Source of the DNA: an uncultured Lachnospiraceae bacterium
Lineage (GTDB): Bacteria > Bacillota > Clostridia > Lachnospirales > Lachnospiraceae
DNA: 64,000 nt
Assembly: GCA_900317755.1 (NCBI GenBank)
Contig: ONHZ01000025.1
Location: 1 to 64,000 of the forward strand
Direction of reading: 5' to 3'
Positions 1-64,000 of this stretch are shown here, piece after piece. Position 1 is the first letter of the stretch, and the number at the start of each line of letters is the position of its first letter. The notes beneath the pieces were generated by a model. It was given only the letters and a program-made list of their open reading frames with translations. It made no database searches and had not been told where the DNA came from. The position numbers were made by a program, and so were the translations under genes.

Positions 1-96
1 ATGCTGCTATGCAGCATAGTGCCCTTCCTCGGATTCGTTAAGCAACGAGTAAAATCAAGACTTTTTCTTAGATAGTTTTGGTCTTCTCGCGCTCAA
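1..96. repeat. partial copy of an intergenic structured repeat, upstream of gpsA
   Basis: Positions 28-94 align without gaps to the reverse complement of 26891-26957, with about 55 of 67 bases identical. Positions 1-17 form a perfect 7-bp hairpin (ATGCTGC, loop TAT). The element runs off the left edge of the window, so its full length is not visible. It sits directly before gpsA, and any upstream start for gpsA (78 or 96) would fall in or at the edge of it. Seen in sequence; the mobile or regulatory nature is inference. Confidence 0.7.
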
Positions 97-119
97 TGGA
101 TAATATAGGAATTATTGAT

Positions 120-1124
120 ATGTACCATATTTCTGTGTTAGGTGCAGGGTCGTGGGGAACCGCGCTGGCTGCACATTTAGTGAAAAATAATCAGGATGTT
201 GTGCTCTGGTCGCACAGGGCATCTCAGGTTAAAGAGATGCGCAAAAGCCGCGAAAATCCCAAGCTTCCGGGAAGCAAGCTCCCTGAGGCTTTAAAGTATA
301 CGGCAGATTTGGAAGAGGCGTGCAGGGATAAGGATTTATTAGTTTTTGCTGTGCCTTCAACTGCGACAAGAGAGACTGCAGAGAAGATCAAAAATCTGGT
401 CCCGGATGGACAGAGAATCGTCCTTGTTTCAAAGGGAATAGAAGAGAATACTTTGTTCACCCAGGAAGACATCGTAAAGGATGTGCTCCCGGGAAGCGAC
501 GTCGCCGTTCTTTCCGGTCCGTCCCATGCAGAAGAAGTGATTGCAGAGATGCCGACCGTCGTTGTCAGCGGAGCAAGAAATAAGGACACTGCTGTCTTTG
601 TACAGTCTGTATTCATGAATAGTTCTTTCAGGGTATATATCAGTTCTGATGTCCTTGGTATCGAGCTTGGCGGCTCGCTCAAGAATGTCATCGCTCTTGC
701 TGCCGGCATGTCTGATGGACTTGGATTCGGCGATAATGCAAAGGCTGCCCTGATTACGAGAGGTGTTCATGAGATGACCAGCCTAGCTGTAAAGATGGGC
801 GGAAAAGTGGATACTTTGAATGGCCTTACAGGCATAGGTGATCTCATCGTGACCTGTGAAAGCCGGCATTCCAGAAACAGAAAATGCGGAATGCTGATAG
901 GCCAGGGCATGCCTACGAATGATGCCGTGAAGGAAGTTCAGATGGTTGTCGAAGGAATTTATTCTGCTAAGGCAGCTTTAGGACTCGGAAAAAAATACGA
1001 AGTCGACCTTCCTATTGTCGAAGCCGTAAACCAGGTATTATTTGAAGATTATCCTGTAAAGGATGCTGTGATCGACCTCATGACAAGGGAGAGAAAGAGC
1101 GAATTTTCAGGAGATTCGTGGTAA
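120..1124 (+). CDS. gpsA: NAD(P)H-dependent glycerol-3-phosphate dehydrogenase
   Basis: Reduces dihydroxyacetone phosphate to sn-glycerol 3-phosphate, the backbone for phospholipid synthesis, in the cytoplasm. The 334-residue length fits the family. The N-terminal dinucleotide-binding motif GAGSWGTA is at about residues 8-15, VSKGIE near 105, SGPSHAEE near 132-139 and the catalytic-lysine motif GGSLKN near 184-189. I place the start at ATG 120, which has AGGA nine bases upstream and begins with the usual MYHISVLGAG; in-frame starts at 78 and 96 lie in or at the edge of the upstream repeat and add unconserved residues. The stop codon is immediately followed by the stop of the convergent cardiolipin synthase gene, so both neighbours concern phospholipid synthesis. 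Confidence 0.95.
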   Translation: MYHISVLGAGSWGTALAAHLVKNNQDVVLWSHRASQVKEMRKSRENPKLPGSKLPEALKYTADLEEACRDKDLLVFAVPSTATRETAEKIKNLVPDGQRIVLVSKGIEENTLFTQEDIVKDVLPGSDVAVLSGPSHAEEVIAEMPTVVVSGARNKDTAVFVQSVFMNSSFRVYISSDVLGIELGGSLKNVIALAAGMSDGLGFGDNAKAALITRGVHEMTSLAVKMGGKVDTLNGLTGIGDLIVTCESRHSRNRKCGMLIGQGMPTNDAVKEVQMVVEGIYSAKAALGLGKKYEVDLPIVEAVNQVLFEDYPVKDAVIDLMTRERKSEFSGDSW

Positions 1125-2747
1125 TTAGAACAGCCCCGCAAACATCCTGAGTATCACCTGCCCAAAGTCCATGGCGCGTGATTTTCCGCTTCTGTATTCT
1201 TCAGTGACCTCGCGGCATTCTGCAAAAGTCTTTTCGAAATCATCCCGGATGTCAAAGACTGCATTTTTATTCATGATGAGACAGGAATCCTCAAAGTGAT
1301 GATAAAATGATCTGTAATCAAGATTTATGGTTCCACATACTGCCGCTTTGTCATCTGTAATGGCCATCTTTCCATGCGTAAATCCCGGCGTGTATTCAAA
1401 AATCCTGACGCCTCCGTCTACAAGAGGCTTGTAATAAGACTGTGTGACACGGTAAATCATTTTTTTGTCAGGAATCCCGGGCGTTATTATTCTTACATCT
1501 ACACCAGATTTTGCAGCAAGGCGGAGGGTACGTGTCATTTCATTTGTGATAATGAGATAGGGCGTCATGAACCAGAGATATTTTCTCGAAATACCGGCAA
1601 GAGCGAGATAGACATTTTCACCAACCGTCTCATTATCTAGCGGGCTGTCGCCATAAGGCTGCACGAAGCCCTCCTTTTCATGAGCCTGATAATTCGTTTC
1701 CGGGAAAAATTCAGAAAAATCATTATCATCAATGTCATTTGACCTGATGGCATTCCACATCTCAAGGAACATTACCGTTAAATTTTTCACGCCATCCCCG
1801 ACAATTTTTATTCCTGTGTCCTTCCAGTATCCATAAGGATGGGTAATATTAAAATATTCGTTTGCAATATTGTAGCCGCCGGTAAAACCGATAAGGCCGT
1901 CAATCACGGTGATTTTCCTGTGGTCCCTGTTGTTTAAGAATGCATTTAATCCAGGGAAGAATGGGTTAAAGACACGGCAGTGGATGCCTTCAGACTCGAG
2001 GCGGTTCCTGAAGGATTTTGTAAGAAACTGGATGGAGCCCATATCGTCATAAAAGACACGTACAGTCAGGCCTTCGGCGGCTTTTTCTTTCAGGATTTCT
2101 TCAATGCCCGCCCAGCTTTCACGGTCTTCAATCGCATAATATTCCATAAAAATAAATTTTTTAGCGGATTTCAGGGCTTCCTTCTGTGCCTCAAGCGCTT
2201 TTGCCGCATCAGAATAATAGGTGACATCCGTATTCTGGTATACAGGAAAGTTAGAATAATTCATTAGGTAGCCAGAAAGATTCTGGAGACTTTTATCCTC
2301 TTTACGGAGTGTATATGCTGTTGAAGCCTTCTGGTGAAGGATTGGAAATAATTTATGATCTATTTCATTAAACCGGGCCTTCATTTTCCTCGTCGCGCCA
2401 TTTAAGCCGATCAGGAAATACATAAGTATGCCAAAAACAGGAACCACTAAGATAAGAACCATCCATGGCGTTTTGAGCGCAGAAGTCTTTGGTTTTGAAT
2501 ATATATAAAAAACGAGAAGCATGCCTGCGACTCTTGTGAGAATAGAAATAATTTCATATTTATCGTTTAAGACATTGAAACCTGCAAAAATAAGTCCGAT
2601 TTCAAGAGAAATGCCGACGACAGTAAAAAAGAAGCGGAGCATGCTGTTCCGCCTTGAGCTTTTCCTCTCGACACGCTCGTGGGCTTCTTTACGGGCCTCT
2701 TTTTTCTTTAATTTTTCTTCTTTATTTTCTGAATGTTTTTCTCGCAT
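1125..2747 (-). CDS. cls: cardiolipin synthase (phospholipase D family)
   Basis: Membrane enzyme that joins two phosphatidylglycerols into cardiolipin. The 540-residue protein starts with about 35 Lys/Glu-rich residues, then two hydrophobic segments (residues about 38-85 and 95-115), then two phospholipase D domains. The two HxKxxxxD motifs are visible as HRKITVID and HGKMAITD, each followed by a Gly/Asn turn (GGYNIANE, GTINLDYR). No Shine-Dalgarno sequence is evident before the 2747 start. An internal ATG at 2642, preceded by AAGGCGG, would remove the charged tail and is a plausible alternative. It converges on gpsA with zero bases between the stop codons, so no terminator fits between them. 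Confidence 0.93.
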   Translation of the reverse strand: MREKHSENKEEKLKKKEARKEAHERVERKSSRRNSMLRFFFTVVGISLEIGLIFAGFNVLNDKYEIISILTRVAGMLLVFYIYSKPKTSALKTPWMVLILVVPVFGILMYFLIGLNGATRKMKARFNEIDHKLFPILHQKASTAYTLRKEDKSLQNLSGYLMNYSNFPVYQNTDVTYYSDAAKALEAQKEALKSAKKFIFMEYYAIEDRESWAGIEEILKEKAAEGLTVRVFYDDMGSIQFLTKSFRNRLESEGIHCRVFNPFFPGLNAFLNNRDHRKITVIDGLIGFTGGYNIANEYFNITHPYGYWKDTGIKIVGDGVKNLTVMFLEMWNAIRSNDIDDNDFSEFFPETNYQAHEKEGFVQPYGDSPLDNETVGENVYLALAGISRKYLWFMTPYLIITNEMTRTLRLAAKSGVDVRIITPGIPDKKMIYRVTQSYYKPLVDGGVRIFEYTPGFTHGKMAITDDKAAVCGTINLDYRSFYHHFEDSCLIMNKNAVFDIRDDFEKTFAECREVTEEYRSGKSRAMDFGQVILRMFAGLF

Positions 2748-2882
2748 ATAAAATGTAATATATTGATCATCGAATTGGTTATCTCATAAGCTTCCCTCAG
2801 CTTGAAGTCAGAGGCTTTGCTTACTAATGAAATAAATTATACAACCAAAATAAAAGAAAGTGAAGAAAATTAGGAGAGGAAA

Positions 2883-2891
2883 TGATATACT
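2883..2891 (+). promoter_or_regulatory. extended -10 promoter before hicB
   Basis: TG followed one base later by TATACT (2886-2891), about 40 bases before the hicB start. No good -35 is seen, which fits an extended -10 promoter. Pattern-based only. Confidence 0.4.
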
Positions 2892-2933
2892 GTTTTGTGA
2901 ATTTGTGATATATGGAAATTTGAAAGGATTATT

Positions 2934-3215
2934 ATGACATTTACATATCCGGCAGTAGTAAAGAAGATAAGTGACACAGAATACGAGGGATATTTCCCTG
3001 ACCTTGAAATGTGCGAATTCAAAGGCGAATCACTTGATGATGCGCTTGATGATGCGCACGACAGCATGTACGAATGGATCCGTGTCGAACTCGAGGAAGA
3101 AGATGAGCCGAAACTCCCACATGCATCTGATGAAAGCGAAATCAATCTCGCAGAGAATGAGTCGCTTCACCACATTATGATTCACTACAGATTCTCTATC
3201 GGGTGGGATGAATGA
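2934..3215 (+). CDS. hicB: HicB-family antitoxin-like protein, orphan
   Basis: A 93-residue acidic protein with the HicB antitoxin fold signature: a beta strand start (TYPAVVKKIS), the GYFPDLEMCEFKGES segment near residues 19-33, and the DALDDAHDSMYEW helix. HicB proteins normally neutralise a small HicA mRNA interferase encoded next to them and often carry a C-terminal DNA-binding domain. I see neither: no HicA-like reading frame of about 60 codons lies within 200 bases on either side, and the C-terminus is short. AAAGGA lies five bases before the ATG. It may be a solitary antitoxin that acts on a distant toxin, or a remnant of a lost pair. A terminator follows at 3322. Confidence 0.8.
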   Translation: MTFTYPAVVKKISDTEYEGYFPDLEMCEFKGESLDDALDDAHDSMYEWIRVELEEEDEPKLPHASDESEINLAENESLHHIMIHYRFSIGWDE

Positions 3216-3321
3216 TCAATTGCCGGCATCATCTGGCTTGTCGGACTGATTGCTAATAAATTATTGTTTAGTACATTTAAATGTATGTACAAAACTTGAC
3301 AAAAAATAATATGACTTTAGA

Positions 3322-3354
3322 ATAGGTACTGGAACATCCGGTGCCTATTTTTAT
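3322..3354 (+). terminator. rho-independent terminator after hicB
   Basis: A 12-bp stem (3322-3333 with 3337-3348, two G-U pairs), loop ACA, then TTTTT. It isolates hicB from the island genes that follow. Confidence 0.85.
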
Positions 3355-3374
3355 TATCTCTGCACACATGGTTG

Positions 3375-3403
3375 TTGTTAGAAATACAGTAAAATGGTAA
3401 AAT
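3375..3403 (+). promoter_or_regulatory. promoter of the restriction-modification island
   Basis: TTGTTA, 17 bases, TAAAAT, ending about 40 bases before the AlbA_2-like reading frame. It is the only clear promoter before the methylase and helicase genes, so it may drive the whole run from 3446 to 9197. Confidence 0.5.
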
Positions 3404-3445
3404 ATATCAGTAAATGATTATAAAAATACTAGAAGAGGGAAAAGC

Positions 3446-4013
3446 TTGGAAGACCAGAATATTGAATACAAAGAATCCTGGCGTGACGAATATCTAAAGT
3501 GGATTTGCGGCTTCGCTAATGCCCAGGGTGGAAAAATCTATATTGGCGTAGATGATAACGGCAAAGTAATAGGTGTGAAGGATATTAAGAGCCTTATGGA
3601 AGATATTCCAAATAAGATTGCGGAATTTCAGGAGTTCTGTGGCGGAGTACTTGTGACTATTCCAAGAGGTATTGATGCCACTAGCACCACCCAAGCACCC
3701 ACCAAGCTGACCCCCCCAAGTACCCCCCCAAGTACCCATCAAGCAGTAAAAAAGCACCCACCCACCCACCAAGCAAACACCGTTGGAAAAGCTTATTCTT
3801 GCATTAAATGGTGAAATGATGCGTGATGAATTACAAAATATTCTGGGATTACATGATAAAGGGAATTTCCGTAGAAATTACTTAAATCCAGCATTGGAAT
3901 CCGGAATAATTGAAAGGATAAATAAAGATATTCCAAACAGTCCGACGCAAAAGTATGTGCTTACTGAAAAAGGGAAAGAGTTGAAAAAGCAGCTGCAGGA
4001 AGAAGAAAATTAA
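3446..4013 (+). pseudogene. decayed AlbA_2 (Schlafen-type) DNA-binding/ATP-binding protein
   Basis: The frame from TTG 3446 (AGAGGG six bases upstream) begins with a typical AlbA_2 domain: NIEYKESW at residues 5-12, GFANAQGGKIYIGVDDNG at 22-39, and DIPNKI at 53-58. It then jumps to a segment (EFCGGVLVTIPRG) that in intact relatives, as I remember them, lies far downstream, so roughly 250-300 residues including the ATP-binding region appear deleted in frame near base 3620. A Pro/Thr/His-rich linker with repeated ACCAAGCACCC-like units follows. The C-terminal winged-helix part (LILALNGEMMRDELQ...) sits in the +1 frame from 3783. Removing one A from the A6 run at 3748-3753 would rejoin the frames. 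Two C7 tracts lie at 3711-3717 and 3723-3729. Confidence 0.8.
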
Positions 4014-4022
4014 GGTTATTCA

Positions 4023-4712
4023 ATGTCAGAACAGATCAAGTCAAAAGAAAGAGTGTCAGAGCATGGCGAGGTATTTACGAATGAAAGGGAGGTAAATGCC
4101 ATGCTTGACCTTGTGAAGGATGAATCCGAGAGAATAGAAAGCAGGTTCTTAGAGCCAGCTTGCGGAAATGGAAATTTCGTGATAGAGATCCTCCGCAGAA
4201 AACTTCACACAGTAGAAGAAAAATACAAGAGAAATAAAACAGATTTTGAGAAATATTCGATTATTGCGCTTTCAAGTATTTATGGTGTTGATATATTAGA
4301 AGATAATGCGAAAGAGTGCAGAAACCGTCTATACGATTTCTGGAATAAAAAATATTCAAGCATTTGCAAAAAAGAAGCGAATGATGATTGCAGAAAGTCA
4401 GCTAAATACATGATTAATAAAAATATCCTGTTTGGAGATGCGCTTACGATGCTTCGTAATGACGGGAAGCCTATAGTTTTTGCACAGTGGGATCTTGTCA
4501 CAGGGAATAAAATTAAAAGACGCGATTATCGTCTTGACCAGCTGATGCGTGATGATACGAATATTAATAAAAATGATGGTCAGATGACTCTGGACATGTA
4601 TGCTTCAAAGGACTGGGAATATGATACAGAAAGCAAAGCCTTTGTTCCAAAGCCGATAAAAGAATATTCACTTGTGGATTATTGGGAGGTATATGATTCA
4701 TATGAAGAATGA
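4023..4712 (+). CDS. short N6-adenine methylase-like protein of a restriction-modification operon
   Basis: A 229-residue protein with a clear S-adenosylmethionine motif I (LEPACGNGNF, residues about 43-52) after the HGEVFTNEREV segment that opens many N6-adenine methylases. It has no NPPY/F catalytic motif IV anywhere, so it probably cannot methylate DNA alone. Translation starts at ATG 4023 with AAGG six bases upstream and ends 11 bases inside the next gene, a full Eco57I-type methylase. It may be an accessory methylase subunit, a partner in a split enzyme, or a degenerate duplicate. The family resemblance is strong, the role is inferred. Confidence 0.75.
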   Translation: MSEQIKSKERVSEHGEVFTNEREVNAMLDLVKDESERIESRFLEPACGNGNFVIEILRRKLHTVEEKYKRNKTDFEKYSIIALSSIYGVDILEDNAKECRNRLYDFWNKKYSSICKKEANDDCRKSAKYMINKNILFGDALTMLRNDGKPIVFAQWDLVTGNKIKRRDYRLDQLMRDDTNINKNDGQMTLDMYASKDWEYDTESKAFVPKPIKEYSLVDYWEVYDSYEE

Positions 4713-6237
4713 TGTGTTTTCAAATATTTATAAGCCTGACGTGTTGTCCTGTCTTGCTGATCTTTCAAATGATGAGGTTTTTACTCCTCCGGAAGTGGCA
4801 AACAAAATGCTCGACATGCTGCCTCAGGAATTATTCCGCTCACCCGATACGACGTTTCTGGATCCTGCATGCAAATCCGGTGTTTTCTTACGTGAAATTG
4901 CAAAAAGGCTTATTGCAGGGCTTGCAGACAAGATTCCAAATCTTGAGGAACGCTGCGACTGGATTTTCAAGCATCAGCTTTATGGAATTGCAATCACAGA
5001 ACTTACATCGCTTTTAGCGAGGCGTTCAGTATATTGCTCTAAATACCCGAACAGTCCGTTTTCTATAGCACACTTTGACAACGTAGAAGGCAATATTGTC
5101 TATCACAAGATAAAGCACACCTGGGATCATGGTAAATGCATTTACTGTGGTACTTCTGAAAATGGTGATCTAAACGACATAAGCCGCGAAGGACTTGAGA
5201 GCCATGCATATGAATTTATTCACACTATCAATCCAGAGGAGATTTTCAATATGAAATTTGATGTCATAATAAGCAATCCGCCGTACCAATTATCTGATCA
5301 AGGATATGGTTCTAGTGCTATGCCTATTTATCAAAAATTTGTTGAGAATGCTAAAAAATTAAATCCTAGATATCTTACAATGATTATTCCATCACGTTGG
5401 TTTTCCGGTGGAAGAGGATTAGATGATTTTAGGTATGAAATGTTACATGATAAGCGTATTAGAAATCTAGTTGATTATGAAAATTACAAAGATGTTTTCC
5501 CAAGTCTTGGAGGTTTGGCCGGCGGAGCTTGCTATTTTTTGTGGGATAGAGATCATGAGGGGGATTGTAAAATTACTAATAAAACTTTAGATACTGAAAA
5601 TTCGGATAACAGATATCTAGATGAGTTTGAAACTTTCATTAGAAATAATAAGGCAATCCATATTGTTAGAAAGGTAATTGCCCAGAGCAATGGGAAAAAT
5701 CTTAGTGATAGAGTATATCCCAGTAAACCTTTTGGTATAAGGACATATTATAAGCCCACAGATAAAGGTATTCCTTGCTGGTTTATTCAAAAAATAGGTA
5801 AAAGTTTTGCTAATCCTGATGATATAGTAGATACATATAATATTCTTGATAAATGGAAATTTTTAGTTCCTAGGTCACCTATTGCTGGTCAAACAGATTT
5901 TACTAAACCTGTTGGATTTTATTACGATGGAAATACACATATTGCAGCACCCGGAGAATGTTGCACTGAATCATTACTTGTTGCTGGATCATTTGATACT
6001 GAAGAAGAAACCTTATCATATAAAAGCTATATTTTTACAAAAACTGTTAGATTTTTATTATTACAATCTGTAGTTTCTCAAGATGTTACTCGTAAAAAGT
6101 TTTGTTTTATTCCAGATTTAGGTAAATATGAGGGAACATATACTGATGAACAGTTATGTGATTTTTGGGGAATTACTGATGAAGAATGGGAATATATAGA
6201 TTCAAAGATTAGTAATATTGGTGAGGGAGGCCAGTAA
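4702..6237 (+). CDS. Eco57I-type N6-adenine DNA methyltransferase
   Basis: A 511-residue DNA methylase. Motif I is LDPACKSGVF (residues about 53-62) and the catalytic motif IV is SNPPYQ (about 191-196), as in N6-adenine methylases of Eco57I-like systems. The remaining C-terminal two thirds should hold target recognition. I choose ATG 4702, with GGGAGG 12 bases upstream; ATG 4693 is possible but only three bases from that site. It overlaps the preceding gene by 11 bases and shares one base with the next start (TAATG). From about base 5285 to the end the codons become strikingly A/T-rich compared with its own 5' part and with the helicase gene, which suggests that the recognition part was swapped by recombination. 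Confidence 0.85.
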   Translation: MKNDVFSNIYKPDVLSCLADLSNDEVFTPPEVANKMLDMLPQELFRSPDTTFLDPACKSGVFLREIAKRLIAGLADKIPNLEERCDWIFKHQLYGIAITELTSLLARRSVYCSKYPNSPFSIAHFDNVEGNIVYHKIKHTWDHGKCIYCGTSENGDLNDISREGLESHAYEFIHTINPEEIFNMKFDVIISNPPYQLSDQGYGSSAMPIYQKFVENAKKLNPRYLTMIIPSRWFSGGRGLDDFRYEMLHDKRIRNLVDYENYKDVFPSLGGLAGGACYFLWDRDHEGDCKITNKTLDTENSDNRYLDEFETFIRNNKAIHIVRKVIAQSNGKNLSDRVYPSKPFGIRTYYKPTDKGIPCWFIQKIGKSFANPDDIVDTYNILDKWKFLVPRSPIAGQTDFTKPVGFYYDGNTHIAAPGECCTESLLVAGSFDTEEETLSYKSYIFTKTVRFLLLQSVVSQDVTRKKFCFIPDLGKYEGTYTDEQLCDFWGITDEEWEYIDSKISNIGEGGQ

Positions 6238-9197
6238 TGTCAGACATTTTCGATAAGTATGTTCACCCGAAAACTGAATCAAAGCCGATTATTTATGCAT
6301 ATTCTGATACGAGATTTCCAGGGCTTCTAAAGGTCGGGTTTACAAAGAGGCCGATTGAAGAGAGAATGAAGGAGCATTATCCTACGAATACTCCTGGAAT
6401 TTCATATACTGTAGAATATGTGGAATCAGCGCTGAAGGCTGATGGAACCGCCTTTATGGATCACGATGTTCATCGTGCTTTAGAGAGCATGGGAATAAAG
6501 GCAGAAAAAACGAAAGACGGCTCAAAAAGCGAGTGGTTTCATTGTACTGTCGATGATGTAAAGGCAGCAATCCTTTCTGTAAAAACTGATAAAGTTAATT
6601 TCGAACACCGTACTGAAAATTTCCCTATGCGCCCTGAACAGGCCAGGGCAGTAAAACAGACTAAAGAATATTTTGAGAAGGAGCATGAGAAAAATCCTAC
6701 TCATTCTGCAAAATACCTTTGGAATGCAAAAATGCGTTTTGGTAAGACTTTTACCGCTTATGAACTGGCAAAAGCAATGGGAATGAAGCGTGTTCTCATT
6801 CTTACTTTTAAGCCTGCGGTAGAGGAGTCATGGGAATCCGATTTGATGTGTCATGTTGATTTCGATGGCTGGCAGTTTTACTCCAGGGAAGTAAGCGAGA
6901 ATACTGGCATGACACCTGAAAATCTTGATCAGGATAAGCCGATAGTATGCTTTGGCTCATTCCAGGATTTTCTTGGAAGAAATTCTGCAGGAGGAATAAA
7001 AGTAAAAAACGAGTGGGTACATGCTGCAAACTGGGATATGGTCATATTTGACGAATATCACTTTGGCGCATGGAGAGACAGTGCAAAGAAGCTTTTCGAG
7101 AACGAAGATGAGGACAGTTACGATGATTTAGACATCGAAAAATATAAGAGAACTGAAGCAGATAACGCTCTTGATGAAAGTTTTCTTCCTATTACTACGA
7201 AATATTATCTGTTTCTTTCAGGAACTCCGTTCAGGGCTCTTAATACTGGTGAATTTCTTGAGGACCAGATTTTTTCATGGACTTATTCTGATGAGCAGAA
7301 GGCAAAAGAAGAATGGGATGATCATGATGGAGAAAATCCTTATGCAATGATGCCTCAGATTGTTCTCATGACATACCAGCTCCCTGATTCGATAAAACGT
7401 ATTGCCTATAATGAAGACTTCAACGAATTTGACCTTAATGTATTTTTTGCAGCAAAGCCAAAGGAAGAAGGAGGTTCTGTCGAGACTTCGGAGTTTATCT
7501 ATAAAGACTATGTTCAGAAGTGGCTTGATTTGATTCGGGGCTCGTATCTTCCGGGAGCAGTTGATGATTTGAAGCTAGGGCAGAATGCAAAACCTGTTAT
7601 GCCATATTCTGATTCAAGAATGCTTTCTGTATTAAACCATACATTATGGTTTCTTCCAAATGTTGCTTCATGCTATGCCATGTACAATCTGCTTTCCGAG
7701 AGGCAGAATACATTTTATCATGATTATCACATCAATGTCTGTGCAGGTGCAAAGGCAGGAATTGGTCTTGCTGCGCTTACGCCCGTTAGAGAATCCATGA
7801 ATCCGCCTCTTGAGACGAAAACTATTACGTTGTCCTGTGGCAAACTTACAACAGGTGTTACAATTAAGCCATGGACAGGCATTTTTATGCTCAGAAATCT
7901 GTCAAGCCCGGAGACATATTTTCAGGCAGCTTTCCGCGTGCAGTCACCTTGGGTTCTGAAGAATGAAGATGGAACTGAAGAAATTCTAAAGGAAAATTGT
8001 TATATTTTTGATTTTGCGTTAGACAGGGCTCTCCGGCAGATTTCAGACTATAGCTGCAGGCTGAATATAAAGGAATCAAATCCTGAAAAGAAAGTTTCCG
8101 ATTTTATTCATTTTCTGCCAGTGCTTGCATTTGATGGCAGCACGATGACAGCGATTTCGGCGACTGATATTCTTGACATTACTATGTCTGGTACTTCAGC
8201 AACTCTTCTTGCAAGACGATGGGAATCAGCACTCCTTGTGAATGTGGATAATGTGACTCTTGACAGGCTTCTGCATTATGATGAAGCTATGGAAGCCATT
8301 ATGCATATTGAGGGCTTCAGGTCATTAAATAAAGACATAGAGACAATTATAAATAAATCTAATGCAGTGAAAAAAGCCCGTCAGGAAAAGGGTGACGACC
8401 TGACAGAGAAAGAAAAGAAAGAGCTTTCTGAAGAGGAGAAAGAATACAAAACCAAGCGCAAGGAAATTCAGGAAAAGCTTATTAAGTTTGCCACAAGAAT
8501 TCCGATTTTCATGTATTTGACGGATTATCGTGAGCATTCACTAAAAGATGTCATTACTCAGTTTGAACCTGGATTGTTTAAAAAAGTCACAGGACTTACA
8601 GTTCATGATTTTGAACTTCTTGTTTCTATTGGACTTTTTAATGATTCTCTTATGAATCAGGCCATTTATAATTTCAAGAGATATGAGGACGCTTCTCTTG
8701 AATACACTGGAATAAATAAGCATGCAGACGAAGAAAATATCGGCCTTTTCAGTACAGTCATTTCCAAAAAAGATTATGAGGATATGGCTACCGCACAGAC
8801 GGCCTCCATGATGGAAAATCCTTTTAAGACTATAGCTGTGACTGTCTCTGAGGGTGCTCTGGAAAAGAATCGTAAGGCGCCGTCAAAGAATAAGAAGATT
8901 TCTGACCAGACGATTCATTCTGGGAAAACCACTTACGATGCTGCGAATCAGATTGATATTTCTAATGATTCAGGTTCCAGAGATGCAAATTATTCTTCTT
9001 ATGATAAATTTGAAGCTCTTGACCTTTCAAAGCTTCGCATAGGAACAACAGTTGTAAGTAAAAAATATGGCGAAGGCAGAATTACTAAATTCAACCAGAA
9101 TGGAAAAATAATGGTCTCCTTCCCATCCGAGGCTCCGAAAACATTCCAAATCCCAGATGCTTTTGAAAAAGGATTTTTGAAGGTGAAGGAATTTTAA
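6237..9197 (+). CDS. restriction-type SF2 helicase with N-terminal GIY-YIG/T5orf172 nuclease domain
   Basis: A 986-residue protein likely to be the restriction subunit. Residues about 18-112 match the T5orf172 branch of GIY-YIG nucleases (IIYAYSD, LKVGFTKRPIEERMKEH, EWFHC). A superfamily 2 helicase follows: motif I MRFGKT (166-171), motif II DEYH (272-275), motif III SGTP (328-331), and a late TTGVTI ... QAAFRVQ block near 540-570 for motifs V-VI. A Lys/Glu-rich, probably coiled-coil stretch lies near 705-740. The last 60 residues (KLRIGTTVVSKKYGEG) resemble the small Tudor-like module at the end of UvrD/PcrA helicases. It starts on the A of the previous stop codon. Whether it cuts unmethylated DNA is inference from domain content and context. 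Confidence 0.83.
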   Translation: MSDIFDKYVHPKTESKPIIYAYSDTRFPGLLKVGFTKRPIEERMKEHYPTNTPGISYTVEYVESALKADGTAFMDHDVHRALESMGIKAEKTKDGSKSEWFHCTVDDVKAAILSVKTDKVNFEHRTENFPMRPEQARAVKQTKEYFEKEHEKNPTHSAKYLWNAKMRFGKTFTAYELAKAMGMKRVLILTFKPAVEESWESDLMCHVDFDGWQFYSREVSENTGMTPENLDQDKPIVCFGSFQDFLGRNSAGGIKVKNEWVHAANWDMVIFDEYHFGAWRDSAKKLFENEDEDSYDDLDIEKYKRTEADNALDESFLPITTKYYLFLSGTPFRALNTGEFLEDQIFSWTYSDEQKAKEEWDDHDGENPYAMMPQIVLMTYQLPDSIKRIAYNEDFNEFDLNVFFAAKPKEEGGSVETSEFIYKDYVQKWLDLIRGSYLPGAVDDLKLGQNAKPVMPYSDSRMLSVLNHTLWFLPNVASCYAMYNLLSERQNTFYHDYHINVCAGAKAGIGLAALTPVRESMNPPLETKTITLSCGKLTTGVTIKPWTGIFMLRNLSSPETYFQAAFRVQSPWVLKNEDGTEEILKENCYIFDFALDRALRQISDYSCRLNIKESNPEKKVSDFIHFLPVLAFDGSTMTAISATDILDITMSGTSATLLARRWESALLVNVDNVTLDRLLHYDEAMEAIMHIEGFRSLNKDIETIINKSNAVKKARQEKGDDLTEKEKKELSEEEKEYKTKRKEIQEKLIKFATRIPIFMYLTDYREHSLKDVITQFEPGLFKKVTGLTVHDFELLVSIGLFNDSLMNQAIYNFKRYEDASLEYTGINKHADEENIGLFSTVISKKDYEDMATAQTASMMENPFKTIAVTVSEGALEKNRKAPSKNKKISDQTIHSGKTTYDAANQIDISNDSGSRDANYSSYDKFEALDLSKLRIGTTVVSKKYGEGRITKFNQNGKIMVSFPSEAPKTFQIPDAFEKGFLKVKEF

Positions 9198-9261
9198 GGA
9201 TTGTATTATTATAATAATCATTACCGAATAGAATTTCGATAAATATTGTTGATTAGATTGC

Positions 9262-9293
9262 AAGGAATCAGAGATGACTGATTCCTTTTTTTT
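9262..9293 (+). terminator. rho-independent terminator after the restriction-modification operon
   Basis: A perfect 10-bp stem (9262-9271 with 9278-9287), six-base loop, then six T. In the 311-base gap 9198-9508 I see only this terminator and the promoter at 9394-9422. Confidence 0.92.
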
Positions 9294-9393
9294 GCTTTAA
9301 TACAGCTGAAAATTATGCTGTTGTGGAAACATTATGATTATTACCTTTTATCTCTGTTCATAGAAATTTCACAATATGTTCGAATGTATATTC

Positions 9394-9422
9394 TTGACCT
9401 TTATTTCTAAATATATTATTAT
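9394..9422 (+). promoter_or_regulatory. promoter before the Rpn-type nuclease gene
   Basis: TTGACC, 17 bases, TATTAT. The start codon at 9509 is about 85 bases downstream. Nothing else is recognised between them. Confidence 0.65.
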
Positions 9423-9508
9423 GTTTGTATGAATATACGAATATATTTTCTAAATTGATAGCGATTGAAAGAACCATACATGCGTGATATTATTTGAAGG
9501 AGGAGCTT

Positions 9509-10492
9509 ATGAAAAATGAAGGGTATGTCGAGAAAACAGAAGTAGCAAAGACTGTTGAAGAAGGAGGCGACAGGCTTTCTTATGACGAGAATGTAAAGCA
9601 GCTTCTTTCTTACAAGCCGATTCTTGCTTGGATTTTGAAATGTTGTGCTGAAGAATTTGCAGGACTAGAGATTAGTGAGATTGAGGGTTGCATAGAGGGC
9701 GAACCTGAGGTCGGCAAAGCTGCTGTTCATTCTGGAGAGCAGAAGATAGTTGACAGGTCTGATCAGAAAAGGATTATCGGGATAAATACAGAGGACTTAA
9801 GCGCTTCGGATGGCCTTGTGCGGTACGATATCAGGTTTAATGCGAGAATTGACGGACAGGATGCGAATATTACATTGTTCATAAATGTCGAGGCACAGAG
9901 GCTGGATACTACTAAAGATTATCCCATTGAGAAGAGAACTGTATATTATCTTTCGAGGATGATCTCATCACAGTATGGAACAGTATTTACGAAGAGCGAA
10001 TACGGCAAACTGTGCAAGGTTTACAGCATATGGATTGTGTCAGAACCTGTTGAGTACAATCGGAATACCATTGCAAGTTTCAGGCTGGTGCAGCAGAATA
10101 TTTTCGGTGAGCCGTATTATGATGAGAAGAATTACGACCTGATGTCAGGTGTGCTTGTTAACCTGAATTCTGGAGACGGAACAGTAAAGAATAAGTTATT
10201 AAAGCTTATGAACAAACTCCTAGACAGCAAGACTACTGTTGAAGAGAAAGAAAATCTGCTGGAAAAAGAGTATAATATCCCTATGACTGTGAAAGTTAAA
10301 AAGGAGGTAGCTGATATGTGTAATTTGAGTGATGGAATCTATGAAGATGGACAAAAAAATATGTTAAATCAGATGATTGACAATATGCTAAAAGATAATT
10401 TGAGCAATGAGGCTATAAGTAAATATTCTGGAAAATCTGTTGATTATATCGAATCCCGCCGCAAGGCATTGAAGAGCGTCGCAACAGTCTGA
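9509..10492 (+). CDS. Rpn/PD-(D/E)XK nuclease family transposase-like protein
   Basis: A 327-residue member of the Rpn / PD-(D/E)XK nuclease family that is abundant in gut Clostridia and often annotated as a transposase. Known relatives (E. coli RpnA) cut DNA and promote RecA-independent recombination. The nuclease core is visible as RYDIRF (the Asp strand) followed about 20 residues later by FINVEAQR, the E-x-Q element. The C-terminal third is helical and ends with LSNEAISKYSGKSVDYIESRR, which looks like a small helix-turn-helix. I start at ATG 9509, with AAGGAGG ending five bases upstream, rather than the in-frame TTG at 9494. No inverted repeats or target duplications flank it, so it is not a visible insertion sequence. 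Confidence 0.82.
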   Translation: MKNEGYVEKTEVAKTVEEGGDRLSYDENVKQLLSYKPILAWILKCCAEEFAGLEISEIEGCIEGEPEVGKAAVHSGEQKIVDRSDQKRIIGINTEDLSASDGLVRYDIRFNARIDGQDANITLFINVEAQRLDTTKDYPIEKRTVYYLSRMISSQYGTVFTKSEYGKLCKVYSIWIVSEPVEYNRNTIASFRLVQQNIFGEPYYDEKNYDLMSGVLVNLNSGDGTVKNKLLKLMNKLLDSKTTVEEKENLLEKEYNIPMTVKVKKEVADMCNLSDGIYEDGQKNMLNQMIDNMLKDNLSNEAISKYSGKSVDYIESRRKALKSVATV

Positions 10493-10500
10493 ATTAGGTT

Positions 10501-11079
10501 ATGTGTGGAAGATACTCTTATGGAAAAAAATGGGGCACTGCCGCAACGAAGGATTTAGGGATTGAAATATCTGAATATTCTGTCGGAGATGTCACACCGG
10601 GGATGTCGCCTATCGTCATCAGTGCTGACGAAGCTGGCATCAAGGCACAGAATATGCACTGGGGCATGGATAGTGAGAAATATGGTCTCATCATTAATGC
10701 AAAGGCAGAAAGTCTTTTCGAGAAGCCGATGTTTTCTAAAAGCATCGAGTTGAGGCGTCTCATTATCCCCTGCGAGAAATTCTATGAGTGGGACAGGGCA
10801 GAGAGGCGTATTACCTTCAGCATTGATTCAGAAGATGTGATGTACTTGGCAGGGCTCTATGACATCGCAAAAAATGAGATTTCATTTGCAATCATTACTA
10901 CCTCGGCCAATGAATCGATGGCTCCATTTCACGACAGGATGCCGCTCATTATAAAGAAGGATGAAGTGAAGGAATGGCTCCGTGATTCTTCCAGCACAAA
11001 GGATTTTCTTGCGCAGCCGATGCCAAAGCTTACGGCAGTGAAAGAGAACCAGCAGATCAGTCTGTTTGATAATATTTGA
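10501..11079 (+). CDS. SRAP domain protein (HMCES/YedK-like abasic-site crosslinker)
   Basis: A 192-residue SOS-response-associated peptidase family protein. The family binds abasic sites in single-stranded DNA through a covalent thiazolidine link from Cys2 and so shields them. All key residues are visible: Cys2 (MCGRY, exposed after Met removal), Asn66 in INAKAES, Glu96 in PCEKFYEW and His144 in PFHDRMP. It begins eight bases after the Rpn-like gene and has only a weak ribosome site (TTAGG), so it is probably co-translated with it. Pairing a DNA-cutting protein with a DNA-lesion shield is suggestive, but the pairing could be chance. Confidence 0.92.
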   Translation: MCGRYSYGKKWGTAATKDLGIEISEYSVGDVTPGMSPIVISADEAGIKAQNMHWGMDSEKYGLIINAKAESLFEKPMFSKSIELRRLIIPCEKFYEWDRAERRITFSIDSEDVMYLAGLYDIAKNEISFAIITTSANESMAPFHDRMPLIIKKDEVKEWLRDSSSTKDFLAQPMPKLTAVKENQQISLFDNI

Positions 11080-11154
11080 ATATTGTTAGTTTCTAAAGAT
11101 AAATAGCTATTATTTCTACATAACAAATACTGAAATTCCTAAAATAAAAAGTCC

Positions 11155-11183
11155 TTGCCAATCCACTACATATTGTTTATAAT
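11155..11183 (+). promoter_or_regulatory. promoter of scpA
   Basis: TTGCCA, 17 bases, TATAAT. It gives a leader of about 100 bases before scpA, which contains the short reading frame at 11212. Confidence 0.75.
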
Positions 11184-11211
11184 ACCTTTCGGCAATCAAG
11201 ATGATGGGGGT

Positions 11212-11313
11212 ATGAGTCATTTGCTTATATTTTCGTCGACAGTCTATGATTTTGAGAATGCAGCAGCATTTGTTCTGGAAGGAAAGCAATGGAAAATTCC
11301 TTTGAAAAACTGA
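11212..11313 (+). other. possible 33-codon upstream reading frame overlapping scpA
   Basis: ATG 11212 is preceded by a G-rich run (GATGGGGG) and opens 33 codons that end 25 bases inside scpA in another frame. It lies wholly downstream of the scpA promoter. It could couple or attenuate scpA translation, or be chance. No similarity recognised. Confidence 0.25.
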
Positions 11314-12056
11314 ATTTTAAGCTTGAGGTATTTGAGGGACCGCTTGACCTTCTTCTTCATCTTATTGAGAAGAACAAGGTCAATATTTATGACATCCCTA
11401 TTGCCGAGATTACGGACCAGTATATGGCATATCTTGATGAGATGAAGAGGCGCGACCTTGACATCATGAGCGAATTTCTCGTGATGGCTTCGACACTTCT
11501 TTCGATAAAGGCAAAGATGCTCCTTCCGAAGCCTGAGATTACAGACGAGGATGAGTCAGAAGATCCTAGACAGGAGCTTGTTGACAAGCTCATCGAATAC
11601 AAGATGGTCAAGGAAGTTTCAAAGGAACTACGTGAAATGGAGACAGATGCTGACCAGATTTTCTATAAGGCACCTACGATTCCTGATGAAGTAAAGCAGT
11701 ATGAAGAGCCTGTTGATGTAGACGAGCTTTTAAACGGTCTTACCTTAAAGAAACTGAATGAAATCTTCCAGCAGGTTCTGCAGCGACAGAAGAACCGTGT
11801 TGATCCGATTCGAAGCGGCTTCAGGGAGATTCGGAAGGAAGAGGTCACAGTAGAAGAGAAGCAGGCCTATATCTCGTCCTATCTTCTCAGCCACCATACA
11901 TTTTCGTTCAGAAATCTTCTCACAAAGCAGTCATCAAAGACCGAGGTCATCGTCACATTTCTCGCAGTGCTTGAGATGATGAAGGCTGGAGAGATCTACA
12001 CGACGCAGGACGGCACGTTTGCCGACATCATTATCGAGTCGAGACTCGCAGCGTAA
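11289..12056 (+). CDS. scpA: segregation and condensation protein A
   Basis: Kleisin subunit of the SMC-ScpAB condensin that compacts and segregates the chromosome. The 255-residue length is usual. The N-terminal SMC-neck-binding segment is clear (FEGPLDLLLHLIEKNKVNIYD split over residues 15-35, then IAEITDQYM), followed by SEFLVMASTLLSIKAKMLLP near 61-80, an acidic middle linker, and a C-terminal winged helix with FLAVLEMMKAGE near 222-233. The ATG at 11289 follows a GGAAGGA ribosome site. scpB follows after 133 bases in the same direction. Confidence 0.96.
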   Translation: MENSFEKLNFKLEVFEGPLDLLLHLIEKNKVNIYDIPIAEITDQYMAYLDEMKRRDLDIMSEFLVMASTLLSIKAKMLLPKPEITDEDESEDPRQELVDKLIEYKMVKEVSKELREMETDADQIFYKAPTIPDEVKQYEEPVDVDELLNGLTLKKLNEIFQQVLQRQKNRVDPIRSGFREIRKEEVTVEEKQAYISSYLLSHHTFSFRNLLTKQSSKTEVIVTFLAVLEMMKAGEIYTTQDGTFADIIIESRLAA

Positions 12057-12189
12057 ATACTATAGATTTATTTTTATGCTCGTTTTTTAGCGTTTTCTCG
12101 ATTTGAATAATATTGCAACAGAATAAATAATTATCAATATTGCTTGGTCAAAAATCACTTGAGAAAAACAAGAAAGTAAAAATAAAAAA

Positions 12190-12870
12190 ATGGAAGACAA
12201 CATTCAGGAACCATCGAATTCATCAGAACCCCGCACAAATTCAAACATTCTATCCGCCATAGAAGGCATTCTATTCGTAATGGGGGATTCCGTAAAGATT
12301 GATTCTCTTGCAAATGCGCTAGGCATTGGCTACGATGAATGCATATTCTATCTTGAGCAGCTCCGCCATGAGTACGAGCAGGAAAACCGCGGCATCAGGC
12401 TCATTCCACTTGAAGATTCTTATCAGATGTGTTCAGCAGCTGAAATTTACAAATATCTTATAAAAATTGCAAAGCAGCCGAAGAAGTACCAGCTTACAGA
12501 CACGCTGCTTGAGACGCTTTCGATTATCGCCTATAAGCAGCCTGTTACGAAGGCTGAAATTGAAAAAATCCGCGGCGTTTCATCAGACCATGCCGTGAGC
12601 AAGCTCGTCGAGTACAATCTTGTCGAGGAAGTTGGCCGTCTCGATGCGCCAGGCCGCCCAATGCTTTTCGGCACGACAGAACAGTTCCTCCGTTCCTTCG
12701 GCGTGAAGTCGCTTGATGATCTCCCGCAGATAGATCCGGAGAGCGCTGAGAAATACAAAGCCGAAGCCGAAGAGGAAGCACTGAAGATTATGCCGGCGAA
12801 TCCTGGCAAGGGTGGCGATGAGGGTGAGCCGGTGCCAAACAATATTATTCCATTCAAGAAGAATGGCTAA
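12190..12870 (+). CDS. scpB: segregation and condensation protein B
   Basis: Winged-helix partner of ScpA in the SMC complex. The 226-residue protein shows the family hallmarks: AIEGILFVMGDSV near residues 24-36, LLETLSIIAYKQPVTKAEIEKIRG split across 107-131 and GRPMLFGTTEQFLRSFG near 155-171, with a charged, probably disordered C-terminal tail of about 45 residues. There is no good Shine-Dalgarno site before ATG 12190; the upstream 20 bases are nearly all A. It may depend on read-through from scpA, although a weak separate promoter in the 133-base gap cannot be excluded. Confidence 0.95.
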   Translation: MEDNIQEPSNSSEPRTNSNILSAIEGILFVMGDSVKIDSLANALGIGYDECIFYLEQLRHEYEQENRGIRLIPLEDSYQMCSAAEIYKYLIKIAKQPKKYQLTDTLLETLSIIAYKQPVTKAEIEKIRGVSSDHAVSKLVEYNLVEEVGRLDAPGRPMLFGTTEQFLRSFGVKSLDDLPQIDPESAEKYKAEAEEEALKIMPANPGKGGDEGEPVPNNIIPFKKNG

Positions 12871-12944
12871 CAAAGAAATGGCACTTGCGCAATTTCTGTA
12901 ATAAAAATTATTATGAAAAATTTACATTTTTTCTAATATAACTC

Positions 12945-12973
12945 TTGATTTGTTAAAAATTTATCAGTATATT
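12945..12973 (+). promoter_or_regulatory. promoter of the carboxyltransferase/Na+-pump cluster
   Basis: TTGATT, 17 bases, TATATT, about 30 bases before the first gene of the cluster. Confidence 0.65.
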
Positions 12974-13002
12974 ATAAAAAGTTTGTTTTATGGAGGATAA
13001 TT

Positions 13003-14373
13003 ATGAGTGACGTAAAAAGCATCGCTTTATCAAGAATTGAATCTATTCTTGACGAAAACAGCTTTGTTGAGACACTTTCTCTTGCAAAGCAGAGATCCAC
13101 AGATTTTACTGATGGAAAAGCACAAGCTCCTTCAGACGGCGTGATTACAGGACATGGTATTATTGATGGTGACCCTGTATTTATTTTTGCCGAGGATCCT
13201 GAAGTACTTGGTGGAACTGTCGGCGAGATACATGCAAAGAAGATTATTGCATTATATGACCTTGCCATGAAGACAGGCTCACCTGTTATAGGGCTTTTAG
13301 ATTCAAAGGGCATCAGACTTTCAGAGTCAGTTGACGCGCTTGAGGCAGTCGGCTCTATTCTTAAAAAGGCATCTGATGCAAAGGGCATCGTTCCCGAGGT
13401 TATGGCAGTTTATGGCGAGTGCGGCGGCGGACTTTCAGTCCTTACAGCTATGAGCGATTTCTGCTTCATGACAAAGGATTCCAAATTATTCTTAAATTCC
13501 CCTGATGCCATTCCAGGAAATAATAAAGAGAAGCTTGATACTTCGTCAAGCGATTTCCAGTTTGAAAATTCAGGCAAGATTGATTTCACAGGTTCTGAGG
13601 CTGAGGTAGCTTCAAAAATCCGTGAGCTTATCGCTACGATTCCTCTTTCAGACAGGGACGGCGGACGTTTCGAAGAGTGCACAGATGACCTGAACCGTGC
13701 ATCCGTCGGCATCGCTGAAAAGCGTTCTGACATCAAGGCTTATGTTTCTGAAATCTCAGATGACAATTTCTTCTTTGAGACAAAGCCAGGCTTTGCAAAA
13801 GAAATGGTTACTGGTTTTATCAAGCTTGACGGTGAGACAATCGGTGTGATCGGAAACCAGGCAAAGGATGGAAAGTTCGTTCTTACAAGAGACGGTTCAG
13901 AAAAGGCTTCTGACTTCTTAGGCTTCTGTGATGATTTCTCAATCCCTGTTCTTTCACTTGTCAATGCTGAAGGCTATGAAATTTCTGAAGCTTCAGAGAG
14001 AAGACTTCCGGATGCACTTGCAGGCCTTGTTTATTCATTTGCAGAGGCTTCCGTTCCTATGGTTACGGTATATCTGAACAAGGCATACGGCACAAGCTAT
14101 CTTCTTATGAATGCAAAGTCAGTAGGCGCTGACATGGTTTACGCATACGAAGATACAGAAATGGGTTCAATGGATGCCCACAATGCAGCAGCTATCATCA
14201 AGGGAGATTCAGACAAGGATCTTTCTGAGATAGAGAAGGAGTTTGCTGAGAAGGCACTTGGTGCTGAGAACGCAGCAGCCCATGGCTACATCGACAGAAT
14301 CCTTACATTTGCTGATACAAGAAAATACCTTATCGATGCTTTTGAAATCCTTGCTACCAAGGAAGTATATTAA
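13003..14373 (+). CDS. divergent carboxyltransferase (MmdA/12S-like) subunit
   Basis: A 456-residue protein with the two crotonase-like halves of biotin-dependent carboxyltransferases: N-half with VGEIHAKKI and SPVIGLLDSKGIRLSE, C-half with GFIKLDGETIGVIGNQ, EASVPMVTVYLNKAYGTSYL and GSMDAHNAAAII. It is shorter than usual 12S/MmdA proteins (about 510 residues) and motifs are altered: the usual DSGGARIQEG reads DSKGIRLSES, and the usual PGF turn in the second half reads AEGYEIS. A family role, moving CO2 between carboxybiotin and an acyl-CoA, is likely, but the substrate is uncertain. It opens a cluster with an OadG-like subunit, biotin carrier, Na+ pump and a second carboxyltransferase. GGAGG precedes the ATG. 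Confidence 0.85.
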   Translation: MSDVKSIALSRIESILDENSFVETLSLAKQRSTDFTDGKAQAPSDGVITGHGIIDGDPVFIFAEDPEVLGGTVGEIHAKKIIALYDLAMKTGSPVIGLLDSKGIRLSESVDALEAVGSILKKASDAKGIVPEVMAVYGECGGGLSVLTAMSDFCFMTKDSKLFLNSPDAIPGNNKEKLDTSSSDFQFENSGKIDFTGSEAEVASKIRELIATIPLSDRDGGRFEECTDDLNRASVGIAEKRSDIKAYVSEISDDNFFFETKPGFAKEMVTGFIKLDGETIGVIGNQAKDGKFVLTRDGSEKASDFLGFCDDFSIPVLSLVNAEGYEISEASERRLPDALAGLVYSFAEASVPMVTVYLNKAYGTSYLLMNAKSVGADMVYAYEDTEMGSMDAHNAAAIIKGDSDKDLSEIEKEFAEKALGAENAAAHGYIDRILTFADTRKYLIDAFEILATKEVY

Positions 14374-14386
14374 GATGGAGGAGCTT

Positions 14387-15145
14387 ATGAAAAAAAGAAA
14401 ATTTATTCTGGCTCCTGTCCTTCTCGCTTTGTCACTCGTTTTCACAGGCTGTGGCGAAAAGCCTGATACGACTTATAATGGCGTCACAAGAGATCAGCTG
14501 GAGCAGTCTTCTGAGTCGATTGCAAAGGTTTTGATTCAGCTCACACCTGATCAGGCTGATCAATATGTCTCTCAGTATGAGTCCAAAATGAAAGCCACAA
14601 CTGATACTACTGAAAAGGAACAGTACAAGATGTATTATGACATGCTCAGCGGCTGGTCAGAGACATCAAAGCTTGTTGGTGATTTCAAGGGCTTTACAGA
14701 TTTTAAGGTTGAGAACGCAGGAAAGACAATAGTCACAACTCTTACGATGCACTGCACAAAGAGAGATGCGACACTTGTCACAACCTATACGAAATACAAT
14801 ATGCAGCCTACAGCCATCAATGTAAACGCAGTTTACAGTCTTGGCGAGAAGATGGGTAAGGCCGGACTGAATACAGTCATGGGCATTTGCATTGTATTTA
14901 TTATGTTCATCATTCTTTCACTTCTCATCTATGCTTTCAGGATTATTCCTTATTTACAGAAGAAGTATGATGAAAAGCACAAGACTGCTGAAGCTGAGGG
15001 TGAAAAGGCTGAAAGCGCTGCACCTGCAGCTGGAAATGATGCAGAGATTGCCGCAGCTATCGCCGCAGCCCTTGCATACGAGAATGACATGTCAATCGAA
15101 GAATTTACTGACTCCTTTGTAGTCAGATCCATTAGAAGAATTTAA
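14387..15145 (+). CDS. OadG-like lipoprotein/membrane subunit of Na+-pump decarboxylase
   Basis: A 252-residue protein with an N-terminal lipoprotein signal (KRKFILAPVLLALSLVF, then FTGC with Cys22), an outside domain of about 140 residues, one membrane span at about 164-187, and a cytoplasmic Ala/Glu-rich tail with AAAIAAALAYE. OadG/MmdD-type gamma or delta subunits have the span and such a tail and hold the decarboxylase to the membrane pump. The outside domain with a lipid anchor is an extra compared with short OadG proteins. I start at ATG 14387, since GGAGG lies five bases upstream; longer starts overlap the preceding gene in another frame. Confidence 0.8.
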   Translation: MKKRKFILAPVLLALSLVFTGCGEKPDTTYNGVTRDQLEQSSESIAKVLIQLTPDQADQYVSQYESKMKATTDTTEKEQYKMYYDMLSGWSETSKLVGDFKGFTDFKVENAGKTIVTTLTMHCTKRDATLVTTYTKYNMQPTAINVNAVYSLGEKMGKAGLNTVMGICIVFIMFIILSLLIYAFRIIPYLQKKYDEKHKTAEAEGEKAESAAPAAGNDAEIAAAIAAALAYENDMSIEEFTDSFVVRSIRRI

Positions 15146-15159
15146 GGAGGATACTCACG

Positions 15160-15510
15160 ATGAAGAATTATACAGTTACAGTAAACGGTACAGCTTATGA
15201 TGTTACCGTAGAGGAAAAAGGCGGTTCTGTTTCTGCAGCTCCTGCAGCTGCACCTAAGGCAGCTCCAGCACCTGCACCAGCAGCAAGCGGCGCAAAGGGC
15301 GCTAAGCAGATTACAGCAGGCGCAGCCGGCAAGGTTTACAAGATTGAAAAGGAGTCAGGCGCTGTCAAGAGAGGCGAGACAATTCTCGTACTTGAAGTCA
15401 TGAAGATGGAGACACCTGTAGTTGCTCCTGAAGACGGAACTGTTAAGAGTATTGAGGTTTCTGTAGGCCAGGCAGTAGAGGCTGGAGATCTTCTTGCAAC
15501 TATGGACTGA
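15160..15510 (+). CDS. biotin carboxyl carrier subunit
   Basis: A 116-residue biotinyl protein that carries CO2 between carboxyltransferase and decarboxylase. The first 20 residues form a short strand pair, residues about 25-48 are a flexible Ala/Pro linker, and the C-terminal lipoyl-like domain holds the biotinylation motif EVMKMET with Lys82. AAGGAGG lies before the ATG. It is the only biotin carrier in the cluster, so both carboxyltransferase subunits (13003 and 16825) probably share it. The layout matches the 1.3S subunit of transcarboxylase and the gamma subunit of methylmalonyl-CoA or glutaconyl-CoA decarboxylase. Confidence 0.95.
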   Translation: MKNYTVTVNGTAYDVTVEEKGGSVSAAPAAAPKAAPAPAPAASGAKGAKQITAGAAGKVYKIEKESGAVKRGETILVLEVMKMETPVVAPEDGTVKSIEVSVGQAVEAGDLLATMD

Positions 15511-15531
15511 TTTGGTTAGGAGGTTTTTTCC

Positions 15532-16680
15532 ATGGAATACGTTGGAGAGACACTCTCGAACTTTATTCACCAGACAGCATTCTTAAATATTACAGTCGGC
15601 AATGTCATCATGATCTTTGTCGCATTCATCTTCCTTTATCTTGCGATAAAGAAGGGATATGAACCGCTTCTCCTGGTTCCTATCGCATTCGGAATGCTCC
15701 TCGTGAATATTTATCCGGATATTATGGCGTCACCTGCCGAGACATCAAATGGTGTCGGCGGACTTTTGTATTATTTCTTCTCACTTGATGAATGGTCTAT
15801 CCTTCCTTCACTGATTTTCCTTGGTGTCGGTGCGATGACAGATTTCGGACCGCTGATTGCAAACCCAATCTGTTTCCTGATGGGTGCAGCAGCACAGTTC
15901 GGTATCTTCGTTGCTTACCTTCTTGCCATCCTTCTTGGATTTTCAGACCAGGCAGCAGCAGCCGTTTCGATCATCGGCGGTGCTGATGGACCTACATCTA
16001 TCTTCCTTGCAGGAAAGCTTGGACAGAGCTCACTGATGGGACCTATCGCAGTGGCTGCATATTCATACATGTCACTCGTTCCGATCATCCAGCCACCTGT
16101 CATGAAGGCACTCACGACAAAGAAGGAGCGTGCGATCAAGATGGACAATCTCCGTCCTGTATCAAAGCTTGAGAAGATTCTTTTCCCTATCGTAGTTACG
16201 ACAGTTGTCTGCCTAGTACTTCCGACAACAGCTCCTCTTGTTGGTATGCTGATGCTTGGAAATCTCTTCAAGGAGTCAGGCGTTGTCAGACAGCTTACAG
16301 AGACAGCTTCAAATGCAATGATGTACATCGTCGTTATCCTTCTTGGTACATCAGTTGGCGCTTCTACATCAGCTGAGGCATTCCTGAATTTCAGTACTTT
16401 GAAGATCGTTCTCTTAGGACTCTTTGCATTCATCTTCGGTACTGCAGGCGGCGTTCTTTTAGGAAAGCTCCTCTGCCACATCACGCACGGCAAGGTAAAT
16501 CCTCTGATTGGTTCTGCAGGCGTTTCCGCCGTTCCTATGGCAGCCCGAGTTTCACAGAAGGTCGGTGCAGAAGAGGATCCTACAAACTTCCTTCTAATGC
16601 ATGCTATGGGACCTAACGTTGCCGGCGTTATCGGTACTGCAGTTGCAGCCGGTGTATTCATGGCAATATTCGGGGTTTGA
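15532..16680 (+). CDS. oadB: Na+-pumping decarboxylase beta subunit
   Basis: Multi-span membrane protein that decarboxylates carboxybiotin and uses the energy to export Na+. The 382-residue length and about nine hydrophobic segments fit the OadB/MmdB/GcdB family. The essential Asp is in the conserved IIGGADGPTSIFLAG block near residues 147-161, and GAMTDFGPLIANP near 101-113 is the other family signature. The C-terminal half has GSAGVSAVPMAARV, also conserved. AGGAGG precedes ATG 15532 and the biotin carrier ends 21 bases upstream. Confidence 0.95.
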   Translation: MEYVGETLSNFIHQTAFLNITVGNVIMIFVAFIFLYLAIKKGYEPLLLVPIAFGMLLVNIYPDIMASPAETSNGVGGLLYYFFSLDEWSILPSLIFLGVGAMTDFGPLIANPICFLMGAAAQFGIFVAYLLAILLGFSDQAAAAVSIIGGADGPTSIFLAGKLGQSSLMGPIAVAAYSYMSLVPIIQPPVMKALTTKKERAIKMDNLRPVSKLEKILFPIVVTTVVCLVLPTTAPLVGMLMLGNLFKESGVVRQLTETASNAMMYIVVILLGTSVGASTSAEAFLNFSTLKIVLLGLFAFIFGTAGGVLLGKLLCHITHGKVNPLIGSAGVSAVPMAARVSQKVGAEEDPTNFLLMHAMGPNVAGVIGTAVAAGVFMAIFGV

Positions 16681-16738
16681 TGACATTGAATTGTTTACAA
16701 ACATGTTATGCTGATTGCAGCACAGCCGTTTGAAATAT

Positions 16739-16767
16739 TTGGTGATTATCACAGAATGTTTTAATAT
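16739..16767 (+). promoter_or_regulatory. possible internal promoter before the 5S carboxyltransferase gene
   Basis: TTGGTG, 17 bases, TAATAT in the 144-base gap between oadB and the next gene. The -35 is weak. It could let the alpha subunit be made independently. Confidence 0.35.
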
Positions 16768-16824
16768 CGAACACATTTTTAACATAATATTATTTTATAT
16801 TAGTTCTCTAAAAGGAGGAAAACA

Positions 16825-18243
16825 ATGGCAGAGGTTGAAAAGAAGCCACTGAAGATTACAGAGACAGTCTTAAGAGACGCACATCAGTCGCTCATGGCAA
16901 CCCGTATGACAACGGAAGAGATGCTTCCGATTATCGATAAGATGGATCAGGTAGGTTACAATGCCGTAGAGTGCTGGGGCGGTGCTACATTTGATGCATG
17001 TCTTCGTTTCTTACATGAAGATCCATGGGAGAGGCTTAGAAAATTAAGAGCTGGATTCAAGCACACAAAGCTTCAGATGCTTTTCCGTGGTCAGAACATC
17101 TTAGGTTACAAGCCATATGCAGATGATGTCGTAGAATACTTCGTACAGAAGTCTATCGCAAACGGTATCGATATCATTCGTATTTTCGACTGCCTCAATG
17201 ATATGAGAAACCTTGAGACAGCTATCAAGGCTACAAAGAAGGAAGGCGGACATGCCCAGGTAGCTATGTCATACACCATCGGTGATGCGTACACGCTTGA
17301 TTACTGGGCAAATCTTGCAAAAGAAATCGAGTCACTCGGTGCTGATTCTATCTGTATCAAGGATATGTCAGGTCTTCTCGTACCTACAGAAGCTACAAAG
17401 CTGATAAAGACTCTGAAGGAAGCTACATCACTTCCAATCGAGCTTCACAACCACTACACTTCAGGTGTCGCTTCTATGACATGCATGAAGGCAGTTGAGG
17501 CCGGTTGCGATATTATCGATACAGCTATTTCTCCTTTTGCAATGGGCACATCACAGCCTGCTACAGAAGTCATGGTAGAAGCCTTCAAGGGTACAGAGTA
17601 TGATACTGGTCTTGACCAGAATCTTCTTGCTGAGATTGCTGATTACTTCAAGCCTATCCGTGAAAAGTACATCAAGAACGGCCTGATCTCTACAAAGGTA
17701 TTAGGCGTAAATATTAAGACACTTCTTTACCAGGTACCTGGCGGAATGCTTTCAAACCTTATCAAACAGCTCACAGAGCAGAAGAAGCTTGACAAGCTTG
17801 ATGAAGTTCTTGCAGAGGTTCCGAGGGTTCGTAAGGATCTTGGTGAGCCGCCTCTTGTTACACCATCATCACAGATTGTTGGTACGCAGGCAGTATTCAA
17901 TGTCCTGATGGGTGAGAGATACAAGGTTGCTACAGAGCAGACAAAGGACCTTCTCCTTGGTAAGTATGGAAAGACTGTAAAGCCTTTCAATCCTGAAATC
18001 GTTGACAAGGTTCTTGGCGATGACAAGAAGAATCAGATTACCTGCCGTCCTGCAGATCTCCTTAAGCCACAGCTCAAGGACTACGAAGAGAAGATCAAGG
18101 ACTACAAGGAGCAGGATGAGGATGTACTTTCATACGCCCTCTTCCCACAGGTAGCAATGGAATTTTTCAAATACAGAAAGGCACAGGAAACAGGCGTAGA
18201 CCCATCAGTTGCTGACAAAGAAAACGGCGCTTATCCTGTTTGA
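16825..18243 (+). CDS. pycB: oxaloacetate decarboxylase alpha / pyruvate carboxylase subunit B (5S carboxyltransferase)
   Basis: A 472-residue TIM-barrel carboxyltransferase that moves CO2 between oxaloacetate/pyruvate and biotin. The metal-binding start TETVLRDAHQSLMATRM is at about residues 11-27, the catalytic-lysine region DSICIKDMSGLL near 174-185, and the metal-ligand His pair ELHNHYTSG near 208-216. There is no fused biotin domain; the separate carrier at 15160 supplies it. AAAGGAGG stands before ATG 16825. It may combine with the pump as oxaloacetate decarboxylase, or with the 12S-like protein as a transcarboxylase. The next gene begins eight bases after the stop. Confidence 0.93.
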   Translation: MAEVEKKPLKITETVLRDAHQSLMATRMTTEEMLPIIDKMDQVGYNAVECWGGATFDACLRFLHEDPWERLRKLRAGFKHTKLQMLFRGQNILGYKPYADDVVEYFVQKSIANGIDIIRIFDCLNDMRNLETAIKATKKEGGHAQVAMSYTIGDAYTLDYWANLAKEIESLGADSICIKDMSGLLVPTEATKLIKTLKEATSLPIELHNHYTSGVASMTCMKAVEAGCDIIDTAISPFAMGTSQPATEVMVEAFKGTEYDTGLDQNLLAEIADYFKPIREKYIKNGLISTKVLGVNIKTLLYQVPGGMLSNLIKQLTEQKKLDKLDEVLAEVPRVRKDLGEPPLVTPSSQIVGTQAVFNVLMGERYKVATEQTKDLLLGKYGKTVKPFNPEIVDKVLGDDKKNQITCRPADLLKPQLKDYEEKIKDYKEQDEDVLSYALFPQVAMEFFKYRKAQETGVDPSVADKENGAYPV

Positions 18244-18250
18244 CGAATAA

Positions 18251-18877
18251 ATGTCAGCAAAGAATAGACTTCTTGAAGGTTTCCTTTTTTCAGATGATGC
18301 GTCTTACGAAAAAGCCAAAAAAGACAGTGAGATTATTAAATATCTGAAAAATAAAGTTAATATGTCAGATCCTGCTCAGGTGCTTCGACTTTACCAGCAG
18401 GCGATAGAGCAGGATCTGTTTAATACTATCATAGGCTATGAGTTCTTAAAGAAGCTGCAGGATTATCTTCTTTCACTCGATGATATCAATGATGCTGAGG
18501 TATTACCTATCCCACAGAAATTGACATCGAAAGATACGACAGGAGAATATGACAATGCACTTCTTCGAAAAGAGAATGTGAAGCTGACTGAAAAAAACAA
18601 GAAGCTATCTGGTGCTGTAAAGAAATACAAAGGAAAGTATAACGTCACGCTTACGGTCACCATTATTCTGATAGTGACGGTATGCGTGATGTTTTTTATT
18701 TCGCTTAGCAGCAACCTTCCTACGATCGTGAACTACAGGACGAAGATCACAGATGAGTATTCTTCGTGGCAGGACGAGCTTGACGAAAAAGAAAAGGAAC
18801 TAGATAAAAGGGAACAGGAATTAAATAAAAAGGAAGTGAATCAAAATGCCGACAAAGAAGATACTGGTAGTAGATGA
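18251..18877 (+). CDS. unknown single-span membrane protein with C-terminal coiled coil
   Basis: I do not recognise a family. The 208-residue protein has a helical cytoplasmic N-terminal part (about 1-130), one membrane span at about 131-152, and a charged C-terminal coiled coil (ELDEKEKELDKREQELNKKE, near 175-194). It starts eight bases after pycB with no ribosome site, suggesting translational coupling, and its last 32 bases overlap the response regulator gene in another frame. That overlap ties it to the two-component system, perhaps as an accessory sensor or membrane adaptor, but this is inference from position. Confidence 0.75.
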   Translation: MSAKNRLLEGFLFSDDASYEKAKKDSEIIKYLKNKVNMSDPAQVLRLYQQAIEQDLFNTIIGYEFLKKLQDYLLSLDDINDAEVLPIPQKLTSKDTTGEYDNALLRKENVKLTEKNKKLSGAVKKYKGKYNVTLTVTIILIVTVCVMFFISLSSNLPTIVNYRTKITDEYSSWQDELDEKEKELDKREQELNKKEVNQNADKEDTGSR

Positions 18878-19538
18878 TGAACAGCGTTTAAGGAAACTCC
18901 TTCATGATTATCTTTCTCGTGAGGGTTACGATATCATTGAGGCAGGTGACGGGGAAGAAGCACTGAAGAAATTCTATGATGAAAAGGATATTGCGCTTAT
19001 TCTTCTTGATGTCATGATGCCGAAAAAGGATGGCTATGAAGTACTGAAGGAAATCCGTGAGACTTCAAAGGTTCCGGTCATCATGCTCACTGCAAAGAGT
19101 GATGAAGAAGATGAGCTTCAGGGCTTTTCTCTTGGTGTAGATGAATATATTTCAAAGCCTTTTTCACCAAAGATTCTTGTTGCAAGAGTCCATGCTGTAT
19201 TACGCAGAGGCGCTCTGCCTGAAGATGAAAAAATCATCGAAAAAGGTGCCATCAAAATCGATATGGCTGCACATGAGGTTACTGTTGACGATGAAAAGAT
19301 TCCTCTTTCTGTTAAGGAATTTGAGCTTCTCACATATTTCATGAAGAATGAGGGAATCGCTCTTTCCCGTGAAAAGATTCTGAATGCTGTCTGGGAATAT
19401 GATTATTTTGGTGATGCAAGGACCATTGATACCCATGTCAAGAAACTGAGAAGCAAGCTTGGCAAACGTGGCGATTATATTAAGACGATCTGGGGCATGG
19501 GATACAAGTTTGATACCAATGAAGAAGCACAAAATTAA
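18846..19538 (+). CDS. OmpR/PhoB-family response regulator
   Basis: A 230-residue transcription factor. The receiver domain (1-120) shows the acidic pair VVDDE at about 8-12, the phosphorylated Asp55 in LLDVMMPK, the Thr in MLTAKSD and Lys in ISKPFSP. The winged-helix DNA-binding domain follows, with LSVKEFELLTYFMKN, REKILNAVW and RTIDTHVKKLRSKLG. It overlaps the upstream membrane protein by 32 bases and the histidine kinase downstream by 20 bases, so the three genes are translated as a unit. Target genes are not evident. Confidence 0.96.
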   Translation: MPTKKILVVDDEQRLRKLLHDYLSREGYDIIEAGDGEEALKKFYDEKDIALILLDVMMPKKDGYEVLKEIRETSKVPVIMLTAKSDEEDELQGFSLGVDEYISKPFSPKILVARVHAVLRRGALPEDEKIIEKGAIKIDMAAHEVTVDDEKIPLSVKEFELLTYFMKNEGIALSREKILNAVWEYDYFGDARTIDTHVKKLRSKLGKRGDYIKTIWGMGYKFDTNEEAQN

Positions 19539-21030
19539 CTTTAAAACTCCACACAGAAAAAACATAAGCATTTCGACTGAGCTGGCAATCTCGATTTTAC
19601 TCGTGACTGCAGTTATGCTCAGTCTTGTTTATTTTATGAACTCCGTATTCCTCTCGACAATATACCTTAGGTACAAGAAAGAGGCCATGGAGGAATCCTT
19701 CAGTGAGCTTGATGAAGCAAGCGCTGATGGGACGCTTTATACCGCAAAATACAGAGTTACTTTTGAAAAAATATGCGGCAGAAATAATTTACAGATTCTG
19801 ATTGCGTCTTCTAATGGAGTGCCGGTTCTTACGAGCCAGAATGAAAAAGACATGCTGGTTTCCCAGCTCTACAGGGTCATGTTTTCGAACGAACAGGAGG
19901 ATGGCGATAAAATAGTTCTCAATGAGGAAAGCTATACCATTGAGCTTCGAAAAGACAGCAGGATGGGTGAGCAATACCTGATTCTCTGGGGTACTTTGTC
20001 CGATGGAAACATCATTATCATGAGAGCCGGTATGCAGCCTATTAAAGAAAGCGCAAAGATTTCGAATTCATTCCTGCTTTTTATCGCCCTTATTGTCATC
20101 TGTGTGGCAGTGATCGTTTCTTATTTCATTGGCGAAAAAATAACTGAGCCCGTAAAGCAGCTCAATAAGATTTCAAAGAGCATGACAAATCTTGATTTCA
20201 ATGCGAAGTACGTACCCAGAAAGCGTATGAACGAGCTCGACCAGCTTGGTGAAAATATGAACTCAATGTCTGAAAAGCTGGAACAGACAATTCTGGAGCT
20301 TAAGCAGGCAAACCTTTCTCTGAAGCATGATATATCCGTGTTGAATGACAATGAGAAGAGACGTCGTGAGTTCCTTTCTAATGTCTCGCATGAACTGAAG
20401 ACGCCTATTGCCCTGATTCAGGGCTATGCAGAGGGTCTTTCTGATGGCATATTTACCGATCCTGAAGACCAGAAATACTATGCCGATGTCATTTCTGACG
20501 AAGCAAAGAAGATGAATACGATAGTCAAGGAACTCCTAGACTTAAATCAGCTCGAAGGCGGCCAGTATAATCTTGATCTTGAGCGATTTGATATCGTTGA
20601 ATTGATAAAGGGTACCATTGGCGAGAACAAGCTCCTGATAGAAGAAAATGGAATTACGGTGAAATTCCCTTATGATCAGCCGTACTATGTCGTAGGCGAC
20701 GATTTCTTCATTGAAAGGGTTTTTGTAAATTATCTTACAAACGCTATTCATTACTGTGAAGGAGAAAAGATAATTGATATCAGGCTCGAGGAGATTGAAG
20801 ACGGCGTGAAGATTTCTGTCATGAATACTGGAAATAATATTCCGGAAGACAGTATCGGGCATGTATTTGAGAAATTCTATAAGGTTGATAAGGCACGTAC
20901 ACGTGCATATGGCGGTTCCGGAATAGGACTTTCAATCGTAAAGGCAGTGATGGAGCTCCACGGCAGAGATTACGGGGTTTATAATGTTGATGGGGGAGTC
21001 GTATTTTACTTTACGCTTGATAAGGGATAA
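19519..21030 (+). CDS. membrane sensor histidine kinase
   Basis: A 503-residue sensor kinase paired with the preceding regulator. It has a first membrane span at about residues 20-41, an outside sensory domain of about 140 residues, a second span (FLLFIALIVICVAVIVSYF), a HAMP linker (KITEPVKQLNKISKSM), the phospho-His motif SNVSHELKTPIALIQGYAEG, and an ATPase domain with N box FVNYLTNAIHY, G1 MNTGNNIP, F box FEKFYKVDKA and G2 GGSGIGLSIVKAVMELH. I start at ATG 19519, inside the end of the regulator gene, because it gives a normal short cytoplasmic tail. The stimulus is unknown. Confidence 0.95.
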   Translation: MKKHKINFKTPHRKNISISTELAISILLVTAVMLSLVYFMNSVFLSTIYLRYKKEAMEESFSELDEASADGTLYTAKYRVTFEKICGRNNLQILIASSNGVPVLTSQNEKDMLVSQLYRVMFSNEQEDGDKIVLNEESYTIELRKDSRMGEQYLILWGTLSDGNIIIMRAGMQPIKESAKISNSFLLFIALIVICVAVIVSYFIGEKITEPVKQLNKISKSMTNLDFNAKYVPRKRMNELDQLGENMNSMSEKLEQTILELKQANLSLKHDISVLNDNEKRRREFLSNVSHELKTPIALIQGYAEGLSDGIFTDPEDQKYYADVISDEAKKMNTIVKELLDLNQLEGGQYNLDLERFDIVELIKGTIGENKLLIEENGITVKFPYDQPYYVVGDDFFIERVFVNYLTNAIHYCEGEKIIDIRLEEIEDGVKISVMNTGNNIPEDSIGHVFEKFYKVDKARTRAYGGSGIGLSIVKAVMELHGRDYGVYNVDGGVVFYFTLDKG

Positions 21031-21099
21031 TCAAATAAATGTGCAGGAATTGCTGGATTATTTCCTTAGAATGAAAGCTTGACAACTGTTTAATTTACC

Positions 21100-21128
21100 T
21101 TGAAAAAATTGCCTTAAAATGCTAAAGT
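21100..21128 (+). promoter_or_regulatory. promoter before the lipoprotein/cheV genes
   Basis: TTGAAA, 17 bases, TAAAGT, about 33 bases before ATG 21161. The same TAAAGT -10 follows exact TTGACA boxes at 38763 and 52019. Confidence 0.5.
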
Positions 21129-21160
21129 AATAAAAGATTTTGTTTATTTTGGAGTATTGA

Positions 21161-21907
21161 ATGAGCAGAAAGCTTTTCAGCATTTTTTTAGCATTATGTA
21201 TGGTCCTTTCCCTTTCCGGATGTGGCATGATCAGCCTGACTTCTGATGAGGAAGAGAAGATTTCCATGTACTCTGCATCGATTATCCGCAAGTACAATAG
21301 GGAGGAAGACCAGGCAATTGCTTTTTATGGTCCAAAATCTCAGGCGACGTATTCCGCCATGAATTCATCCGGTGCGGCTTCGACTGATGCAGCTGATGAC
21401 ACTTCAGCAGATTCATCTGGAAGTTCTGAAACTACTGCATCAGTTGATTCTGTGGATGCTTCTGTACAGCCTGAAGAAAGCGCTGTTCCTGAAGAGACGA
21501 AAAGCATTTCTGATATTATTGGGATTGAGGGGCTAAATTTCTCACTAAGTGATGTCAGTGCTGTTGACAATTATACGATAGAGGGACTTATGGACCTTAG
21601 TCCGAAGGATGGAAACAGATTCATGGAGTTTGATTTCACCTGCACGAATTCCACTTCCAATGACATAAAGGTAGATTTTTCTGCCTTGAATATTACCTAC
21701 ACCTGTACATTTGGAGGGACTACGATGTATTCATCAGATACACTGGCTCCAGACAGTCTTTCTACTTTTACTGGTACGATTAAGGCCGGCTCTTCACAAA
21801 AGCTGGTATTATTATTTGAATTCAGCAGCGATGTACTTTCAGGCGATCTGAATGGTTATGTGATAAAGGCAAAGTCCGATAGCGGAGCTTTTAATGTTTC
21901 TATTTAA
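21161..21907 (+). CDS. lipoprotein with C-terminal immunoglobulin-like domain, unknown function
   Basis: A 248-residue secreted lipoprotein: signal peptide with lipobox LSGC (Cys21), a short helical part, a low-complexity Ser/Asp/Ala/Glu linker at about 67-115 that should span the cell wall, and a C-terminal beta-rich domain (from about 124) with RFMEFDFTCTN and FTGTIKAGSSQKLVLLFEFS. That end resembles the DUF4352/DUF5067 type of extracellular immunoglobulin-like domain, which is a guess from pattern only. cheV follows 15 bases after the stop. Confidence 0.8.
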   Translation: MSRKLFSIFLALCMVLSLSGCGMISLTSDEEEKISMYSASIIRKYNREEDQAIAFYGPKSQATYSAMNSSGAASTDAADDTSADSSGSSETTASVDSVDASVQPEESAVPEETKSISDIIGIEGLNFSLSDVSAVDNYTIEGLMDLSPKDGNRFMEFDFTCTNSTSNDIKVDFSALNITYTCTFGGTTMYSSDTLAPDSLSTFTGTIKAGSSQKLVLLFEFSSDVLSGDLNGYVIKAKSDSGAFNVSI

Positions 21908-21922
21908 TTGAGGGGGTTTACT

Positions 21923-22846
21923 ATGGATACGAACATTCTTCTTGAATCCGGAACGAATGAACTTGAAATTCTTGAATTCAAAATTGCTGACAATTACTAT
22001 GGCATTAATGTCGCAAAGATTCGTGAGATTCTTACTTTTCAGCATGTCACTCCAGTTCCGAATTCCCATCCATTTGTGGAAGGTATTTTTATGCCAAGGG
22101 ATACGATGATCACTGTCATCAATCTCAGAAAATGTTTAGGTTATCCAGATCTTCCAGAAGGTGAGGGACTTTTCTTCATTACGAATTTCAATAATCTGAA
22201 TACAGCATTTCATGTTGACCAGGTGCTTGGCATCCACAGGGTTTCATGGGAGCAGATTAATACGCCTGATTCTACTATTTCTGCAGAAAACAGCGGGGTA
22301 GCAACTGGCGTTATAAAGCTTGACAATCATCTTGTTGTCATTATTGATTTTGAGAAGATTATGTCAAATATTAATCCTGAGACAAGTCTGAAGGTTTCAG
22401 ACATGGATAATTACAAGCCTCGTAATGATGCGGACAGATCGAAGTCTCCTCTTGTTATTGCAGAGGATTCTCCTTTACTTTCAAAGCTGATTCAGGACAG
22501 CCTGAACAAAGCCGGTTATACGAATATCCATGCATTTCCAAATGGCAAGGAAGCATGGGATTATATGAAGTCTGAAGAGGACGAGGGCAAGGCACTTCAG
22601 GATATCCACTGTGTCATCACAGATATTGAGATGCCACAGATGGATGGTCACAGACTCTGCAAGCTTATCAAGAGCGATGACAAACTAAAAGATATCCCTG
22701 TCATTATTTTCTCCTCGCTCATCAATGATGAGATCCGTAGAAAGGGTGAGTCGGTCGGTGCTGATGCCCAGCTCACAAAGCCCGAAATTGGTCAACTTGT
22801 TGAATCTGTTGACGCACTCATTGATAAATACGAGAAACGTTCATAA
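21923..22846 (+). CDS. cheV: chemotaxis coupling protein CheV (CheW-receiver fusion)
   Basis: A 307-residue adaptor that links chemoreceptors to CheA and adapts by phosphorylation. The CheW-like domain fills about residues 10-155 (NELEILEFKIADNYYGINV, split near 12-30; FVEGIFMPRDTMITVINL). The receiver domain fills 175-300 with VIAEDSP, the phosphorylated Asp near 234 in ITDIEMPQMDG and Lys in LTKPEIG. I use ATG 21923, with GGGGG six bases upstream, not the in-frame TTG at 21908. No other chemotaxis genes are in the window. The next gene starts directly after the stop. Confidence 0.95.
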   Translation: MDTNILLESGTNELEILEFKIADNYYGINVAKIREILTFQHVTPVPNSHPFVEGIFMPRDTMITVINLRKCLGYPDLPEGEGLFFITNFNNLNTAFHVDQVLGIHRVSWEQINTPDSTISAENSGVATGVIKLDNHLVVIIDFEKIMSNINPETSLKVSDMDNYKPRNDADRSKSPLVIAEDSPLLSKLIQDSLNKAGYTNIHAFPNGKEAWDYMKSEEDEGKALQDIHCVITDIEMPQMDGHRLCKLIKSDDKLKDIPVIIFSSLINDEIRRKGESVGADAQLTKPEIGQLVESVDALIDKYEKRS

Positions 22847-24745
22847 ATGGCAAGCGACGAAGATTATCTTGACAATCTATTAAGTTCTATCAATCAGAAA
22901 AAGAGCGATGTGGAGAAGGCGTCCGTAGAAGAAAAGCGGAAGAATGCAGAACGAATCGCCCAGGAAAATGATATAAAGCCTGAAGATGACTTTCTGAAAG
23001 CGTCAGGCCTTGATCACTATACCGAAAAACCAATCGAAAGAAAAAACCTGAAAAAGGCGTTTTCAGAAGAAGATTTTCTGAAGGAATTTGAAAATGAACT
23101 GAATGATGGCAGTGCGGATAAATTTGTCGAGGAATTCGACAGAGAATTAGATGCTGAGAATAATAAGAATTCTTCCGATGAGCCGTCTCATTCTTTCGAT
23201 GTTACCGAAGGCAGCCGGAATATTTCATTTGCTGATGCGAATGCTCCGGCTGATGAAATCGATGAATTTTCAGGTCTTGATGATGAGACTACTTCTGCTC
23301 CGGATTCATCAGGTGATGATTTTGTCTATGATGATCTTCCGTCAGATAAAAATGCGAAGGAAGACACAGAAGAGCAGAGCTCTGTTCTGGATAATATCGA
23401 CAACATTGTAAAGAACGCGAAAAATGGCGATGTTGGCGATGACATTCATTCTCTTAGTGATTCGGATGAAAATGTCAAAAATATTGAAAATGACATAAAA
23501 GATTCAGAAAAAAGCGCATCAAAAGAGAATACTAAAGAAAATTCTACTTCAGACGATGCCTCTGATTTTGCTGATATTGAACTTCCAGATGATTTTGATC
23601 TGAACGATACCTCTGCAAAAGAGGTGCCACTAATGGATGAAAATGCAGAGAATCAGGATTTGGACTCGCTCCTGGATGGTTCTTCGGAATTTTCTGATCT
23701 TGGCGATATGCTGAATGCAGATGAGAATTCAGAGGAATTGCCTGAATCAAGAGACCAGTTCGAACAGTCTGCAGAGACAGTTGAAAACAATTCAGATGAT
23801 CCATTCGCTGACCTTCAGAATGATGATGCATCCATTTCTGATCTTGAGGGAAATGCTGAGCCTAAAAAAGGCAGCTTCTTTTCAAATTTAATTTCAAAAA
23901 TCAAAAATATTTTTTCAAAGTCTGATGATGAGAATCCTTCTGATGTAGATGGTTTTCCTGATGAAAATCCCAATGATTCGGGAATTGTTGATATTGCGCC
24001 AAAGAATCCATCTACTGATGAGCTTATAAAAGAAGATCAGAAAATCTTAAATGAACTTTCTGATTCGCCGGCTGCACCAGAAGGTTCAGAGGAAAAGGAA
24101 GAACCTAAAAAGAAGGAAAAGAAGAAGAAAGAAAAGAAGAAAAAAGAGAATAAGCCAAAGCCTAAGAAGCAGCCAAAGCCGAAAAAAGTCAAGGCTCCGA
24201 AACCTCCAGACAATTCTCCGAAGATTCCGACTGCAGCCATCGCAATCAATGCCATACTGGCTCTGTCAATTGTTCTTCTTGTAGTGATCATGTCTAATGC
24301 TGTTTCTCACAGGAATCAGCTTGCGACAGCAAAAGAAGATTATGATGCCGGGAATTATCATGAGGCCTATGTACTATTTTCCGGACTGAAGCTGAAAGAC
24401 ACCGATGAGCCATATCTTCGCAAGTCAAAGATCATGTCTTCACTCTCGATCGCTTATGATGAGTACAAGACCTGTATGGATGCAGAGAAATATGATATGG
24501 CGCTTGATGCCCTTGTGAAGGGAGTCCATTATTATAAAGTAAATAAGCCTGTGGCAACAGAACTCCAGATTGACGATATTTATGATGCAATGGAACAAGA
24601 AATTGCCTCTGAATTATCAGACAAATTCGGGCTTTCTGAAGAAGATGCAGAAAACATCTATTCAAAGAAGTCCAGGGTTTTGTACACGGTTTCTATAAAT
24701 GATATTTTGAAACAAAATGGCTATGTAAACGGAGAGACCCAATGA
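22847..24745 (+). CDS. large acidic, mostly disordered membrane protein of unknown function
   Basis: I do not recognise a family. The 632-residue protein begins with a short helical motif (DYLDNLLSSINQKK), then about 390 strongly acidic Asp/Glu/Ser/Asn residues with recurring short amphipathic pieces (DFLKEFENEL, KFVEEFDREL, LDSLLDGSSEFSDL). A Lys/Pro-rich basic block at about 415-455 sits before a single membrane span at about 463-486. The outside C-terminal 146 residues look like a short TPR-type helical repeat (YDAGNYHEAYVLFSGL, AEKYDMALDALVKGVHYY). It begins on the base after the cheV stop and overlaps hisH by four bases. A signalling scaffold tied to chemotaxis is possible, unproven. Confidence 0.8.
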   Translation: MASDEDYLDNLLSSINQKKSDVEKASVEEKRKNAERIAQENDIKPEDDFLKASGLDHYTEKPIERKNLKKAFSEEDFLKEFENELNDGSADKFVEEFDRELDAENNKNSSDEPSHSFDVTEGSRNISFADANAPADEIDEFSGLDDETTSAPDSSGDDFVYDDLPSDKNAKEDTEEQSSVLDNIDNIVKNAKNGDVGDDIHSLSDSDENVKNIENDIKDSEKSASKENTKENSTSDDASDFADIELPDDFDLNDTSAKEVPLMDENAENQDLDSLLDGSSEFSDLGDMLNADENSEELPESRDQFEQSAETVENNSDDPFADLQNDDASISDLEGNAEPKKGSFFSNLISKIKNIFSKSDDENPSDVDGFPDENPNDSGIVDIAPKNPSTDELIKEDQKILNELSDSPAAPEGSEEKEEPKKKEKKKKEKKKKENKPKPKKQPKPKKVKAPKPPDNSPKIPTAAIAINAILALSIVLLVVIMSNAVSHRNQLATAKEDYDAGNYHEAYVLFSGLKLKDTDEPYLRKSKIMSSLSIAYDEYKTCMDAEKYDMALDALVKGVHYYKVNKPVATELQIDDIYDAMEQEIASELSDKFGLSEEDAENIYSKKSRVLYTVSINDILKQNGYVNGETQ

Positions 24746-25347
24746 TAGCAATACTTGATTATGATGCAGGAAATATTCGTTCCGTTGAAAAAGCAGTGAA
24801 ATTCCTTGGAAAAGATGCATGTATCACAAGGGATAAAAATGAGATTTTTAAGGCTTCCCATGTGATTCTGCCTGGCGTAGGTTCCTTTGGGGATGCTATG
24901 GAGCATTTAAATGCGTATGGTCTTACGCCCATCATAAAAAAACTCACGGATGAAAAGATACCGTTCCTTGGCATCTGTCTTGGACTTCAGGTCATCTTTG
25001 AATCGAGTGAGGAAAGTCCTGGAGTAGAAGGTCTTTCTCTTATACCTGGAAAGATAATTAGAATTCCTGATGGAGAAGGCCTAAAGATTCCGCACATCGG
25101 CTGGAATTCACTTCATCTTCAGAATGACGGCAGGTTATTCAAAGGGATTGATGAAGGTGCTTTTACTTATTTTGTACATTCATATTATCTTAAGGCAAAC
25201 GATGAGAATGTGGTAAAAGCAACGACAGAATATGGTGTGACGATTCATGCCTCAGTTGAAAAGAATAATATTTTTGCATGCCAGTTCCATCCGGAAAAGA
25301 GCGGCGAAATTGGACTTCGGATTCTTAACAATTTCCTTTCTATTTGA
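24742..25347 (+). CDS. hisH: imidazole glycerol phosphate synthase, glutaminase subunit
   Basis: Releases ammonia from glutamine and passes it to HisF in histidine synthesis. The 201-residue class I glutamine amidotransferase shows its triad: Cys79 in GICLGLQ, His183 and Glu185 in QFHPEKSG. GVGSFGDAM near 45-53 forms the oxyanion strand. The ATG overlaps the stop of the preceding acidic membrane protein by four bases, an odd neighbour for a histidine gene. hisF follows after 16 bases; hisA lies apart, at 35943 on the other strand. Confidence 0.97.
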   Translation: MIAILDYDAGNIRSVEKAVKFLGKDACITRDKNEIFKASHVILPGVGSFGDAMEHLNAYGLTPIIKKLTDEKIPFLGICLGLQVIFESSEESPGVEGLSLIPGKIIRIPDGEGLKIPHIGWNSLHLQNDGRLFKGIDEGAFTYFVHSYYLKANDENVVKATTEYGVTIHASVEKNNIFACQFHPEKSGEIGLRILNNFLSI

Positions 25348-25363
25348 TTTTTAGGTGTGGCTT

Positions 25364-26122
25364 ATGTATACAAAGAGAATTATTCCATGTCTTGATATTA
25401 ATAACGGCAGGGTTGTAAAGGGAGTTAATTTCGTAGATCTTCGTGATGCCGGTGATCCTGTCGAGGTTGCAAAGGCCTATGATAAGGCAGGTGCTGACGA
25501 GGTCGTATTTCTTGATATTACTGCATCTTCGGATCATAGGAAGACAGTAACAGAGCTTGTTGAAAAGGTCGCATCCCAGCTTTTTATTCCTTTTACAGTT
25601 GGCGGAGGAATCAGGACCGTTGATGATTTCAGGGCAATCCTCCGTGAAGGCGCTGATAAGATTTCAATAAATACTTCTGCCATAGAGAATCCTTCACTCA
25701 TATCTGAAGCAGCTATAAAGTTTGGTTCACAGTGCGTCACAGTTGCAATCGATGCAAAGAAATTTCCTGATGGAAGCTACCACATTTATAAGAATGGCGG
25801 TCGTGTGGACTGCGGCATTGATGCGATAGAATGGGCGAGAAAAGTTGAAAGCCTTGGTGCCGGAGAAATTCTTCTTACAAGTATGGACTGTGATGGCACA
25901 AAGGCTGGTTTTGAGCTTGAACTTACGAAGCTTGTTGCTGAAAATGTTAAGATTCCGGTCATTGCATCAGGCGGTGCAGGAAAGAAAGAAGACTTTCTTG
26001 ATGTATTTAAGATTTCCAATGCCGATGCTGCACTCGCTGCTTCGCTGTTTCATTATAAGGAATTGGAAATCAGAGGCCTGAAGGAATATCTTCGTGAGAA
26101 CGATGTTCCGGTCAGACTATAG
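25364..26122 (+). CDS. hisF: imidazole glycerol phosphate synthase, cyclase subunit
   Basis: TIM-barrel enzyme that uses ammonia from HisH to make imidazole glycerol phosphate and AICAR. The 252-residue protein has the catalytic Asp11 in IPCLDINNG and Asp near 130 in AIDAKK, with the two phosphate-binding turns GGGIRT and ASGGAG. I start at ATG 25364 ([11 protein letters not shown]), which has the usual spacing to Asp11; an in-frame GTG at 25355 would add three residues. AICAR, its by-product, is the substrate of the AICAR transformylase encoded 1.7 kb downstream. Confidence 0.97.
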
Positions 26123-26192
26123 AATTTTCTGATATTTCCTGTGGGGCAACATACTTTACAGTAATGTCTGCATTTGCTTAGAAAGGCGCATA

Positions 26193-26876
26193 ATGCTACC
26201 AGAACTTCCTTCTGACTGGTGGGAGCTTCTGTCAGCGGAATATACGAAGCCGTATTATTCCAAGCTGATCGAGACACTTGAAAAAGAATATTCAGAGCAT
26301 ACAATATTTCCGCCTGTAGAGGACCTTTTCAGTGCGTTCAGGTTTACGTCTGTTGACCACCTGAAGGTCGTCATATTAGGGCAGGATCCGTATCACGAAA
26401 AAGGACAGGCGATGGGACTTTCATTTTCGGTCCGGCCGGGGGTGAAGATTCCGCCATCTCTTCAGAATATATATAAAGAGATTTCATCGGAATATGGCTA
26501 CACGGATTTTGCGCCGGCAAGCGGAGATCTCCGTGGCTGGGCAGAGCAGGGGGTGCTCCTATTAAATACAGTGCTCACCGTCCGTGAAGGGGCTGCACGA
26601 TCACACCATGGCATCGGATGGGAGCATTTCACAGATGCGTGCATTTCAAAAATCGATTCGCTTTCTCAGCCGGTCGTATTCATGCTCTGGGGAAATGATG
26701 CAAAGTCGAAGATTCCGCTTCTTCGAAATCCTTCGCATCTCATCCTCTCTTCGGCGCATCCGAGCCCGTTCTCTGCAAGCTATGGATTTTTCGGAAATGG
26801 GCACTTCAAGAAATGCGACGCGTACCTGTCCGAGCATGGCGTTACGCCAATCGACTGGACGAGGACGGGACTATGA
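26193..26876 (+). CDS. ung: uracil-DNA glycosylase
   Basis: Removes uracil from DNA at the start of base excision repair. The 227-residue family 1 enzyme has the water-activating motif GQDPYH with Asp65, the uracil-binding LLLNTVLTVREG near 117-128, and the catalytic-His loop HPSPFSASYGFFGNGHF near 190-206. GAAAGGCG precedes ATG 26193. A structured repeat starts ten bases after the stop codon and separates it from purO. Confidence 0.97.
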   Translation: MLPELPSDWWELLSAEYTKPYYSKLIETLEKEYSEHTIFPPVEDLFSAFRFTSVDHLKVVILGQDPYHEKGQAMGLSFSVRPGVKIPPSLQNIYKEISSEYGYTDFAPASGDLRGWAEQGVLLLNTVLTVREGAARSHHGIGWEHFTDACISKIDSLSQPVVFMLWGNDAKSKIPLLRNPSHLILSSAHPSPFSASYGFFGNGHFKKCDAYLSEHGVTPIDWTRTGL

Positions 26877-26885
26877 ATTACTGTA

Positions 26886-27043
26886 TACTCGAGCGCGAGC
26901 ACGGCAAAACTGTCTCAAAGCGAGTCTTGATTTTACTCGTTGCTTAGCGAATTCGAGCCGTCAGGCGAAGAATGAGCTTACGCAACGCAAGCAAAAATCA
27001 CGAAGCCGAGAGGCGCCTCGCGTGAGACAGCATTGTCCGTGCG
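26886..27043. repeat. about 160-nt structured intergenic repeat (full copy) between ung and purO
   Basis: The ends pair in three blocks: 26886-26891 with 27038-27043, 26899-26904 with 27027-27032, and 26910-26917 with 27013-27020, all exact. Smaller hairpins lie inside, such as CGAGT/ACTCG near 26921-26939 and the palindrome GAGGCGCCTC near 27009. Positions 26891-26957 match the reverse complement of 28-94 at about 80% identity. Reading frames across it are not convincing. It ends 25 bases before the purO ribosome site. Confidence 0.75.
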
Positions 27044-27080
27044 GGAGCGAGTATTAATGGATAAATATAAGGAGATTAGC

Positions 27081-27794
27081 ATGGAAATTAAGTCATTAGC
27101 AAAAGAATTGAGCGGTAACACATACCCGGGACGAGGCATCGTCGTCGGCGTGACGCCTTGTGGGCAATTTGCAGTTACAGCATATTTCATTATGGGCCGT
27201 TCGGAGAATTCCAGAAACAGAGTGTTCGTAGAGGATGGCGAGGGCATCCGTACCGAAGCTTTCGATCCTTTGAAGATGGAAGATCCAAGCCTCATCATCT
27301 ATGCACCAGTCCGCGTCCTTGGAAACCAGACGATTGTCACAAATGGTGATCAGACGGATACGATTTACGACTTTCTGAAGGAAGGAAAGTGCCTCGGTAA
27401 GGCGCTTCATACGAGGACCTTTGAACCTGATGCACCGAACTACACGCCTAGGATTTCAGCCCTTATGAATGTAAAGGATGGCGCATTTTCATATAAGCTT
27501 TCCATCTTAAAGTCTGCAGAGGGAAATCCAGACTGCACGCTCCGTTATATTTATTCATATGACAAGCCGCTTGCAGGTGAAGGGCGTTTCATCCACACGT
27601 ACATGGGTGATGGTAACCCGCTTCCATCTTTTGAGGGCGATCCAACCCGTGTTGACATCAAGGGCTCCATAGACGAATTCACCGATCTCGTCTGGACCAA
27701 CCTGAACCCGGACAACAAAGTCTCCCTTTTCGTCCGCTATATCGATATCGCAACTGGAAAATATGAGACACGCATTGTTAATAAGAACAAATAA
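27081..27794 (+). CDS. purO: IMP cyclohydrolase, stand-alone
   Basis: Closes FAICAR to IMP, the last step of purine synthesis. The 237-residue protein belongs to the PurO-like IMP cyclohydrolase family; visible hallmarks are NTYPGRGIVVG near residues 12-22, FIMGRSENSRNRVF near 37-50, NGDQTDTIYDF near 89-99, and EPDAPNYTPRIS near 114-125. I use ATG 27081, with AAGGAG six bases upstream; the in-frame GTG at 27033 lies in the repeat. The gene for AICAR transformylase follows after 20 bases, so the two activities that most bacteria fuse in PurH are separate here. Confidence 0.92.
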   Translation: MEIKSLAKELSGNTYPGRGIVVGVTPCGQFAVTAYFIMGRSENSRNRVFVEDGEGIRTEAFDPLKMEDPSLIIYAPVRVLGNQTIVTNGDQTDTIYDFLKEGKCLGKALHTRTFEPDAPNYTPRISALMNVKDGAFSYKLSILKSAEGNPDCTLRYIYSYDKPLAGEGRFIHTYMGDGNPLPSFEGDPTRVDIKGSIDEFTDLVWTNLNPDNKVSLFVRYIDIATGKYETRIVNKNK

Positions 27795-27814
27795 TTATTA
27801 CTTAGGAGGAACAC

Positions 27815-28993
27815 ATGAAAGAACTAGAATTGAAGTACGGCTGCAACCCAAATCAGAAGCCATCCCGCATTTACATGGAGGAAGGCGAGCTTCCTGTCAC
27901 AGTATTAAACGGTAAGCCAGGCTACATTAATTTCCTTGATGCCTTAAATGGCTGGCAGCTTGTAAGCGAGCTTAAGAAGGCAACAGGAATCGCTGCCGCT
28001 ACATCTTTTAAGCATGTATCACCGGCAGGCGCAGCAGTCGGTCTTCCACTTTCAGATGTTCTGAAGAAGATCTACTGGGTTGATGACATGGACATGGAGT
28101 TCACCCCTCTTGCAAATGCTTATGCAAGAGCCAGAGGTGCTGACAGAATGTCTTCCTTCGGTGACTTTATTTCTCTTTCAGATGTCTGCGATGTTCCTAC
28201 AGCAAAGCTTATCCGCCGCGAGGTTTCAGACGGCGTTATTGCACCTGGTTATGAACCTGAGGCACTCGAGATCCTGAAGCAGAAGAAAAAAGGAAATTAT
28301 AATGTCATCCAGATCGATCCTGATTATGTTCCTGCACCAATTGAGAAGAAGCAGGTATTTGGCATTACTTTTGAGCAGGGCAGAAATGAACTTCACATCG
28401 GTCCTGATTTCTTCGACAAGATTGTCACAAAAAATAAGAATCTCACAGAAGAGGCAAAGCGTGACCTTGCAATTTCCATGATTACGCTGAAGTATACCCA
28501 GTCAAATTCAGTCTGCTATGTAAAGGACGGCCAGGCAATCGGAATCGGTGCAGGACAGCAGTCAAGAGTTCACTGCACAAGACTTGCAGGCTCAAAGGCA
28601 GACAACTGGTATTTAAGACAGAATCCAAAGGTATTAAACCTTCCATTCCGTGATGATGTAAAGCGTCCGGACAGGGATAATGCAATCGATATCTATATAG
28701 GTGCAGATAATCAGGACGTCCTTGCTGATGGCAAGTGGGAGAGGGTATTTACTGTTAAGCCAGAGCGTTTTACTGCAGAGGAAAAGAGAGCATGGCTTGA
28801 TACGCTGACAGGCGTTTCACTTGGCTCGGATGCATTCTTCCCATTTGGCGACAATATCGACCGTGCTGCAAAGAGCGGTGTAACCTATGTCGCAGAGCCG
28901 GGTGGTTCAATCCGTGATGACCAGGTCATCGAGACAGCTGATTCTTATGGTATGGTGATGAGCTTTACAGGAATCAGGCTTTTCCATCACTGA
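27815..28993 (+). CDS. purH: AICAR formyltransferase (PurH domain without cyclohydrolase)
   Basis: Formylates AICAR to FAICAR using 10-formyl-tetrahydrofolate. The 392-residue protein matches only the transformylase half of bifunctional PurH; the N-terminal MGS-like IMP cyclohydrolase domain is absent. Visible motifs are KYGCNPNQKPS near residue 7-17, ATSFKHVSPAGAAVG near 61-75 (catalytic Lys-His), IGIGAGQQSRVHC near 246-258 and GSDAFFPFGDNID near 338-350. AGGAGG stands before the ATG. With purO it replaces full PurH. Its terminator lies inside the convergent tmcAL gene. Confidence 0.95.
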   Translation: MKELELKYGCNPNQKPSRIYMEEGELPVTVLNGKPGYINFLDALNGWQLVSELKKATGIAAATSFKHVSPAGAAVGLPLSDVLKKIYWVDDMDMEFTPLANAYARARGADRMSSFGDFISLSDVCDVPTAKLIRREVSDGVIAPGYEPEALEILKQKKKGNYNVIQIDPDYVPAPIEKKQVFGITFEQGRNELHIGPDFFDKIVTKNKNLTEEAKRDLAISMITLKYTQSNSVCYVKDGQAIGIGAGQQSRVHCTRLAGSKADNWYLRQNPKVLNLPFRDDVKRPDRDNAIDIYIGADNQDVLADGKWERVFTVKPERFTAEEKRAWLDTLTGVSLGSDAFFPFGDNIDRAAKSGVTYVAEPGGSIRDDQVIETADSYGMVMSFTGIRLFHH

Positions 28994-30229
28994 TCAATTC
29001 CTTACATTTGTGATACTGAATTTCCGGGAAGTCTCTCTTTCAATGTGCTTCCCGGTTTTTTGTGTCTGGATGACGCGATATAGATCAGAGCAGAAGATGT
29101 CCTGATTGAGCGAGTGGATTGCTGTTTTATTATTAAATGATTTTGTCTCTGAATATTCGACGAAAAATGGGACCAGCGCCCGTGTTTTCATGCATGATAA
29201 TAATTTTGCCCCACGCTCACTGAAGCCTAAAATATGAAGATATGGACAGAAATGGGCATCACGGAATTTTTCACGCTCTGTTTCTGTCATATTAAGATAA
29301 ATATGGCAAAGCGCCCTGGAAATACGGGATGCTGTGACATTCTTCGGTGTCATTGTTCTTACAAATGAACTGAATGAAATGAATTCATCGCGTTCGTTCA
29401 TAATACGGTTTGACAGGTCAGAATTTATGTCAGCATATTTATCGAACTTCTTTAATTCATAAAGCTTTGAATGAAGAATCGATGAAAAATCATCTTCAAA
29501 TACAATTTCGTTTGCATGATACTTTTCGAGAAGCTTCTCATAAGAATATTCCGGCATAACAGCTGACAGCCGTGATAAATCATGGGCTTTCACTAATTCA
29601 CGGATATTCGTGGATGATGTGAAATTCATGTCTATTTTTCGCTCATGATGATTCACGAAATTTCTTGAGACGCAGTGAGGCAGAATATATGCCTTTGATT
29701 TGAGAAGATGTCTCATGTAGTAGATGCCAAGAAGATTGTTTGCACTTGAGAAAAGACTGACATATTTTTCATCATTTGTGACATTTTTTAGTGCCTTCGC
29801 AACAGCCTGCGGATATGTGAACCCCTGCCGCATGAAGTTTGAAATATCTGTGCTCATAAGCTCAGGCTCATCATTCAGAATCCTGGCGGCCTTTTCAAAA
29901 AGATTGATTCCGGCAGTTTCGGCACCAAAGATCAGGTCTGTCACGATTCCGGTATTTCTCAAGGCATAGAAACCGCTTTCACAGAAATAGTCAGCACTTG
30001 AGGTAGCAGCAATAGATGGAATTTCAATTACAAGATCTACTCCTTCGTGAATGGCAATATCTGCACGGGTATATTTGTCAAGAAGGGCAGGAGTACCACG
30101 CTGGGTGAAGTCGCCGCTCATTGTAGTAATAATGTAATCACTTCGTAAATAATTTTTTGCGTAATCAATTAAATATTTATGACCATTATGTAAGGGATTG
30201 AATTCTGCGACTATGCCTGTTATTTTCAT
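28994..30229 (-). CDS. tmcAL: tRNA(Met) cytidine acetate ligase
   Basis: Makes N4-acetylcytidine at the wobble base of elongator tRNA-Met from acetate and ATP. The 411-residue nucleotidyltransferase shows the opening GIVAEFNPLHNGHKYLID (residues about 4-21) with the HxGH-type nucleotide motif, TTMSGDFTQRGTPALLDKY near 35-53, and SSTNIRE near 205-211. The stop codon touches the purH stop codon from the other strand. GAGG lies just before the start. A 15-codon reading frame ends on its start codon (30226-30273). The 3' end carries the purH terminator on the opposite strand. Confidence 0.93.
   Translation of the reverse strand: MKITGIVAEFNPLHNGHKYLIDYAKNYLRSDYIITTMSGDFTQRGTPALLDKYTRADIAIHEGVDLVIEIPSIAATSSADYFCESGFYALRNTGIVTDLIFGAETAGINLFEKAARILNDEPELMSTDISNFMRQGFTYPQAVAKALKNVTNDEKYVSLFSSANNLLGIYYMRHLLKSKAYILPHCVSRNFVNHHERKIDMNFTSSTNIRELVKAHDLSRLSAVMPEYSYEKLLEKYHANEIVFEDDFSSILHSKLYELKKFDKYADINSDLSNRIMNERDEFISFSSFVRTMTPKNVTASRISRALCHIYLNMTETEREKFRDAHFCPYLHILGFSERGAKLLSCMKTRALVPFFVEYSETKSFNNKTAIHSLNQDIFCSDLYRVIQTQKTGKHIERETSRKFSITNVRN
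29024..29061 (+). terminator. purH terminator inside the 3' end of tmcAL
   Basis: CCGGGAAG (29024-29031) pairs with CTTCCCGG (29048-29055), then six T. It acts in the purH direction and lies within tmcAL codons. Confidence 0.85.
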
Positions 30230-30273
30230 ATTGCCTCGAGATAAGGAAAACGATGGGAAGATAATGAAAACAT
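30226..30273 (-). other. possible 15-codon leader peptide before tmcAL
   Basis: An ATG follows GGGAGG by three bases and opens 15 codons (MFSLSSHRFPYLEAI) whose stop overlaps the tmcAL start. The spacing is short for a ribosome site. It could couple translation, or be chance. Confidence 0.25.
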
Positions 30274-30302
30274 TTTCCTCCCTAAATAGTTTAATAAAAA
30301 TT

Positions 30303-30332
30303 TTAATATTACTTTAACATATATGTTATAAT
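30303..30332 (+). promoter_or_regulatory. promoter before fliB
   Basis: TTAATA, 18 bases, TATAAT. The -10 is perfect, the -35 weak. It lies 50 bases before ATG 30382. Confidence 0.55.
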
Positions 30333-30381
30333 TTATGCAAGATGAAATTTTATTATTTGTAAACTTTTTTAATATATTTCT

Positions 30382-31536
30382 ATGAACGTAAAAGCTATAG
30401 ACCTCGTAAAAAAATTCCAATGCCTGAATAAAGAATGTCCATTTAATTGCTGCCATGGCTGGAAAATTCCTGTGGATGATGAGACTTACGCTAATTTTCA
30501 AGCTGAACCTGGGATGAAAGGAAAATGCATTCGAATGGCTGTCACTGGAAAGGATGACCACTTTATCAGGAAACTATTTGGACATTGTCCTTTTCTTACA
30601 AAAGAAAAATTATGCAGCTTCGAACTAAAAGGCAGGCAGGACCTCATGGCACTTATATGCAGGGAATACCCAAAGGAACCTGTATTATATTCTGATTTTG
30701 AGGAGATTACGCTGGAACTTTCCTGCTATGAAGCGGCCAGATTATTTATTGAAAATCCCGGAAGGCAGCATTTTTCAGATTATCCGGAAATGACTCCGTT
30801 CTGGATTGTAGAAAATGACGATGAAAAATTTCTCAAATTTCTTATGAAGGACAGACAGAAAATCGATGACTTTATCTGGCAGGGCGGGGAATCGCTCACT
30901 GATATGATTTATGACTTATACTTTTACATTTACAGGGAACACAGCCTGATCGTAAGAAACAGACTTGATGAACTTTCTAAGATTCATATTAACGATGACA
31001 ATACGAAAATCGAAGATGCAGAATTCATAAAGGATGATGACAAATTTTCACTTGTAAAGAAGCCGGGATATGCCTTTTTCCCGGTCAGGACAATGGACAG
31101 GATGATCATAAATCATGTAAATTATGGGAATTTGTCCCTGAGGGAGCCCGGATTTTATAAAATTTTGAAGGACTATGATGACCTTTTTGGAAAGATGTCC
31201 ATAAGCCGACTGGATAATTTTTTCAATGAAGAAATGGAAAATATGACTGCGGAGAATCCATGGTTAATTTATAAATACAGATCATATTTTTCATATAATA
31301 TTAATCAGCTGTATCTTAAGAGCTATGAGACTTACTTTGTCCTGAGACAATATTTATTTTCAGTTTTATATTTGGAGTTTCTGATGCTCTTTGATCTGGC
31401 GGAAACTAAGAAGAAAAAGAGGCCTCTTACGAAGGAAGAACAGACTGAAATCTTAATGTATACAGAGCACGGAGTGCGCCATAATCCAGCTCTTACGGAC
31501 AATCTTTTTGCTATCATAAGGCAGGAATTTCTTTAA
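30382..31536 (+). CDS. fliB: FliB-type flagellin lysine N-methylase
   Basis: A 384-residue Cys-rich protein of the FliB family, which methylates lysines of flagellin and probably binds an Fe-S cluster. The N-terminal signature FQCLNKECPFNCCHGWKI is at residues about 12-29, and further cysteines follow in GHCPFLTKEKLCSF and ALICREYPKEP, then LELSCYEA. No flagellin or flagellar gene is in the window, so the substrate must be encoded elsewhere. With cheV it points to a motile cell. Confidence 0.88.
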   Translation: MNVKAIDLVKKFQCLNKECPFNCCHGWKIPVDDETYANFQAEPGMKGKCIRMAVTGKDDHFIRKLFGHCPFLTKEKLCSFELKGRQDLMALICREYPKEPVLYSDFEEITLELSCYEAARLFIENPGRQHFSDYPEMTPFWIVENDDEKFLKFLMKDRQKIDDFIWQGGESLTDMIYDLYFYIYREHSLIVRNRLDELSKIHINDDNTKIEDAEFIKDDDKFSLVKKPGYAFFPVRTMDRMIINHVNYGNLSLREPGFYKILKDYDDLFGKMSISRLDNFFNEEMENMTAENPWLIYKYRSYFSYNINQLYLKSYETYFVLRQYLFSVLYLEFLMLFDLAETKKKKRPLTKEEQTEILMYTEHGVRHNPALTDNLFAIIRQEFL

Positions 31537-31560
31537 ATTTGTACAATTTTATGTTATACT
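31532..31560 (+). promoter_or_regulatory. promoter before carD
   Basis: TTTAAA, 17 bases, TATACT. The -35 overlaps the fliB stop codon. ATG 31606 is about 45 bases downstream. Confidence 0.5.
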
Positions 31561-31605
31561 TCAACTGTTGATTAGCGGATTGATTTTTAGATTTCAGGTG
31601 ATTAG

Positions 31606-32139
31606 ATGAAAATGTATGCAGTCGGAGATTATCTTATGCATGAAAAGTCCGGTGTATGCGTTGTTGAGGACATCAGTGAAAAGGCTATGAGCGGCAAAGG
31701 CTCGGAGAAATTATATTATTCCCTGAGACCTATATTCGAAAAAGATTCTACTGTTCTTACCCCTGTTGATTCGACAGTCCGTATGCGTGACATTCTTACA
31801 AGTGATCAGATTTCAGATTTACTAGACAAGGTTCCTTCGCTCCCATTTATTCAGGGAAGCAATCCTCGTGCCATCACAGAGATTTTCAAAGAGAAGATTT
31901 CTGCCTTTGATATTGACGAGCTTGCGACAGTCGTAAAGTCCATCTATATCAGAAAAGAACTGCGTCTTGCCAAGGGTAAAAAAGTAATGAGCTCAGATGA
32001 GAAGATTATGCAGTTTGCTGGAAAGAGATTGTTTGAGGAGATTGCCTTTGTTCTTGACGAAGATGTAAAGGATGCTGAAAAGGCATTTGATGAAAGAGTC
32101 CTTCCAGAGCTGAAGGGTTACCTTGAAGCTGCATCGTAG
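31606..32139 (+). CDS. CarD/CdnL-family transcription regulator
   Basis: A 177-residue RNA-polymerase-binding protein. The N-terminal CarD/TRCF-type Tudor-like domain has YAVGDYLMHEKSGVCVVEDI near residues 4-23 and YYSLRPIFEKDSTVLTPVD near 37-55; the rest is a helical domain with FKEKISAFDIDELATVV. CarD proteins bind the polymerase beta subunit and tune open-complex formation, often at rRNA promoters. It is followed after eight bases by a small unknown gene and then an amidase gene. Confidence 0.9.
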   Translation: MKMYAVGDYLMHEKSGVCVVEDISEKAMSGKGSEKLYYSLRPIFEKDSTVLTPVDSTVRMRDILTSDQISDLLDKVPSLPFIQGSNPRAITEIFKEKISAFDIDELATVVKSIYIRKELRLAKGKKVMSSDEKIMQFAGKRLFEEIAFVLDEDVKDAEKAFDERVLPELKGYLEAAS

Positions 32140-32147
32140 GAGAAACC

Positions 32148-32471
32148 ATGGTTACATTACTTGCAGAGCAGAGTGTAGATCACAAAATTACAAATCATCT
32201 TTCCATTCTGATTGGAAATTATGAATATTACTATGCAGCCGGTCTCATTTCACAAAAAATAGATATTGATCCTGATATTATTTCTGCCCCAGAAAAGCTT
32301 GATAATGTAATTAAAAAAGGTCTTGCAGATTTTCATCCTGAAGACGAAAATACTGAATATTTATGTACATTATTGAAAAAATATGAGATGAAATCAGCTG
32401 AATTTGATGATGATATGAAGGAGCTTTTCAGGCTTGGAAAAGAGTCTGGAATCCTTAATGAAGATGTCTAA
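32148..32471 (+). CDS. small acidic protein, unknown function
   Basis: I do not recognise a family. The 107-residue soluble protein is acidic and probably mostly helical, without signal peptide or membrane span. AGGAGA precedes ATG 32148 at normal distance, eight bases after carD, and its last eight bases overlap the amidase start, so it is likely a real operon member. Nothing in it suggests a function. Confidence 0.65.
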   Translation: MVTLLAEQSVDHKITNHLSILIGNYEYYYAAGLISQKIDIDPDIISAPEKLDNVIKKGLADFHPEDENTEYLCTLLKKYEMKSAEFDDDMKELFRLGKESGILNEDV

Positions 32472-33192
32472 AAAAAGAAATTACAGAGCACTTCGAATCA
32501 AAAGAGCAATTAGAAACGGAATACTATATGGTCTTGCGTTAGTAGGATTTATCTCGATTATTTTTTATATTTTCTCCGGAATCAAAAAAGTAAAAGAAAA
32601 GAATGAGCAGATTTTCATTGTCACGACGAGACCCGAGATGACAGTTGATCTGCTGACGCCAAATGAATTTTCCAGGCCCCAGCTCGCCCTTGAAAAAGTA
32701 AATGCTATAGTTGTTCATTATACGGCAAATCCTGGCACTACTGCTGCGCAGAACAGGAGTTACTTTGAGGGGCTTAAGGATACAGGACTTACGCATGCGA
32801 GCAGCCATTTCATCATTGGCCTGGATGGTGAAATAATCCAGTGCATTCCTACAAGTGAGCAGTGCTATGCTTCAAATGATAGGAATGCTGATTCTGTTTC
32901 TATCGAATGCTGTATTCCGGATGATACTGGCAAATTCAATGATTCCACGTACCAGAGTTGTGTTTATTTATGCGCATGGCTTTGCGGCAGATTTAATCTT
33001 GATCCATCCGTTGACATTATCAGACACTATGATATTACAGGAAAGGACTGTCCAAAATATTTCGTAGAACATCCTGCTGCATGGACAAAGTTTGTAGAAG
33101 ACGTCAAGACCTATATAAAGAACAATGGACAGTATGTAAACAAAAATTATTACAGCAGTGGTACGAGCGGGACAGACTCCACAGGAAATTGA
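32464..33192 (+). CDS. membrane-anchored N-acetylmuramoyl-L-alanine amidase (PGRP/amidase_2 type)
   Basis: Cleaves the link between muramic acid and the stem peptide of peptidoglycan. The 242-residue protein has an N-terminal basic segment and one membrane span at about residues 19-41, then an amidase_2/PGRP domain outside the cell. The zinc ligands are visible as His85 in VVHYTAN, His188 in RHYDITGKDCP and Cys196, and SSHFIIGLDGEIIQ forms the core strand. The C-terminus is Ser/Thr/Gly-rich. I start at ATG 32464, eight bases before the end of the preceding gene; upstream in-frame starts (32434, 32458) have no better ribosome site. Confidence 0.88.
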   Translation: MSKKRNYRALRIKRAIRNGILYGLALVGFISIIFYIFSGIKKVKEKNEQIFIVTTRPEMTVDLLTPNEFSRPQLALEKVNAIVVHYTANPGTTAAQNRSYFEGLKDTGLTHASSHFIIGLDGEIIQCIPTSEQCYASNDRNADSVSIECCIPDDTGKFNDSTYQSCVYLCAWLCGRFNLDPSVDIIRHYDITGKDCPKYFVEHPAAWTKFVEDVKTYIKNNGQYVNKNYYSSGTSGTDSTGN

Positions 33193-33219
33193 TAAATAGT
33201 AGATAAGGCTAAATATATA

Positions 33220-33765
33220 TTGAATAAAAAACTCATAAAAATTTCAGACAGATTACTTACCATCATTATTTTTGCGCTTTATCCAGCTGCACTGGTATTT
33301 ACCTTCCTCTCTGAATTCGGCGTTATTGAAAATTCCCTGACGCTCAAGGCGTCGCTAATTGTACATGGCGCAGTTCTCGCAGAGGATGTTTTTATTCCAA
33401 TGATTCTGATTCCGCTCACGGGCTTCATTTTCTGTTCTATTCTTAGAAGATGCATTAATAGAAAAAGGCCCTTCGCCGTGACTGGCGAAGAACCTTTGAT
33501 TGAAAAGAAAAATGAGGGCAGGAGCTTTCCAAGCCGTCATGCTTTTTCTGCATTTGTAATTGGACTTACAATTCTGTTTCTTTCCATTTCCCTAAATATG
33601 ACAGTCGGCGTAATCGTTGGCATAGTCATACTAATTCTTGGTGCAATGATCTGCCACCTCAGAGTCCTTGCGAAAATCCACTATCCGTCAGATGTGATTT
33701 TCGGTGCCTGCTTCGGCGCAGTGTGGGCGGTCGTTGGACTAATCGTTTATTATTGTTTTATTTAA
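33220..33765 (+). CDS. PAP2-family membrane phosphatase
   Basis: A 181-residue protein with five to six hydrophobic segments and the three PAP2 motifs: RRCINRKRPF near residues 77-86, PSRHAFSA near 103-110, and LRVLAKIHYPSD near 147-158. Such enzymes dephosphorylate phosphatidic acid, phosphatidylglycerol phosphate or undecaprenyl pyrophosphate; the substrate cannot be read from the sequence. The start is TTG 33220. Its last four bases overlap the stop of dapL on the other strand. Confidence 0.87.
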   Translation: MNKKLIKISDRLLTIIIFALYPAALVFTFLSEFGVIENSLTLKASLIVHGAVLAEDVFIPMILIPLTGFIFCSILRRCINRKRPFAVTGEEPLIEKKNEGRSFPSRHAFSAFVIGLTILFLSISLNMTVGVIVGIVILILGAMICHLRVLAKIHYPSDVIFGACFGAVWAVVGLIVYYCFI

Positions 33766-34973
33766 AGCTTTTTGATCCTGTCAATTGCACGTACTGTGTT
33801 TTCGTAGGTTCCGAAAGCGGTGAGGCGGAAGTAGTGCTCGCCTGAAGGACCGAAGCCTGAGCCAGGTGTTCCTACGACATTTGCAGTTGTAAGAAGATAA
33901 TCAAAGAATTCCCAAGATGTCATATTGTCCTTTGTCTTCAGCCAGATATATGGGGCATTAATGCCACCATATACTTCGTAGCCGGCATCTTTCAGTCCAT
34001 TTAGGATGTAGGAAGCATTCTTCATGTAGTATGCGACCTGTGCCTTTGTTTCCTTCTGACCTTCTTTAGAATAAACTGCCTCACCGGCTCTTTGTACGAT
34101 ATAAGGTGCGCCGTTGAACTTGGTGCCGTGACGACGGGCCCACATGTCATGAAGTGAAGCGCCATTTCTCTTTAAGTCCTTTGGAACAATCGTAGCGCCG
34201 AGACGAAGGCCTGTGAAACCTGCATTCTTTGAGAAGGAACGGATTTCAATTGCGCAGGTTCTTGCACCTTCGCACTCATAGATTGTGTGAGGAACATCAT
34301 CCTCAGAAATATATGCCTCATAAGCGGAATCAAAGATAATGACAGAATCATGCTCATTTGCGTAGTCAACCCACTTCTGGAGCTCGTCTTTCTTTAAAGT
34401 CGTTCCTGTAGGGTTGTTCGGAAGGCAGAGGTAGATGACGTCCGGAACCTTGTCAGGGAATGACGGGATGAAGTTGTTTTCAGCTGTGCATGGCATATAA
34501 ACCACATTTGACCAGACACCGGTCTTTTCATCATATACGCCGGTACGTCCACCCATTACATTTGAATCAACGTATACAGGATAAACGGGATCTGTAACAG
34601 CGATGACAGCATCTTCTGAGAAGAGCTCCTGAATATTTCCTGAATCTGACTTTGCGCCGTCTGAAATAAATACTTCGTCAGGCTCAATGTTGCAGCCTCT
34701 TGCTTTATAATCGCATTCACTCATCTTTTCACGGAGGAAGCTGTAGCCGAGGTCAGGAGCATAACCGTGGAAGCCTTCAGGTGTTCCCATTTCGTCCACT
34801 GCTTTGTGAAGTGCCTTGATGACAGCCGGGCATATAGGCTGGGTGACATCACCGATACCAAGCTTGATTACATCCTTGTCAGGATTTGCAGCCGTATATT
34901 CGGCAACTTTCTTTGCAATCGTGGAAAACAGGTAGCTTCCAGGGAGTTTCAGATAATTCTCATTTACGTTCAT
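33762..34973 (-). CDS. dapL: LL-diaminopimelate aminotransferase
   Basis: Converts tetrahydrodipicolinate directly to LL-diaminopimelate, bypassing the acylated DapD/E route of lysine and cell-wall synthesis. The 403-residue fold type I PLP enzyme has the family start YLFSTIAKKVAEY, KLGIGDVTQP near 37-46, HGYAPDLGY near 68-76, the PLP-phosphate region CLPNNPTGT near 173-181 and the Schiff-base Lys in RSFSKNAGFTGLRLG. It is the last gene of the minus-strand operon hisA-dapF-dapL. DapF upstream uses its product. Confidence 0.96.
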   Translation of the reverse strand: MNVNENYLKLPGSYLFSTIAKKVAEYTAANPDKDVIKLGIGDVTQPICPAVIKALHKAVDEMGTPEGFHGYAPDLGYSFLREKMSECDYKARGCNIEPDEVFISDGAKSDSGNIQELFSEDAVIAVTDPVYPVYVDSNVMGGRTGVYDEKTGVWSNVVYMPCTAENNFIPSFPDKVPDVIYLCLPNNPTGTTLKKDELQKWVDYANEHDSVIIFDSAYEAYISEDDVPHTIYECEGARTCAIEIRSFSKNAGFTGLRLGATIVPKDLKRNGASLHDMWARRHGTKFNGAPYIVQRAGEAVYSKEGQKETKAQVAYYMKNASYILNGLKDAGYEVYGGINAPYIWLKTKDNMTSWEFFDYLLTTANVVGTPGSGFGPSGEHYFRLTAFGTYENTVRAIDRIKKL

Positions 34974-34995
34974 TTTCTTCTTGCCTTTCTATTGA

Positions 34996-35874
34996 TCAAC
35001 ATGTATAAATCTTTACATCATCCTTTTCGAAATCCTTTGGAAAAGTGATTTCTCCAGAGAAGACTTCAGTGGCAGGACCTGTAAGATAAATCTGGTTATT
35101 GTCTTTGTCATATTCGACAGTCAGATGTCCGCCGAGAAGCTCTATATCTACCTTTGAATCAATGAAGCCATTCGTAAAGCAGGAGACCGCTGACGCACAG
35201 GCACCTGTTCCGCAGGCTAAGGTCTCTCCAGAGCCTCTTTCCCAGACACGCATCTTTAAGTGCTGCTTGTCAATGACATTGATGAATTCTGTATTGATCC
35301 TATTAGGAAAGAGAGGATTGTTTTCAAACTTTGGGCCGATTTCTGGAAGATTTAATTTGTTTACATCCTCATCAATGACGACAACGCAGTGTGGATTTCC
35401 GACTGAAACGCAGGTCGCATTATAGATTTTTCCGCCAACCTCAAGCGGCTCATTGATCATATTGTTTTCTGGATAAGTAACTGGAATCTTTCTGCAGTCG
35501 AATTCTGCGGCTCCCATGTCGACTCTTACAGTCTCAACCCTGCCATCCTTTACGTGAAGGTTAAGCGTCTTGATACCGGCTTTTGTCTCGATTTTCAGGA
35601 CTTCCTTCTGGGTGAGCTTGTGATCATATACATATTTCCCCACGCAGCGGATTCCGTTTCCGCACATCTCGCCTTCGCTGCCGTCCGCATTGAACATAAT
35701 CATTCTAAAATCTGCAGTTTCTGAAGGTGCAATCAGAATAAGACCATCAGAGCCGATGCCAAAGTGCCTGTCCGATACGAACATTGAAACCTGGGAAGGC
35801 TCAGAAATCATTTCTTTTGTGCAGTCAACATATACATAATCGTTGCCGCAGCCGTGCATTTTTGTAAATTTCAT
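34996..35874 (-). CDS. dapF: diaminopimelate epimerase
   Basis: Converts LL- to meso-diaminopimelate for lysine and peptidoglycan. The 292-residue protein has both catalytic cysteines, Cys71 in EMCGNGIRC and Cys221 in LACGTGACAS, with HGCGNDYVYVD near 7-17 and SVGNPHCVV near 157-165. I start at 35874 (MKFTKMHGCGND), preceded by AAGGTGGG; an in-frame start at 35916 would add 14 unconserved residues. dapL follows 22 bases downstream. The gene order links the last two steps to meso-DAP. Confidence 0.96.
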   Translation of the reverse strand: MKFTKMHGCGNDYVYVDCTKEMISEPSQVSMFVSDRHFGIGSDGLILIAPSETADFRMIMFNADGSEGEMCGNGIRCVGKYVYDHKLTQKEVLKIETKAGIKTLNLHVKDGRVETVRVDMGAAEFDCRKIPVTYPENNMINEPLEVGGKIYNATCVSVGNPHCVVVIDEDVNKLNLPEIGPKFENNPLFPNRINTEFINVIDKQHLKMRVWERGSGETLACGTGACASAVSCFTNGFIDSKVDIELLGGHLTVEYDKDNNQIYLTGPATEVFSGEITFPKDFEKDDVKIYTC

Positions 35875-35942
35875 ATTTCCCACCTTAATATAAAATACGG
35901 TTTTCAGTTCCTTCATTAATTTTAAAATAATAATTATTTTGC

Positions 35943-36740
35943 TTAGTCTTCATTTAGTGTCTGAAATAATTTCACCGTCTCATCAAAGTCCATAGCTCCA
36001 CCGTAAATAGACAGCGCAGAGCCAATCGTGACATCGACTTTGCCTTTGCCAAGCTCGTTTATTTTCTTTACGTCATCAAAAGAAGCAATGCCACCAGCGT
36101 ATGTAATCGGTCTTGTGAATGGAGCAGCACTGCCAAGCATCTCGACCAGTTCTCCATCAAAGCCCTGCTTTTTTCCTTCGACACCTATTCCGTGAATTAA
36201 GAATTCATCACAGTAAGCAAATAGTCCTTCAAAAAGAGAAAGAGAAACGACAAGTGAAGTCTCTTTCTGCCATCTGTCAATGTAGACGTGGTATTTGCCA
36301 TCAGAAGACTTCTTGCAGCTTACATCAATAATGAGGTGCTTAGGACCGACTGTTTCAGAAATCTCTTTCAGCCTGTAGTCTGAAAAAATGCCATTTTCAA
36401 AAAGAAAGCTTGTCACAATGACATGGCTTGCACCATTTTCTATGAATTCACCGGCATTCTCAGAATTAATACCGCCGCCTACTGCAAAACCGTCTGGATA
36501 TGTATTAAGAGCAGAGAGCGCTTCATTTTTTGAGCTTTGGTAAAAACCGGAGTCTTTGCTATTTAAGATAATGACATGTCCGCCCTTTAGATTGTTTTTC
36601 TTGAAAAGCTCAGCATAGTATAATGCGCCTTTTACAGCCTTAAAATTTTCTTCGGCAGTATCTCCTTCGTCAGAAAGAGAAGAGCCGATGATCTGCTTTA
36701 CTGTACCGTTATGAATATCTATACAAGGGCGAAGTCTCAT
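35943..36740 (-). CDS. hisA: HisA, eukaryote-like (HIS6-type) ProFAR isomerase
   Basis: Isomerises ProFAR to PRFAR in histidine synthesis. The 265-residue protein resembles fungal and plant HIS6 more than common bacterial HisA: CIDIHNGTVKQIIGSSL near residues 6-22, YYAELFKKNNLKGGHVIIL split near 42-60, VGGGIN near 87-92, VIVTSFLFENG, DVSCKKSSDGKYHVYIDRWQ split near 148-167, EFLIHGIGVEGKKQGFDGEL, YAGGI and VDVTIGSAL. It is far from hisH and hisF (24742-26122) and heads an operon with dapF and dapL. It could have been acquired separately to replace the usual HisA. Confidence 0.9.
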   Translation of the reverse strand: MRLRPCIDIHNGTVKQIIGSSLSDEGDTAEENFKAVKGALYYAELFKKNNLKGGHVIILNSKDSGFYQSSKNEALSALNTYPDGFAVGGGINSENAGEFIENGASHVIVTSFLFENGIFSDYRLKEISETVGPKHLIIDVSCKKSSDGKYHVYIDRWQKETSLVVSLSLFEGLFAYCDEFLIHGIGVEGKKQGFDGELVEMLGSAAPFTRPITYAGGIASFDDVKKINELGKGKVDVTIGSALSIYGGAMDFDETVKLFQTLNED

Positions 36741-36781
36741 TTAATAAACCTAATAAATCAATATTAAACACTTTGCACTGT

Positions 36782-36810
36782 ATTTTAATTATTAGTATTG
36801 AATGTGTCAA
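36782..36810 (-). promoter_or_regulatory. promoter of the hisA-dapF-dapL operon
   Basis: On the minus strand, TTGACA (36805-36810), 17 bases, TAAAAT (36782-36787), about 40 bases before the hisA start. The upstream edge lies six bases from the cloverleaf element at 36817. Confidence 0.75.
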
Positions 36811-36816
36811 ATATTT

Positions 36817-36985
36817 GTTACAGTTCACGCGCCATTTCATTCGTAATTTACGCTCACTTCGTGAGCTCTCCCACTGCTACGCAGTAAAATTACTCATGAA
36901 AAGGCGCTCCCAGCATACTTACATACAGAATAATTTGCGTGCAAGCACGCATTATTCTGTATATTAAGTATGCGTGAACTGTAAC
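36817..36985. repeat. 169-nt cloverleaf-like self-complementary element between hisA and guaB
   Basis: The two ends are a perfect 14-bp inverted repeat (36817-36830 and 36972-36985, GTTACAGTTCACGC). Arm A (36831-36905) closes with GCC/GGC, TTTCAT/ATGAAA and GTAATTT/AAATTAC and carries two small hairpins, 36852-36866 (GCTCAC, loop TTC) and 36873-36885 (ACTGC, loop TAC). Arm B is one long hairpin: ATACTTA/TAAGTAT, ACAGAATAAT (36925-36934) with ATTATTCTGT (36951-36960), and GCGTGC/GCACGC at the tip. No transposase or clear target duplication is visible. Confidence 0.8.
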
Positions 36986-37036
36986 ATCATATCGATTCAT
37001 TAAAAATCTTCGTTAATAAATTAACTTTATTTCGTG

Positions 37037-37065
37037 TTGACTTTGCTTAATTATTTTGATACATT
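37037..37065 (+). promoter_or_regulatory. promoter of guaB
   Basis: TTGACT, 17 bases, TACATT. It gives a leader of about 75 bases before ATG 37147, with no recognised riboswitch. The 406-base gap 36741-37146 therefore holds two divergent promoters with the cloverleaf element between them. Confidence 0.65.
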
Positions 37066-37068
37066 TAG

Positions 37069-38607
<1,539 letters not shown>

Positions 38608-38694
38608 AATATAATTACTATCAAAAAACGACATATCCAGGCGTTTTGGTAGCAGACAAAAGAATTTTTCAAGATTTATTCGTGAAAAATAAAA

Positions 38695-38739
38695 GGAGTT
38701 GTACAAAATGAATTAATCATTCTGCACAGCTTCTTTTTG
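38695..38739 (+). terminator. rho-independent terminator after guaB
   Basis: A 17-base stem (38695-38711 with 38717-38733; 15 pairs counting two G-U), five-base loop, then TTTTTG. A weaker hairpin lies just upstream at about 38621-38652. Confidence 0.75.
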
Positions 38740-38762
38740 TGTGTAAAATATTAATTAATTTA

Positions 38763-38791
38763 TTGACAAATCTTCCATTAGGAAGTAAAGT
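38763..38791 (+). promoter_or_regulatory. orphan promoter in the guaB to anti-sigma gap
   Basis: Exact TTGACA, 17 bases, TAAAGT. It points into 150 bases with no credible coding sequence and toward a convergent gene. Confidence 0.55.
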
Positions 38792-38797
38792 CTGCAC

Positions 38798-38914
38798 TAA
38801 ATTTCATGGCAGCTGGAACATGGCTAATAATTAGAGACTATTTTAATAAAAAAAGCTAAAAGGTTAATAGTTCTTCTCTCAGTTATCTTATATGGCGGTT
38901 CTGGCTGCCATTTT
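38798..38914 (+). ncRNA. candidate small RNA of about 120 nt
   Basis: A transcript from the 38763 promoter would start near 38798. It would contain an ACTATT/AATAGT stem and end at the hairpin TGGCGG/CTGCCA (38893-38898 with 38905-38910, one G-U pair) followed by TTTT. The only reading frame is 17 codons without a ribosome site. The terminator is weak. In the 332-base gap 38608-38939 nothing else is recognised. Confidence 0.35.
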
Positions 38915-38939
38915 CTGTCTTATATTCATTTATGCTCAG

Positions 38940-39845
38940 TTACTTTGAAAGCTTCAGACTGCCATAGACATGCTCGAGTTCACTTGCATATTTCTCTGAC
39001 CAGTCAGATCGGTTCGTTGCAATAAGTCCCTTATTTGCGCCATTAAATATGATGTAGTCATATGCCTGCTCTGTATCATTTTTAATGTCGCCATCTTTGT
39101 TGTAGGTTATGTAAACGACATTTCCATCCTGCAGATAATCTTCCTTGCTGTCATCCGGGTAAAGGATGATTGCCGGATCATTAGTAGACAGGTAATTAAT
39201 CTTGATAGAGCCGTTGTCTGCATCTAAGGTATTGTAATAAGCAAGCCCGCTTGGAACTTCAACAGAAAATGAGTAATCACTGCCTGCTACGGTAGTGACA
39301 GTTGCCTTCGGATTAGAGGCGGAGAGCTGCTTATCGAGATCATCTGAATTTGCAGAATCCGTTGATGCAGCATCTTCTGTTGAGCTTTCAGTAGTCGCAT
39401 TATCTTCGTTAGAAGCAGTATCTAGTGAAAATTCCTCGCCTAGAGAATTATCTATGGATTTTGAGGAATCATTCGTTCCTGCAGATCCGTCTGTTGTAGA
39501 TTCATCAGAAGCATCTTCAGTCGTTCCGGTGTCAAGAGCGACGTCAGTGCTTGAAGCAGTTGAATTATTCTTCTTATAAATATTTAGTGCAGAAACGAAG
39601 ATGAAAATTAGTGCAACAGCAGCAGCCATCGAAAGAACTGCACGGTAGACCTGGCTGAAGGTGGTCATGGTTTTCTTTTTCACAGGCTTTTTAGCAGATT
39701 TATGAGTTTTCGCATCAGTAATATCAGAAATATTATTATTTGATTCAGAACTTTCTGAAGAGTTCGTTTCCGAATATTTGTCTGCCTCATTTATATATTT
39801 CGCATCGACATTTCCGATGGCTTTTAATAATTCATCGCTTTTCAT
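38940..39845 (-). CDS. anti-sigma factor-like membrane protein
   Basis: A 301-residue protein encoded directly after an ECF-like sigma gene, with a four-base overlap. Residues 1-25 (ELLKAIGNVDAKYINEAD) are like the cytoplasmic ends of anti-sigma factors found in many Lachnospiraceae. A single membrane span lies at about 67-89 after a Lys-rich stretch, followed by an outside Ser/Thr/Asp-rich linker (90-175) and a beta-rich sensor domain. It probably holds the sigma factor at the membrane until a signal arrives. The specific signal is unknown. Confidence 0.8.
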   Translation of the reverse strand: MKSDELLKAIGNVDAKYINEADKYSETNSSESSESNNNISDITDAKTHKSAKKPVKKKTMTTFSQVYRAVLSMAAAVALIFIFVSALNIYKKNNSTASSTDVALDTGTTEDASDESTTDGSAGTNDSSKSIDNSLGEEFSLDTASNEDNATTESSTEDAASTDSANSDDLDKQLSASNPKATVTTVAGSDYSFSVEVPSGLAYYNTLDADNGSIKINYLSTNDPAIILYPDDSKEDYLQDGNVVYITYNKDGDIKNDTEQAYDYIIFNGANKGLIATNRSDWSEKYASELEHVYGSLKLSK

Positions 39846-40402
39846 ACGGTGTAACCTTCTTTCAAAAGAGTATCTTTAAGTTTTTCCCTGATCCGAAAAA
39901 GCATGGTCTTTGTCTTTGATTCAGAAATCGAAAATTCCTTTGCAATGTCAGAGACCCTGTCAAAGAAATAATAACGCCTCAAAAAGATGTTCCGCTGCTC
40001 ATTGGAAAGACTCCCTAGAAAATCATTGATGATTTCAGTAAGCTCTTCAGTCGTGATGTCGCTTTCGACATCCGTATTCCCGGAAAGGCATTCAGAAAGC
40101 TCATCGGAAAGCTCTACATAGGTGTGTGACCTTTTCATGGCATTTTCCTTCCTGAAATAGTCAATCGTGAGATTCCGGATGATCCTGCCGAGATAGGGGA
40201 AAAGGTAATCCCTTGGCTCCTGCGGGGGAATTGTCTCCCAGGCCTTCATATATGTGTCATTTTCGCATTCCTCGGAAATATCCTTGCTTCCTGAAAGGCG
40301 GAAAGAAAGAGAGCGGAGCTTAACACCATATTTAACTGAAGTTTCTTTTATGGCATGCTCATCCCGTTTTAGATATAAATCCACGATTTCAGTATCTTCC
40401 AT
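39842..40402 (-). CDS. ECF-type RNA polymerase sigma factor
   Basis: A 186-residue sigma-70 family factor of the extracytoplasmic-function type. Region 2 is at about residues 15-85 (ISEECENDTYMKAWETIPPQ, then FPYLGRIIRNLTIDYFRKE), and region 4 at about 125-180 (LGSLSNEQRNIFLRRYYFFD, then DIAKEFSISESKTKTMLFRIREKL, a helix-turn-helix). AAAGGAG precedes the start. A promoter-like pair with the ECF-style AAC and CGTA cores lies just upstream, so it probably drives its own operon with the anti-sigma gene. Confidence 0.93.
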   Translation of the reverse strand: MEDTEIVDLYLKRDEHAIKETSVKYGVKLRSLSFRLSGSKDISEECENDTYMKAWETIPPQEPRDYLFPYLGRIIRNLTIDYFRKENAMKRSHTYVELSDELSECLSGNTDVESDITTEELTEIINDFLGSLSNEQRNIFLRRYYFFDRVSDIAKEFSISESKTKTMLFRIREKLKDTLLKEGYTV

Positions 40403-40441
40403 TTATTTCTCCTTTATCGAAAGTTAACTTCCCTTACCCTG

Positions 40442-40469
40442 TAATACGAAAATAATAATCAAAGGTTAC
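40442..40469 (-). promoter_or_regulatory. candidate ECF-type autoregulated promoter
   Basis: On the minus strand, GTAACC (40464-40469), 15 bases, CGTATTA (40442-40448), about 40 bases before the sigma start. ECF promoters typically carry an AAC-type -35 and a CGT-type -10 at this spacing. Confidence 0.5.
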
Positions 40470-40526
40470 TAAATATTATAAAATATTTCAGAAAATAAAA
40501 AAGATTTTTTTCAAATTAACAATTCC

Positions 40527-40554
40527 TTGATCATATGTAGTAAACTAATAATGT
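40527..40554 (+). promoter_or_regulatory. weak promoter before the dehydrogenase gene
   Basis: TTGATC, 16 bases, TAATGT, about 105 bases before ATG 40660. Another exact TTGACA near 40559 has no good -10 partner. Confidence 0.3.
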
Positions 40555-40659
40555 TTTGTTGACAAGTGCACTATGAAGTACTGAGTTCAATTGAGAATTA
40601 GCAGAGCATATTGTGATATGTTTATTTAGTACAAAAAATCAAATAATACGAGGGGAAAA

Positions 40660-41727
40660 ATGAAAGCATATAATCTTCACGGTATTAATGACTTAAGATA
40701 TGAAGAAGTTCCGGAACCGGTACTTAATCAGGATACTGTCCTAGTAAACGTCAGGGCATGCGGCATCTGCGGCTCTGATATTCCAAGGGTTTATAAGAAC
40801 GGCACCTACCATTTTCCTACGATCATAGGACATGAATTTTCTGGCGAAGTCGTAAAAATATCGGATGACGCAATAGAAGAGACAAAGAAATGGCTTGGAA
40901 AACATGTTGGAATTTTTCCACTGATCCCTTGTTTTGAATGTGCACAGTGCAAAGAAAAAAAATACGAGATGTGCGAGCACTATAGCTATCTTGGCTCCCG
41001 TGAGGATGGTGGCTTTGCAGAATATGTCCGGGTGCCTGTCTGGAACCTGATCGAGCTTCCGGAAACTGTCCAGTTTGAGCAGGCAGCGATGTTAGAACCA
41101 ATGAGCGTGGCTGTTCATGCGATCAGGAGGTGCATGGGGCAGGATATTTTTCAAGAAACTGCAATAGCTGATGAAAATAACACTGATGCTAATGTTCATG
41201 ATGGCATTGATAAAAATATTCCCATTACCATCTGCGGCATGGGGACGATCGGACATTTCGTAAAGATGTTTCTGGATGCGCTGGGCTTTTCCAATGTAAA
41301 GTGCTTCAAAAGGGGAGAGGTGCCTGAAGAAAATACGTTTGAATACTTTTTTGACTGTGCCGGAACGCCTGAAACTGTTTCGGAAGGCCTTTTGGCAGTA
41401 AAGCCGGGCGGGCATCTGCAGCTCATCGGAAATCCTTCCGGCGACATGACATTTGAAAAGAATGTTTATTGGAAAATTTTAAGAAAACAGCTTACCGTCA
41501 CAGGCACCTGGAATTCATCATTTACGCATAGCGTAGATGATGACTGGCATATTGTACTAGCAATGCTTTCATCAGGAAAAATCCATCCGGAGGAATTGAT
41601 TACACACAGATTTTCATTTGAAAACGGTGCATTAATAAAGGGTTTTGAACTAATGAGGGATAAGAAGGAGCCGTTTATCAAGGTGATGGGGATTAATAAT
41701 TTGATTACCATAAATTTATTACGATAG
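40660..41727 (+). CDS. zinc-dependent polyol-phosphate dehydrogenase (GatD-like)
   Basis: A 355-residue medium-chain zinc dehydrogenase. Catalytic-zinc residues are Cys34 (ACGICGSD) and His58-Glu59 (GHEFSG); structural-zinc cysteines are 91, 94, 97 and 105. The NAD-binding turn is GMGTIG near 193-198. GSREDGGFAEYV and KILRKQLTVTGTW make it most like galactitol-1-phosphate 5-dehydrogenase. An acidic Asn/Asp insertion at about 161-186, just before the NAD domain, is unusual. Only 12 bases separate it from a cytidylyltransferase gene, a layout like TarJ-TarI, so it may make a polyol phosphate that is then activated with CTP. Confidence 0.82.
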   Translation: MKAYNLHGINDLRYEEVPEPVLNQDTVLVNVRACGICGSDIPRVYKNGTYHFPTIIGHEFSGEVVKISDDAIEETKKWLGKHVGIFPLIPCFECAQCKEKKYEMCEHYSYLGSREDGGFAEYVRVPVWNLIELPETVQFEQAAMLEPMSVAVHAIRRCMGQDIFQETAIADENNTDANVHDGIDKNIPITICGMGTIGHFVKMFLDALGFSNVKCFKRGEVPEENTFEYFFDCAGTPETVSEGLLAVKPGGHLQLIGNPSGDMTFEKNVYWKILRKQLTVTGTWNSSFTHSVDDDWHIVLAMLSSGKIHPEELITHRFSFENGALIKGFELMRDKKEPFIKVMGINNLITINLLR

Positions 41728-41739
41728 TAGAGGAGTAAA

Positions 41740-42462
41740 ATGGCAAAAGCGATTGTTCTTGCAGGCGGAAAAGGCACTAGGCTGAAGTCTTCGAAAGTAC
41801 CGAAACAATATATCAGTGTATGCGGGGAAATGATCATTTCGTATGTTCTTGAAAACTGCCTTTGCTGTCCTGAAATACAGGAGATTATTATTGCGGCAGA
41901 TGAAAGGTGGAGAGATTCGATTCTTAAAGAATATGAAAATATTTCTGCGAAAGACGATTTCTCTATGAAGCCATTATCATTTTCAGACCCAGGAGAAACA
42001 AGGCAGCTTTCAATATATAATGCACTGCTTTCTATAGAAGATAGTACTTCCGATGATGACATCGTCGCAATACTTGATGCAGCAAGACCGAATACGTCAG
42101 CTGATATTCTTTCAGATGTGATTAATGAAGCAAAAATGCATGATGGTGCACTTCCGGTTCTACCTATGAAAGATACTGTATATTTTTCACAGGATGGGAA
42201 AAGGGTTTCAAAGCTTATTCCAAGGGAAAAACTCTTTGCAGGACAGGCTCCTGAGGCGTTTAAATATAAAAAATATTTTTTATCCAATACTGTCTTACTG
42301 CCTGATAAAATTCTTGAAATTAATGGAAGCAGTGAGCCTGCCGTACTTGCTGGTCTTGATATTGCACTCATAAAAGGCAATGAGAATAATTTCAAAATTA
42401 CGACAGATGAGGACCTGAAGCGGTTTGAAGCGTCACAAAATCTAAACATAAACAATTCTTGA
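41740..42462 (+). CDS. IspD/TarI-family cytidylyltransferase
   Basis: A 240-residue CTP:polyol-phosphate transferase. The nucleotide-binding loop is LAGGKGTRLKSSKVPKQY near residues 7-24, ILDAARPN near 111-118 carries the conserved Asp, and DTVYFSQDG is near 145-153. The usual TPQ-x-F block of IspD reads GQAPEAF here. It could be IspD (methylerythritol-phosphate step of isoprenoid synthesis) or a TarI-like enzyme making a CDP-polyol; the adjoining dehydrogenase favours the second. The relA promoter starts in its stop codon. Confidence 0.78.
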   Translation: MAKAIVLAGGKGTRLKSSKVPKQYISVCGEMIISYVLENCLCCPEIQEIIIAADERWRDSILKEYENISAKDDFSMKPLSFSDPGETRQLSIYNALLSIEDSTSDDDIVAILDAARPNTSADILSDVINEAKMHDGALPVLPMKDTVYFSQDGKRVSKLIPREKLFAGQAPEAFKYKKYFLSNTVLLPDKILEINGSSEPAVLAGLDIALIKGNENNFKITTDEDLKRFEASQNLNINNS

Positions 42463-42487
42463 AACGATGGGGTGATTCTTGTATAAT
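42459..42487 (+). promoter_or_regulatory. strong promoter of the relA operon
   Basis: TTGAAA, 17 bases, TATAAT. The -35 overlaps the stop of the preceding gene. The leader to TTG 42572 is about 78 bases. Confidence 0.8.
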
Positions 42488-42571
42488 CTTCTTTCAAAGT
42501 CTTTATGCCGCTATTATTAAGATATCGGTGTGCGACTCGTGATTTTGTTCTTTCGAAAGGGGCATGGCATT

Positions 42572-45139
42572 TTGAGCAGTGAAATTGATGAAGAAGAAAA
42601 GAAAATAAAAGACTTAGCCCAGCATGCGAAAGAAGATACTGAGAATGTAATGAAGCCAGGCGAAAAGAAGCTCCGCACTTCTGCAGAGGTCACGGCTGCT
42701 TACGCTGATAAGGTCGCCCATTCAAAACGTGGTTCTATCACTCTTCCGCAAGGACTTGTGCCTCCTGAAGATATGGACAGGGACGAACTCCTTCGCTGGG
42801 AAGAATCCATTACTTCACCAAACCGCGGCATTATTTCTACGAAAGATTTTTCCGATCCTGAGGACATCTATTTAGCACTTGTTGCCAGGATTAGGAAATA
42901 TCATCCAAATACAGATCTCTCTATGATTGACAAGGCCTACCATTACGCCGCAAAATGTCATGTCGACCAGAAGAGAAAATCTGGAGAGCCTTATATTATT
43001 CATCCGCTCTCAGTTGCGCTTATCCTTGCAGATCTTGAAATGGACAAGGAAACGATTGCAGCAGGCCTTTTACATGATGTAGTCGAAGATACTCCGGCGA
43101 CTGACGAGGATATTGCAAGGGAGTTTTCTCCTGAAGTTGCAAGGCTTGTCGAAGGCGTCACAAAGCTCACCAATCTCTCTTATGACTATGACAAGGTTGA
43201 AGTGCAGGCAGAGAACCTTCGAAAGATGTTTCTAGCCATGGCAAAGGACATCCGTGTCATTATCATAAAGCTTGCCGATCGTCTCCATAACATGCGTACG
43301 CTGAAATACATGCGTCCTGAAAAACAGAAAGAGAAATCACTTGAGACGCAGGAAATATATGCACCTCTTGCGCAGAGGCTTGGTATCAGCAAGCTGAAAA
43401 TCGAGCTTGATGACCTTGCGCTCAAATATCTTGAGCCTGAGGCATATTATGGCCTGGTTGAGGCAATTGCTTCCATGAAGAGCGAGAGAGATGCCTATGT
43501 GCAGAACCTTGTAGACATTGTAAAGAAGGCAATTGATGATGCTGAGATCGAAGGCGAGGTAAGCGGAAGGGCAAAGCACATCTTTTCTGTTTATCGAAAG
43601 ATGGTGTCCCAGCACAAGACGCTTGACCAGATCTATGATCTTTTTGCAGTCCGAATTATCGTAAATGACGTAAAGGACTGTTATGCTTCTCTTGGCGTTA
43701 TCCATGAGCTGTTCACGCCTATTCCGGGCAGATTTAAGGATTATATCGCAATGCCAAAGCCGAACATGTATCAGTCGCTGCATACGACTGTTATCGGTCC
43801 GGACGGCACGCCATTCGAGGTGCAGATCAGGACATATGAGATGCATCGTACTGCTGAATATGGTATTGCTGCGCACTGGAAATACAAGGAATCCGGCGAG
43901 GGTGCGACTGTCGTTGGAGAAGAGGCAAAGCTTTCATGGCTCCGCCAGATCCTTGAATGGCAGCAGGACATGAGCGATGATAAAGAATTCATGAGCCTTC
44001 TCAAGTCCGACCTCAATCTTTTCTCTGACACGGTATTCTGCTTTACGCCACAGGGAGATGTCAAGAACCTGCCATCCGGCTCGACGCCAATCGATTTCGC
44101 CTACAGCGTACATACTGCCGTCGGAAATACGATGGTCGGTGCAAAGGTGAATGGCAAATTAGTTCCTATTGACTACAAGATTCAGAACGGCGACCGTGTA
44201 GAAGTCATCACATCCCAAAACTCAAAGGGACCGTCAAAGGACTGGCTCAATTTCGTAAAGTCCACACAGGCAAAGAACAAGATTCTGCAGTGGTACAGGA
44301 ACCAGTCCAAGGAAGAAAATATTGAGAAGGGCCGCGATCTTCTTAATAATAATGCGAAGGGCAAAAATATTCCAGTTTCGCTTTTGAACAGACCTGAGTA
44401 CCAGGAATGCGTTGAAAGAAAATACGGCTATCACGACTGGGATTCTGTGCTTGCTGCTGTTGGTCAGAATTCACTGAAAGAGGGCACTGTCGTAAACAGG
44501 ATGTATTCGGAGTACCTGAAGGATCATCCTGTAGTTGTGACAGATGAAGATATCGTAAATGCCCACAACGGCACGATTGAAAATGCTGCCGATGCTGACA
44601 CGAAGATTGCAAGGGGAACGAAGGCTGCGCCTCAGATTCCTACTGGTGAGCTTAAAAAGACATCCGGTAAGAATCGTTCCGGCGTCATGATCAATGGCAT
44701 TCCGGATGTGGCCGTCAGATTTTCACGCTGCTGCAATCCGCTTCCTGGCGATGAAATCGTTGGATTTATTACAAGAGGCCGTGGCATTACGATCCATAGG
44801 ACAGACTGCCTGAATGTCATCAATCTCCCTGAATTTGAGAGGCAGAGGCTCATAGAAGCTGAGTGGGAGCCTGACTTCATAAAGAATAAGAAGAATGAAG
44901 TCTTCAAGACTTGTCTCGAAATCTATGGTAATAATAGGACAGGACTTCTCGTTGATATTTCAAAGGTATTTACCGAGAGAAATATTGATCTCATACAGGT
45001 CACATCAAGAATCGCAAAGAATGGCATTGCGACCGTTACGATTACGTTTAATGCAAAGAACAAAGAGGAAGTTTCCGAACTCTCATCGAAGATTTCGCAG
45101 ATAGAGAGCGTGCTGGATATCAAGAGGTCGGCTGGATGA
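42572..45139 (+). CDS. relA: bifunctional (p)ppGpp synthetase/hydrolase
   Basis: Makes and breaks (p)ppGpp, the stringent-response alarmone. The 855-residue protein has an HD hydrolase domain (IHPLSVALILADL, LLHDVVEDT near 166-174), a synthetase domain (IYDLFAVRIIV, YIAMPKPNMYQSLHTTVIG), a TGS domain (VFCFTPQGDVKNLPSGSTPIDFAY split), a Cys-containing block (FSRCCNPLPGDEIVGFITRGRG split) and an ACT domain (LLVDISKVFTERNIDLIQV). I start at TTG 42572, with AAAGGGG nine bases upstream; GTG 42530 is longer but lacks such a site. The first 95 residues before the HD domain are longer than usual. The next gene overlaps the stop by four bases. Confidence 0.95.
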   Translation: MSSEIDEEEKKIKDLAQHAKEDTENVMKPGEKKLRTSAEVTAAYADKVAHSKRGSITLPQGLVPPEDMDRDELLRWEESITSPNRGIISTKDFSDPEDIYLALVARIRKYHPNTDLSMIDKAYHYAAKCHVDQKRKSGEPYIIHPLSVALILADLEMDKETIAAGLLHDVVEDTPATDEDIAREFSPEVARLVEGVTKLTNLSYDYDKVEVQAENLRKMFLAMAKDIRVIIIKLADRLHNMRTLKYMRPEKQKEKSLETQEIYAPLAQRLGISKLKIELDDLALKYLEPEAYYGLVEAIASMKSERDAYVQNLVDIVKKAIDDAEIEGEVSGRAKHIFSVYRKMVSQHKTLDQIYDLFAVRIIVNDVKDCYASLGVIHELFTPIPGRFKDYIAMPKPNMYQSLHTTVIGPDGTPFEVQIRTYEMHRTAEYGIAAHWKYKESGEGATVVGEEAKLSWLRQILEWQQDMSDDKEFMSLLKSDLNLFSDTVFCFTPQGDVKNLPSGSTPIDFAYSVHTAVGNTMVGAKVNGKLVPIDYKIQNGDRVEVITSQNSKGPSKDWLNFVKSTQAKNKILQWYRNQSKEENIEKGRDLLNNNAKGKNIPVSLLNRPEYQECVERKYGYHDWDSVLAAVGQNSLKEGTVVNRMYSEYLKDHPVVVTDEDIVNAHNGTIENAADADTKIARGTKAAPQIPTGELKKTSGKNRSGVMINGIPDVAVRFSRCCNPLPGDEIVGFITRGRGITIHRTDCLNVINLPEFERQRLIEAEWEPDFIKNKKNEVFKTCLEIYGNNRTGLLVDISKVFTERNIDLIQVTSRIAKNGIATVTITFNAKNKEEVSELSSKISQIESVLDIKRSAG

Positions 45140-45807
45140 TGAATGTAAAATACAAAATTGAATGTTATGAGGTTGGTCCGCTTCCGACGAACTGCTATTT
45201 TTTCATAAATGACGATACGAAGGAATGTGTGATCATTGATCCAGGACCGGAGGCAGAAGAACTCATTACAACCATTGAGCGTAAAAAAATCAGGATTTCT
45301 GCAATTCTTCTCACACACGGACACTCAGATCATGCTGATGGGGCAGAGGGTTTGAGGAAGGAAATCGTTGAGGCAGGGTATGCGGTTTCATCAGATGCGG
45401 TTCCAATCTACGCTTCATCTCTTGAAACAGAGACACTGAATAATCCATCCATCAATCTTTCTCCTATGATTGTCGGAATGACAAAAAGCTATAAGGCTGA
45501 TGTACTTTTAAATGACGGTGATGTCCTTGATTTCTGTGGCACAAAAATCAAGATGCTTTCCACACCTGGACACACTGCTGGTGGATGCTCGTATTATATT
45601 GAAGACGCTGCAGCTGTTTTTGCAGGCGACTCACTTTTTTGCGAGTCAATCGGAAGGACGGATTATCCTGGCGGCTTTACATCAAAGCTTGTGCACTCTG
45701 TGAAGGATAAGCTTTTTTCACTTCCCGATGATACCAGAGTTTATACAGGCCATGGACCGGAGACCAGCATTGGATTTGAGAAGAGATGCAATCAATATCT
45801 GCAATAA
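45136..45807 (+). CDS. metallo-beta-lactamase-fold hydrolase (glyoxalase II-like)
   Basis: A 223-residue MBL-fold protein with the zinc motif LLTHGHSDHADG (residues about 57-68), the downstream His in STPGHTAGG near 143-151, the bridging Asp in FAGDSLF and the last His in YTGHGPETS. The family includes hydroxyacylglutathione hydrolase-like enzymes; the substrate is not known. It starts inside the relA stop codon. The order relA, MBL hydrolase, hemZ, hisS, aspS recurs in many Clostridia, which is established knowledge of the neighbourhood but does not explain its role. Confidence 0.9.
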   Translation: MMNVKYKIECYEVGPLPTNCYFFINDDTKECVIIDPGPEAEELITTIERKKIRISAILLTHGHSDHADGAEGLRKEIVEAGYAVSSDAVPIYASSLETETLNNPSINLSPMIVGMTKSYKADVLLNDGDVLDFCGTKIKMLSTPGHTAGGCSYYIEDAAAVFAGDSLFCESIGRTDYPGGFTSKLVHSVKDKLFSLPDDTRVYTGHGPETSIGFEKRCNQYLQ

Positions 45808-45919
45808 TAAATGAATCTTAAATATTGTCATTTCATTAAGCCTGACACTCCAAACAATTTTTTTAGTGTTTATGCCATAATAACAGGCATAATCTTTTGA
45901 CAATAGAAAAATACTAAAG

Positions 45920-47458
45920 ATGAATATATTATGTACCGACCAGAGTTTCATATATGATGCCGATTCGCTTGCCCGCGAATTTTATCCAAACGAAGAAATC
46001 CTTACAAAAGACAGTTTCAAAAGCAATGTAATACCTGATATTACGCTTGAATTTTCGGATGGGCAGATTACGCTTTCTGACAGCACGAAAAAGAATATTT
46101 TTTCTGCTGACATCGTTCCGGACAGAAGAGAGACAAAGAATAATCTGAAAATCATCCTTTATCAATATCTATTCCGAAAGACTGGGAAAATGCTGCCATG
46201 GGGAACGCTTTCCGGCATCCGCCCGACAAAGCTTTCGACAAGGCTTCTTGAAGCGGGTAAATCTGATGACGAAACACGCGCATTTCTCCAGAATGAATAT
46301 CTTATTTCTGATGAGAAAATCGACCTTGCGATGTCCATTTCGAAAAGAGAGCATGAGATATTAAGTTCGTTCGATTATGAATCAGGCTATTCTCTTTATA
46401 TTGGAATTCCATTTTGCCCGTCAATCTGCTTATACTGCTCGTTTGCATCTTCGCCAATCGAGGCATACAGAAATAAGGTGTCTTCATATCTTGATGCGCT
46501 GTTTCGGGAAATCGACGGGGTTGCTGAGAAAATACGGAGCGCAGTTGATTATCCAGGCAATTCGTCTATTGATGAAAATTTGGATTCAGACAATGCATCG
46601 AAAGACATTGAAAATAATGCAGGAGCAGTAAATTCTTCAGAATCTGCAGAGCTCCTGTATCAGCATCTTGATACGATTTATTTAGGCGGTGGGACACCGA
46701 CTGCGCTTTCAGCAGAAGATTTGGACAGACTGCTTACGAAAATTGAAGCCTCCTTTGATCTTCGTTCATTAAAGGAACTGACCGTCGAAGCGGGAAGGCC
46801 TGATTCTATCACCGCTGAGAAATTATCTGTTCTGAAGAAGCATCATGTAAACCGGATTTCCATAAATCCGCAGACCATGAACCAGAAGACGTTAGATCTC
46901 ATTGGCAGACACCATACTGTAGATGATGTCATCAGGGCATTCGAAATGGCGAGAGACATGGGCTTTGACAATATTAACATGGATGTGATTTCCGGGCTTC
47001 CAAACGAAGGAGATGCAGAAATCGAAAATACGATTTCAAAAATCAAGTCCATGCATCCGGACAGCCTGACCGTGCATTCGCTTGCGAGAAAGCGCGCCGC
47101 AAGGCTTACGGAAGAATGGGATATATATAAAGACTGCACATTTCAGAACGATAATACGACGCTTGATAAGTTTTATCAGGCAGCTGCGGACATGGAATTA
47201 TCTCCGTATTATCTTTATCGTCAGAAGAATATGGCAGGCAATCTCGAGAACTGCGGATTTGCAACTTCAGGAAAAGAGTGCCTATATAATATCTTGATTA
47301 TGGAAGAGAAACAACCTATAATAGCACTCGGTGCCGGCGCGGACTCGAAATATGTCTCCGACCACGGCCGCACCATCACGCGCTCAGAAAATGTGAAGGA
47401 CATAGATACTTACATCCAGCGTGTCGATGAAATGATTGAACGGAAGAGGATATTATGA
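45920..47458 (+). CDS. hemZ: HemZ-type radical SAM protein (coproporphyrinogen dehydrogenase-like)
   Basis: A 512-residue radical SAM protein. The 4Fe-4S motif is CPSICLYC (Cys166, 170, 173), followed by LDTIYLGGGTPTAL and the HemN/HemZ-like run NRISINPQTMN and FDNINMDVISGLP. The N-terminal 150 residues (PWGTLSGIRPTKL) are typical of HemZ. An Asp/Asn/Ser-rich stretch at about 211-244 interrupts the radical SAM domain between two conserved strands. Named for oxygen-independent coproporphyrinogen oxidation, but no other haem gene is in view, so haem transfer or another reaction is possible. hisS overlaps its stop by four bases. Confidence 0.88.
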   Translation: MNILCTDQSFIYDADSLAREFYPNEEILTKDSFKSNVIPDITLEFSDGQITLSDSTKKNIFSADIVPDRRETKNNLKIILYQYLFRKTGKMLPWGTLSGIRPTKLSTRLLEAGKSDDETRAFLQNEYLISDEKIDLAMSISKREHEILSSFDYESGYSLYIGIPFCPSICLYCSFASSPIEAYRNKVSSYLDALFREIDGVAEKIRSAVDYPGNSSIDENLDSDNASKDIENNAGAVNSSESAELLYQHLDTIYLGGGTPTALSAEDLDRLLTKIEASFDLRSLKELTVEAGRPDSITAEKLSVLKKHHVNRISINPQTMNQKTLDLIGRHHTVDDVIRAFEMARDMGFDNINMDVISGLPNEGDAEIENTISKIKSMHPDSLTVHSLARKRAARLTEEWDIYKDCTFQNDNTTLDKFYQAAADMELSPYYLYRQKNMAGNLENCGFATSGKECLYNILIMEEKQPIIALGAGADSKYVSDHGRTITRSENVKDIDTYIQRVDEMIERKRIL

Positions 47459-48711
47459 CAAAGAAACCAGTTAACGGAATGAAGGACGTGCTTCCAAGGG
47501 AGGCAGAAATCAGGGACTATGTGGTGTCCGTGATCAAGGATACATATAGGAAGTTCGGTTTTACGCCAATTGAGACGCCGCTGATGGAGGACATCCAGAA
47601 TCTTTCAAATAAACAGGGCGGTGAGAACGAGAAACTTATTTTCAAGGTTCTGAAGCGTGGTGCAAAGCTTGATGTTGAGAATGCACATACAGAAAGCGAT
47701 GTTGTCGATTATGGCATGAGATACGACCTTACAGTTCCCCTTTCCAGATATTATTCAAATAATGAGAACGACCTTCCAAAGCCCTTCAAGGCGCTGCAGA
47801 TCGGACCTGTTTTCAGGGCTGACCGTCCGCAGAAGGGAAGATACAGACAGTTCACACAGTGCGATATTGATATCTTAGGCGAACCAAGTAATTTGGCAGA
47901 AATCGAGCTTATTACTGCGACGACTACGACTTTAGGAAAGCTTGGTTTTAAGAATTTCGATATCAATATCAATGACAGACAGATACTGAAGGCAATGTCT
48001 TCCTATGCAGGCTTTGCTGAGGACAGCCTTGATGACGTATTCATCACGCTTGATAAGATGGACAAGATTGGTCTTGACGGTGTAAAGTCTGAACTCATCG
48101 AAAGCGGCTATTCAGAGGAGGCAGTTTCGAAATACACATCTCTCTTTGATGGTCTTTCAGATAAGAAGACAATTCATGAAGGTCTTGTCTTCCTGAAGAA
48201 CGAGCTCAAGGATTTCCTTTCTGATGATGTCGTTTCAAACATGAATGAAATCGAAACCGCTGTAAATGCAGTAAAGAATGCCGATTTCAACCTTGTATTT
48301 GATCCAACGCTCGTCCGTGGCATGAGCTATTATACAGGAACGATTTTTGAAATCCGCATGAAGGACCTAGGCATTTCCTGTGGCGGCGGCGGACGTTACG
48401 ACAATATGGTCGGCCTCTTCGCAGGCCACCCGGTTCCAGCCTGCGGTTTCTCAATCGGTTTCGAGCGAATTATCTTACTTCTTCTTGAGAACGATTTCCA
48501 GATTCCTACTGGCGGTACAAAGAAAGCCTACCTACTTGAGAAAGGACTCTCCCCAGAGAAACTCTCAATCGTCATGAAGGAAGCCGCTGAATTACGTTCC
48601 AAAGGTGATACAGTACTTGTTGTCCGCATGGCTAAAAATAAGAAATTCCAGAAGGAAAATCTTGCTAGTGAAGGATATGAGGATATTGTAGAAGTTTACA
48701 ATCGAGATTGA
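47455..48711 (+). CDS. hisS: histidyl-tRNA synthetase
   Basis: Charges tRNA-His. The 418-residue class II enzyme has motif 1 in TPIETPLMEDIQNL, motif 2 in FRADRPQKGRYRQFTQCDID split near 122-141, the histidine signatures LVRGMSYYTGTIFE near 283-296 and CGGGGRYDNMVG near 305-316, and motif 3 in GFSIGFERI near 326-334, with a C-terminal anticodon domain from about 340. It starts within the hemZ stop codon. aspS follows after a hairpin-containing gap. Confidence 0.97.
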   Translation: MTKKPVNGMKDVLPREAEIRDYVVSVIKDTYRKFGFTPIETPLMEDIQNLSNKQGGENEKLIFKVLKRGAKLDVENAHTESDVVDYGMRYDLTVPLSRYYSNNENDLPKPFKALQIGPVFRADRPQKGRYRQFTQCDIDILGEPSNLAEIELITATTTTLGKLGFKNFDININDRQILKAMSSYAGFAEDSLDDVFITLDKMDKIGLDGVKSELIESGYSEEAVSKYTSLFDGLSDKKTIHEGLVFLKNELKDFLSDDVVSNMNEIETAVNAVKNADFNLVFDPTLVRGMSYYTGTIFEIRMKDLGISCGGGGRYDNMVGLFAGHPVPACGFSIGFERIILLLLENDFQIPTGGTKKAYLLEKGLSPEKLSIVMKEAAELRSKGDTVLVVRMAKNKKFQKENLASEGYEDIVEVYNRD

Positions 48712-48721
48712 CTGAGCTTGA

Positions 48722-48741
48722 GGTGAAAAGTTGTTTTCACC
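48722..48741 (+). other. hairpin between hisS and aspS
   Basis: A perfect 8-bp stem, GGTGAAAA with TTTTCACC, loop GTTG. No T run follows, so it is not an ordinary terminator; it may stabilise or process the hisS-aspS transcript. Confidence 0.45.
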
Positions 48742-48785
48742 GAAAGCGTAGATTATTTATATTATTTTCTTGAAAGGATAAAGTG

Positions 48786-50576
48786 ATGTCAGAAAGCATG
48801 TCAGGCTTGCACAGAAGCAAGCGTTGTGGCGAATTAACAGAAAGCGATATTGGTTCCACCCTTACTTTGATGGGCTGGGTTCAGAAAAGAAGAAATTTAG
48901 GCAGCCTCATCTTTGTAGATTTGAGGGACAGAAGCGGCATAATGCAGCTTCTGTTTGATGAAAATGTCATCGGCGAGGAAGGCTACAAGAAGGCTTATGC
49001 AGTAAGAAGTGAGTTCGTTCTTGCTGTTACAGGAAAGGTTCAAAAGCGTGGCGGTGCAGTAAATAAAGATTTAATGACCGGCACAATGGAGCTTTTAGTC
49101 GATGACATCCGAATCCTTTCTGAATCCGAGACGCCTCCATTCCCTATAGAGGAAAACATCGATACAAAGGATGAAATCAGACTGAAGTACAGGTACCTTG
49201 ACCTTCGCCGTCCTGACATCCAGAAGAATCTTTTCTTCAGATCAGAAGTCACAAATGCCATCAGGACATTCATGCATAATGAAGGCTTTATCGATGTTGA
49301 GACGCCAATGCTTACAAAGTCTACTCCGGAAGGCGCAAGGGATTACCTTGTACCAAGCCGTATCCATAAAGGCGCATTTTATGCACTTCCTCAGTCACCA
49401 CAGCTTTTTAAGCAGCTTCTTATGTGCTCCGGCTTCGACAGGTATTTCCAGATTGCTAGATGCTTCAGAGATGAGGATCTTCGAGCTGACCGTCAGCCTG
49501 AATTTACACAGGTCGATCTTGAGATGTCCTTTGTAAATGCAGATGATGTCATGAGCCTTACAGAAAGGCTCGTCGCCTATGTCTTCAAACAGACAATGAA
49601 TTATGACATTCCACTTCCGCTTCAGCGTATGCCATGGACAGAGGCAATGGACAGATTCGGTTCAGATAAGCCTGACACCAGATTCGGCATGGAGCTTGTC
49701 GATGTTTCTGAAATTGCAAAGGATTCCGGATTCTCAGTATTCGCAGATGCCATTAAAAATGGCGGCACTGTCCGTGCAATGAATGTAAAGGGACAGGGCG
49801 ATATGTCAAGAAAGAAGCTTGACAAGCTCGTCGAAGAGGCAAAGGCCTGCGGCGCAAAGGGACTTTCCTATATTGCACTTAAATCCGATGGAACTGAAAA
49901 ATCTACATTTACGAAGTTCCTTTCTGATGATGAAAAGAATGCTTATATTAAGAAGTGCGAAGCAGAGCAGGGAGATTTACTTCTTTTCACTGCAGATACA
50001 TTTAAGGTTGCAAGGGAAGTTTTGGGACAGCTTCGTGTCGAGCTCGGACATGAATTAGGACTTATCGATGAAAGTAAGTTCAACTTCCTCTGGGTAGTTG
50101 ACTTTCCAATGTTCGAATGGTCTGATGACCAGGGAAGATACCTTGCCATGCATCATCCATTTACAATGCCTTATGAGGAAGATCTTCCAATGCTTTCTGA
50201 TCCTACGAAGCTTGGCCAGATCCGTTCACACGCATATGACATCGTATTAAACGGCACAGAGATGGGTGGCGGCTCCGTCAGAATCCATCAGAATGATGTT
50301 CAGGAGAAGATGTTCGAGGCACTTGGCTTTACAAAGGAGCAGGCAGAAGAGCGGTTTGGATTCCTTCTAACTGCATTTAAGTATGGCGTTCCGCCTCACG
50401 CAGGACTTGCCCTTGGTCTCGACAGAATGATCATGCTGATGACGCATGCAGAATCAATCCGTGACTGCATCGCCTTCCCGAAGGTAAAGGATGCTTCAGA
50501 TCTTATGAGCGAGGCACCGGACAGCGTTGAGGACAAGCAGCTAGAGGAACTTCACATCAAGGTCGTAGAAGACTGA
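48786..50576 (+). CDS. aspS: aspartyl-tRNA synthetase
   Basis: Charges tRNA-Asp (and possibly tRNA-Asn). The 596-residue bacterial-type enzyme has the N-terminal OB-fold anticodon domain (GWVQKRRNLGSLIFVDLRD, residues about 30-48), class II motif 1 near 145-165, motif 2 in FRDEDLRADRQPEFTQVDLE split near 218-237, the GAD insertion at about 310-420, and motif 3 in GLALGLDRMIMLM near 540-552. I use ATG 48786, with AAAGGA six bases upstream, rather than the adjacent GTG at 48783. Confidence 0.97.
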   Translation: MSESMSGLHRSKRCGELTESDIGSTLTLMGWVQKRRNLGSLIFVDLRDRSGIMQLLFDENVIGEEGYKKAYAVRSEFVLAVTGKVQKRGGAVNKDLMTGTMELLVDDIRILSESETPPFPIEENIDTKDEIRLKYRYLDLRRPDIQKNLFFRSEVTNAIRTFMHNEGFIDVETPMLTKSTPEGARDYLVPSRIHKGAFYALPQSPQLFKQLLMCSGFDRYFQIARCFRDEDLRADRQPEFTQVDLEMSFVNADDVMSLTERLVAYVFKQTMNYDIPLPLQRMPWTEAMDRFGSDKPDTRFGMELVDVSEIAKDSGFSVFADAIKNGGTVRAMNVKGQGDMSRKKLDKLVEEAKACGAKGLSYIALKSDGTEKSTFTKFLSDDEKNAYIKKCEAEQGDLLLFTADTFKVAREVLGQLRVELGHELGLIDESKFNFLWVVDFPMFEWSDDQGRYLAMHHPFTMPYEEDLPMLSDPTKLGQIRSHAYDIVLNGTEMGGGSVRIHQNDVQEKMFEALGFTKEQAEERFGFLLTAFKYGVPPHAGLALGLDRMIMLMTHAESIRDCIAFPKVKDASDLMSEAPDSVEDKQLEELHIKVVED

Positions 50577-50677
50577 AATATAATTATTATTTGTTGTTAA
50601 TACATCTGTTTAATGCCAATTTATTAATTTTCAGAGTGACTATTTCAAATAATAGTTACATTGTTACAAAATTAACA

Positions 50678-50706
50678 TTGACATAAAAACTCAAAAAAAC
50701 TATAGT
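50678..50706 (+). promoter_or_regulatory. strong promoter of ilvE
   Basis: TTGACA, 17 bases, TATAGT. It begins a leader of about 150 bases packed with hairpins. Confidence 0.8.
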
Positions 50707-50712
50707 ATATAA

Positions 50713-50862
50713 AATTTGCAAGATATCAAACTGCCATAAGGCAGTTGGATATCTTGCTTTCAGGTACAGGCTTAAGCCTGTACCTGATGAGCTGCGAAGC
50801 AGCAATTTTATAGCGAGCGAACGCAGTTCGCGAGCCTAGAAAAAATTTTTTTGGAGGCAAAG
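50713..50862 (+). promoter_or_regulatory. highly structured ilvE leader with four consecutive hairpins
   Basis: Hairpin 1 (50718-50757) has a 10-bp and a 6-bp perfect stem. Hairpin 2 (50760-50787) is a perfect 28-base palindrome. Hairpin 3 (50791-50803) is GCTGC, loop GAA. Hairpin 4 (50817-50831) is GCGAAC, loop GCA. An A6T7 run and the TTGGAGG ribosome site follow. The T-box consensus GGGTGG-ACCGCG is absent. It may be an attenuator or an inserted repeat. The 286-base gap 50577-50862 also has a weak hairpin after aspS at 50636-50659. Confidence 0.6.
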
Positions 50863-51927
50863 ATGGATATTCGTTTTGAAAAAGCAGACAAGCTTAAGGA
50901 AAAGCCAGATCAGAACAATCTCGGCTTCGGAAAGTATTTTACAGACTACATGTTTGTAATGGACTGGGACCAGGGCGTTGGTTTCCATGATGCAAGAATC
51001 GTTCCTTATGGACCTATTCCGATTGAGCCTGGATGCGTGATTTTACATTATGCACAGGAGACTTTCGAAGGACTCAAGGCTTACAGAAGAGAAGATGGAA
51101 AGATTCAGCTTTTCCGTCCTGAGATGAATGCAAAGAGAATGCAGAATTCAAACAAGCGTCTCTGCATGCCTGAGGTTCCTGTTGAGGATTTCGTAGAGGC
51201 TGTCAAGGCACTTGTAAAGGTTGAAAAGGACTGGGTTCCTTCACTTCCAAATACATCACTTTACATCAGACCATTTATGTTCGCTACAGAAGAGGCTCTT
51301 GGTGTTCATCAGGCTATTTCATATAAGTTCATGATCATCACAAGCCCTGTTGGCACATATTATGCTGAAGGTCTTAATCCTGTAAAGATCATGATCGAGG
51401 ATGAGCTTGTTCGTGCCGTAGCCGGTGGTACAGGCTTCACAAAGTGCGGCGGAAATTACGCTGGTTCTATCGCAGGCCAGGTAAAGGCAGAGGCACAGGG
51501 TTATGATCAGGTTCTCTGGCTTGATGGCGCTACAAAGACATACGTAGAGGAAGTCGGCTCAATGAATATCATGTTCAAGATTGACGGCGAAATCTACACA
51601 GCACCGCTTGAAGGTACAGTTCTTCCAGGTGTTACAAGAGATTCTATGATTACCATCCTTAAGGACTGGGGCTACAAGGTAAATGAAACACATCTCAAGG
51701 CTACAGACCTTATGAAGGCCGGTCATGATGGCAAGCTTGAGGAAGTATTCGGTACAGGTACAGCTGCTGTTATTTCTCCTGTTGGAATGCTCAAGTTCAA
51801 GGACGATGAGATTACAATAAACAACAACCAGACAGGTGAGCTCACACAGAAGCTTTATGATACACTCACAGGAATCCAGTGGGGCAAGCTTCCTGACAAG
51901 TTCAGCTGGACACAGGTTGTCTGCTGA
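50863..51927 (+). CDS. ilvE: branched-chain amino acid aminotransferase
   Basis: Transfers the amino group between glutamate and the keto acids of valine, leucine and isoleucine. The 354-residue fold type IV PLP enzyme is of the long subgroup, with HYAQETFEGLKAYRREDG near 62-79, YIRPFMFATEEALGV near 134-148, the Schiff-base Lys194 in GGTGFTKCGGNYAGS, and EEVGSMNIMF near 218-227. I start at ATG 50863, with TTGGAGG at normal distance; the in-frame TTG at 50851 is the ribosome site itself. The structured leader upstream suggests regulation. Confidence 0.96.
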   Translation: MDIRFEKADKLKEKPDQNNLGFGKYFTDYMFVMDWDQGVGFHDARIVPYGPIPIEPGCVILHYAQETFEGLKAYRREDGKIQLFRPEMNAKRMQNSNKRLCMPEVPVEDFVEAVKALVKVEKDWVPSLPNTSLYIRPFMFATEEALGVHQAISYKFMIITSPVGTYYAEGLNPVKIMIEDELVRAVAGGTGFTKCGGNYAGSIAGQVKAEAQGYDQVLWLDGATKTYVEEVGSMNIMFKIDGEIYTAPLEGTVLPGVTRDSMITILKDWGYKVNETHLKATDLMKAGHDGKLEEVFGTGTAAVISPVGMLKFKDDEITINNNQTGELTQKLYDTLTGIQWGKLPDKFSWTQVVC

Positions 51928-51952
51928 TTAGCTAATAATAAATAATAATATT

Positions 51953-51997
51953 GCGGTTTTAAATTTTACTAATTGTGAAATTTAAGGCCGCTTTTTT
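51953..51997 (+). terminator. rho-independent terminator after ilvE
   Basis: A 17-bp stem (51953-51969 with 51975-51991, three G-U pairs), five-base loop, then six T. Confidence 0.93.
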
Positions 51998-52018
51998 ATG
52001 TTTATGATAAATGAAAAG

Positions 52019-52047
52019 TTGACAAAGCATCGTTAAATAGATAAAGT
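52019..52047 (+). promoter_or_regulatory. promoter of the sugar-nucleotide cluster
   Basis: Exact TTGACA, 17 bases, TAAAGT, 30 bases before rfbF. No other strong promoter is seen before 63 kb. Confidence 0.7.
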
Positions 52048-52077
52048 AATACTTCTAGATGTTAATTAGGAGAATAC

Positions 52078-52851
52078 ATGAAAGTAGTTTTATTAGCAGG
52101 TGGCAAGGGTACAAGGATTTCGGAAGAATCTGTATACAGGCCAAAGCCTATGATTGAAATAGGCGGTATGCCAATTCTCTGGCATATCATGAAGGAATAT
52201 TCATATTATGGATTCAATGAATTTATTATTTGCGCTGGTTATAAGCAGCATATGATAAAGGAATGGTTCAGGGATTATTTTCTATTCCAGTCTGATGTGA
52301 CCTTTGATCTGACAGAGGAAAATAAAATTACAATACATGACCAGCATGCAGAGCCTTGGAAGGTCACTGTTGTTGACACTGGCTTAAATACGATGACAGG
52401 CGGCAGGATTAAGAGGGTTCAGAAGTATATTGGCGATGAGCCCTTTATGATGACATATGGTGACGGTGTCTGCGATGTTGATATAAAAAAGCTTCTTGAA
52501 TTTCATCAATCTCATGGGAAAATAGCTACGCTTACCGCAGTTCTGATAGATCAGTCCAAGGGTGTTCTTGATATAGGAGAGGGGAATTCTGTCCGTTCAT
52601 TCAGGGAGAAAAGCTCATCTGATGGTTCCCCAATAAATGCAGGCTACATGGTATTAAATCCAGAGATTTTTGATTATTTACAGGATGATAATACGATTTT
52701 TGAGAGAGAACCGCTTGAAAGGCTTGCAAATGAGGGGGAGCTTATGAGCTATATGCATAAGGGCTTCTGGCAGTGCATGGACTCAATCAGGGAGAAAAAT
52801 ATTCTTGAAAACATGATAGAGAATGGCACTGCGCCATGGATAAAGTGGTAA
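52078..52851 (+). CDS. rfbF: glucose-1-phosphate cytidylyltransferase
   Basis: Makes CDP-glucose from CTP and glucose 1-phosphate, the entry to CDP-dideoxysugars. The 257-residue protein has the nucleotide loop LLAGGKGTRISEES near residues 5-18, YRPKPMIEIGGMPILWHIM split near 20-38, FIICAGYKQHMIKEWF near 50-65, MTYGDGVCDVD near 124-134 with metal-binding Asp, and GFWQCMDSIREK near 234-245. TAGGAGA precedes the ATG. It is first in the cluster and its product is the substrate of RfbG. Confidence 0.96.
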   Translation: MKVVLLAGGKGTRISEESVYRPKPMIEIGGMPILWHIMKEYSYYGFNEFIICAGYKQHMIKEWFRDYFLFQSDVTFDLTEENKITIHDQHAEPWKVTVVDTGLNTMTGGRIKRVQKYIGDEPFMMTYGDGVCDVDIKKLLEFHQSHGKIATLTAVLIDQSKGVLDIGEGNSVRSFREKSSSDGSPINAGYMVLNPEIFDYLQDDNTIFEREPLERLANEGELMSYMHKGFWQCMDSIREKNILENMIENGTAPWIKW

Positions 52852-52922
52852 ATATATAGAAGAATATCGTTGAAGGCATAATGTGATATTGTGCTTAAAA
52901 ATATTGTAAAGTTAGGAGAAAA

Positions 52923-54272
52923 ATGGAAAACTGGGATTCAGAAGAAGAGGCAAGGGAGAAGATCAAAGGTCTGGTAGCAGAATACTACCATGATTTCAAG
53001 GAGCCTTCAGATAAAAAGCCTTTCAAGCCTGGTGATCGAATTGGCTACGGCGGACGAATATATGATGAAAAAGAAATGATGGCACTTACGGATGCCACAC
53101 TTGATTTCTGGCTCACAACAGGGCGTTTCTGTGATGAGTTTGAAAAAAATTTTGGCGAATGGATTGGAGCGAAGTTTGTTCATCTTGTAAATTCCGGTTC
53201 TTCAGCAAATCTTATTGCTTTCTCTGTGCTGACTGCACCAGAGCTTGGTGACAGGCAGATCAAGAAGGGAGACGAGGTCATTACCGTTGCCTGCGGTTTC
53301 CCTACTACAATAAATCCAATTATTCAGTATGGAGCAGTGCCTGTATTTGTAGATGTTACAATACCGCAGTACAATATCGATGTTGAGAAGCTTGAAGAAG
53401 CTTATTCTGATAAGACAAAGGCAGTTATGATTGCCCATACGCTTGGAAACCCTTTCAACATCAAGGCAGTAAAGGAGTTCTGTGACAGGCATAATCTCTG
53501 GCTTGTAGAGGACAACTGCGATGCGCTTGGCTCCAAATATACCATTGATGGAGAGACAAGGTTTACTGGTACATGGGGAGACATTGGAACGTCTTCCTTC
53601 TATCCGCCGCATCATATGACAATGGGAGAAGGTGGAGCAGTTTATACGAATAATCCTCTTCTTCACAGGCTCATTCTTTCATATCGTGACTGGGGACGTG
53701 ACTGCATCTGCCCTTCTGGGCATGATAATTTCTGCGGTCACAGGTTCGACGGTGACTGGTCTGAACTTCCACACGGATACGATCATAAATATGTATACAG
53801 CCACTTGGGCTACAATTTAAAGGTCACCGATATGCAGGCCGCTGTTGGCGTTGAGCAGCTGAAGAAGTTCCCCGGGTTCATTAAGATCCGTCAGCAGAAT
53901 TGGAAGTATTTGAAAGAGCAATTACATGACCTTTCTGATGTCCTGATTCTTCCAGAGGCAGCAGAGAACTCAGAGCCTTCATGGTTCGGTTTCCTCATTT
54001 CTGTAAAGCCTGAGTCTGGATTAGACAGAAATAAGGTGACTAGATATATAGAGGAGCACAATGTACAGACAAGGCTTCTTTTCAGCGGCAATATCATCCG
54101 CCATCCTGCATTTGACCAGATTCGTGGCACGGATGCATACAGGGTAGCTGGTGGCCTCAAGAATTCAGACTTTATCGTGAACAACACTTTCTGGATTGGC
54201 GTTTATCCAGGAATGACAAAAGATAAGCTTGACTATATGATTGAGATGGTGCATGAGGCTGTGAAACAGTAA
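52923..54272 (+). CDS. rfbH: CDP-4-keto-6-deoxyglucose 3-dehydrase (E1), PMP/Fe-S enzyme
   Basis: Removes the C3 hydroxyl of CDP-4-keto-6-deoxyglucose with PMP and a 2Fe-2S cluster. The 449-residue protein has an aminotransferase-like fold, but the usual Schiff-base Lys position holds His (FYPPHHMTMGEGG, His230-His231), the hallmark of E1 enzymes. Fe-S ligands are visible as Cys199 and the C-x-C-x7-C group at 261, 263 and 271. TAGGAG precedes ATG 52923. E1 needs electrons from a reductase (E3/RfbI), and none is encoded in the window. Confidence 0.95.
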   Translation: MENWDSEEEAREKIKGLVAEYYHDFKEPSDKKPFKPGDRIGYGGRIYDEKEMMALTDATLDFWLTTGRFCDEFEKNFGEWIGAKFVHLVNSGSSANLIAFSVLTAPELGDRQIKKGDEVITVACGFPTTINPIIQYGAVPVFVDVTIPQYNIDVEKLEEAYSDKTKAVMIAHTLGNPFNIKAVKEFCDRHNLWLVEDNCDALGSKYTIDGETRFTGTWGDIGTSSFYPPHHMTMGEGGAVYTNNPLLHRLILSYRDWGRDCICPSGHDNFCGHRFDGDWSELPHGYDHKYVYSHLGYNLKVTDMQAAVGVEQLKKFPGFIKIRQQNWKYLKEQLHDLSDVLILPEAAENSEPSWFGFLISVKPESGLDRNKVTRYIEEHNVQTRLLFSGNIIRHPAFDQIRGTDAYRVAGGLKNSDFIVNNTFWIGVYPGMTKDKLDYMIEMVHEAVKQ

Positions 54273-54327
54273 TAATTGTATTTACTATTACTATTGTTTT
54301 GTGTAAAAATCTGGGAGCTGAATTTTG

Positions 54328-55398
54328 ATGATAAATAAAGAGTTTTATCAGGGAAAACGAGTACTTGTTACAGGTCACTCTGGCTTCAAAGGTTCATGGA
54401 TGTGTGAACTTTTGAAGATGATGGGAGCCAGGGTCACTGGGTATGCACTTAACCTCCCGACAGATCCGTCACTTTTTGAGATTTGCAATATTGCAGAAGG
54501 AATGGTTTCTGTAGTTGGCGATATCAGAGACTTTGGGCATCTAAAGTCAGTTTTTGATGAAGTACAGCCTGAAATTGTCATTCATATGGCTGCCCAGCCA
54601 ATTGTACGTGAATCATACATAAGTCCAAGATATACATATGAGACGAATGTTATGGGAACTGTGAATGTTCTTGAATGTGTTCGTCTGACAAAGTCTGTAA
54701 AGTCTTTCGTCAATGTCACGACAGATAAGGTGTATAAAAATAAAGAATGGCTCTGGGGATACAGGGAGAATGAGGAACTTGATGGTTTTGATCCATATTC
54801 GAATTCAAAGTCCTGTTCTGAACTTGTCACACATTCTTATAAGAGTTCTTTTTTTAGCGAGAAAGATTCGCCAGCCATTTCTACAGCAAGGGCAGGAAAT
54901 GTAATAGGCGGTGGAGATTTTGCAAAGGACAGGATTATCCCAGATGCTGTTCGTGCGATGGAGAAAGGAGAGGACATCATAGTCAGGAATCCATATTCTA
55001 CCCGGCCATACCAATTTGTTCTCGAACCTGTGACAGCATATCTCATGATTGCAGAAAAGCAGTATCAGGACAAAAAGTATGCAGGGAATTATAATGTCGG
55101 TCCTGATGACACTGACTGCTGGACGACGGGAAATCTTATTGATTTGTTCTGTGATAAGTGGGCTGAGGAGACTGGAAGGCGGCCAAGTTGGATCAACAAG
55201 TCAGACGGTGGTCCTCATGAGGCAAATTTCCTTAAGTTAGATTGTTCCCTTCTTAAAAGCACATTCGGCTGGATGCCTAGATGGAATGTTGAGACTGCTA
55301 TGGAGAAAATTGTTGAATTCTCCAATGCCTATATTAAAAAGCAGGATGTTAAGCAAATAATGCAGAATGAGATTAGGGAATTCTGCAATATTGATTGA
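54328..55398 (+). CDS. rfbG: CDP-glucose 4,6-dehydratase
   Basis: Converts CDP-glucose to CDP-4-keto-6-deoxyglucose. The 356-residue extended SDR has the NAD loop VTGHSGFKGSW near residues 14-24, HMAAQPIVRESY near 85-96, the catalytic Thr-Asp-Lys NVTTDKVYKNKEW near 125-137 and Tyr-x-x-x-Lys in DPYSNSKSCSE near 150-160. I use ATG 54328 with GGGAG ten bases upstream; the preceding in-frame TTG adds only one residue. It works before RfbH although encoded after it. Confidence 0.96.
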   Translation: MINKEFYQGKRVLVTGHSGFKGSWMCELLKMMGARVTGYALNLPTDPSLFEICNIAEGMVSVVGDIRDFGHLKSVFDEVQPEIVIHMAAQPIVRESYISPRYTYETNVMGTVNVLECVRLTKSVKSFVNVTTDKVYKNKEWLWGYRENEELDGFDPYSNSKSCSELVTHSYKSSFFSEKDSPAISTARAGNVIGGGDFAKDRIIPDAVRAMEKGEDIIVRNPYSTRPYQFVLEPVTAYLMIAEKQYQDKKYAGNYNVGPDDTDCWTTGNLIDLFCDKWAEETGRRPSWINKSDGGPHEANFLKLDCSLLKSTFGWMPRWNVETAMEKIVEFSNAYIKKQDVKQIMQNEIREFCNID

Positions 55399-55433
55399 AT
55401 AAAATTTATCTTATTAAAGTAAGACAGCTTGTG

Positions 55434-55468
55434 ATTATCATTCTTATTAAATTTCAGAAAATGATAAT
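55434..55468 (+). other. AT-rich hairpin after rfbG
   Basis: A perfect 9-bp stem, ATTATCATT with AATGATAAT, with a 17-base loop. No T run follows directly. It may be a weak terminator or stability element within the cluster. Confidence 0.4.
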
Positions 55469-55501
55469 TATTTATACAATTTGTAATAATGGAGTTACAA
55501 A

Positions 55502-57160
55502 ATGAAAGATATTAAATTACTGGACTGTACCCTCAGGGATGGCGGTTATGTAAATGACTGGGAATTCGGTCACAACAATATTTCGAGTATATTTGAGCGC
55601 CTTGTTGATACAGATGTTGAGATGATAGAAGTTGGATTCCTGGATGAGAGGAGACCATTTGACATCAATCGAACTATTATGCCAGATGCAATAGACACAA
55701 ACAAGGTATTTGGTAGTATTGAAAAACGTCCAGAGATTGTTGATGCTATGATTGATTTTGGCACTTGTACATTGCCTCATATACAACCTGCATCAGAGAC
55801 ATTTATTGATTGTATAAGAGTAATTTTCAAGGAGCATTTGATGTATGATGCACTTGAGTTCTGTGGCGAGCTGAAGAAGCTTGGGTACCTTGCCACTGCA
55901 CAGCTTGTTTCAGTCACGACCTATACGGATGAAAAGCTAAAGGAACTTTGCGACCTCGCAAACAAGGTAAAGCCTTATGCTGTCAGCATGGTTGACACAT
56001 ATGGACTGCTGACTCCAGAAAAATTAATCCATATCTATTCTGTACTTGACAAGTATCTTGACCCGGAAATTTATATTGGCTTCCATGCGCACAACAATTT
56101 TCAGCTTGCCTATGCAAATGCAAGGGCTTTCGTGGATTTTGTTCCTGAAGATCCAGAAGAACTTGAAAATTTCAATAAGAGGGGAATCCTTGTAGATGCC
56201 ACTTTGTTTGGAATGGGAAAGAGCGCTGGAAACTGTCCACTTGAACTTCTTGCCATGCACTTAAATGAGCATCACGAAAAACATTATAAAATTAATCCTA
56301 TGCTTGAAGCCATTGATGAATCAATCATGGATTTCTATGCAAAGAATCCGTGGGGATATAAGACTTATTTCTACCTTTGCGCACTTAATAAGTGCCATCC
56401 GAACTACGTAAAGCAGTTCCAGAAGAAGGTAAACCTCAGCGTTTCTGATGTAAACAATATTTTAGGTGAGATTGAGCCTGAGCCGAAGAAGCTCCTCTAT
56501 GATGCAGAAATTGGTGAAAGGACCTATGACGATTACAGTAGTCAGTATCTTTTCGATGGTGATTCATACGAGAGACTTTCTAAGGATCTTAAGGGAAGAG
56601 ACATTCTTCTTATAGGTCCTGGAAAGAACATACAACTCCAGAATGACAAGGTTAGGAATTACATTGAAGAAAAGAAGCCGGCAATTATTTCTATTAATTA
56701 CATACCAGGCGAATTTAATGTAGATTATGTCTTCGTTACGAATTCCCACAGATATCTGACACTTACGGATTCTCTTCTTGAAATAAAGAATAGGGAAGTG
56801 AAGATCATAGCTACTACTAATGTTTCTTCAAAGAATAAGCCTTTTGATTTCGTAGTGATGCGTGAGCCACTCCTTGAAGCAAATGAGAAGATAAAGGACA
56901 ATTCTTTCCTTATGTTATTAAAGGTATTGAAGAACTGCGGCGTGACAGAAATTTCATGTGCAGGCTTTGATGGCTATTCAGACGTAGAGGACAATTACTT
57001 CAATCCTCGCATGGAGTATAGTTTCATTAAGCAGGAAGCTCTTCATTTAAACCAGCATATACGCCAGGCTCTTGTGACAGACTTCTCATCTATGAAGATA
57101 AATTTCATTACATATTCAAGATATCAGGAGACTGAGGATATCAATCTTGGGGCAATCTAA
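55502..57160 (+). CDS. HMGL/DRE-TIM aldolase fused to a DUF115-like domain
   Basis: A 552-residue two-domain protein. Residues 1-300 are a DRE-TIM metallolyase barrel of the 4-hydroxy-2-oxovalerate aldolase / HMG-CoA lyase type: LLDCTLRDGGYVNDW near 6-20 (metal-binding Asp, catalytic Arg), SMVDTYGLLTPE near 161-172, the metal His pair GFHAHNNFQLAY near 193-204 and ATLFGMGKSAGNCPLE. Residues about 370-500 look like a Rossmann-type domain (DILLIGPGKNIQ, EISCAGFDGYSD), resembling DUF115/MptE-like proteins by pattern. It may make or split a short keto acid for the TPP enzyme that follows 15 bases later. Substrate unknown. Confidence 0.75.
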   Translation: MKDIKLLDCTLRDGGYVNDWEFGHNNISSIFERLVDTDVEMIEVGFLDERRPFDINRTIMPDAIDTNKVFGSIEKRPEIVDAMIDFGTCTLPHIQPASETFIDCIRVIFKEHLMYDALEFCGELKKLGYLATAQLVSVTTYTDEKLKELCDLANKVKPYAVSMVDTYGLLTPEKLIHIYSVLDKYLDPEIYIGFHAHNNFQLAYANARAFVDFVPEDPEELENFNKRGILVDATLFGMGKSAGNCPLELLAMHLNEHHEKHYKINPMLEAIDESIMDFYAKNPWGYKTYFYLCALNKCHPNYVKQFQKKVNLSVSDVNNILGEIEPEPKKLLYDAEIGERTYDDYSSQYLFDGDSYERLSKDLKGRDILLIGPGKNIQLQNDKVRNYIEEKKPAIISINYIPGEFNVDYVFVTNSHRYLTLTDSLLEIKNREVKIIATTNVSSKNKPFDFVVMREPLLEANEKIKDNSFLMLLKVLKNCGVTEISCAGFDGYSDVEDNYFNPRMEYSFIKQEALHLNQHIRQALVTDFSSMKINFITYSRYQETEDINLGAI

Positions 57161-57175
57161 GGAAAAGAGTAAAAA

Positions 57176-58975
57176 ATGAACATCAAGGTTTCTGATTATA
57201 TAGCTGAATATTTTGCAAAGCAGGGCATTACGGACTGTTTCATGGTTACAGGCGGCGGTGCGATGCATCTCGATGATGCTATCGGTCACAACAAGGACAT
57301 TCATGTTACATTCAATCACAATGAGCAGGCTACATCAATTGCAGCTGAAGGCTATGCGAGAATGACAGGAAAAATTGCATTAGCATGCGTTACCAGCGGT
57401 CCTGGCGGAACAAATGCAATCACTGGCGTAATGGGTGGCTGGCTAGATTCCATCCCTATGTTCGTGCTTTCAGGACAGGTAAAGCGTGAGACTACAATCT
57501 GGTCATGCCAGGACTTGAACCTCCGTCAGCTCGGCGATCAGGAATTCAATATTATCGATTCTGTACAGAACATGACAAAGTATGCAGTCATGGTCACAAA
57601 TGAAAAAGAAATCGCATACCATCTCGAAAAGGCATATTATCTTGCCACGCACGGAAGAAAGGGACCTGTATGGCTTGATATTCCGCTAGATATTCAGGGC
57701 GCGCATATCGAGACTGATGAGCTCATTCATTTTGATCCAGAAAAGGAAGTATTCTGGGGAACGCCAGAAGTACTCGATTCTTCAATAGAGATTATTCTTG
57801 ACAAAATTAAATCTGCAAAGGCTCCGCTCGTGCTCGCTGGCACTGGCATAAGGCTTGCCGGAGCGGAGGACAAGTTCTTAAAGTTCGTGGAAAAATACCA
57901 GATTCCTGTCGTAACAGCATGGAACGCAAATGACACGATTGCTTACGACAATCCTCTTTTTGTGGGAATGCCTGGCACAGTCGGTACAAGGTCAGGTAAT
58001 TTCGCAATTCAGAATGCGGATCTTCTGATCAGCCTTGGCTGCCGACTGAATATTAGGATGATTGGCTATACACATTATGATTTTGCAAACAAGGCTTTCA
58101 AGGCGATTGTCGATATTGATCCAAGGGAGCTTATGAAGCCTACGATTCATGCAGACCTTCCTATTCATGCAGATCTTTCAGATTTCCTTGACAGGATGCT
58201 TGAGGCTGACTTTACGCCAGTTCCTGAGCATAAGAAGTGGGTTGAATTCAGCAGAAATTTGCTTAATAAATATCCTGCAGTTCTGCCATCCTATCATTCA
58301 GATGACAAGGATATCAATCCTTATGTTTTTGTTGAGAAGCTTTTCGAGCATCTTGATTCAGACGACAGGATCATCACCGGAAATGGCAGTGCCTGTGTTA
58401 TTACTTTTCAGGCTGCAAAGGTAAAGCAGGGACAAAGAATGTTTACGAATTCTGGCTGCGCTGCGATGGGCTATGGTCTTCCGGCTGCACTTGGTGTAGC
58501 TGTTTCTGACAACAGCAGAAGGACAATCTGCATTGATGGCGATGGCAGCGTAATGATGAATATCCAGGAGCTTGCAACGATTGCTTATAATAAGCTCAAT
58601 GTCAAGATTATCATTCTCAATAATAACGGTTATCTCTCAATCAGACAGACACAGACGAACCTTTTCAAGCCGCCATTCATTGGCATTGATCAGACAAGCG
58701 GTGTCGGTTTCCCTGATTTTGAAATCCTTGGAAAGGCCTTTGGCATTCCATATATGAGGCTTGAGAAGGAAAATAATGCAGACGAGATTCTGGAGAATTA
58801 TCTTTCTGCAGAAGGCCCGTGCATACTTGAAGCAGTCGTTGACTGGAAGCAGAATTTTGAGCCGAAGTCATCTTCAAAGGTGCTTCCTGATGGAAGGATT
58901 GTTTCACCGTCACTGAATGATATGAAGCCATTCCTCGATAGGGATGAATTCGCTGAGGCACAATACAAAGCCTGA
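57176..58975 (+). CDS. TPP-dependent acetolactate synthase-like enzyme (YerE-like)
   Basis: A 599-residue enzyme with the three-domain acetolactate synthase fold. The TPP-activating Glu50 is in FNHNEQATSIAAEGYAR, TSGPGGTNAITG lies near 73-84, and the TPP/Mg motif runs from GDGSVMMNIQEL to ILNNNGYLS. Because it is surrounded by CDP-dideoxysugar genes and not by ilvN/ilvC, a role like YerE is likelier than amino acid synthesis: YerE uses pyruvate to attach a two-carbon branch to CDP-4-keto-3,6-dideoxyglucose. That role is inference from context. Confidence 0.8.
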   Translation: MNIKVSDYIAEYFAKQGITDCFMVTGGGAMHLDDAIGHNKDIHVTFNHNEQATSIAAEGYARMTGKIALACVTSGPGGTNAITGVMGGWLDSIPMFVLSGQVKRETTIWSCQDLNLRQLGDQEFNIIDSVQNMTKYAVMVTNEKEIAYHLEKAYYLATHGRKGPVWLDIPLDIQGAHIETDELIHFDPEKEVFWGTPEVLDSSIEIILDKIKSAKAPLVLAGTGIRLAGAEDKFLKFVEKYQIPVVTAWNANDTIAYDNPLFVGMPGTVGTRSGNFAIQNADLLISLGCRLNIRMIGYTHYDFANKAFKAIVDIDPRELMKPTIHADLPIHADLSDFLDRMLEADFTPVPEHKKWVEFSRNLLNKYPAVLPSYHSDDKDINPYVFVEKLFEHLDSDDRIITGNGSACVITFQAAKVKQGQRMFTNSGCAAMGYGLPAALGVAVSDNSRRTICIDGDGSVMMNIQELATIAYNKLNVKIIILNNNGYLSIRQTQTNLFKPPFIGIDQTSGVGFPDFEILGKAFGIPYMRLEKENNADEILENYLSAEGPCILEAVVDWKQNFEPKSSSKVLPDGRIVSPSLNDMKPFLDRDEFAEAQYKA

Positions 58976-59066
58976 AATTATTCATATACTGCATCAGTTT
59001 ATGTACGTGGTGAGTACAGAATGCAGATGACAATTGAACCTGCATCAGATAATGAGAATGTAACAT

Positions 59067-59723
59067 ATGGCAGCAACGGAAATAAAAAATGTAATATTTG
59101 ACCTTGATGGCACGCTTCTTGATACGAGGCAGGGCGTTCTTGATGCTGTGGTTTATACGATCAAGGAATTAGGCTACGTAATGCCTTCTGATGAAGTCTT
59201 AAAGACATTCATCGGACCACCGATTCAGCTTTCCTTTATGAATACCTATGGCGTTTCAAAAGAAAAAGCGCAAAAAGCTGCAGATGTATTTCGGAATTTT
59301 TACAGCACGAAGACGCTTCTTGAGGCTGAACCTTATGATGGCATTTATGAGCTATGCGAGCAGCTGAAAAAAAGAGGCTATCAGCTCGCAGTGGCAACAT
59401 ATAAGAGAGAAGATTATGCACTGAATCTTCTGAATCATTATCATTTCGATGAATACTGCGATCCAATGCACGGTGCCGACAATATGAATGTCCTGAAGAA
59501 AGAGGACATCGTAGATATGTGCATAAATGAAATGGGAGGGGCTAAGGAAGACAGCGTGCTGATTGGAGATACGATGCATGACGGAACAGGTGCTGAGAAA
59601 GCGGGCGTTTCATTTATCGCTGTGACCTATGGCTTTGGATTCCGAGAAGGCGATGAGATCAAAGTGAATTCGCTATTAGGCGTTGCGAAGAAGCCTGTTG
59701 AAATTTTGGATATTTTGAACTAA
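59067..59723 (+). CDS. HAD-superfamily phosphatase
   Basis: A 218-residue phosphoglycolate-phosphatase-like HAD protein. Motif I is FDLDGTLLDT (residues about 10-19), motif II is in LAVATYKRE near 110-118, Lys of motif III is in NVLKKED near 144-150, and motif IV is IGDTMHDGTGAEKAG near 168-182. It is embedded in the sugar cluster 91 bases after the TPP enzyme gene. A plausible job is removing phosphate from a sugar phosphate or from the polyprenyl-phosphoribose product of the UbiA-like enzyme; neither is proven. Confidence 0.82.
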   Translation: MAATEIKNVIFDLDGTLLDTRQGVLDAVVYTIKELGYVMPSDEVLKTFIGPPIQLSFMNTYGVSKEKAQKAADVFRNFYSTKTLLEAEPYDGIYELCEQLKKRGYQLAVATYKREDYALNLLNHYHFDEYCDPMHGADNMNVLKKEDIVDMCINEMGGAKEDSVLIGDTMHDGTGAEKAGVSFIAVTYGFGFREGDEIKVNSLLGVAKKPVEILDILN

Positions 59724-59862
59724 CCAAAATATGTGCTTATGTTTTAGTGTTGTACCATCACATCATTCGTTTTGGGATGGCACGTACTTTATGATTTATT
59801 TACTAATCGATATTTATTCGAGATATATTATTTTATTACGAGATAGTTATTGAGGGATTGAT

Positions 59863-60768
59863 TTGAACATAGTTGTTACCGGTGCAACAAGCATGATAGG
59901 AGAGGCTGTCATTGAGGCTTCCTTAAAGAGAGGTGACAGGGTTCTTGCCATTGCAAGGAAGAATTCTCCGAAGCTCAGCCGTCTGCCTGAGTCAGAGAAT
60001 ATTAAGCTTTGTTTTTATGACCTTGCAGGACTAAAAGATATTGAGGCTCAGGAAGAAACATATGACGCATTCTTTCATTTTGCATGGGGAAACACAAATA
60101 GGAATTTCCGTGATGACCCGGTGTTGCAGGAAGAAAATGTGAAATACACACTCGATGCGGTTGAACTTGCGCACAGACTTGGCTGCAAAAGCTTTGTTTT
60201 TGCAGGCTCACAGGCTGAATATGGACTGAAGACTGAAAGGATTACACCTGAAACAAGACCAGATCCTGTCGTTGCCTATGGTATGGCAAAGCTATCTGCT
60301 GAGATGCTGAGCAGAAAACTCTGTGACAAATATGAAATGAAACACGTCGCACTTCGTATTTTCAGCGTTTATGGTTCATATGACAGTGACAGTACGCTTG
60401 TTTCTTATGCTGTAGATACATTCTTAAAGGGTGAAAAGGCATCATTTTCAGCTGCTACGAATATATGGAATTTTCTTTATTCCACTGATGCAGGCGAGAT
60501 GATTTACCGTCTTGGGACAAACGATGCAGAGAGCGGCATATACCTGATCGCTGGAAAGGAATCTACTTCATTAAAGAATTACATTAATACCATTATTTCA
60601 CTTTTTGAAAATGCGAAATCAGAGTTTGCTGAAGCAGATACTTCGAGACCAACTGTGAATCTCGATGTTGATATTTCAAAGACTATCGAAGCTTCAGGTT
60701 ATGAACCCGAAACTTCTTTTGAAGATGGCGTGAAGAAAGTAATTGAATACAGGAAGACATTAAAATAA
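59863..60768 (+). CDS. NAD-dependent epimerase/reductase (extended SDR)
   Basis: A 301-residue SDR with the NAD loop VTGATSMIGEA near residues 5-15, FHFAWGNTNRNF near 71-82, FAGSQAEYG near 113-121 (catalytic Ser) and the Tyr-x-x-x-Lys motif VAYGMAKLSAEM near 142-153. The start is TTG 59863, with GAGGG six bases before it. In the yersiniose route, YerF, an SDR, reduces the ketone of the newly attached branch; this protein is in the right place for such a step. It could also be a plain sugar epimerase. Confidence 0.82.
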   Translation: MNIVVTGATSMIGEAVIEASLKRGDRVLAIARKNSPKLSRLPESENIKLCFYDLAGLKDIEAQEETYDAFFHFAWGNTNRNFRDDPVLQEENVKYTLDAVELAHRLGCKSFVFAGSQAEYGLKTERITPETRPDPVVAYGMAKLSAEMLSRKLCDKYEMKHVALRIFSVYGSYDSDSTLVSYAVDTFLKGEKASFSAATNIWNFLYSTDAGEMIYRLGTNDAESGIYLIAGKESTSLKNYINTIISLFENAKSEFAEADTSRPTVNLDVDISKTIEASGYEPETSFEDGVKKVIEYRKTLK

Positions 60769-60830
60769 TTATTTGAATTTGATACGCTGTTATTGGAAAA
60801 TATTATCAAGCAAGTATAGAGAATAAAAAA

Positions 60831-61805
60831 ATGGAAGAAGAAAAGAAGAAAATCAGCATAATGATTCCCTGCTTTAATGAAGAGGAGAATGTCGTAGCAA
60901 TGAGCAATGCGGTTGTCGACATTGTTACAAAAGAATTGCCTCAGTATGATTATGAACTATTATTCATTGACAATGATTCAACTGACAATACGAGACCTTT
61001 GATTCGTGAAATCTGCAAGAAGAATCCAAAAGTAAAGGCTATTTTCAATGCTAAGAATTTTGGACAGTTTAATTCACCATATCATGCTATGTGCCAGACT
61101 ACAGGTGAATGCACTATTACTATGTGTTGTGATTTTCAGGATCCCGTGGAAATGATACCAGTCTTCGTGCATGAATGGGAAAAAGGTGCGAAAATAGTTT
61201 GTGGTATAAAGGCAACAAGCAAGGAAAATAAATTTATGCGTTTCCTTCGTACCTGCTACTACAAGCTCATAAAGAAGATGTCAAGTGTTGAGCAGATTGA
61301 GCATTTTACAGGCTTTGGTCTTTACGATAAATCCTTTATTGAAGTCTTGAAGAATTTAAATGATCCTACTCCTTTTCTTCGTGGAATTGTTGCAGAGCTT
61401 GGCTTTAAGAGAAAGGATGTTGTTTATGAGCAGCAGAAGAGACGTGCGGGAAAGACGCACAACAATTTCTTTACTCTTTACGATGCAGCGATGCTGAGCT
61501 TTACATCCTATACGAAGGCTGGTCTTCGTGCTGCAACAATAATAGGCTTTATTGCATCGCTTGCCAGCTTTATTATTGGAATAGTTTATTTAATATTAAA
61601 ACTTATTTATTGGGATAGATTTCCAGCTGGAATCGCCCCGCTTATTATTGTAGTATGTTTTTTGGGCTCACTTCAGTTATTTTTTATTGGTTTTCTTGGA
61701 GAATATATTATGGCAATAAACCAGAGGGTCATGCACAGGCCTCTGGTTATTGAGGAAGAGCGCATCAATTTTGATGATAACACGCCAAAGAATACAGAAA
61801 AATAG
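60831..61805 (+). CDS. membrane-bound GT2 glycosyltransferase (polyprenyl-phosphate sugar type)
   Basis: A 324-residue family 2 glycosyltransferase. The catalytic N-terminal part has ISIMIPCFNEEENV near residues 8-21, FIDNDSTDNT near 45-54 and the DxD-like CCDFQDPVE near 99-107. Two membrane spans follow at about 237-258 and 272-296, as in GtrB/DPM1/ArnC-type enzymes that move a sugar from a nucleotide to polyprenyl phosphate. It is eight bases upstream of the UbiA-like gene. The sugar is probably the product of this cluster, by inference. Confidence 0.9.
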   Translation: MEEEKKKISIMIPCFNEEENVVAMSNAVVDIVTKELPQYDYELLFIDNDSTDNTRPLIREICKKNPKVKAIFNAKNFGQFNSPYHAMCQTTGECTITMCCDFQDPVEMIPVFVHEWEKGAKIVCGIKATSKENKFMRFLRTCYYKLIKKMSSVEQIEHFTGFGLYDKSFIEVLKNLNDPTPFLRGIVAELGFKRKDVVYEQQKRRAGKTHNNFFTLYDAAMLSFTSYTKAGLRAATIIGFIASLASFIIGIVYLILKLIYWDRFPAGIAPLIIVVCFLGSLQLFFIGFLGEYIMAINQRVMHRPLVIEEERINFDDNTPKNTEK

Positions 61806-61813
61806 GAATTGTT

Positions 61814-62677
61814 TTGAAAAATTATTTTCGTTTACTTCGACCCAAACATTGTATCAAAAATTTGATAATATTCTTTCCACTTATTTTTGGAAGGGAATTA
61901 TTTAATATGCATTTATTCATGAATGCTGTTATTGGCTTTTTTGCTTTTTGCTTTCTTGCTGGAAGTGTCTACATTATTAACGATATTAAAGATGTTGAAA
62001 AGGACAGGAAGCACCCTACAAAGAAAAACAGGCCTATTGCATCTGGGGCAGTTACAGTTTCAAGTGCAAAGGCAGAAGTGATAATTGCGTTGATTCTTGC
62101 TATTTCCTGTGAGGCTGCACTCATAATAAATGGCTCATCATATTATTCTGCTTTATGTCTATTTGTATATTTTGTGTTAAACATTCTCTATAGTAATGGG
62201 TGGAAGAATATTCCGATATTGGATATTGTAATACTTGTTTCTGGATTTATTCTTAGACTTATTTTTGGAGCAACTATTACTGGAATTGCGCTTAGCGGTT
62301 GGATGTATTTAACAGTTCTTTCTGTATCTTTTTATTTGGGGCTTGGAAAGAGAAGAAATGAGATAATGATAAATGAAAAAAATAGCACCAGAGGAGTTCT
62401 AAAACATTATAATTATTCATTTCTTGATAAGAATATGTACCTTTGTCTTGCACTGTCAATAGTTTTTTATTCAATGTGGGCAAATGATACAAATAATAAA
62501 GTTATTTTATTTGGTTCAGTTCCGCTCATTATAGTAATGGCATTATGTTACAGCCTTGATATTGAAGGTGATTCTGACGGTGATCCTGTAGAAGTCATTT
62601 TTAGAGATAAACGATTAATTGTTCTTGCCATAATATTTGCAATTTTAATAATTTTTTCTATTTATGAGCACTTGTGA
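61814..62677 (+). CDS. UbiA-family prenyltransferase (polyprenyl-phosphate phosphoribosyltransferase-like)
   Basis: A 287-residue integral membrane protein with about eight spans. The first Asp-rich motif is INDIKDVEKDRKHPTKKNRP (residues about 55-74), and the N-terminal LLRPKHCIKNLIIFFPL is typical of the DPPR-synthase branch that joins PRPP and polyprenyl phosphate on the way to furanose sugars such as arabinose. YSLDIEGDSDGDPVEVIF near the end is also characteristic of that branch. The start is TTG 61814 with AGGAA five bases upstream. No DprE1-like oxidase is in the window. Confidence 0.85.
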   Translation: MKNYFRLLRPKHCIKNLIIFFPLIFGRELFNMHLFMNAVIGFFAFCFLAGSVYIINDIKDVEKDRKHPTKKNRPIASGAVTVSSAKAEVIIALILAISCEAALIINGSSYYSALCLFVYFVLNILYSNGWKNIPILDIVILVSGFILRLIFGATITGIALSGWMYLTVLSVSFYLGLGKRRNEIMINEKNSTRGVLKHYNYSFLDKNMYLCLALSIVFYSMWANDTNNKVILFGSVPLIIVMALCYSLDIEGDSDGDPVEVIFRDKRLIVLAIIFAILIIFSIYEHL

Positions 62678-62684
62678 AGATATT

Positions 62685-63190
62685 ATGAGAAATATAGCTA
62701 AAAAACGTAATCAGATATTTATAGGGATAATGTTTGTATCACTTTTTCTTTGGATTGCGTGCATATTATTACAAGGTACCGATAGCCGATTCTATAATGT
62801 CTTTTTTGGAAGGACGGGCAATTTTTTAGCAGATTGCCTTAATACAATTGGTTTTACTAAAGACAAAAATCCCTATTTTGATACTTCAATAGAGCCTTGT
62901 GAACACTCATATCCTCCATTGGCTTATCTTATTTTTTATGCTTTTCATAATATAGTTATACAATATATTTTATTATTGCAACTTTGGTGTTTTTAATGAC
63001 AGCTGAATACAATATGACAAATTTTATATTGATGATGGTTCAATGCTTTTTATATTCGATTTTCTTTTATGGCTTTGCAGGTAAATTTTATAATATTATT
63101 ATTCCGATATTGACCGCATATTTTGTAGTAGTTAGTATAACAAATATATACAAAGGCATAAAAAAACAACCCTTGGGGAGGGTTGTTTAA
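62685..63190 (+). pseudogene. broken multi-span membrane protein (GT-C/DUF2029-like remnant)
   Basis: The first frame, from ATG 62685, gives 103 residues with one membrane span and then FDTSIEPCEHSYPPLAYLIFY, which resembles the start of long DUF2029/GT87-type membrane glycosyltransferases. It stops at 62996. The membrane-protein pattern continues in another frame (from about 62951 to 63190: FIIATLVFLMTAEYN ... VVVSITNIYKGI). Intact relatives have about 400-500 residues, so most of the middle is missing and the ends are out of frame. Likely a dead gene from deletion plus frameshift. Confidence 0.65.
63164..63188. terminator. hairpin at the end of the sugar cluster
   Basis: AAACAACCCT (63164-63173) pairs perfectly with AGGGTTGTTT (63179-63188), loop TGGGG. 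Runs of A before and T at the end make it a better terminator on the minus strand, possibly bidirectional. Confidence 0.6.
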
Positions 63191-63499
63191 AGGGGGTTAT
63201 AAAAATATAAAGGGGAAACATTTGGAAATATCTATTGGGGGGTGGATATTTCTTAATGCTCCTTTAGTATACTCACGAAAACTAAATTTAACAATAGAGT
63301 ATTCATACAAAACTCACAAAAATAAAAACGAAAGATTATTAAAAATGCATAAATGCTAGTCTCCTTATTCTTTTTGACATAGTTTTATTATTAGAGTAAA
63401 ATACTTATGTTTATTAGGTTGACAGAGTATTATTTTCTGTACTGTTGATCTTAAAGGCAGAATAGTATTCTTATTACAAGATTTTTTCCGGAGGGGTTC
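63191..63499. other. 309-base intergenic region
   Basis: AT-rich gap. It holds a GAAATATC/GATATTTC hairpin (63225-63252) around a G6 run and the promoter at 63374-63402. I see nothing else; no credible reading frame. Confidence 0.6.
63374..63402 (+). promoter_or_regulatory. promoter of the gene at the window's right end
   Basis: Exact TTGACA, 17 bases, TAAAAT, about 95 bases before ATG 63500. A second exact TTGACA near 63419 lacks a good -10. Confidence 0.7.
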
Positions 63500-64000
63500 A
63501 TGAATCTTTCAGGTATTTCTGAAATAAATGATGATTTCAAATCATTATTAAAGCATTTTTCTACTGTAAATCATGTCTATATCAAATATTTTGATGAATC
63601 AGACGAGCTTCTTTATACACCGGAATATTCCGATGAGGTCCGGACATTTATTAAACAGTATATTGATTCTGAAAAGGAACAGATCATTATTAATTCATTC
63701 ATTGATGAGAGTCCGGAAACACTGATCGAGGGAGAGACATTCTGCCCGTTTATGAGGCTTCAGGCAGTATGCATCAGGGATAGTGCGAACAGGATTACCA
63801 GAAAGGCATCCATCATCGGCATTATTTCTGCAAAGGTTCCTTCAGATACTGTGCTTCCTCCAGATATTTTCGTTACCAATGACCGTGACTTTGAGCAGGT
63901 TGGCGTGCTGTTTTCAGAACTCACTTCTTATTATTTCAAAGAGGTATACAAAAATTCCGGTCTTCAGGATGAAATCAAGAAATTAGAAGATGAAAGCGAA
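63500..64000 (+). CDS. truncated N-terminal part of an unknown sensor-like protein
   Basis: An open frame of 167 codons from ATG 63500 that runs off the window; CGGAGGGG precedes the start. It has no signal peptide or membrane span so far. The alternating strand and helix pattern (VNHVYIKYFDESDELLY; MRLQAVCIRD; ASIIGIISAKVP) and the helical, charged end (SGLQDEIKKLEDESE) would suit a GAF/PAS-like sensor leading into a signalling helix and an output domain outside the window. That reading is a guess from pattern; I do not recognise the family. Confidence 0.6.
   Translation, partial: MNLSGISEINDDFKSLLKHFSTVNHVYIKYFDESDELLYTPEYSDEVRTFIKQYIDSEKEQIIINSFIDESPETLIEGETFCPFMRLQAVCIRDSANRITRKASIIGIISAKVPSDTVLPPDIFVTNDRDFEQVGVLFSELTSYYFKEVYKNSGLQDEIKKLEDESE

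Follow-up and report, generated by a model that had tools for sequence, protein, structure and literature searches.

Gene content and conservation of the block

Which sugar is made by a gene block that joins the enzymes of 3,6-dideoxyhexose synthesis to a thiamine enzyme and an aldolase, and from which donor does its branch derive? The block lies in a 64,000-nt stretch of DNA from an uncultured Lachnospiraceae bacterium (hereafter, the window). A sequence-only reading had listed rfbF, rfbG, rfbH, an aldolase fusion, a TPP (ThDP) enzyme and an SDR here, and had taken them for a possible undescribed branched-chain sugar pathway. All of these genes were confirmed in a single run on the forward strand (52078-60768), which starts in the order rfbF-rfbH-rfbG. 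That list had missed two further conserved members of the block on the same strand, a HAD phosphatase (59067-59723) and an ArnC/PgfS-like glycosyltransferase of the GT2 type (60831-61805). Upstream lies ilvE (50851-51927), followed by a terminator-like stem (51953-51991) and by promoter-like hexamers ahead of rfbF (52019-52047, forward strand, 10 of 12 consensus positions); both are consensus matches only.

RfbF, RfbG and RfbH act in the well-known pathway to 3,6-dideoxyhexoses. All three passed curated equivalog cut-offs: rfbF (52078-52851) as glucose-1-phosphate cytidylyltransferase (TIGR02623, 371.7 bits, cut-off 300.25), rfbH (52923-54272) as CDP-4-keto-6-deoxyglucose 3-dehydrase, or E1 (NF011936, 707.5 bits, cut-off 423; best PDB match 3bcx), and rfbG (54325-55398) as CDP-glucose 4,6-dehydratase (TIGR02622, 436.1 bits, cut-off 278.45). 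RfbH carries FYPPHHMTMGEGG (His230, His231) together with Cys199, Cys261, Cys263 and Cys271, and these positions align with those of the solved E1, which bears out its earlier description as an E1 with histidine and cysteines. We take the cysteines to be Fe-S ligands and the histidine to stand in place of the PLP lysine. No E3 reductase gene was recognised within the block.

The grouping of these genes is far from chance. Among 280 genomes of the family, rfbH was found in 77 of the 84 with a YerE-like match and in 14 of the 196 without one (p = 1.6e-45). An aldolase of at least 45% identity adjoined the ThDP gene in at least 20 of the 280, the window's own genome counted; 19 of these 20 carried rfbH, and in the remaining one (G138) rfbF and rfbG adjoin the aldolase. 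At the level of loci, the aldolase and ThDP genes lay within 5 kb of each other in 42 of 107 (on the same strand in 41), and in 42 of 127 loci overall. At least one of rfbF, rfbG and rfbH was present within the locus in 32 of these 42 cases. The 10 negative ones comprise three contigs shorter than 9 kb and seven others; for six of the latter, the survey genome carries rfbH at another place. The genome search for a conserved block that had been suggested was positive: when ORFs were clustered over 60 loci (the window plus sets of 19 and 40, with two duplicates; two loci picked for rfbH and the rest for the aldolase), the eight largest families were the aldolase, RfbH, the ThDP enzyme, the SDR, RfbF, the GT2, RfbG and the HAD.

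A ThDP enzyme of the YerE type

The ThDP enzyme (57176-58975, forward strand) contains all three TPP domains in Pfam, the ThDP-activating Glu50 and a GDG at position 455, in agreement with the G/C-D-G motif. Its assignment to the YerE type held, with JanthE (8rph) as the best PDB match at 388 bits against at most 242.7 bits for acetolactate synthases. Against the acetolactate synthase model TIGR00118 it scored 354.2 bits, below the cut-off of 538.35, whereas two other ThDP relatives in the same genome (33% and 28%) scored 681.8 and 724.0; one of these true acetolactate synthases adjoins ilvD and leuB. AHAS rows also stand apart from the window's ThDP clade in trees. These comparisons support the prediction of a YerE-like enzyme that travels with CDP-sugar genes rather than ilv genes. 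Y297 and K567 of JanthE (PMC12188165) are kept as Y298 and K564, while the CDG motif of JanthE is GDG in the window enzyme and its V121 is D121.

In the window's ThDP clade (24 rows, support 100/99), an aldolase-type gene adjoins every treed row apart from those truncated at contig ends. Among the 18 family genomes whose ThDP match reaches at least 56%, the aldolase adjoins in 16, the other two being cut by contig ends. In the sister clade, aldolase-positive and aldolase-negative loci are intermixed, so the ThDP sequence by itself does not fix the donor.

The aldolase fusion and the HAD phosphatase

The aldolase gene (55502-57160, forward strand) precedes the ThDP gene by 15 bases. Its product joins an HMGL-like domain (PF00682) to a C-terminal part without a Pfam match; the structure model (pLDDT 92.7) displays a DRE-TIM pyruvate-aldolase-like domain (residues ~1-330) and a Maf/GT42-like fold (~336-552). 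The best Foldseek match was 3dxi, followed by 4-hydroxy-2-oxovalerate aldolases. The protein shares with 3dxi and with these aldolases (DmpG, BphI and AmnG type) the TIM barrel, an R-D pair and an HxH, and the corresponding R12, D13, H195 and H197 are invariant among 53 aligned sequences. We take the HxH to be metal ligands. It differs from the 4-hydroxy-2-oxovalerate aldolases in its extra C-terminal domain, in scores far under the family cut-offs (67.6 bits for TIGR03217, cut-off 286), and in Tyr16, which aligns with the His after their R-D pair.

At two loci of the window's ThDP clade, L143 and L144, the aldolase is replaced by a distant member of the HpcH/HpaI superfamily, and a HAD is present too. 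The HpcH/HpaI assignment holds at superfamily level only (28.9-34.5 bits, cut-off 25); the single sequences gave no PDB match, and a profile gave weak matches to YfaU (E = 0.015) and 4-hydroxy-2-oxoheptanedioate aldolase (E = 0.028). A Kdo/Pse-type (CMP-ketoacid) cytidylyltransferase adjoins the aldolase in 13 of 16 loci lacking a ThDP neighbour against 1 of 40 with one, in a count whose families were defined from one representative each. This distribution fits a 2-oxo-3-deoxy acid as the aldolase product.

The HAD phosphatase (PF13419, 114.2 bits) has the DxD and GDxxxD motifs. It was found near the ThDP gene in 28 of 45 loci with the aldolase and in 2 of 53 without it (p = 1.5e-10), in a count that favours the aldolase-positive side since the model was seeded mostly from such loci. 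The model detected no HAD in 16 of the 42 aldolase-ThDP loci, four of which (L011, L027, L019 and L137) displayed an AroB-like gene instead. Hence, a phosphate step may be restricted to some of the loci.

The SDR, the GT2 and a UbiA-type protein

The SDR (59863-60768, forward strand; PF01370) carries the GxxxxxG and YxxxK motifs. Such a gene was near the TPP gene in 28 of 40 aldolase-positive loci, 8 of 11 aldolase-negative loci and all 20 further aldolase-negative loci. The best NCBIfam match of the GT2 was PgfS (169 bits), with the ArnC type at 109 bits, both far under the cut-off. At 55% identity or more, the GT2 occurred in 33 of 54 loci having both rfbH and the TPP gene, compared with none of 12 having rfbH and no TPP gene (one at 53%); it also accompanied the ThDP gene in 18 of 20 loci with no rfbFGH nearby. 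A UbiA-type protein nearest to decaprenyl-phosphate phosphoribosyltransferase follows (61814-62677, forward strand; NF008978, 206.2 bits, cut-off 207). Beyond the window it had a single 26% match (L075) among 107 loci, and we are unsure whether it is a block member.

Proposed pathway and known systems

Based on these findings, we postulate, with a probability of about 0.65, that the product of the block is a CDP-sugar whose C4 bears a long, hydroxylated branch, made by means of the aldolase, the HAD and the ThDP enzyme. As predicted from gene content, the acceptor, CDP-4-keto-3,6-dideoxyglucose, would come from RfbF, RfbG and RfbH. The aldolase would join pyruvate to an aldehyde that is likely phosphorylated, and the HAD would take the phosphate off the aldol product, resulting in a 2-oxo-3-deoxy acid. 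The ThDP enzyme would then remove CO2 from this acid and attach the acyl group that is left to the acceptor at its C4 ketone. Reduction of the ketone in the branch would fall to the SDR, and transfer of the sugar to polyprenyl phosphate, so that it can be used beyond the membrane, to the GT2.

Yersiniose synthesis resembles the block in its rfbFGH-type acceptor, its ThDP enzyme YerE and its SDR, YerF. The block differs from it by the presence of the aldolase and HAD; we know of no aldolase or HAD in yersiniose synthesis. The aldolase beside the ThDP gene speaks for the suggested donor other than pyruvate. The pathway is less novel than had been proposed: in PMC12247030, YerE-like synthesis of long-branched sugars is already described for ErwE (erwiniose, Pectobacterium atrosepticum) and MMAR_2332 (caryophyllose, Mycobacterium marinum), both of which prefer hydroxy-alpha-keto acid donors. 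There, pyruvate is no donor for ErwE, which accepts 4-hydroxy-2-oxo acids with CDP-4-keto-3,6-dideoxyglucose, and YerE prefers pyruvate and transfers a C3-chain at most. As so described, erwiniose synthesis has the same acceptor, a YerE-like ThDP enzyme and the kind of donor proposed here; the block differs in its Gram-positive hosts and in a conserved aldolase and HAD as candidate donor supply. Caryophyllose, also a 4-C-branched 3,6-dideoxyhexose, occurs in another phylum and in a glycolipid (PMC12247030; PMC5706390), and its branch is given in PMC5706390 as 4-C-1,3,4,5-tetrahydroxyhexyl. An aldol-derived donor would leave a CH2 beside the former carbonyl carbon, and caryophyllose displays such a CH2.

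Alternative explanations

A relay without phosphate is possible but unlikely. Pyruvate and free acetaldehyde, or another free aldehyde, would yield 4-hydroxy-2-oxovalerate and then erwiniose itself, with the HAD as incidental housekeeping. The folds nearest to the aldolase after 3dxi, the 16 of 42 loci with no HAD seen, and the acceptance of 4-hydroxy-2-oxopentanoate by ErwE (PMC12247030) are consistent with this. An incidental HAD is harder to reconcile with a gene that tracks the aldolase (28/45 against 2/53), that accompanies the HpcH/HpaI-type protein as well, and that gives way in four loci to an AroB-like gene of a phosphate-eliminating family. Ordinary yersiniose, for which the ThDP enzyme would add two carbons from pyruvate while the aldolase and HAD served another sugar, is improbable. 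Aldolase-less rfbFGH-ThDP-SDR blocks, mostly with the same GT2, do occur in the family (L098, L107, L113, L114, L116, L122, L124 and others), and ThDP-SDR-GT2 groups are also found away from rfbFGH. However, the uncut rows of the window's ThDP clade all adjoin an aldolase-type gene, only 15 bases separate the two genes in the window, and its genome has one copy of each gene, with a single YerE-like gene.

We consider another reading very improbable, in which the aldolase and HAD yield a free ulosonic acid destined for CMP activation, as in the surroundings of distant aldolase relatives, and the ThDP enzyme is unrelated to it. The cytidylyltransferases beside ThDP-less aldolases, the Maf/sialyltransferase-like fold predicted for the C-terminal domain and a PseF-like gene of the genome on a different contig (87.3 bits, under the cut-off of 205.7) would suit such a role, yet the cytidylyltransferase adjoins the aldolase in a single one of 40 ThDP loci and is absent from the window, and L143 and L144 kept the ThDP gene when the aldolase was swapped. 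Finally, ilvE directly upstream and the Pfam names could suggest branched-chain amino-acid genes, that is, an acetolactate synthase and an isopropylmalate/citramalate-type synthase. This candidate was rejected and its probability is close to nil: the ThDP enzyme falls below the acetolactate synthase cut-off, the genome encodes two true acetolactate synthases outside the block, the terminator-like stem separates ilvE from the block, and ilvE adjoins the block in the window only (1 of 107 loci). Predominant ilv neighbours, which the sequence-only reading had named as evidence against its proposal, were thus not what we found.

Implications

Overall, the sequence-only interpretation is partly supported. 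Relative to known long-branched sugar synthesis, what would be new are the Gram-positive hosts and the candidate donor supply. A broader proposal is more tentative, and we hold it to be somewhat doubtful: that a relay of pyruvate aldolase, phosphatase and ThDP ligase in gut clostridia attaches a whole de novo deoxy-sugar acid to the C4 of another sugar, giving new branched sugars of ten to twelve carbons. Its aldolase slot would be interchangeable (HMGL-type or HpcH/HpaI-type), an AroB-like cyclase might fill the phosphatase slot and lead to carbocyclic branches, and the aldolase family overall would be an overlooked source of 2-oxo-3-deoxy acids for CMP-activation or ThDP branching.

If the proposed pathway is true, the candidate first half of long-branched sugar synthesis, the origin of the hydroxy-keto acid, would consist of two cloneable genes, and the system would lend itself to the modular production of chiral tertiary alcohols. 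Long-branched sugars, known from LPS and from glycolipids of mycobacteria, would then also occur in gut-type Firmicutes.

Gene content of the block

Gene calling combined with domain and family profile searches of the window identified nine genes on one strand at 52078-62677. In order, these encode rfbF, rfbH, rfbG, an aldolase fusion, a ThDP enzyme, a HAD phosphatase, an epimerase-type SDR, a GT2 glycosyltransferase and a UbiA-type protein. The products of rfbF, rfbH and rfbG passed curated equivalog cut-offs, and the His-His pair and cysteines of RfbH align with those of a solved E1. The UbiA-type gene (61814-62677) scored just below the cut-off for decaprenyl-phosphate phosphoribosyltransferase, and its conservation with the block was not seen at the other loci compared. 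It is followed by a 110-aa ORF without a Pfam match (62664-62996) and a short overlapping frame (62951-63190), which occupy roughly the post-GT2 position of a GT87 gene at locus L021; this GT87 family is also present in L020, L022 and L023. The two window ORFs look like the remnant of a truncated gene. The genome comprises 72 contigs totalling 2.15 Mb, and another contig (G000:C50:44001, L152) carries a PseF-like cytidylyltransferase (87.3 bits, under the cut-off), which suggests a separate nonulosonic acid pathway.

A PDB sequence search placed JanthE (8rph, 388 bits) as the closest solved relative of the window ThDP enzyme, far ahead of acetolactate synthases. A review (PMC12247030) and a second publication (PMC12188165) group JanthE among YerE-like enzymes. 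Both other ThDP relatives in this genome passed the acetolactate synthase cut-off, one of them adjoining ilvD and leuB; hence, judging by gene content, valine synthesis does not require the ThDP enzyme of the block.

Survey of related loci

We surveyed 280 genomes of the family, mostly one per genus, with counts uncorrected for shared ancestry. Matches were found to the aldolase in 73 (E 1e-30), to rfbH in 91 (E 1e-100) and to YerE-like enzymes in 84 (E 1e-90). G083, the only other survey genome of the window's genus (88% complete), had no aldolase, rfbH or ThDP match at these thresholds. Named genomes scanned with the aldolase gave 19 loci. Further samples comprised 40 stretches (38 chosen by aldolase, two by rfbH), 20 rfbH loci without aldolase, 20 mostly ThDP-anchored loci and nine from a survey of the phylum. 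With the window, and minus two duplicates, these made 107 loci, or 127 with a later 20 ThDP-anchored loci. The eight largest ORF families from clustering of the first 60 loci were the eight genes from rfbF to GT2.

Four kinds of locus occur in the family: rfbFGH without a ThDP enzyme; rfbFGH with ThDP, SDR and GT2 genes, a yersiniose-like content; ThDP and SDR genes, with GT2 in most, and rfbH elsewhere in the genome (all 20 of the last ThDP-anchored loci, L155-L174); and ThDP with aldolase, often also HAD, to which the window belongs. The ThDP frames of L155-L174, about 630-720 aa as reported, exceed the window's in length. At 55% identity or more, GT2 was present in 33/54 rfbH loci with a ThDP gene versus 0/12 without (one match at 53%). 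It was also found in 18/20 of the last ThDP-anchored loci. GT2 thus tracks the ThDP enzyme and not rfbH, so that it probably acts on the branched sugar.

The acceptor of the ThDP enzyme is most likely the CDP sugar, CDP-4-keto-3,6-dideoxyglucose, because rfbH tracks both YerE-like matches (77/84 genomes, versus 14/196 others) and the aldolase-ThDP pair (19/20 genomes). The sole exception is G138, in which rfbH was not found at E 1e-100. At its locus (L067), rfbF and rfbG adjoin the aldolase, HAD and ThDP genes, a set that may fit CDP-4-keto-6-deoxyglucose as acceptor, that is, branching on a 3-hydroxy keto sugar.

Aldolase as probable donor supply

The ThDP enzyme is most likely fed by the aldolase, as argued by adjacency, HAD co-occurrence, aldolase replacement and a fork of neighbours. 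The aldolase adjoins the ThDP gene in 42/107 loci (same strand in 41), and in none of the further 20 ThDP-anchored loci. Among 18 survey genomes with a ThDP match of at least 56%, 16 had an adjoining aldolase and two were cut by contig ends. HAD lay near the ThDP gene in 28/45 loci with an aldolase of either type versus 2/53 without (L118, cut by a contig end, and L148, a weak match), a comparison biased towards the former by a HAD model seeded mainly from aldolase-positive loci. The HAD of L145, which differs from the others, also escaped this model. However, the simple story is countered by 16/42 aldolase-ThDP loci in which this model detected no HAD, and by a sister ThDP clade in which loci with and without aldolase are intermixed.

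Replacement was seen in two loci that belong to other families in the phylum, L143 and L144, whose ThDP enzymes fall within the window's clade (24 rows, 100/99). Both lack the window-type aldolase and carry instead HAD and an HpcH/HpaI protein, assigned at superfamily level only (28.9-34.5 bits, cut-off 25); the same kind adjoins a more distant ThDP enzyme in L145. A profile search with these proteins weakly matched YfaU, which is a 2-keto-3-deoxy sugar aldolase (E 0.015), and 4-hydroxy-2-oxoheptanedioate aldolase (E 0.028); single-sequence searches with those of L143 and L144 gave no such matches. One slot filled by two aldolase-type families would point to aldol chemistry, and would otherwise be hard to explain.

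The fork concerns aldolases without a ThDP neighbour. A Kdo/Pse-type cytidylyltransferase, with types identified from one representative each, adjoins the aldolase in 13/16 such loci (two cut by contig ends) versus 1/40 with a ThDP neighbour; L147 is one more locus of the former kind. A 2-oxo-3-deoxy acid as aldolase product would suit both fates.

Relation to known sugars

Synthesis of long-branched sugars of this kind is already known. In the literature searched, which did not extend to the primary papers, neither the donor-supply pair nor the Gram-positive setting was found. PMC12247030 likens the donor preference of MMAR_2332 (caryophyllose) to that of ErwE (erwiniose), which favours hydroxy-keto acids, and PMC5706390 gives caryophyllose as 3,6-dideoxy-4-C-(1,3,4,5-tetrahydroxyhexyl)-hexose. 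By our inference, its 2'-deoxy, 3'-hydroxy pattern is that expected of an aldol-derived 2-oxo acid after decarboxylation.

An AroB-like gene (TIGR04425 for L019, by similarity for the others) accompanies the aldolase and ThDP genes in L011, L027, L019 and L137, where HAD is absent, and in L146, where an FGGY-type kinase and HAD are present. In the tree, L011, L019, L137 and L146 group by their ThDP enzymes into one clade (100/100). The AroB-like loci could conceivably make a carbocyclic branched sugar. The aldolases that lack a ThDP neighbour and lie beside Kdo/Pse-type cytidylyltransferases in L065, L078, L081-L085, L087-L089 and L093-L095 may supply CMP-ulosonic acids by a route not yet studied.
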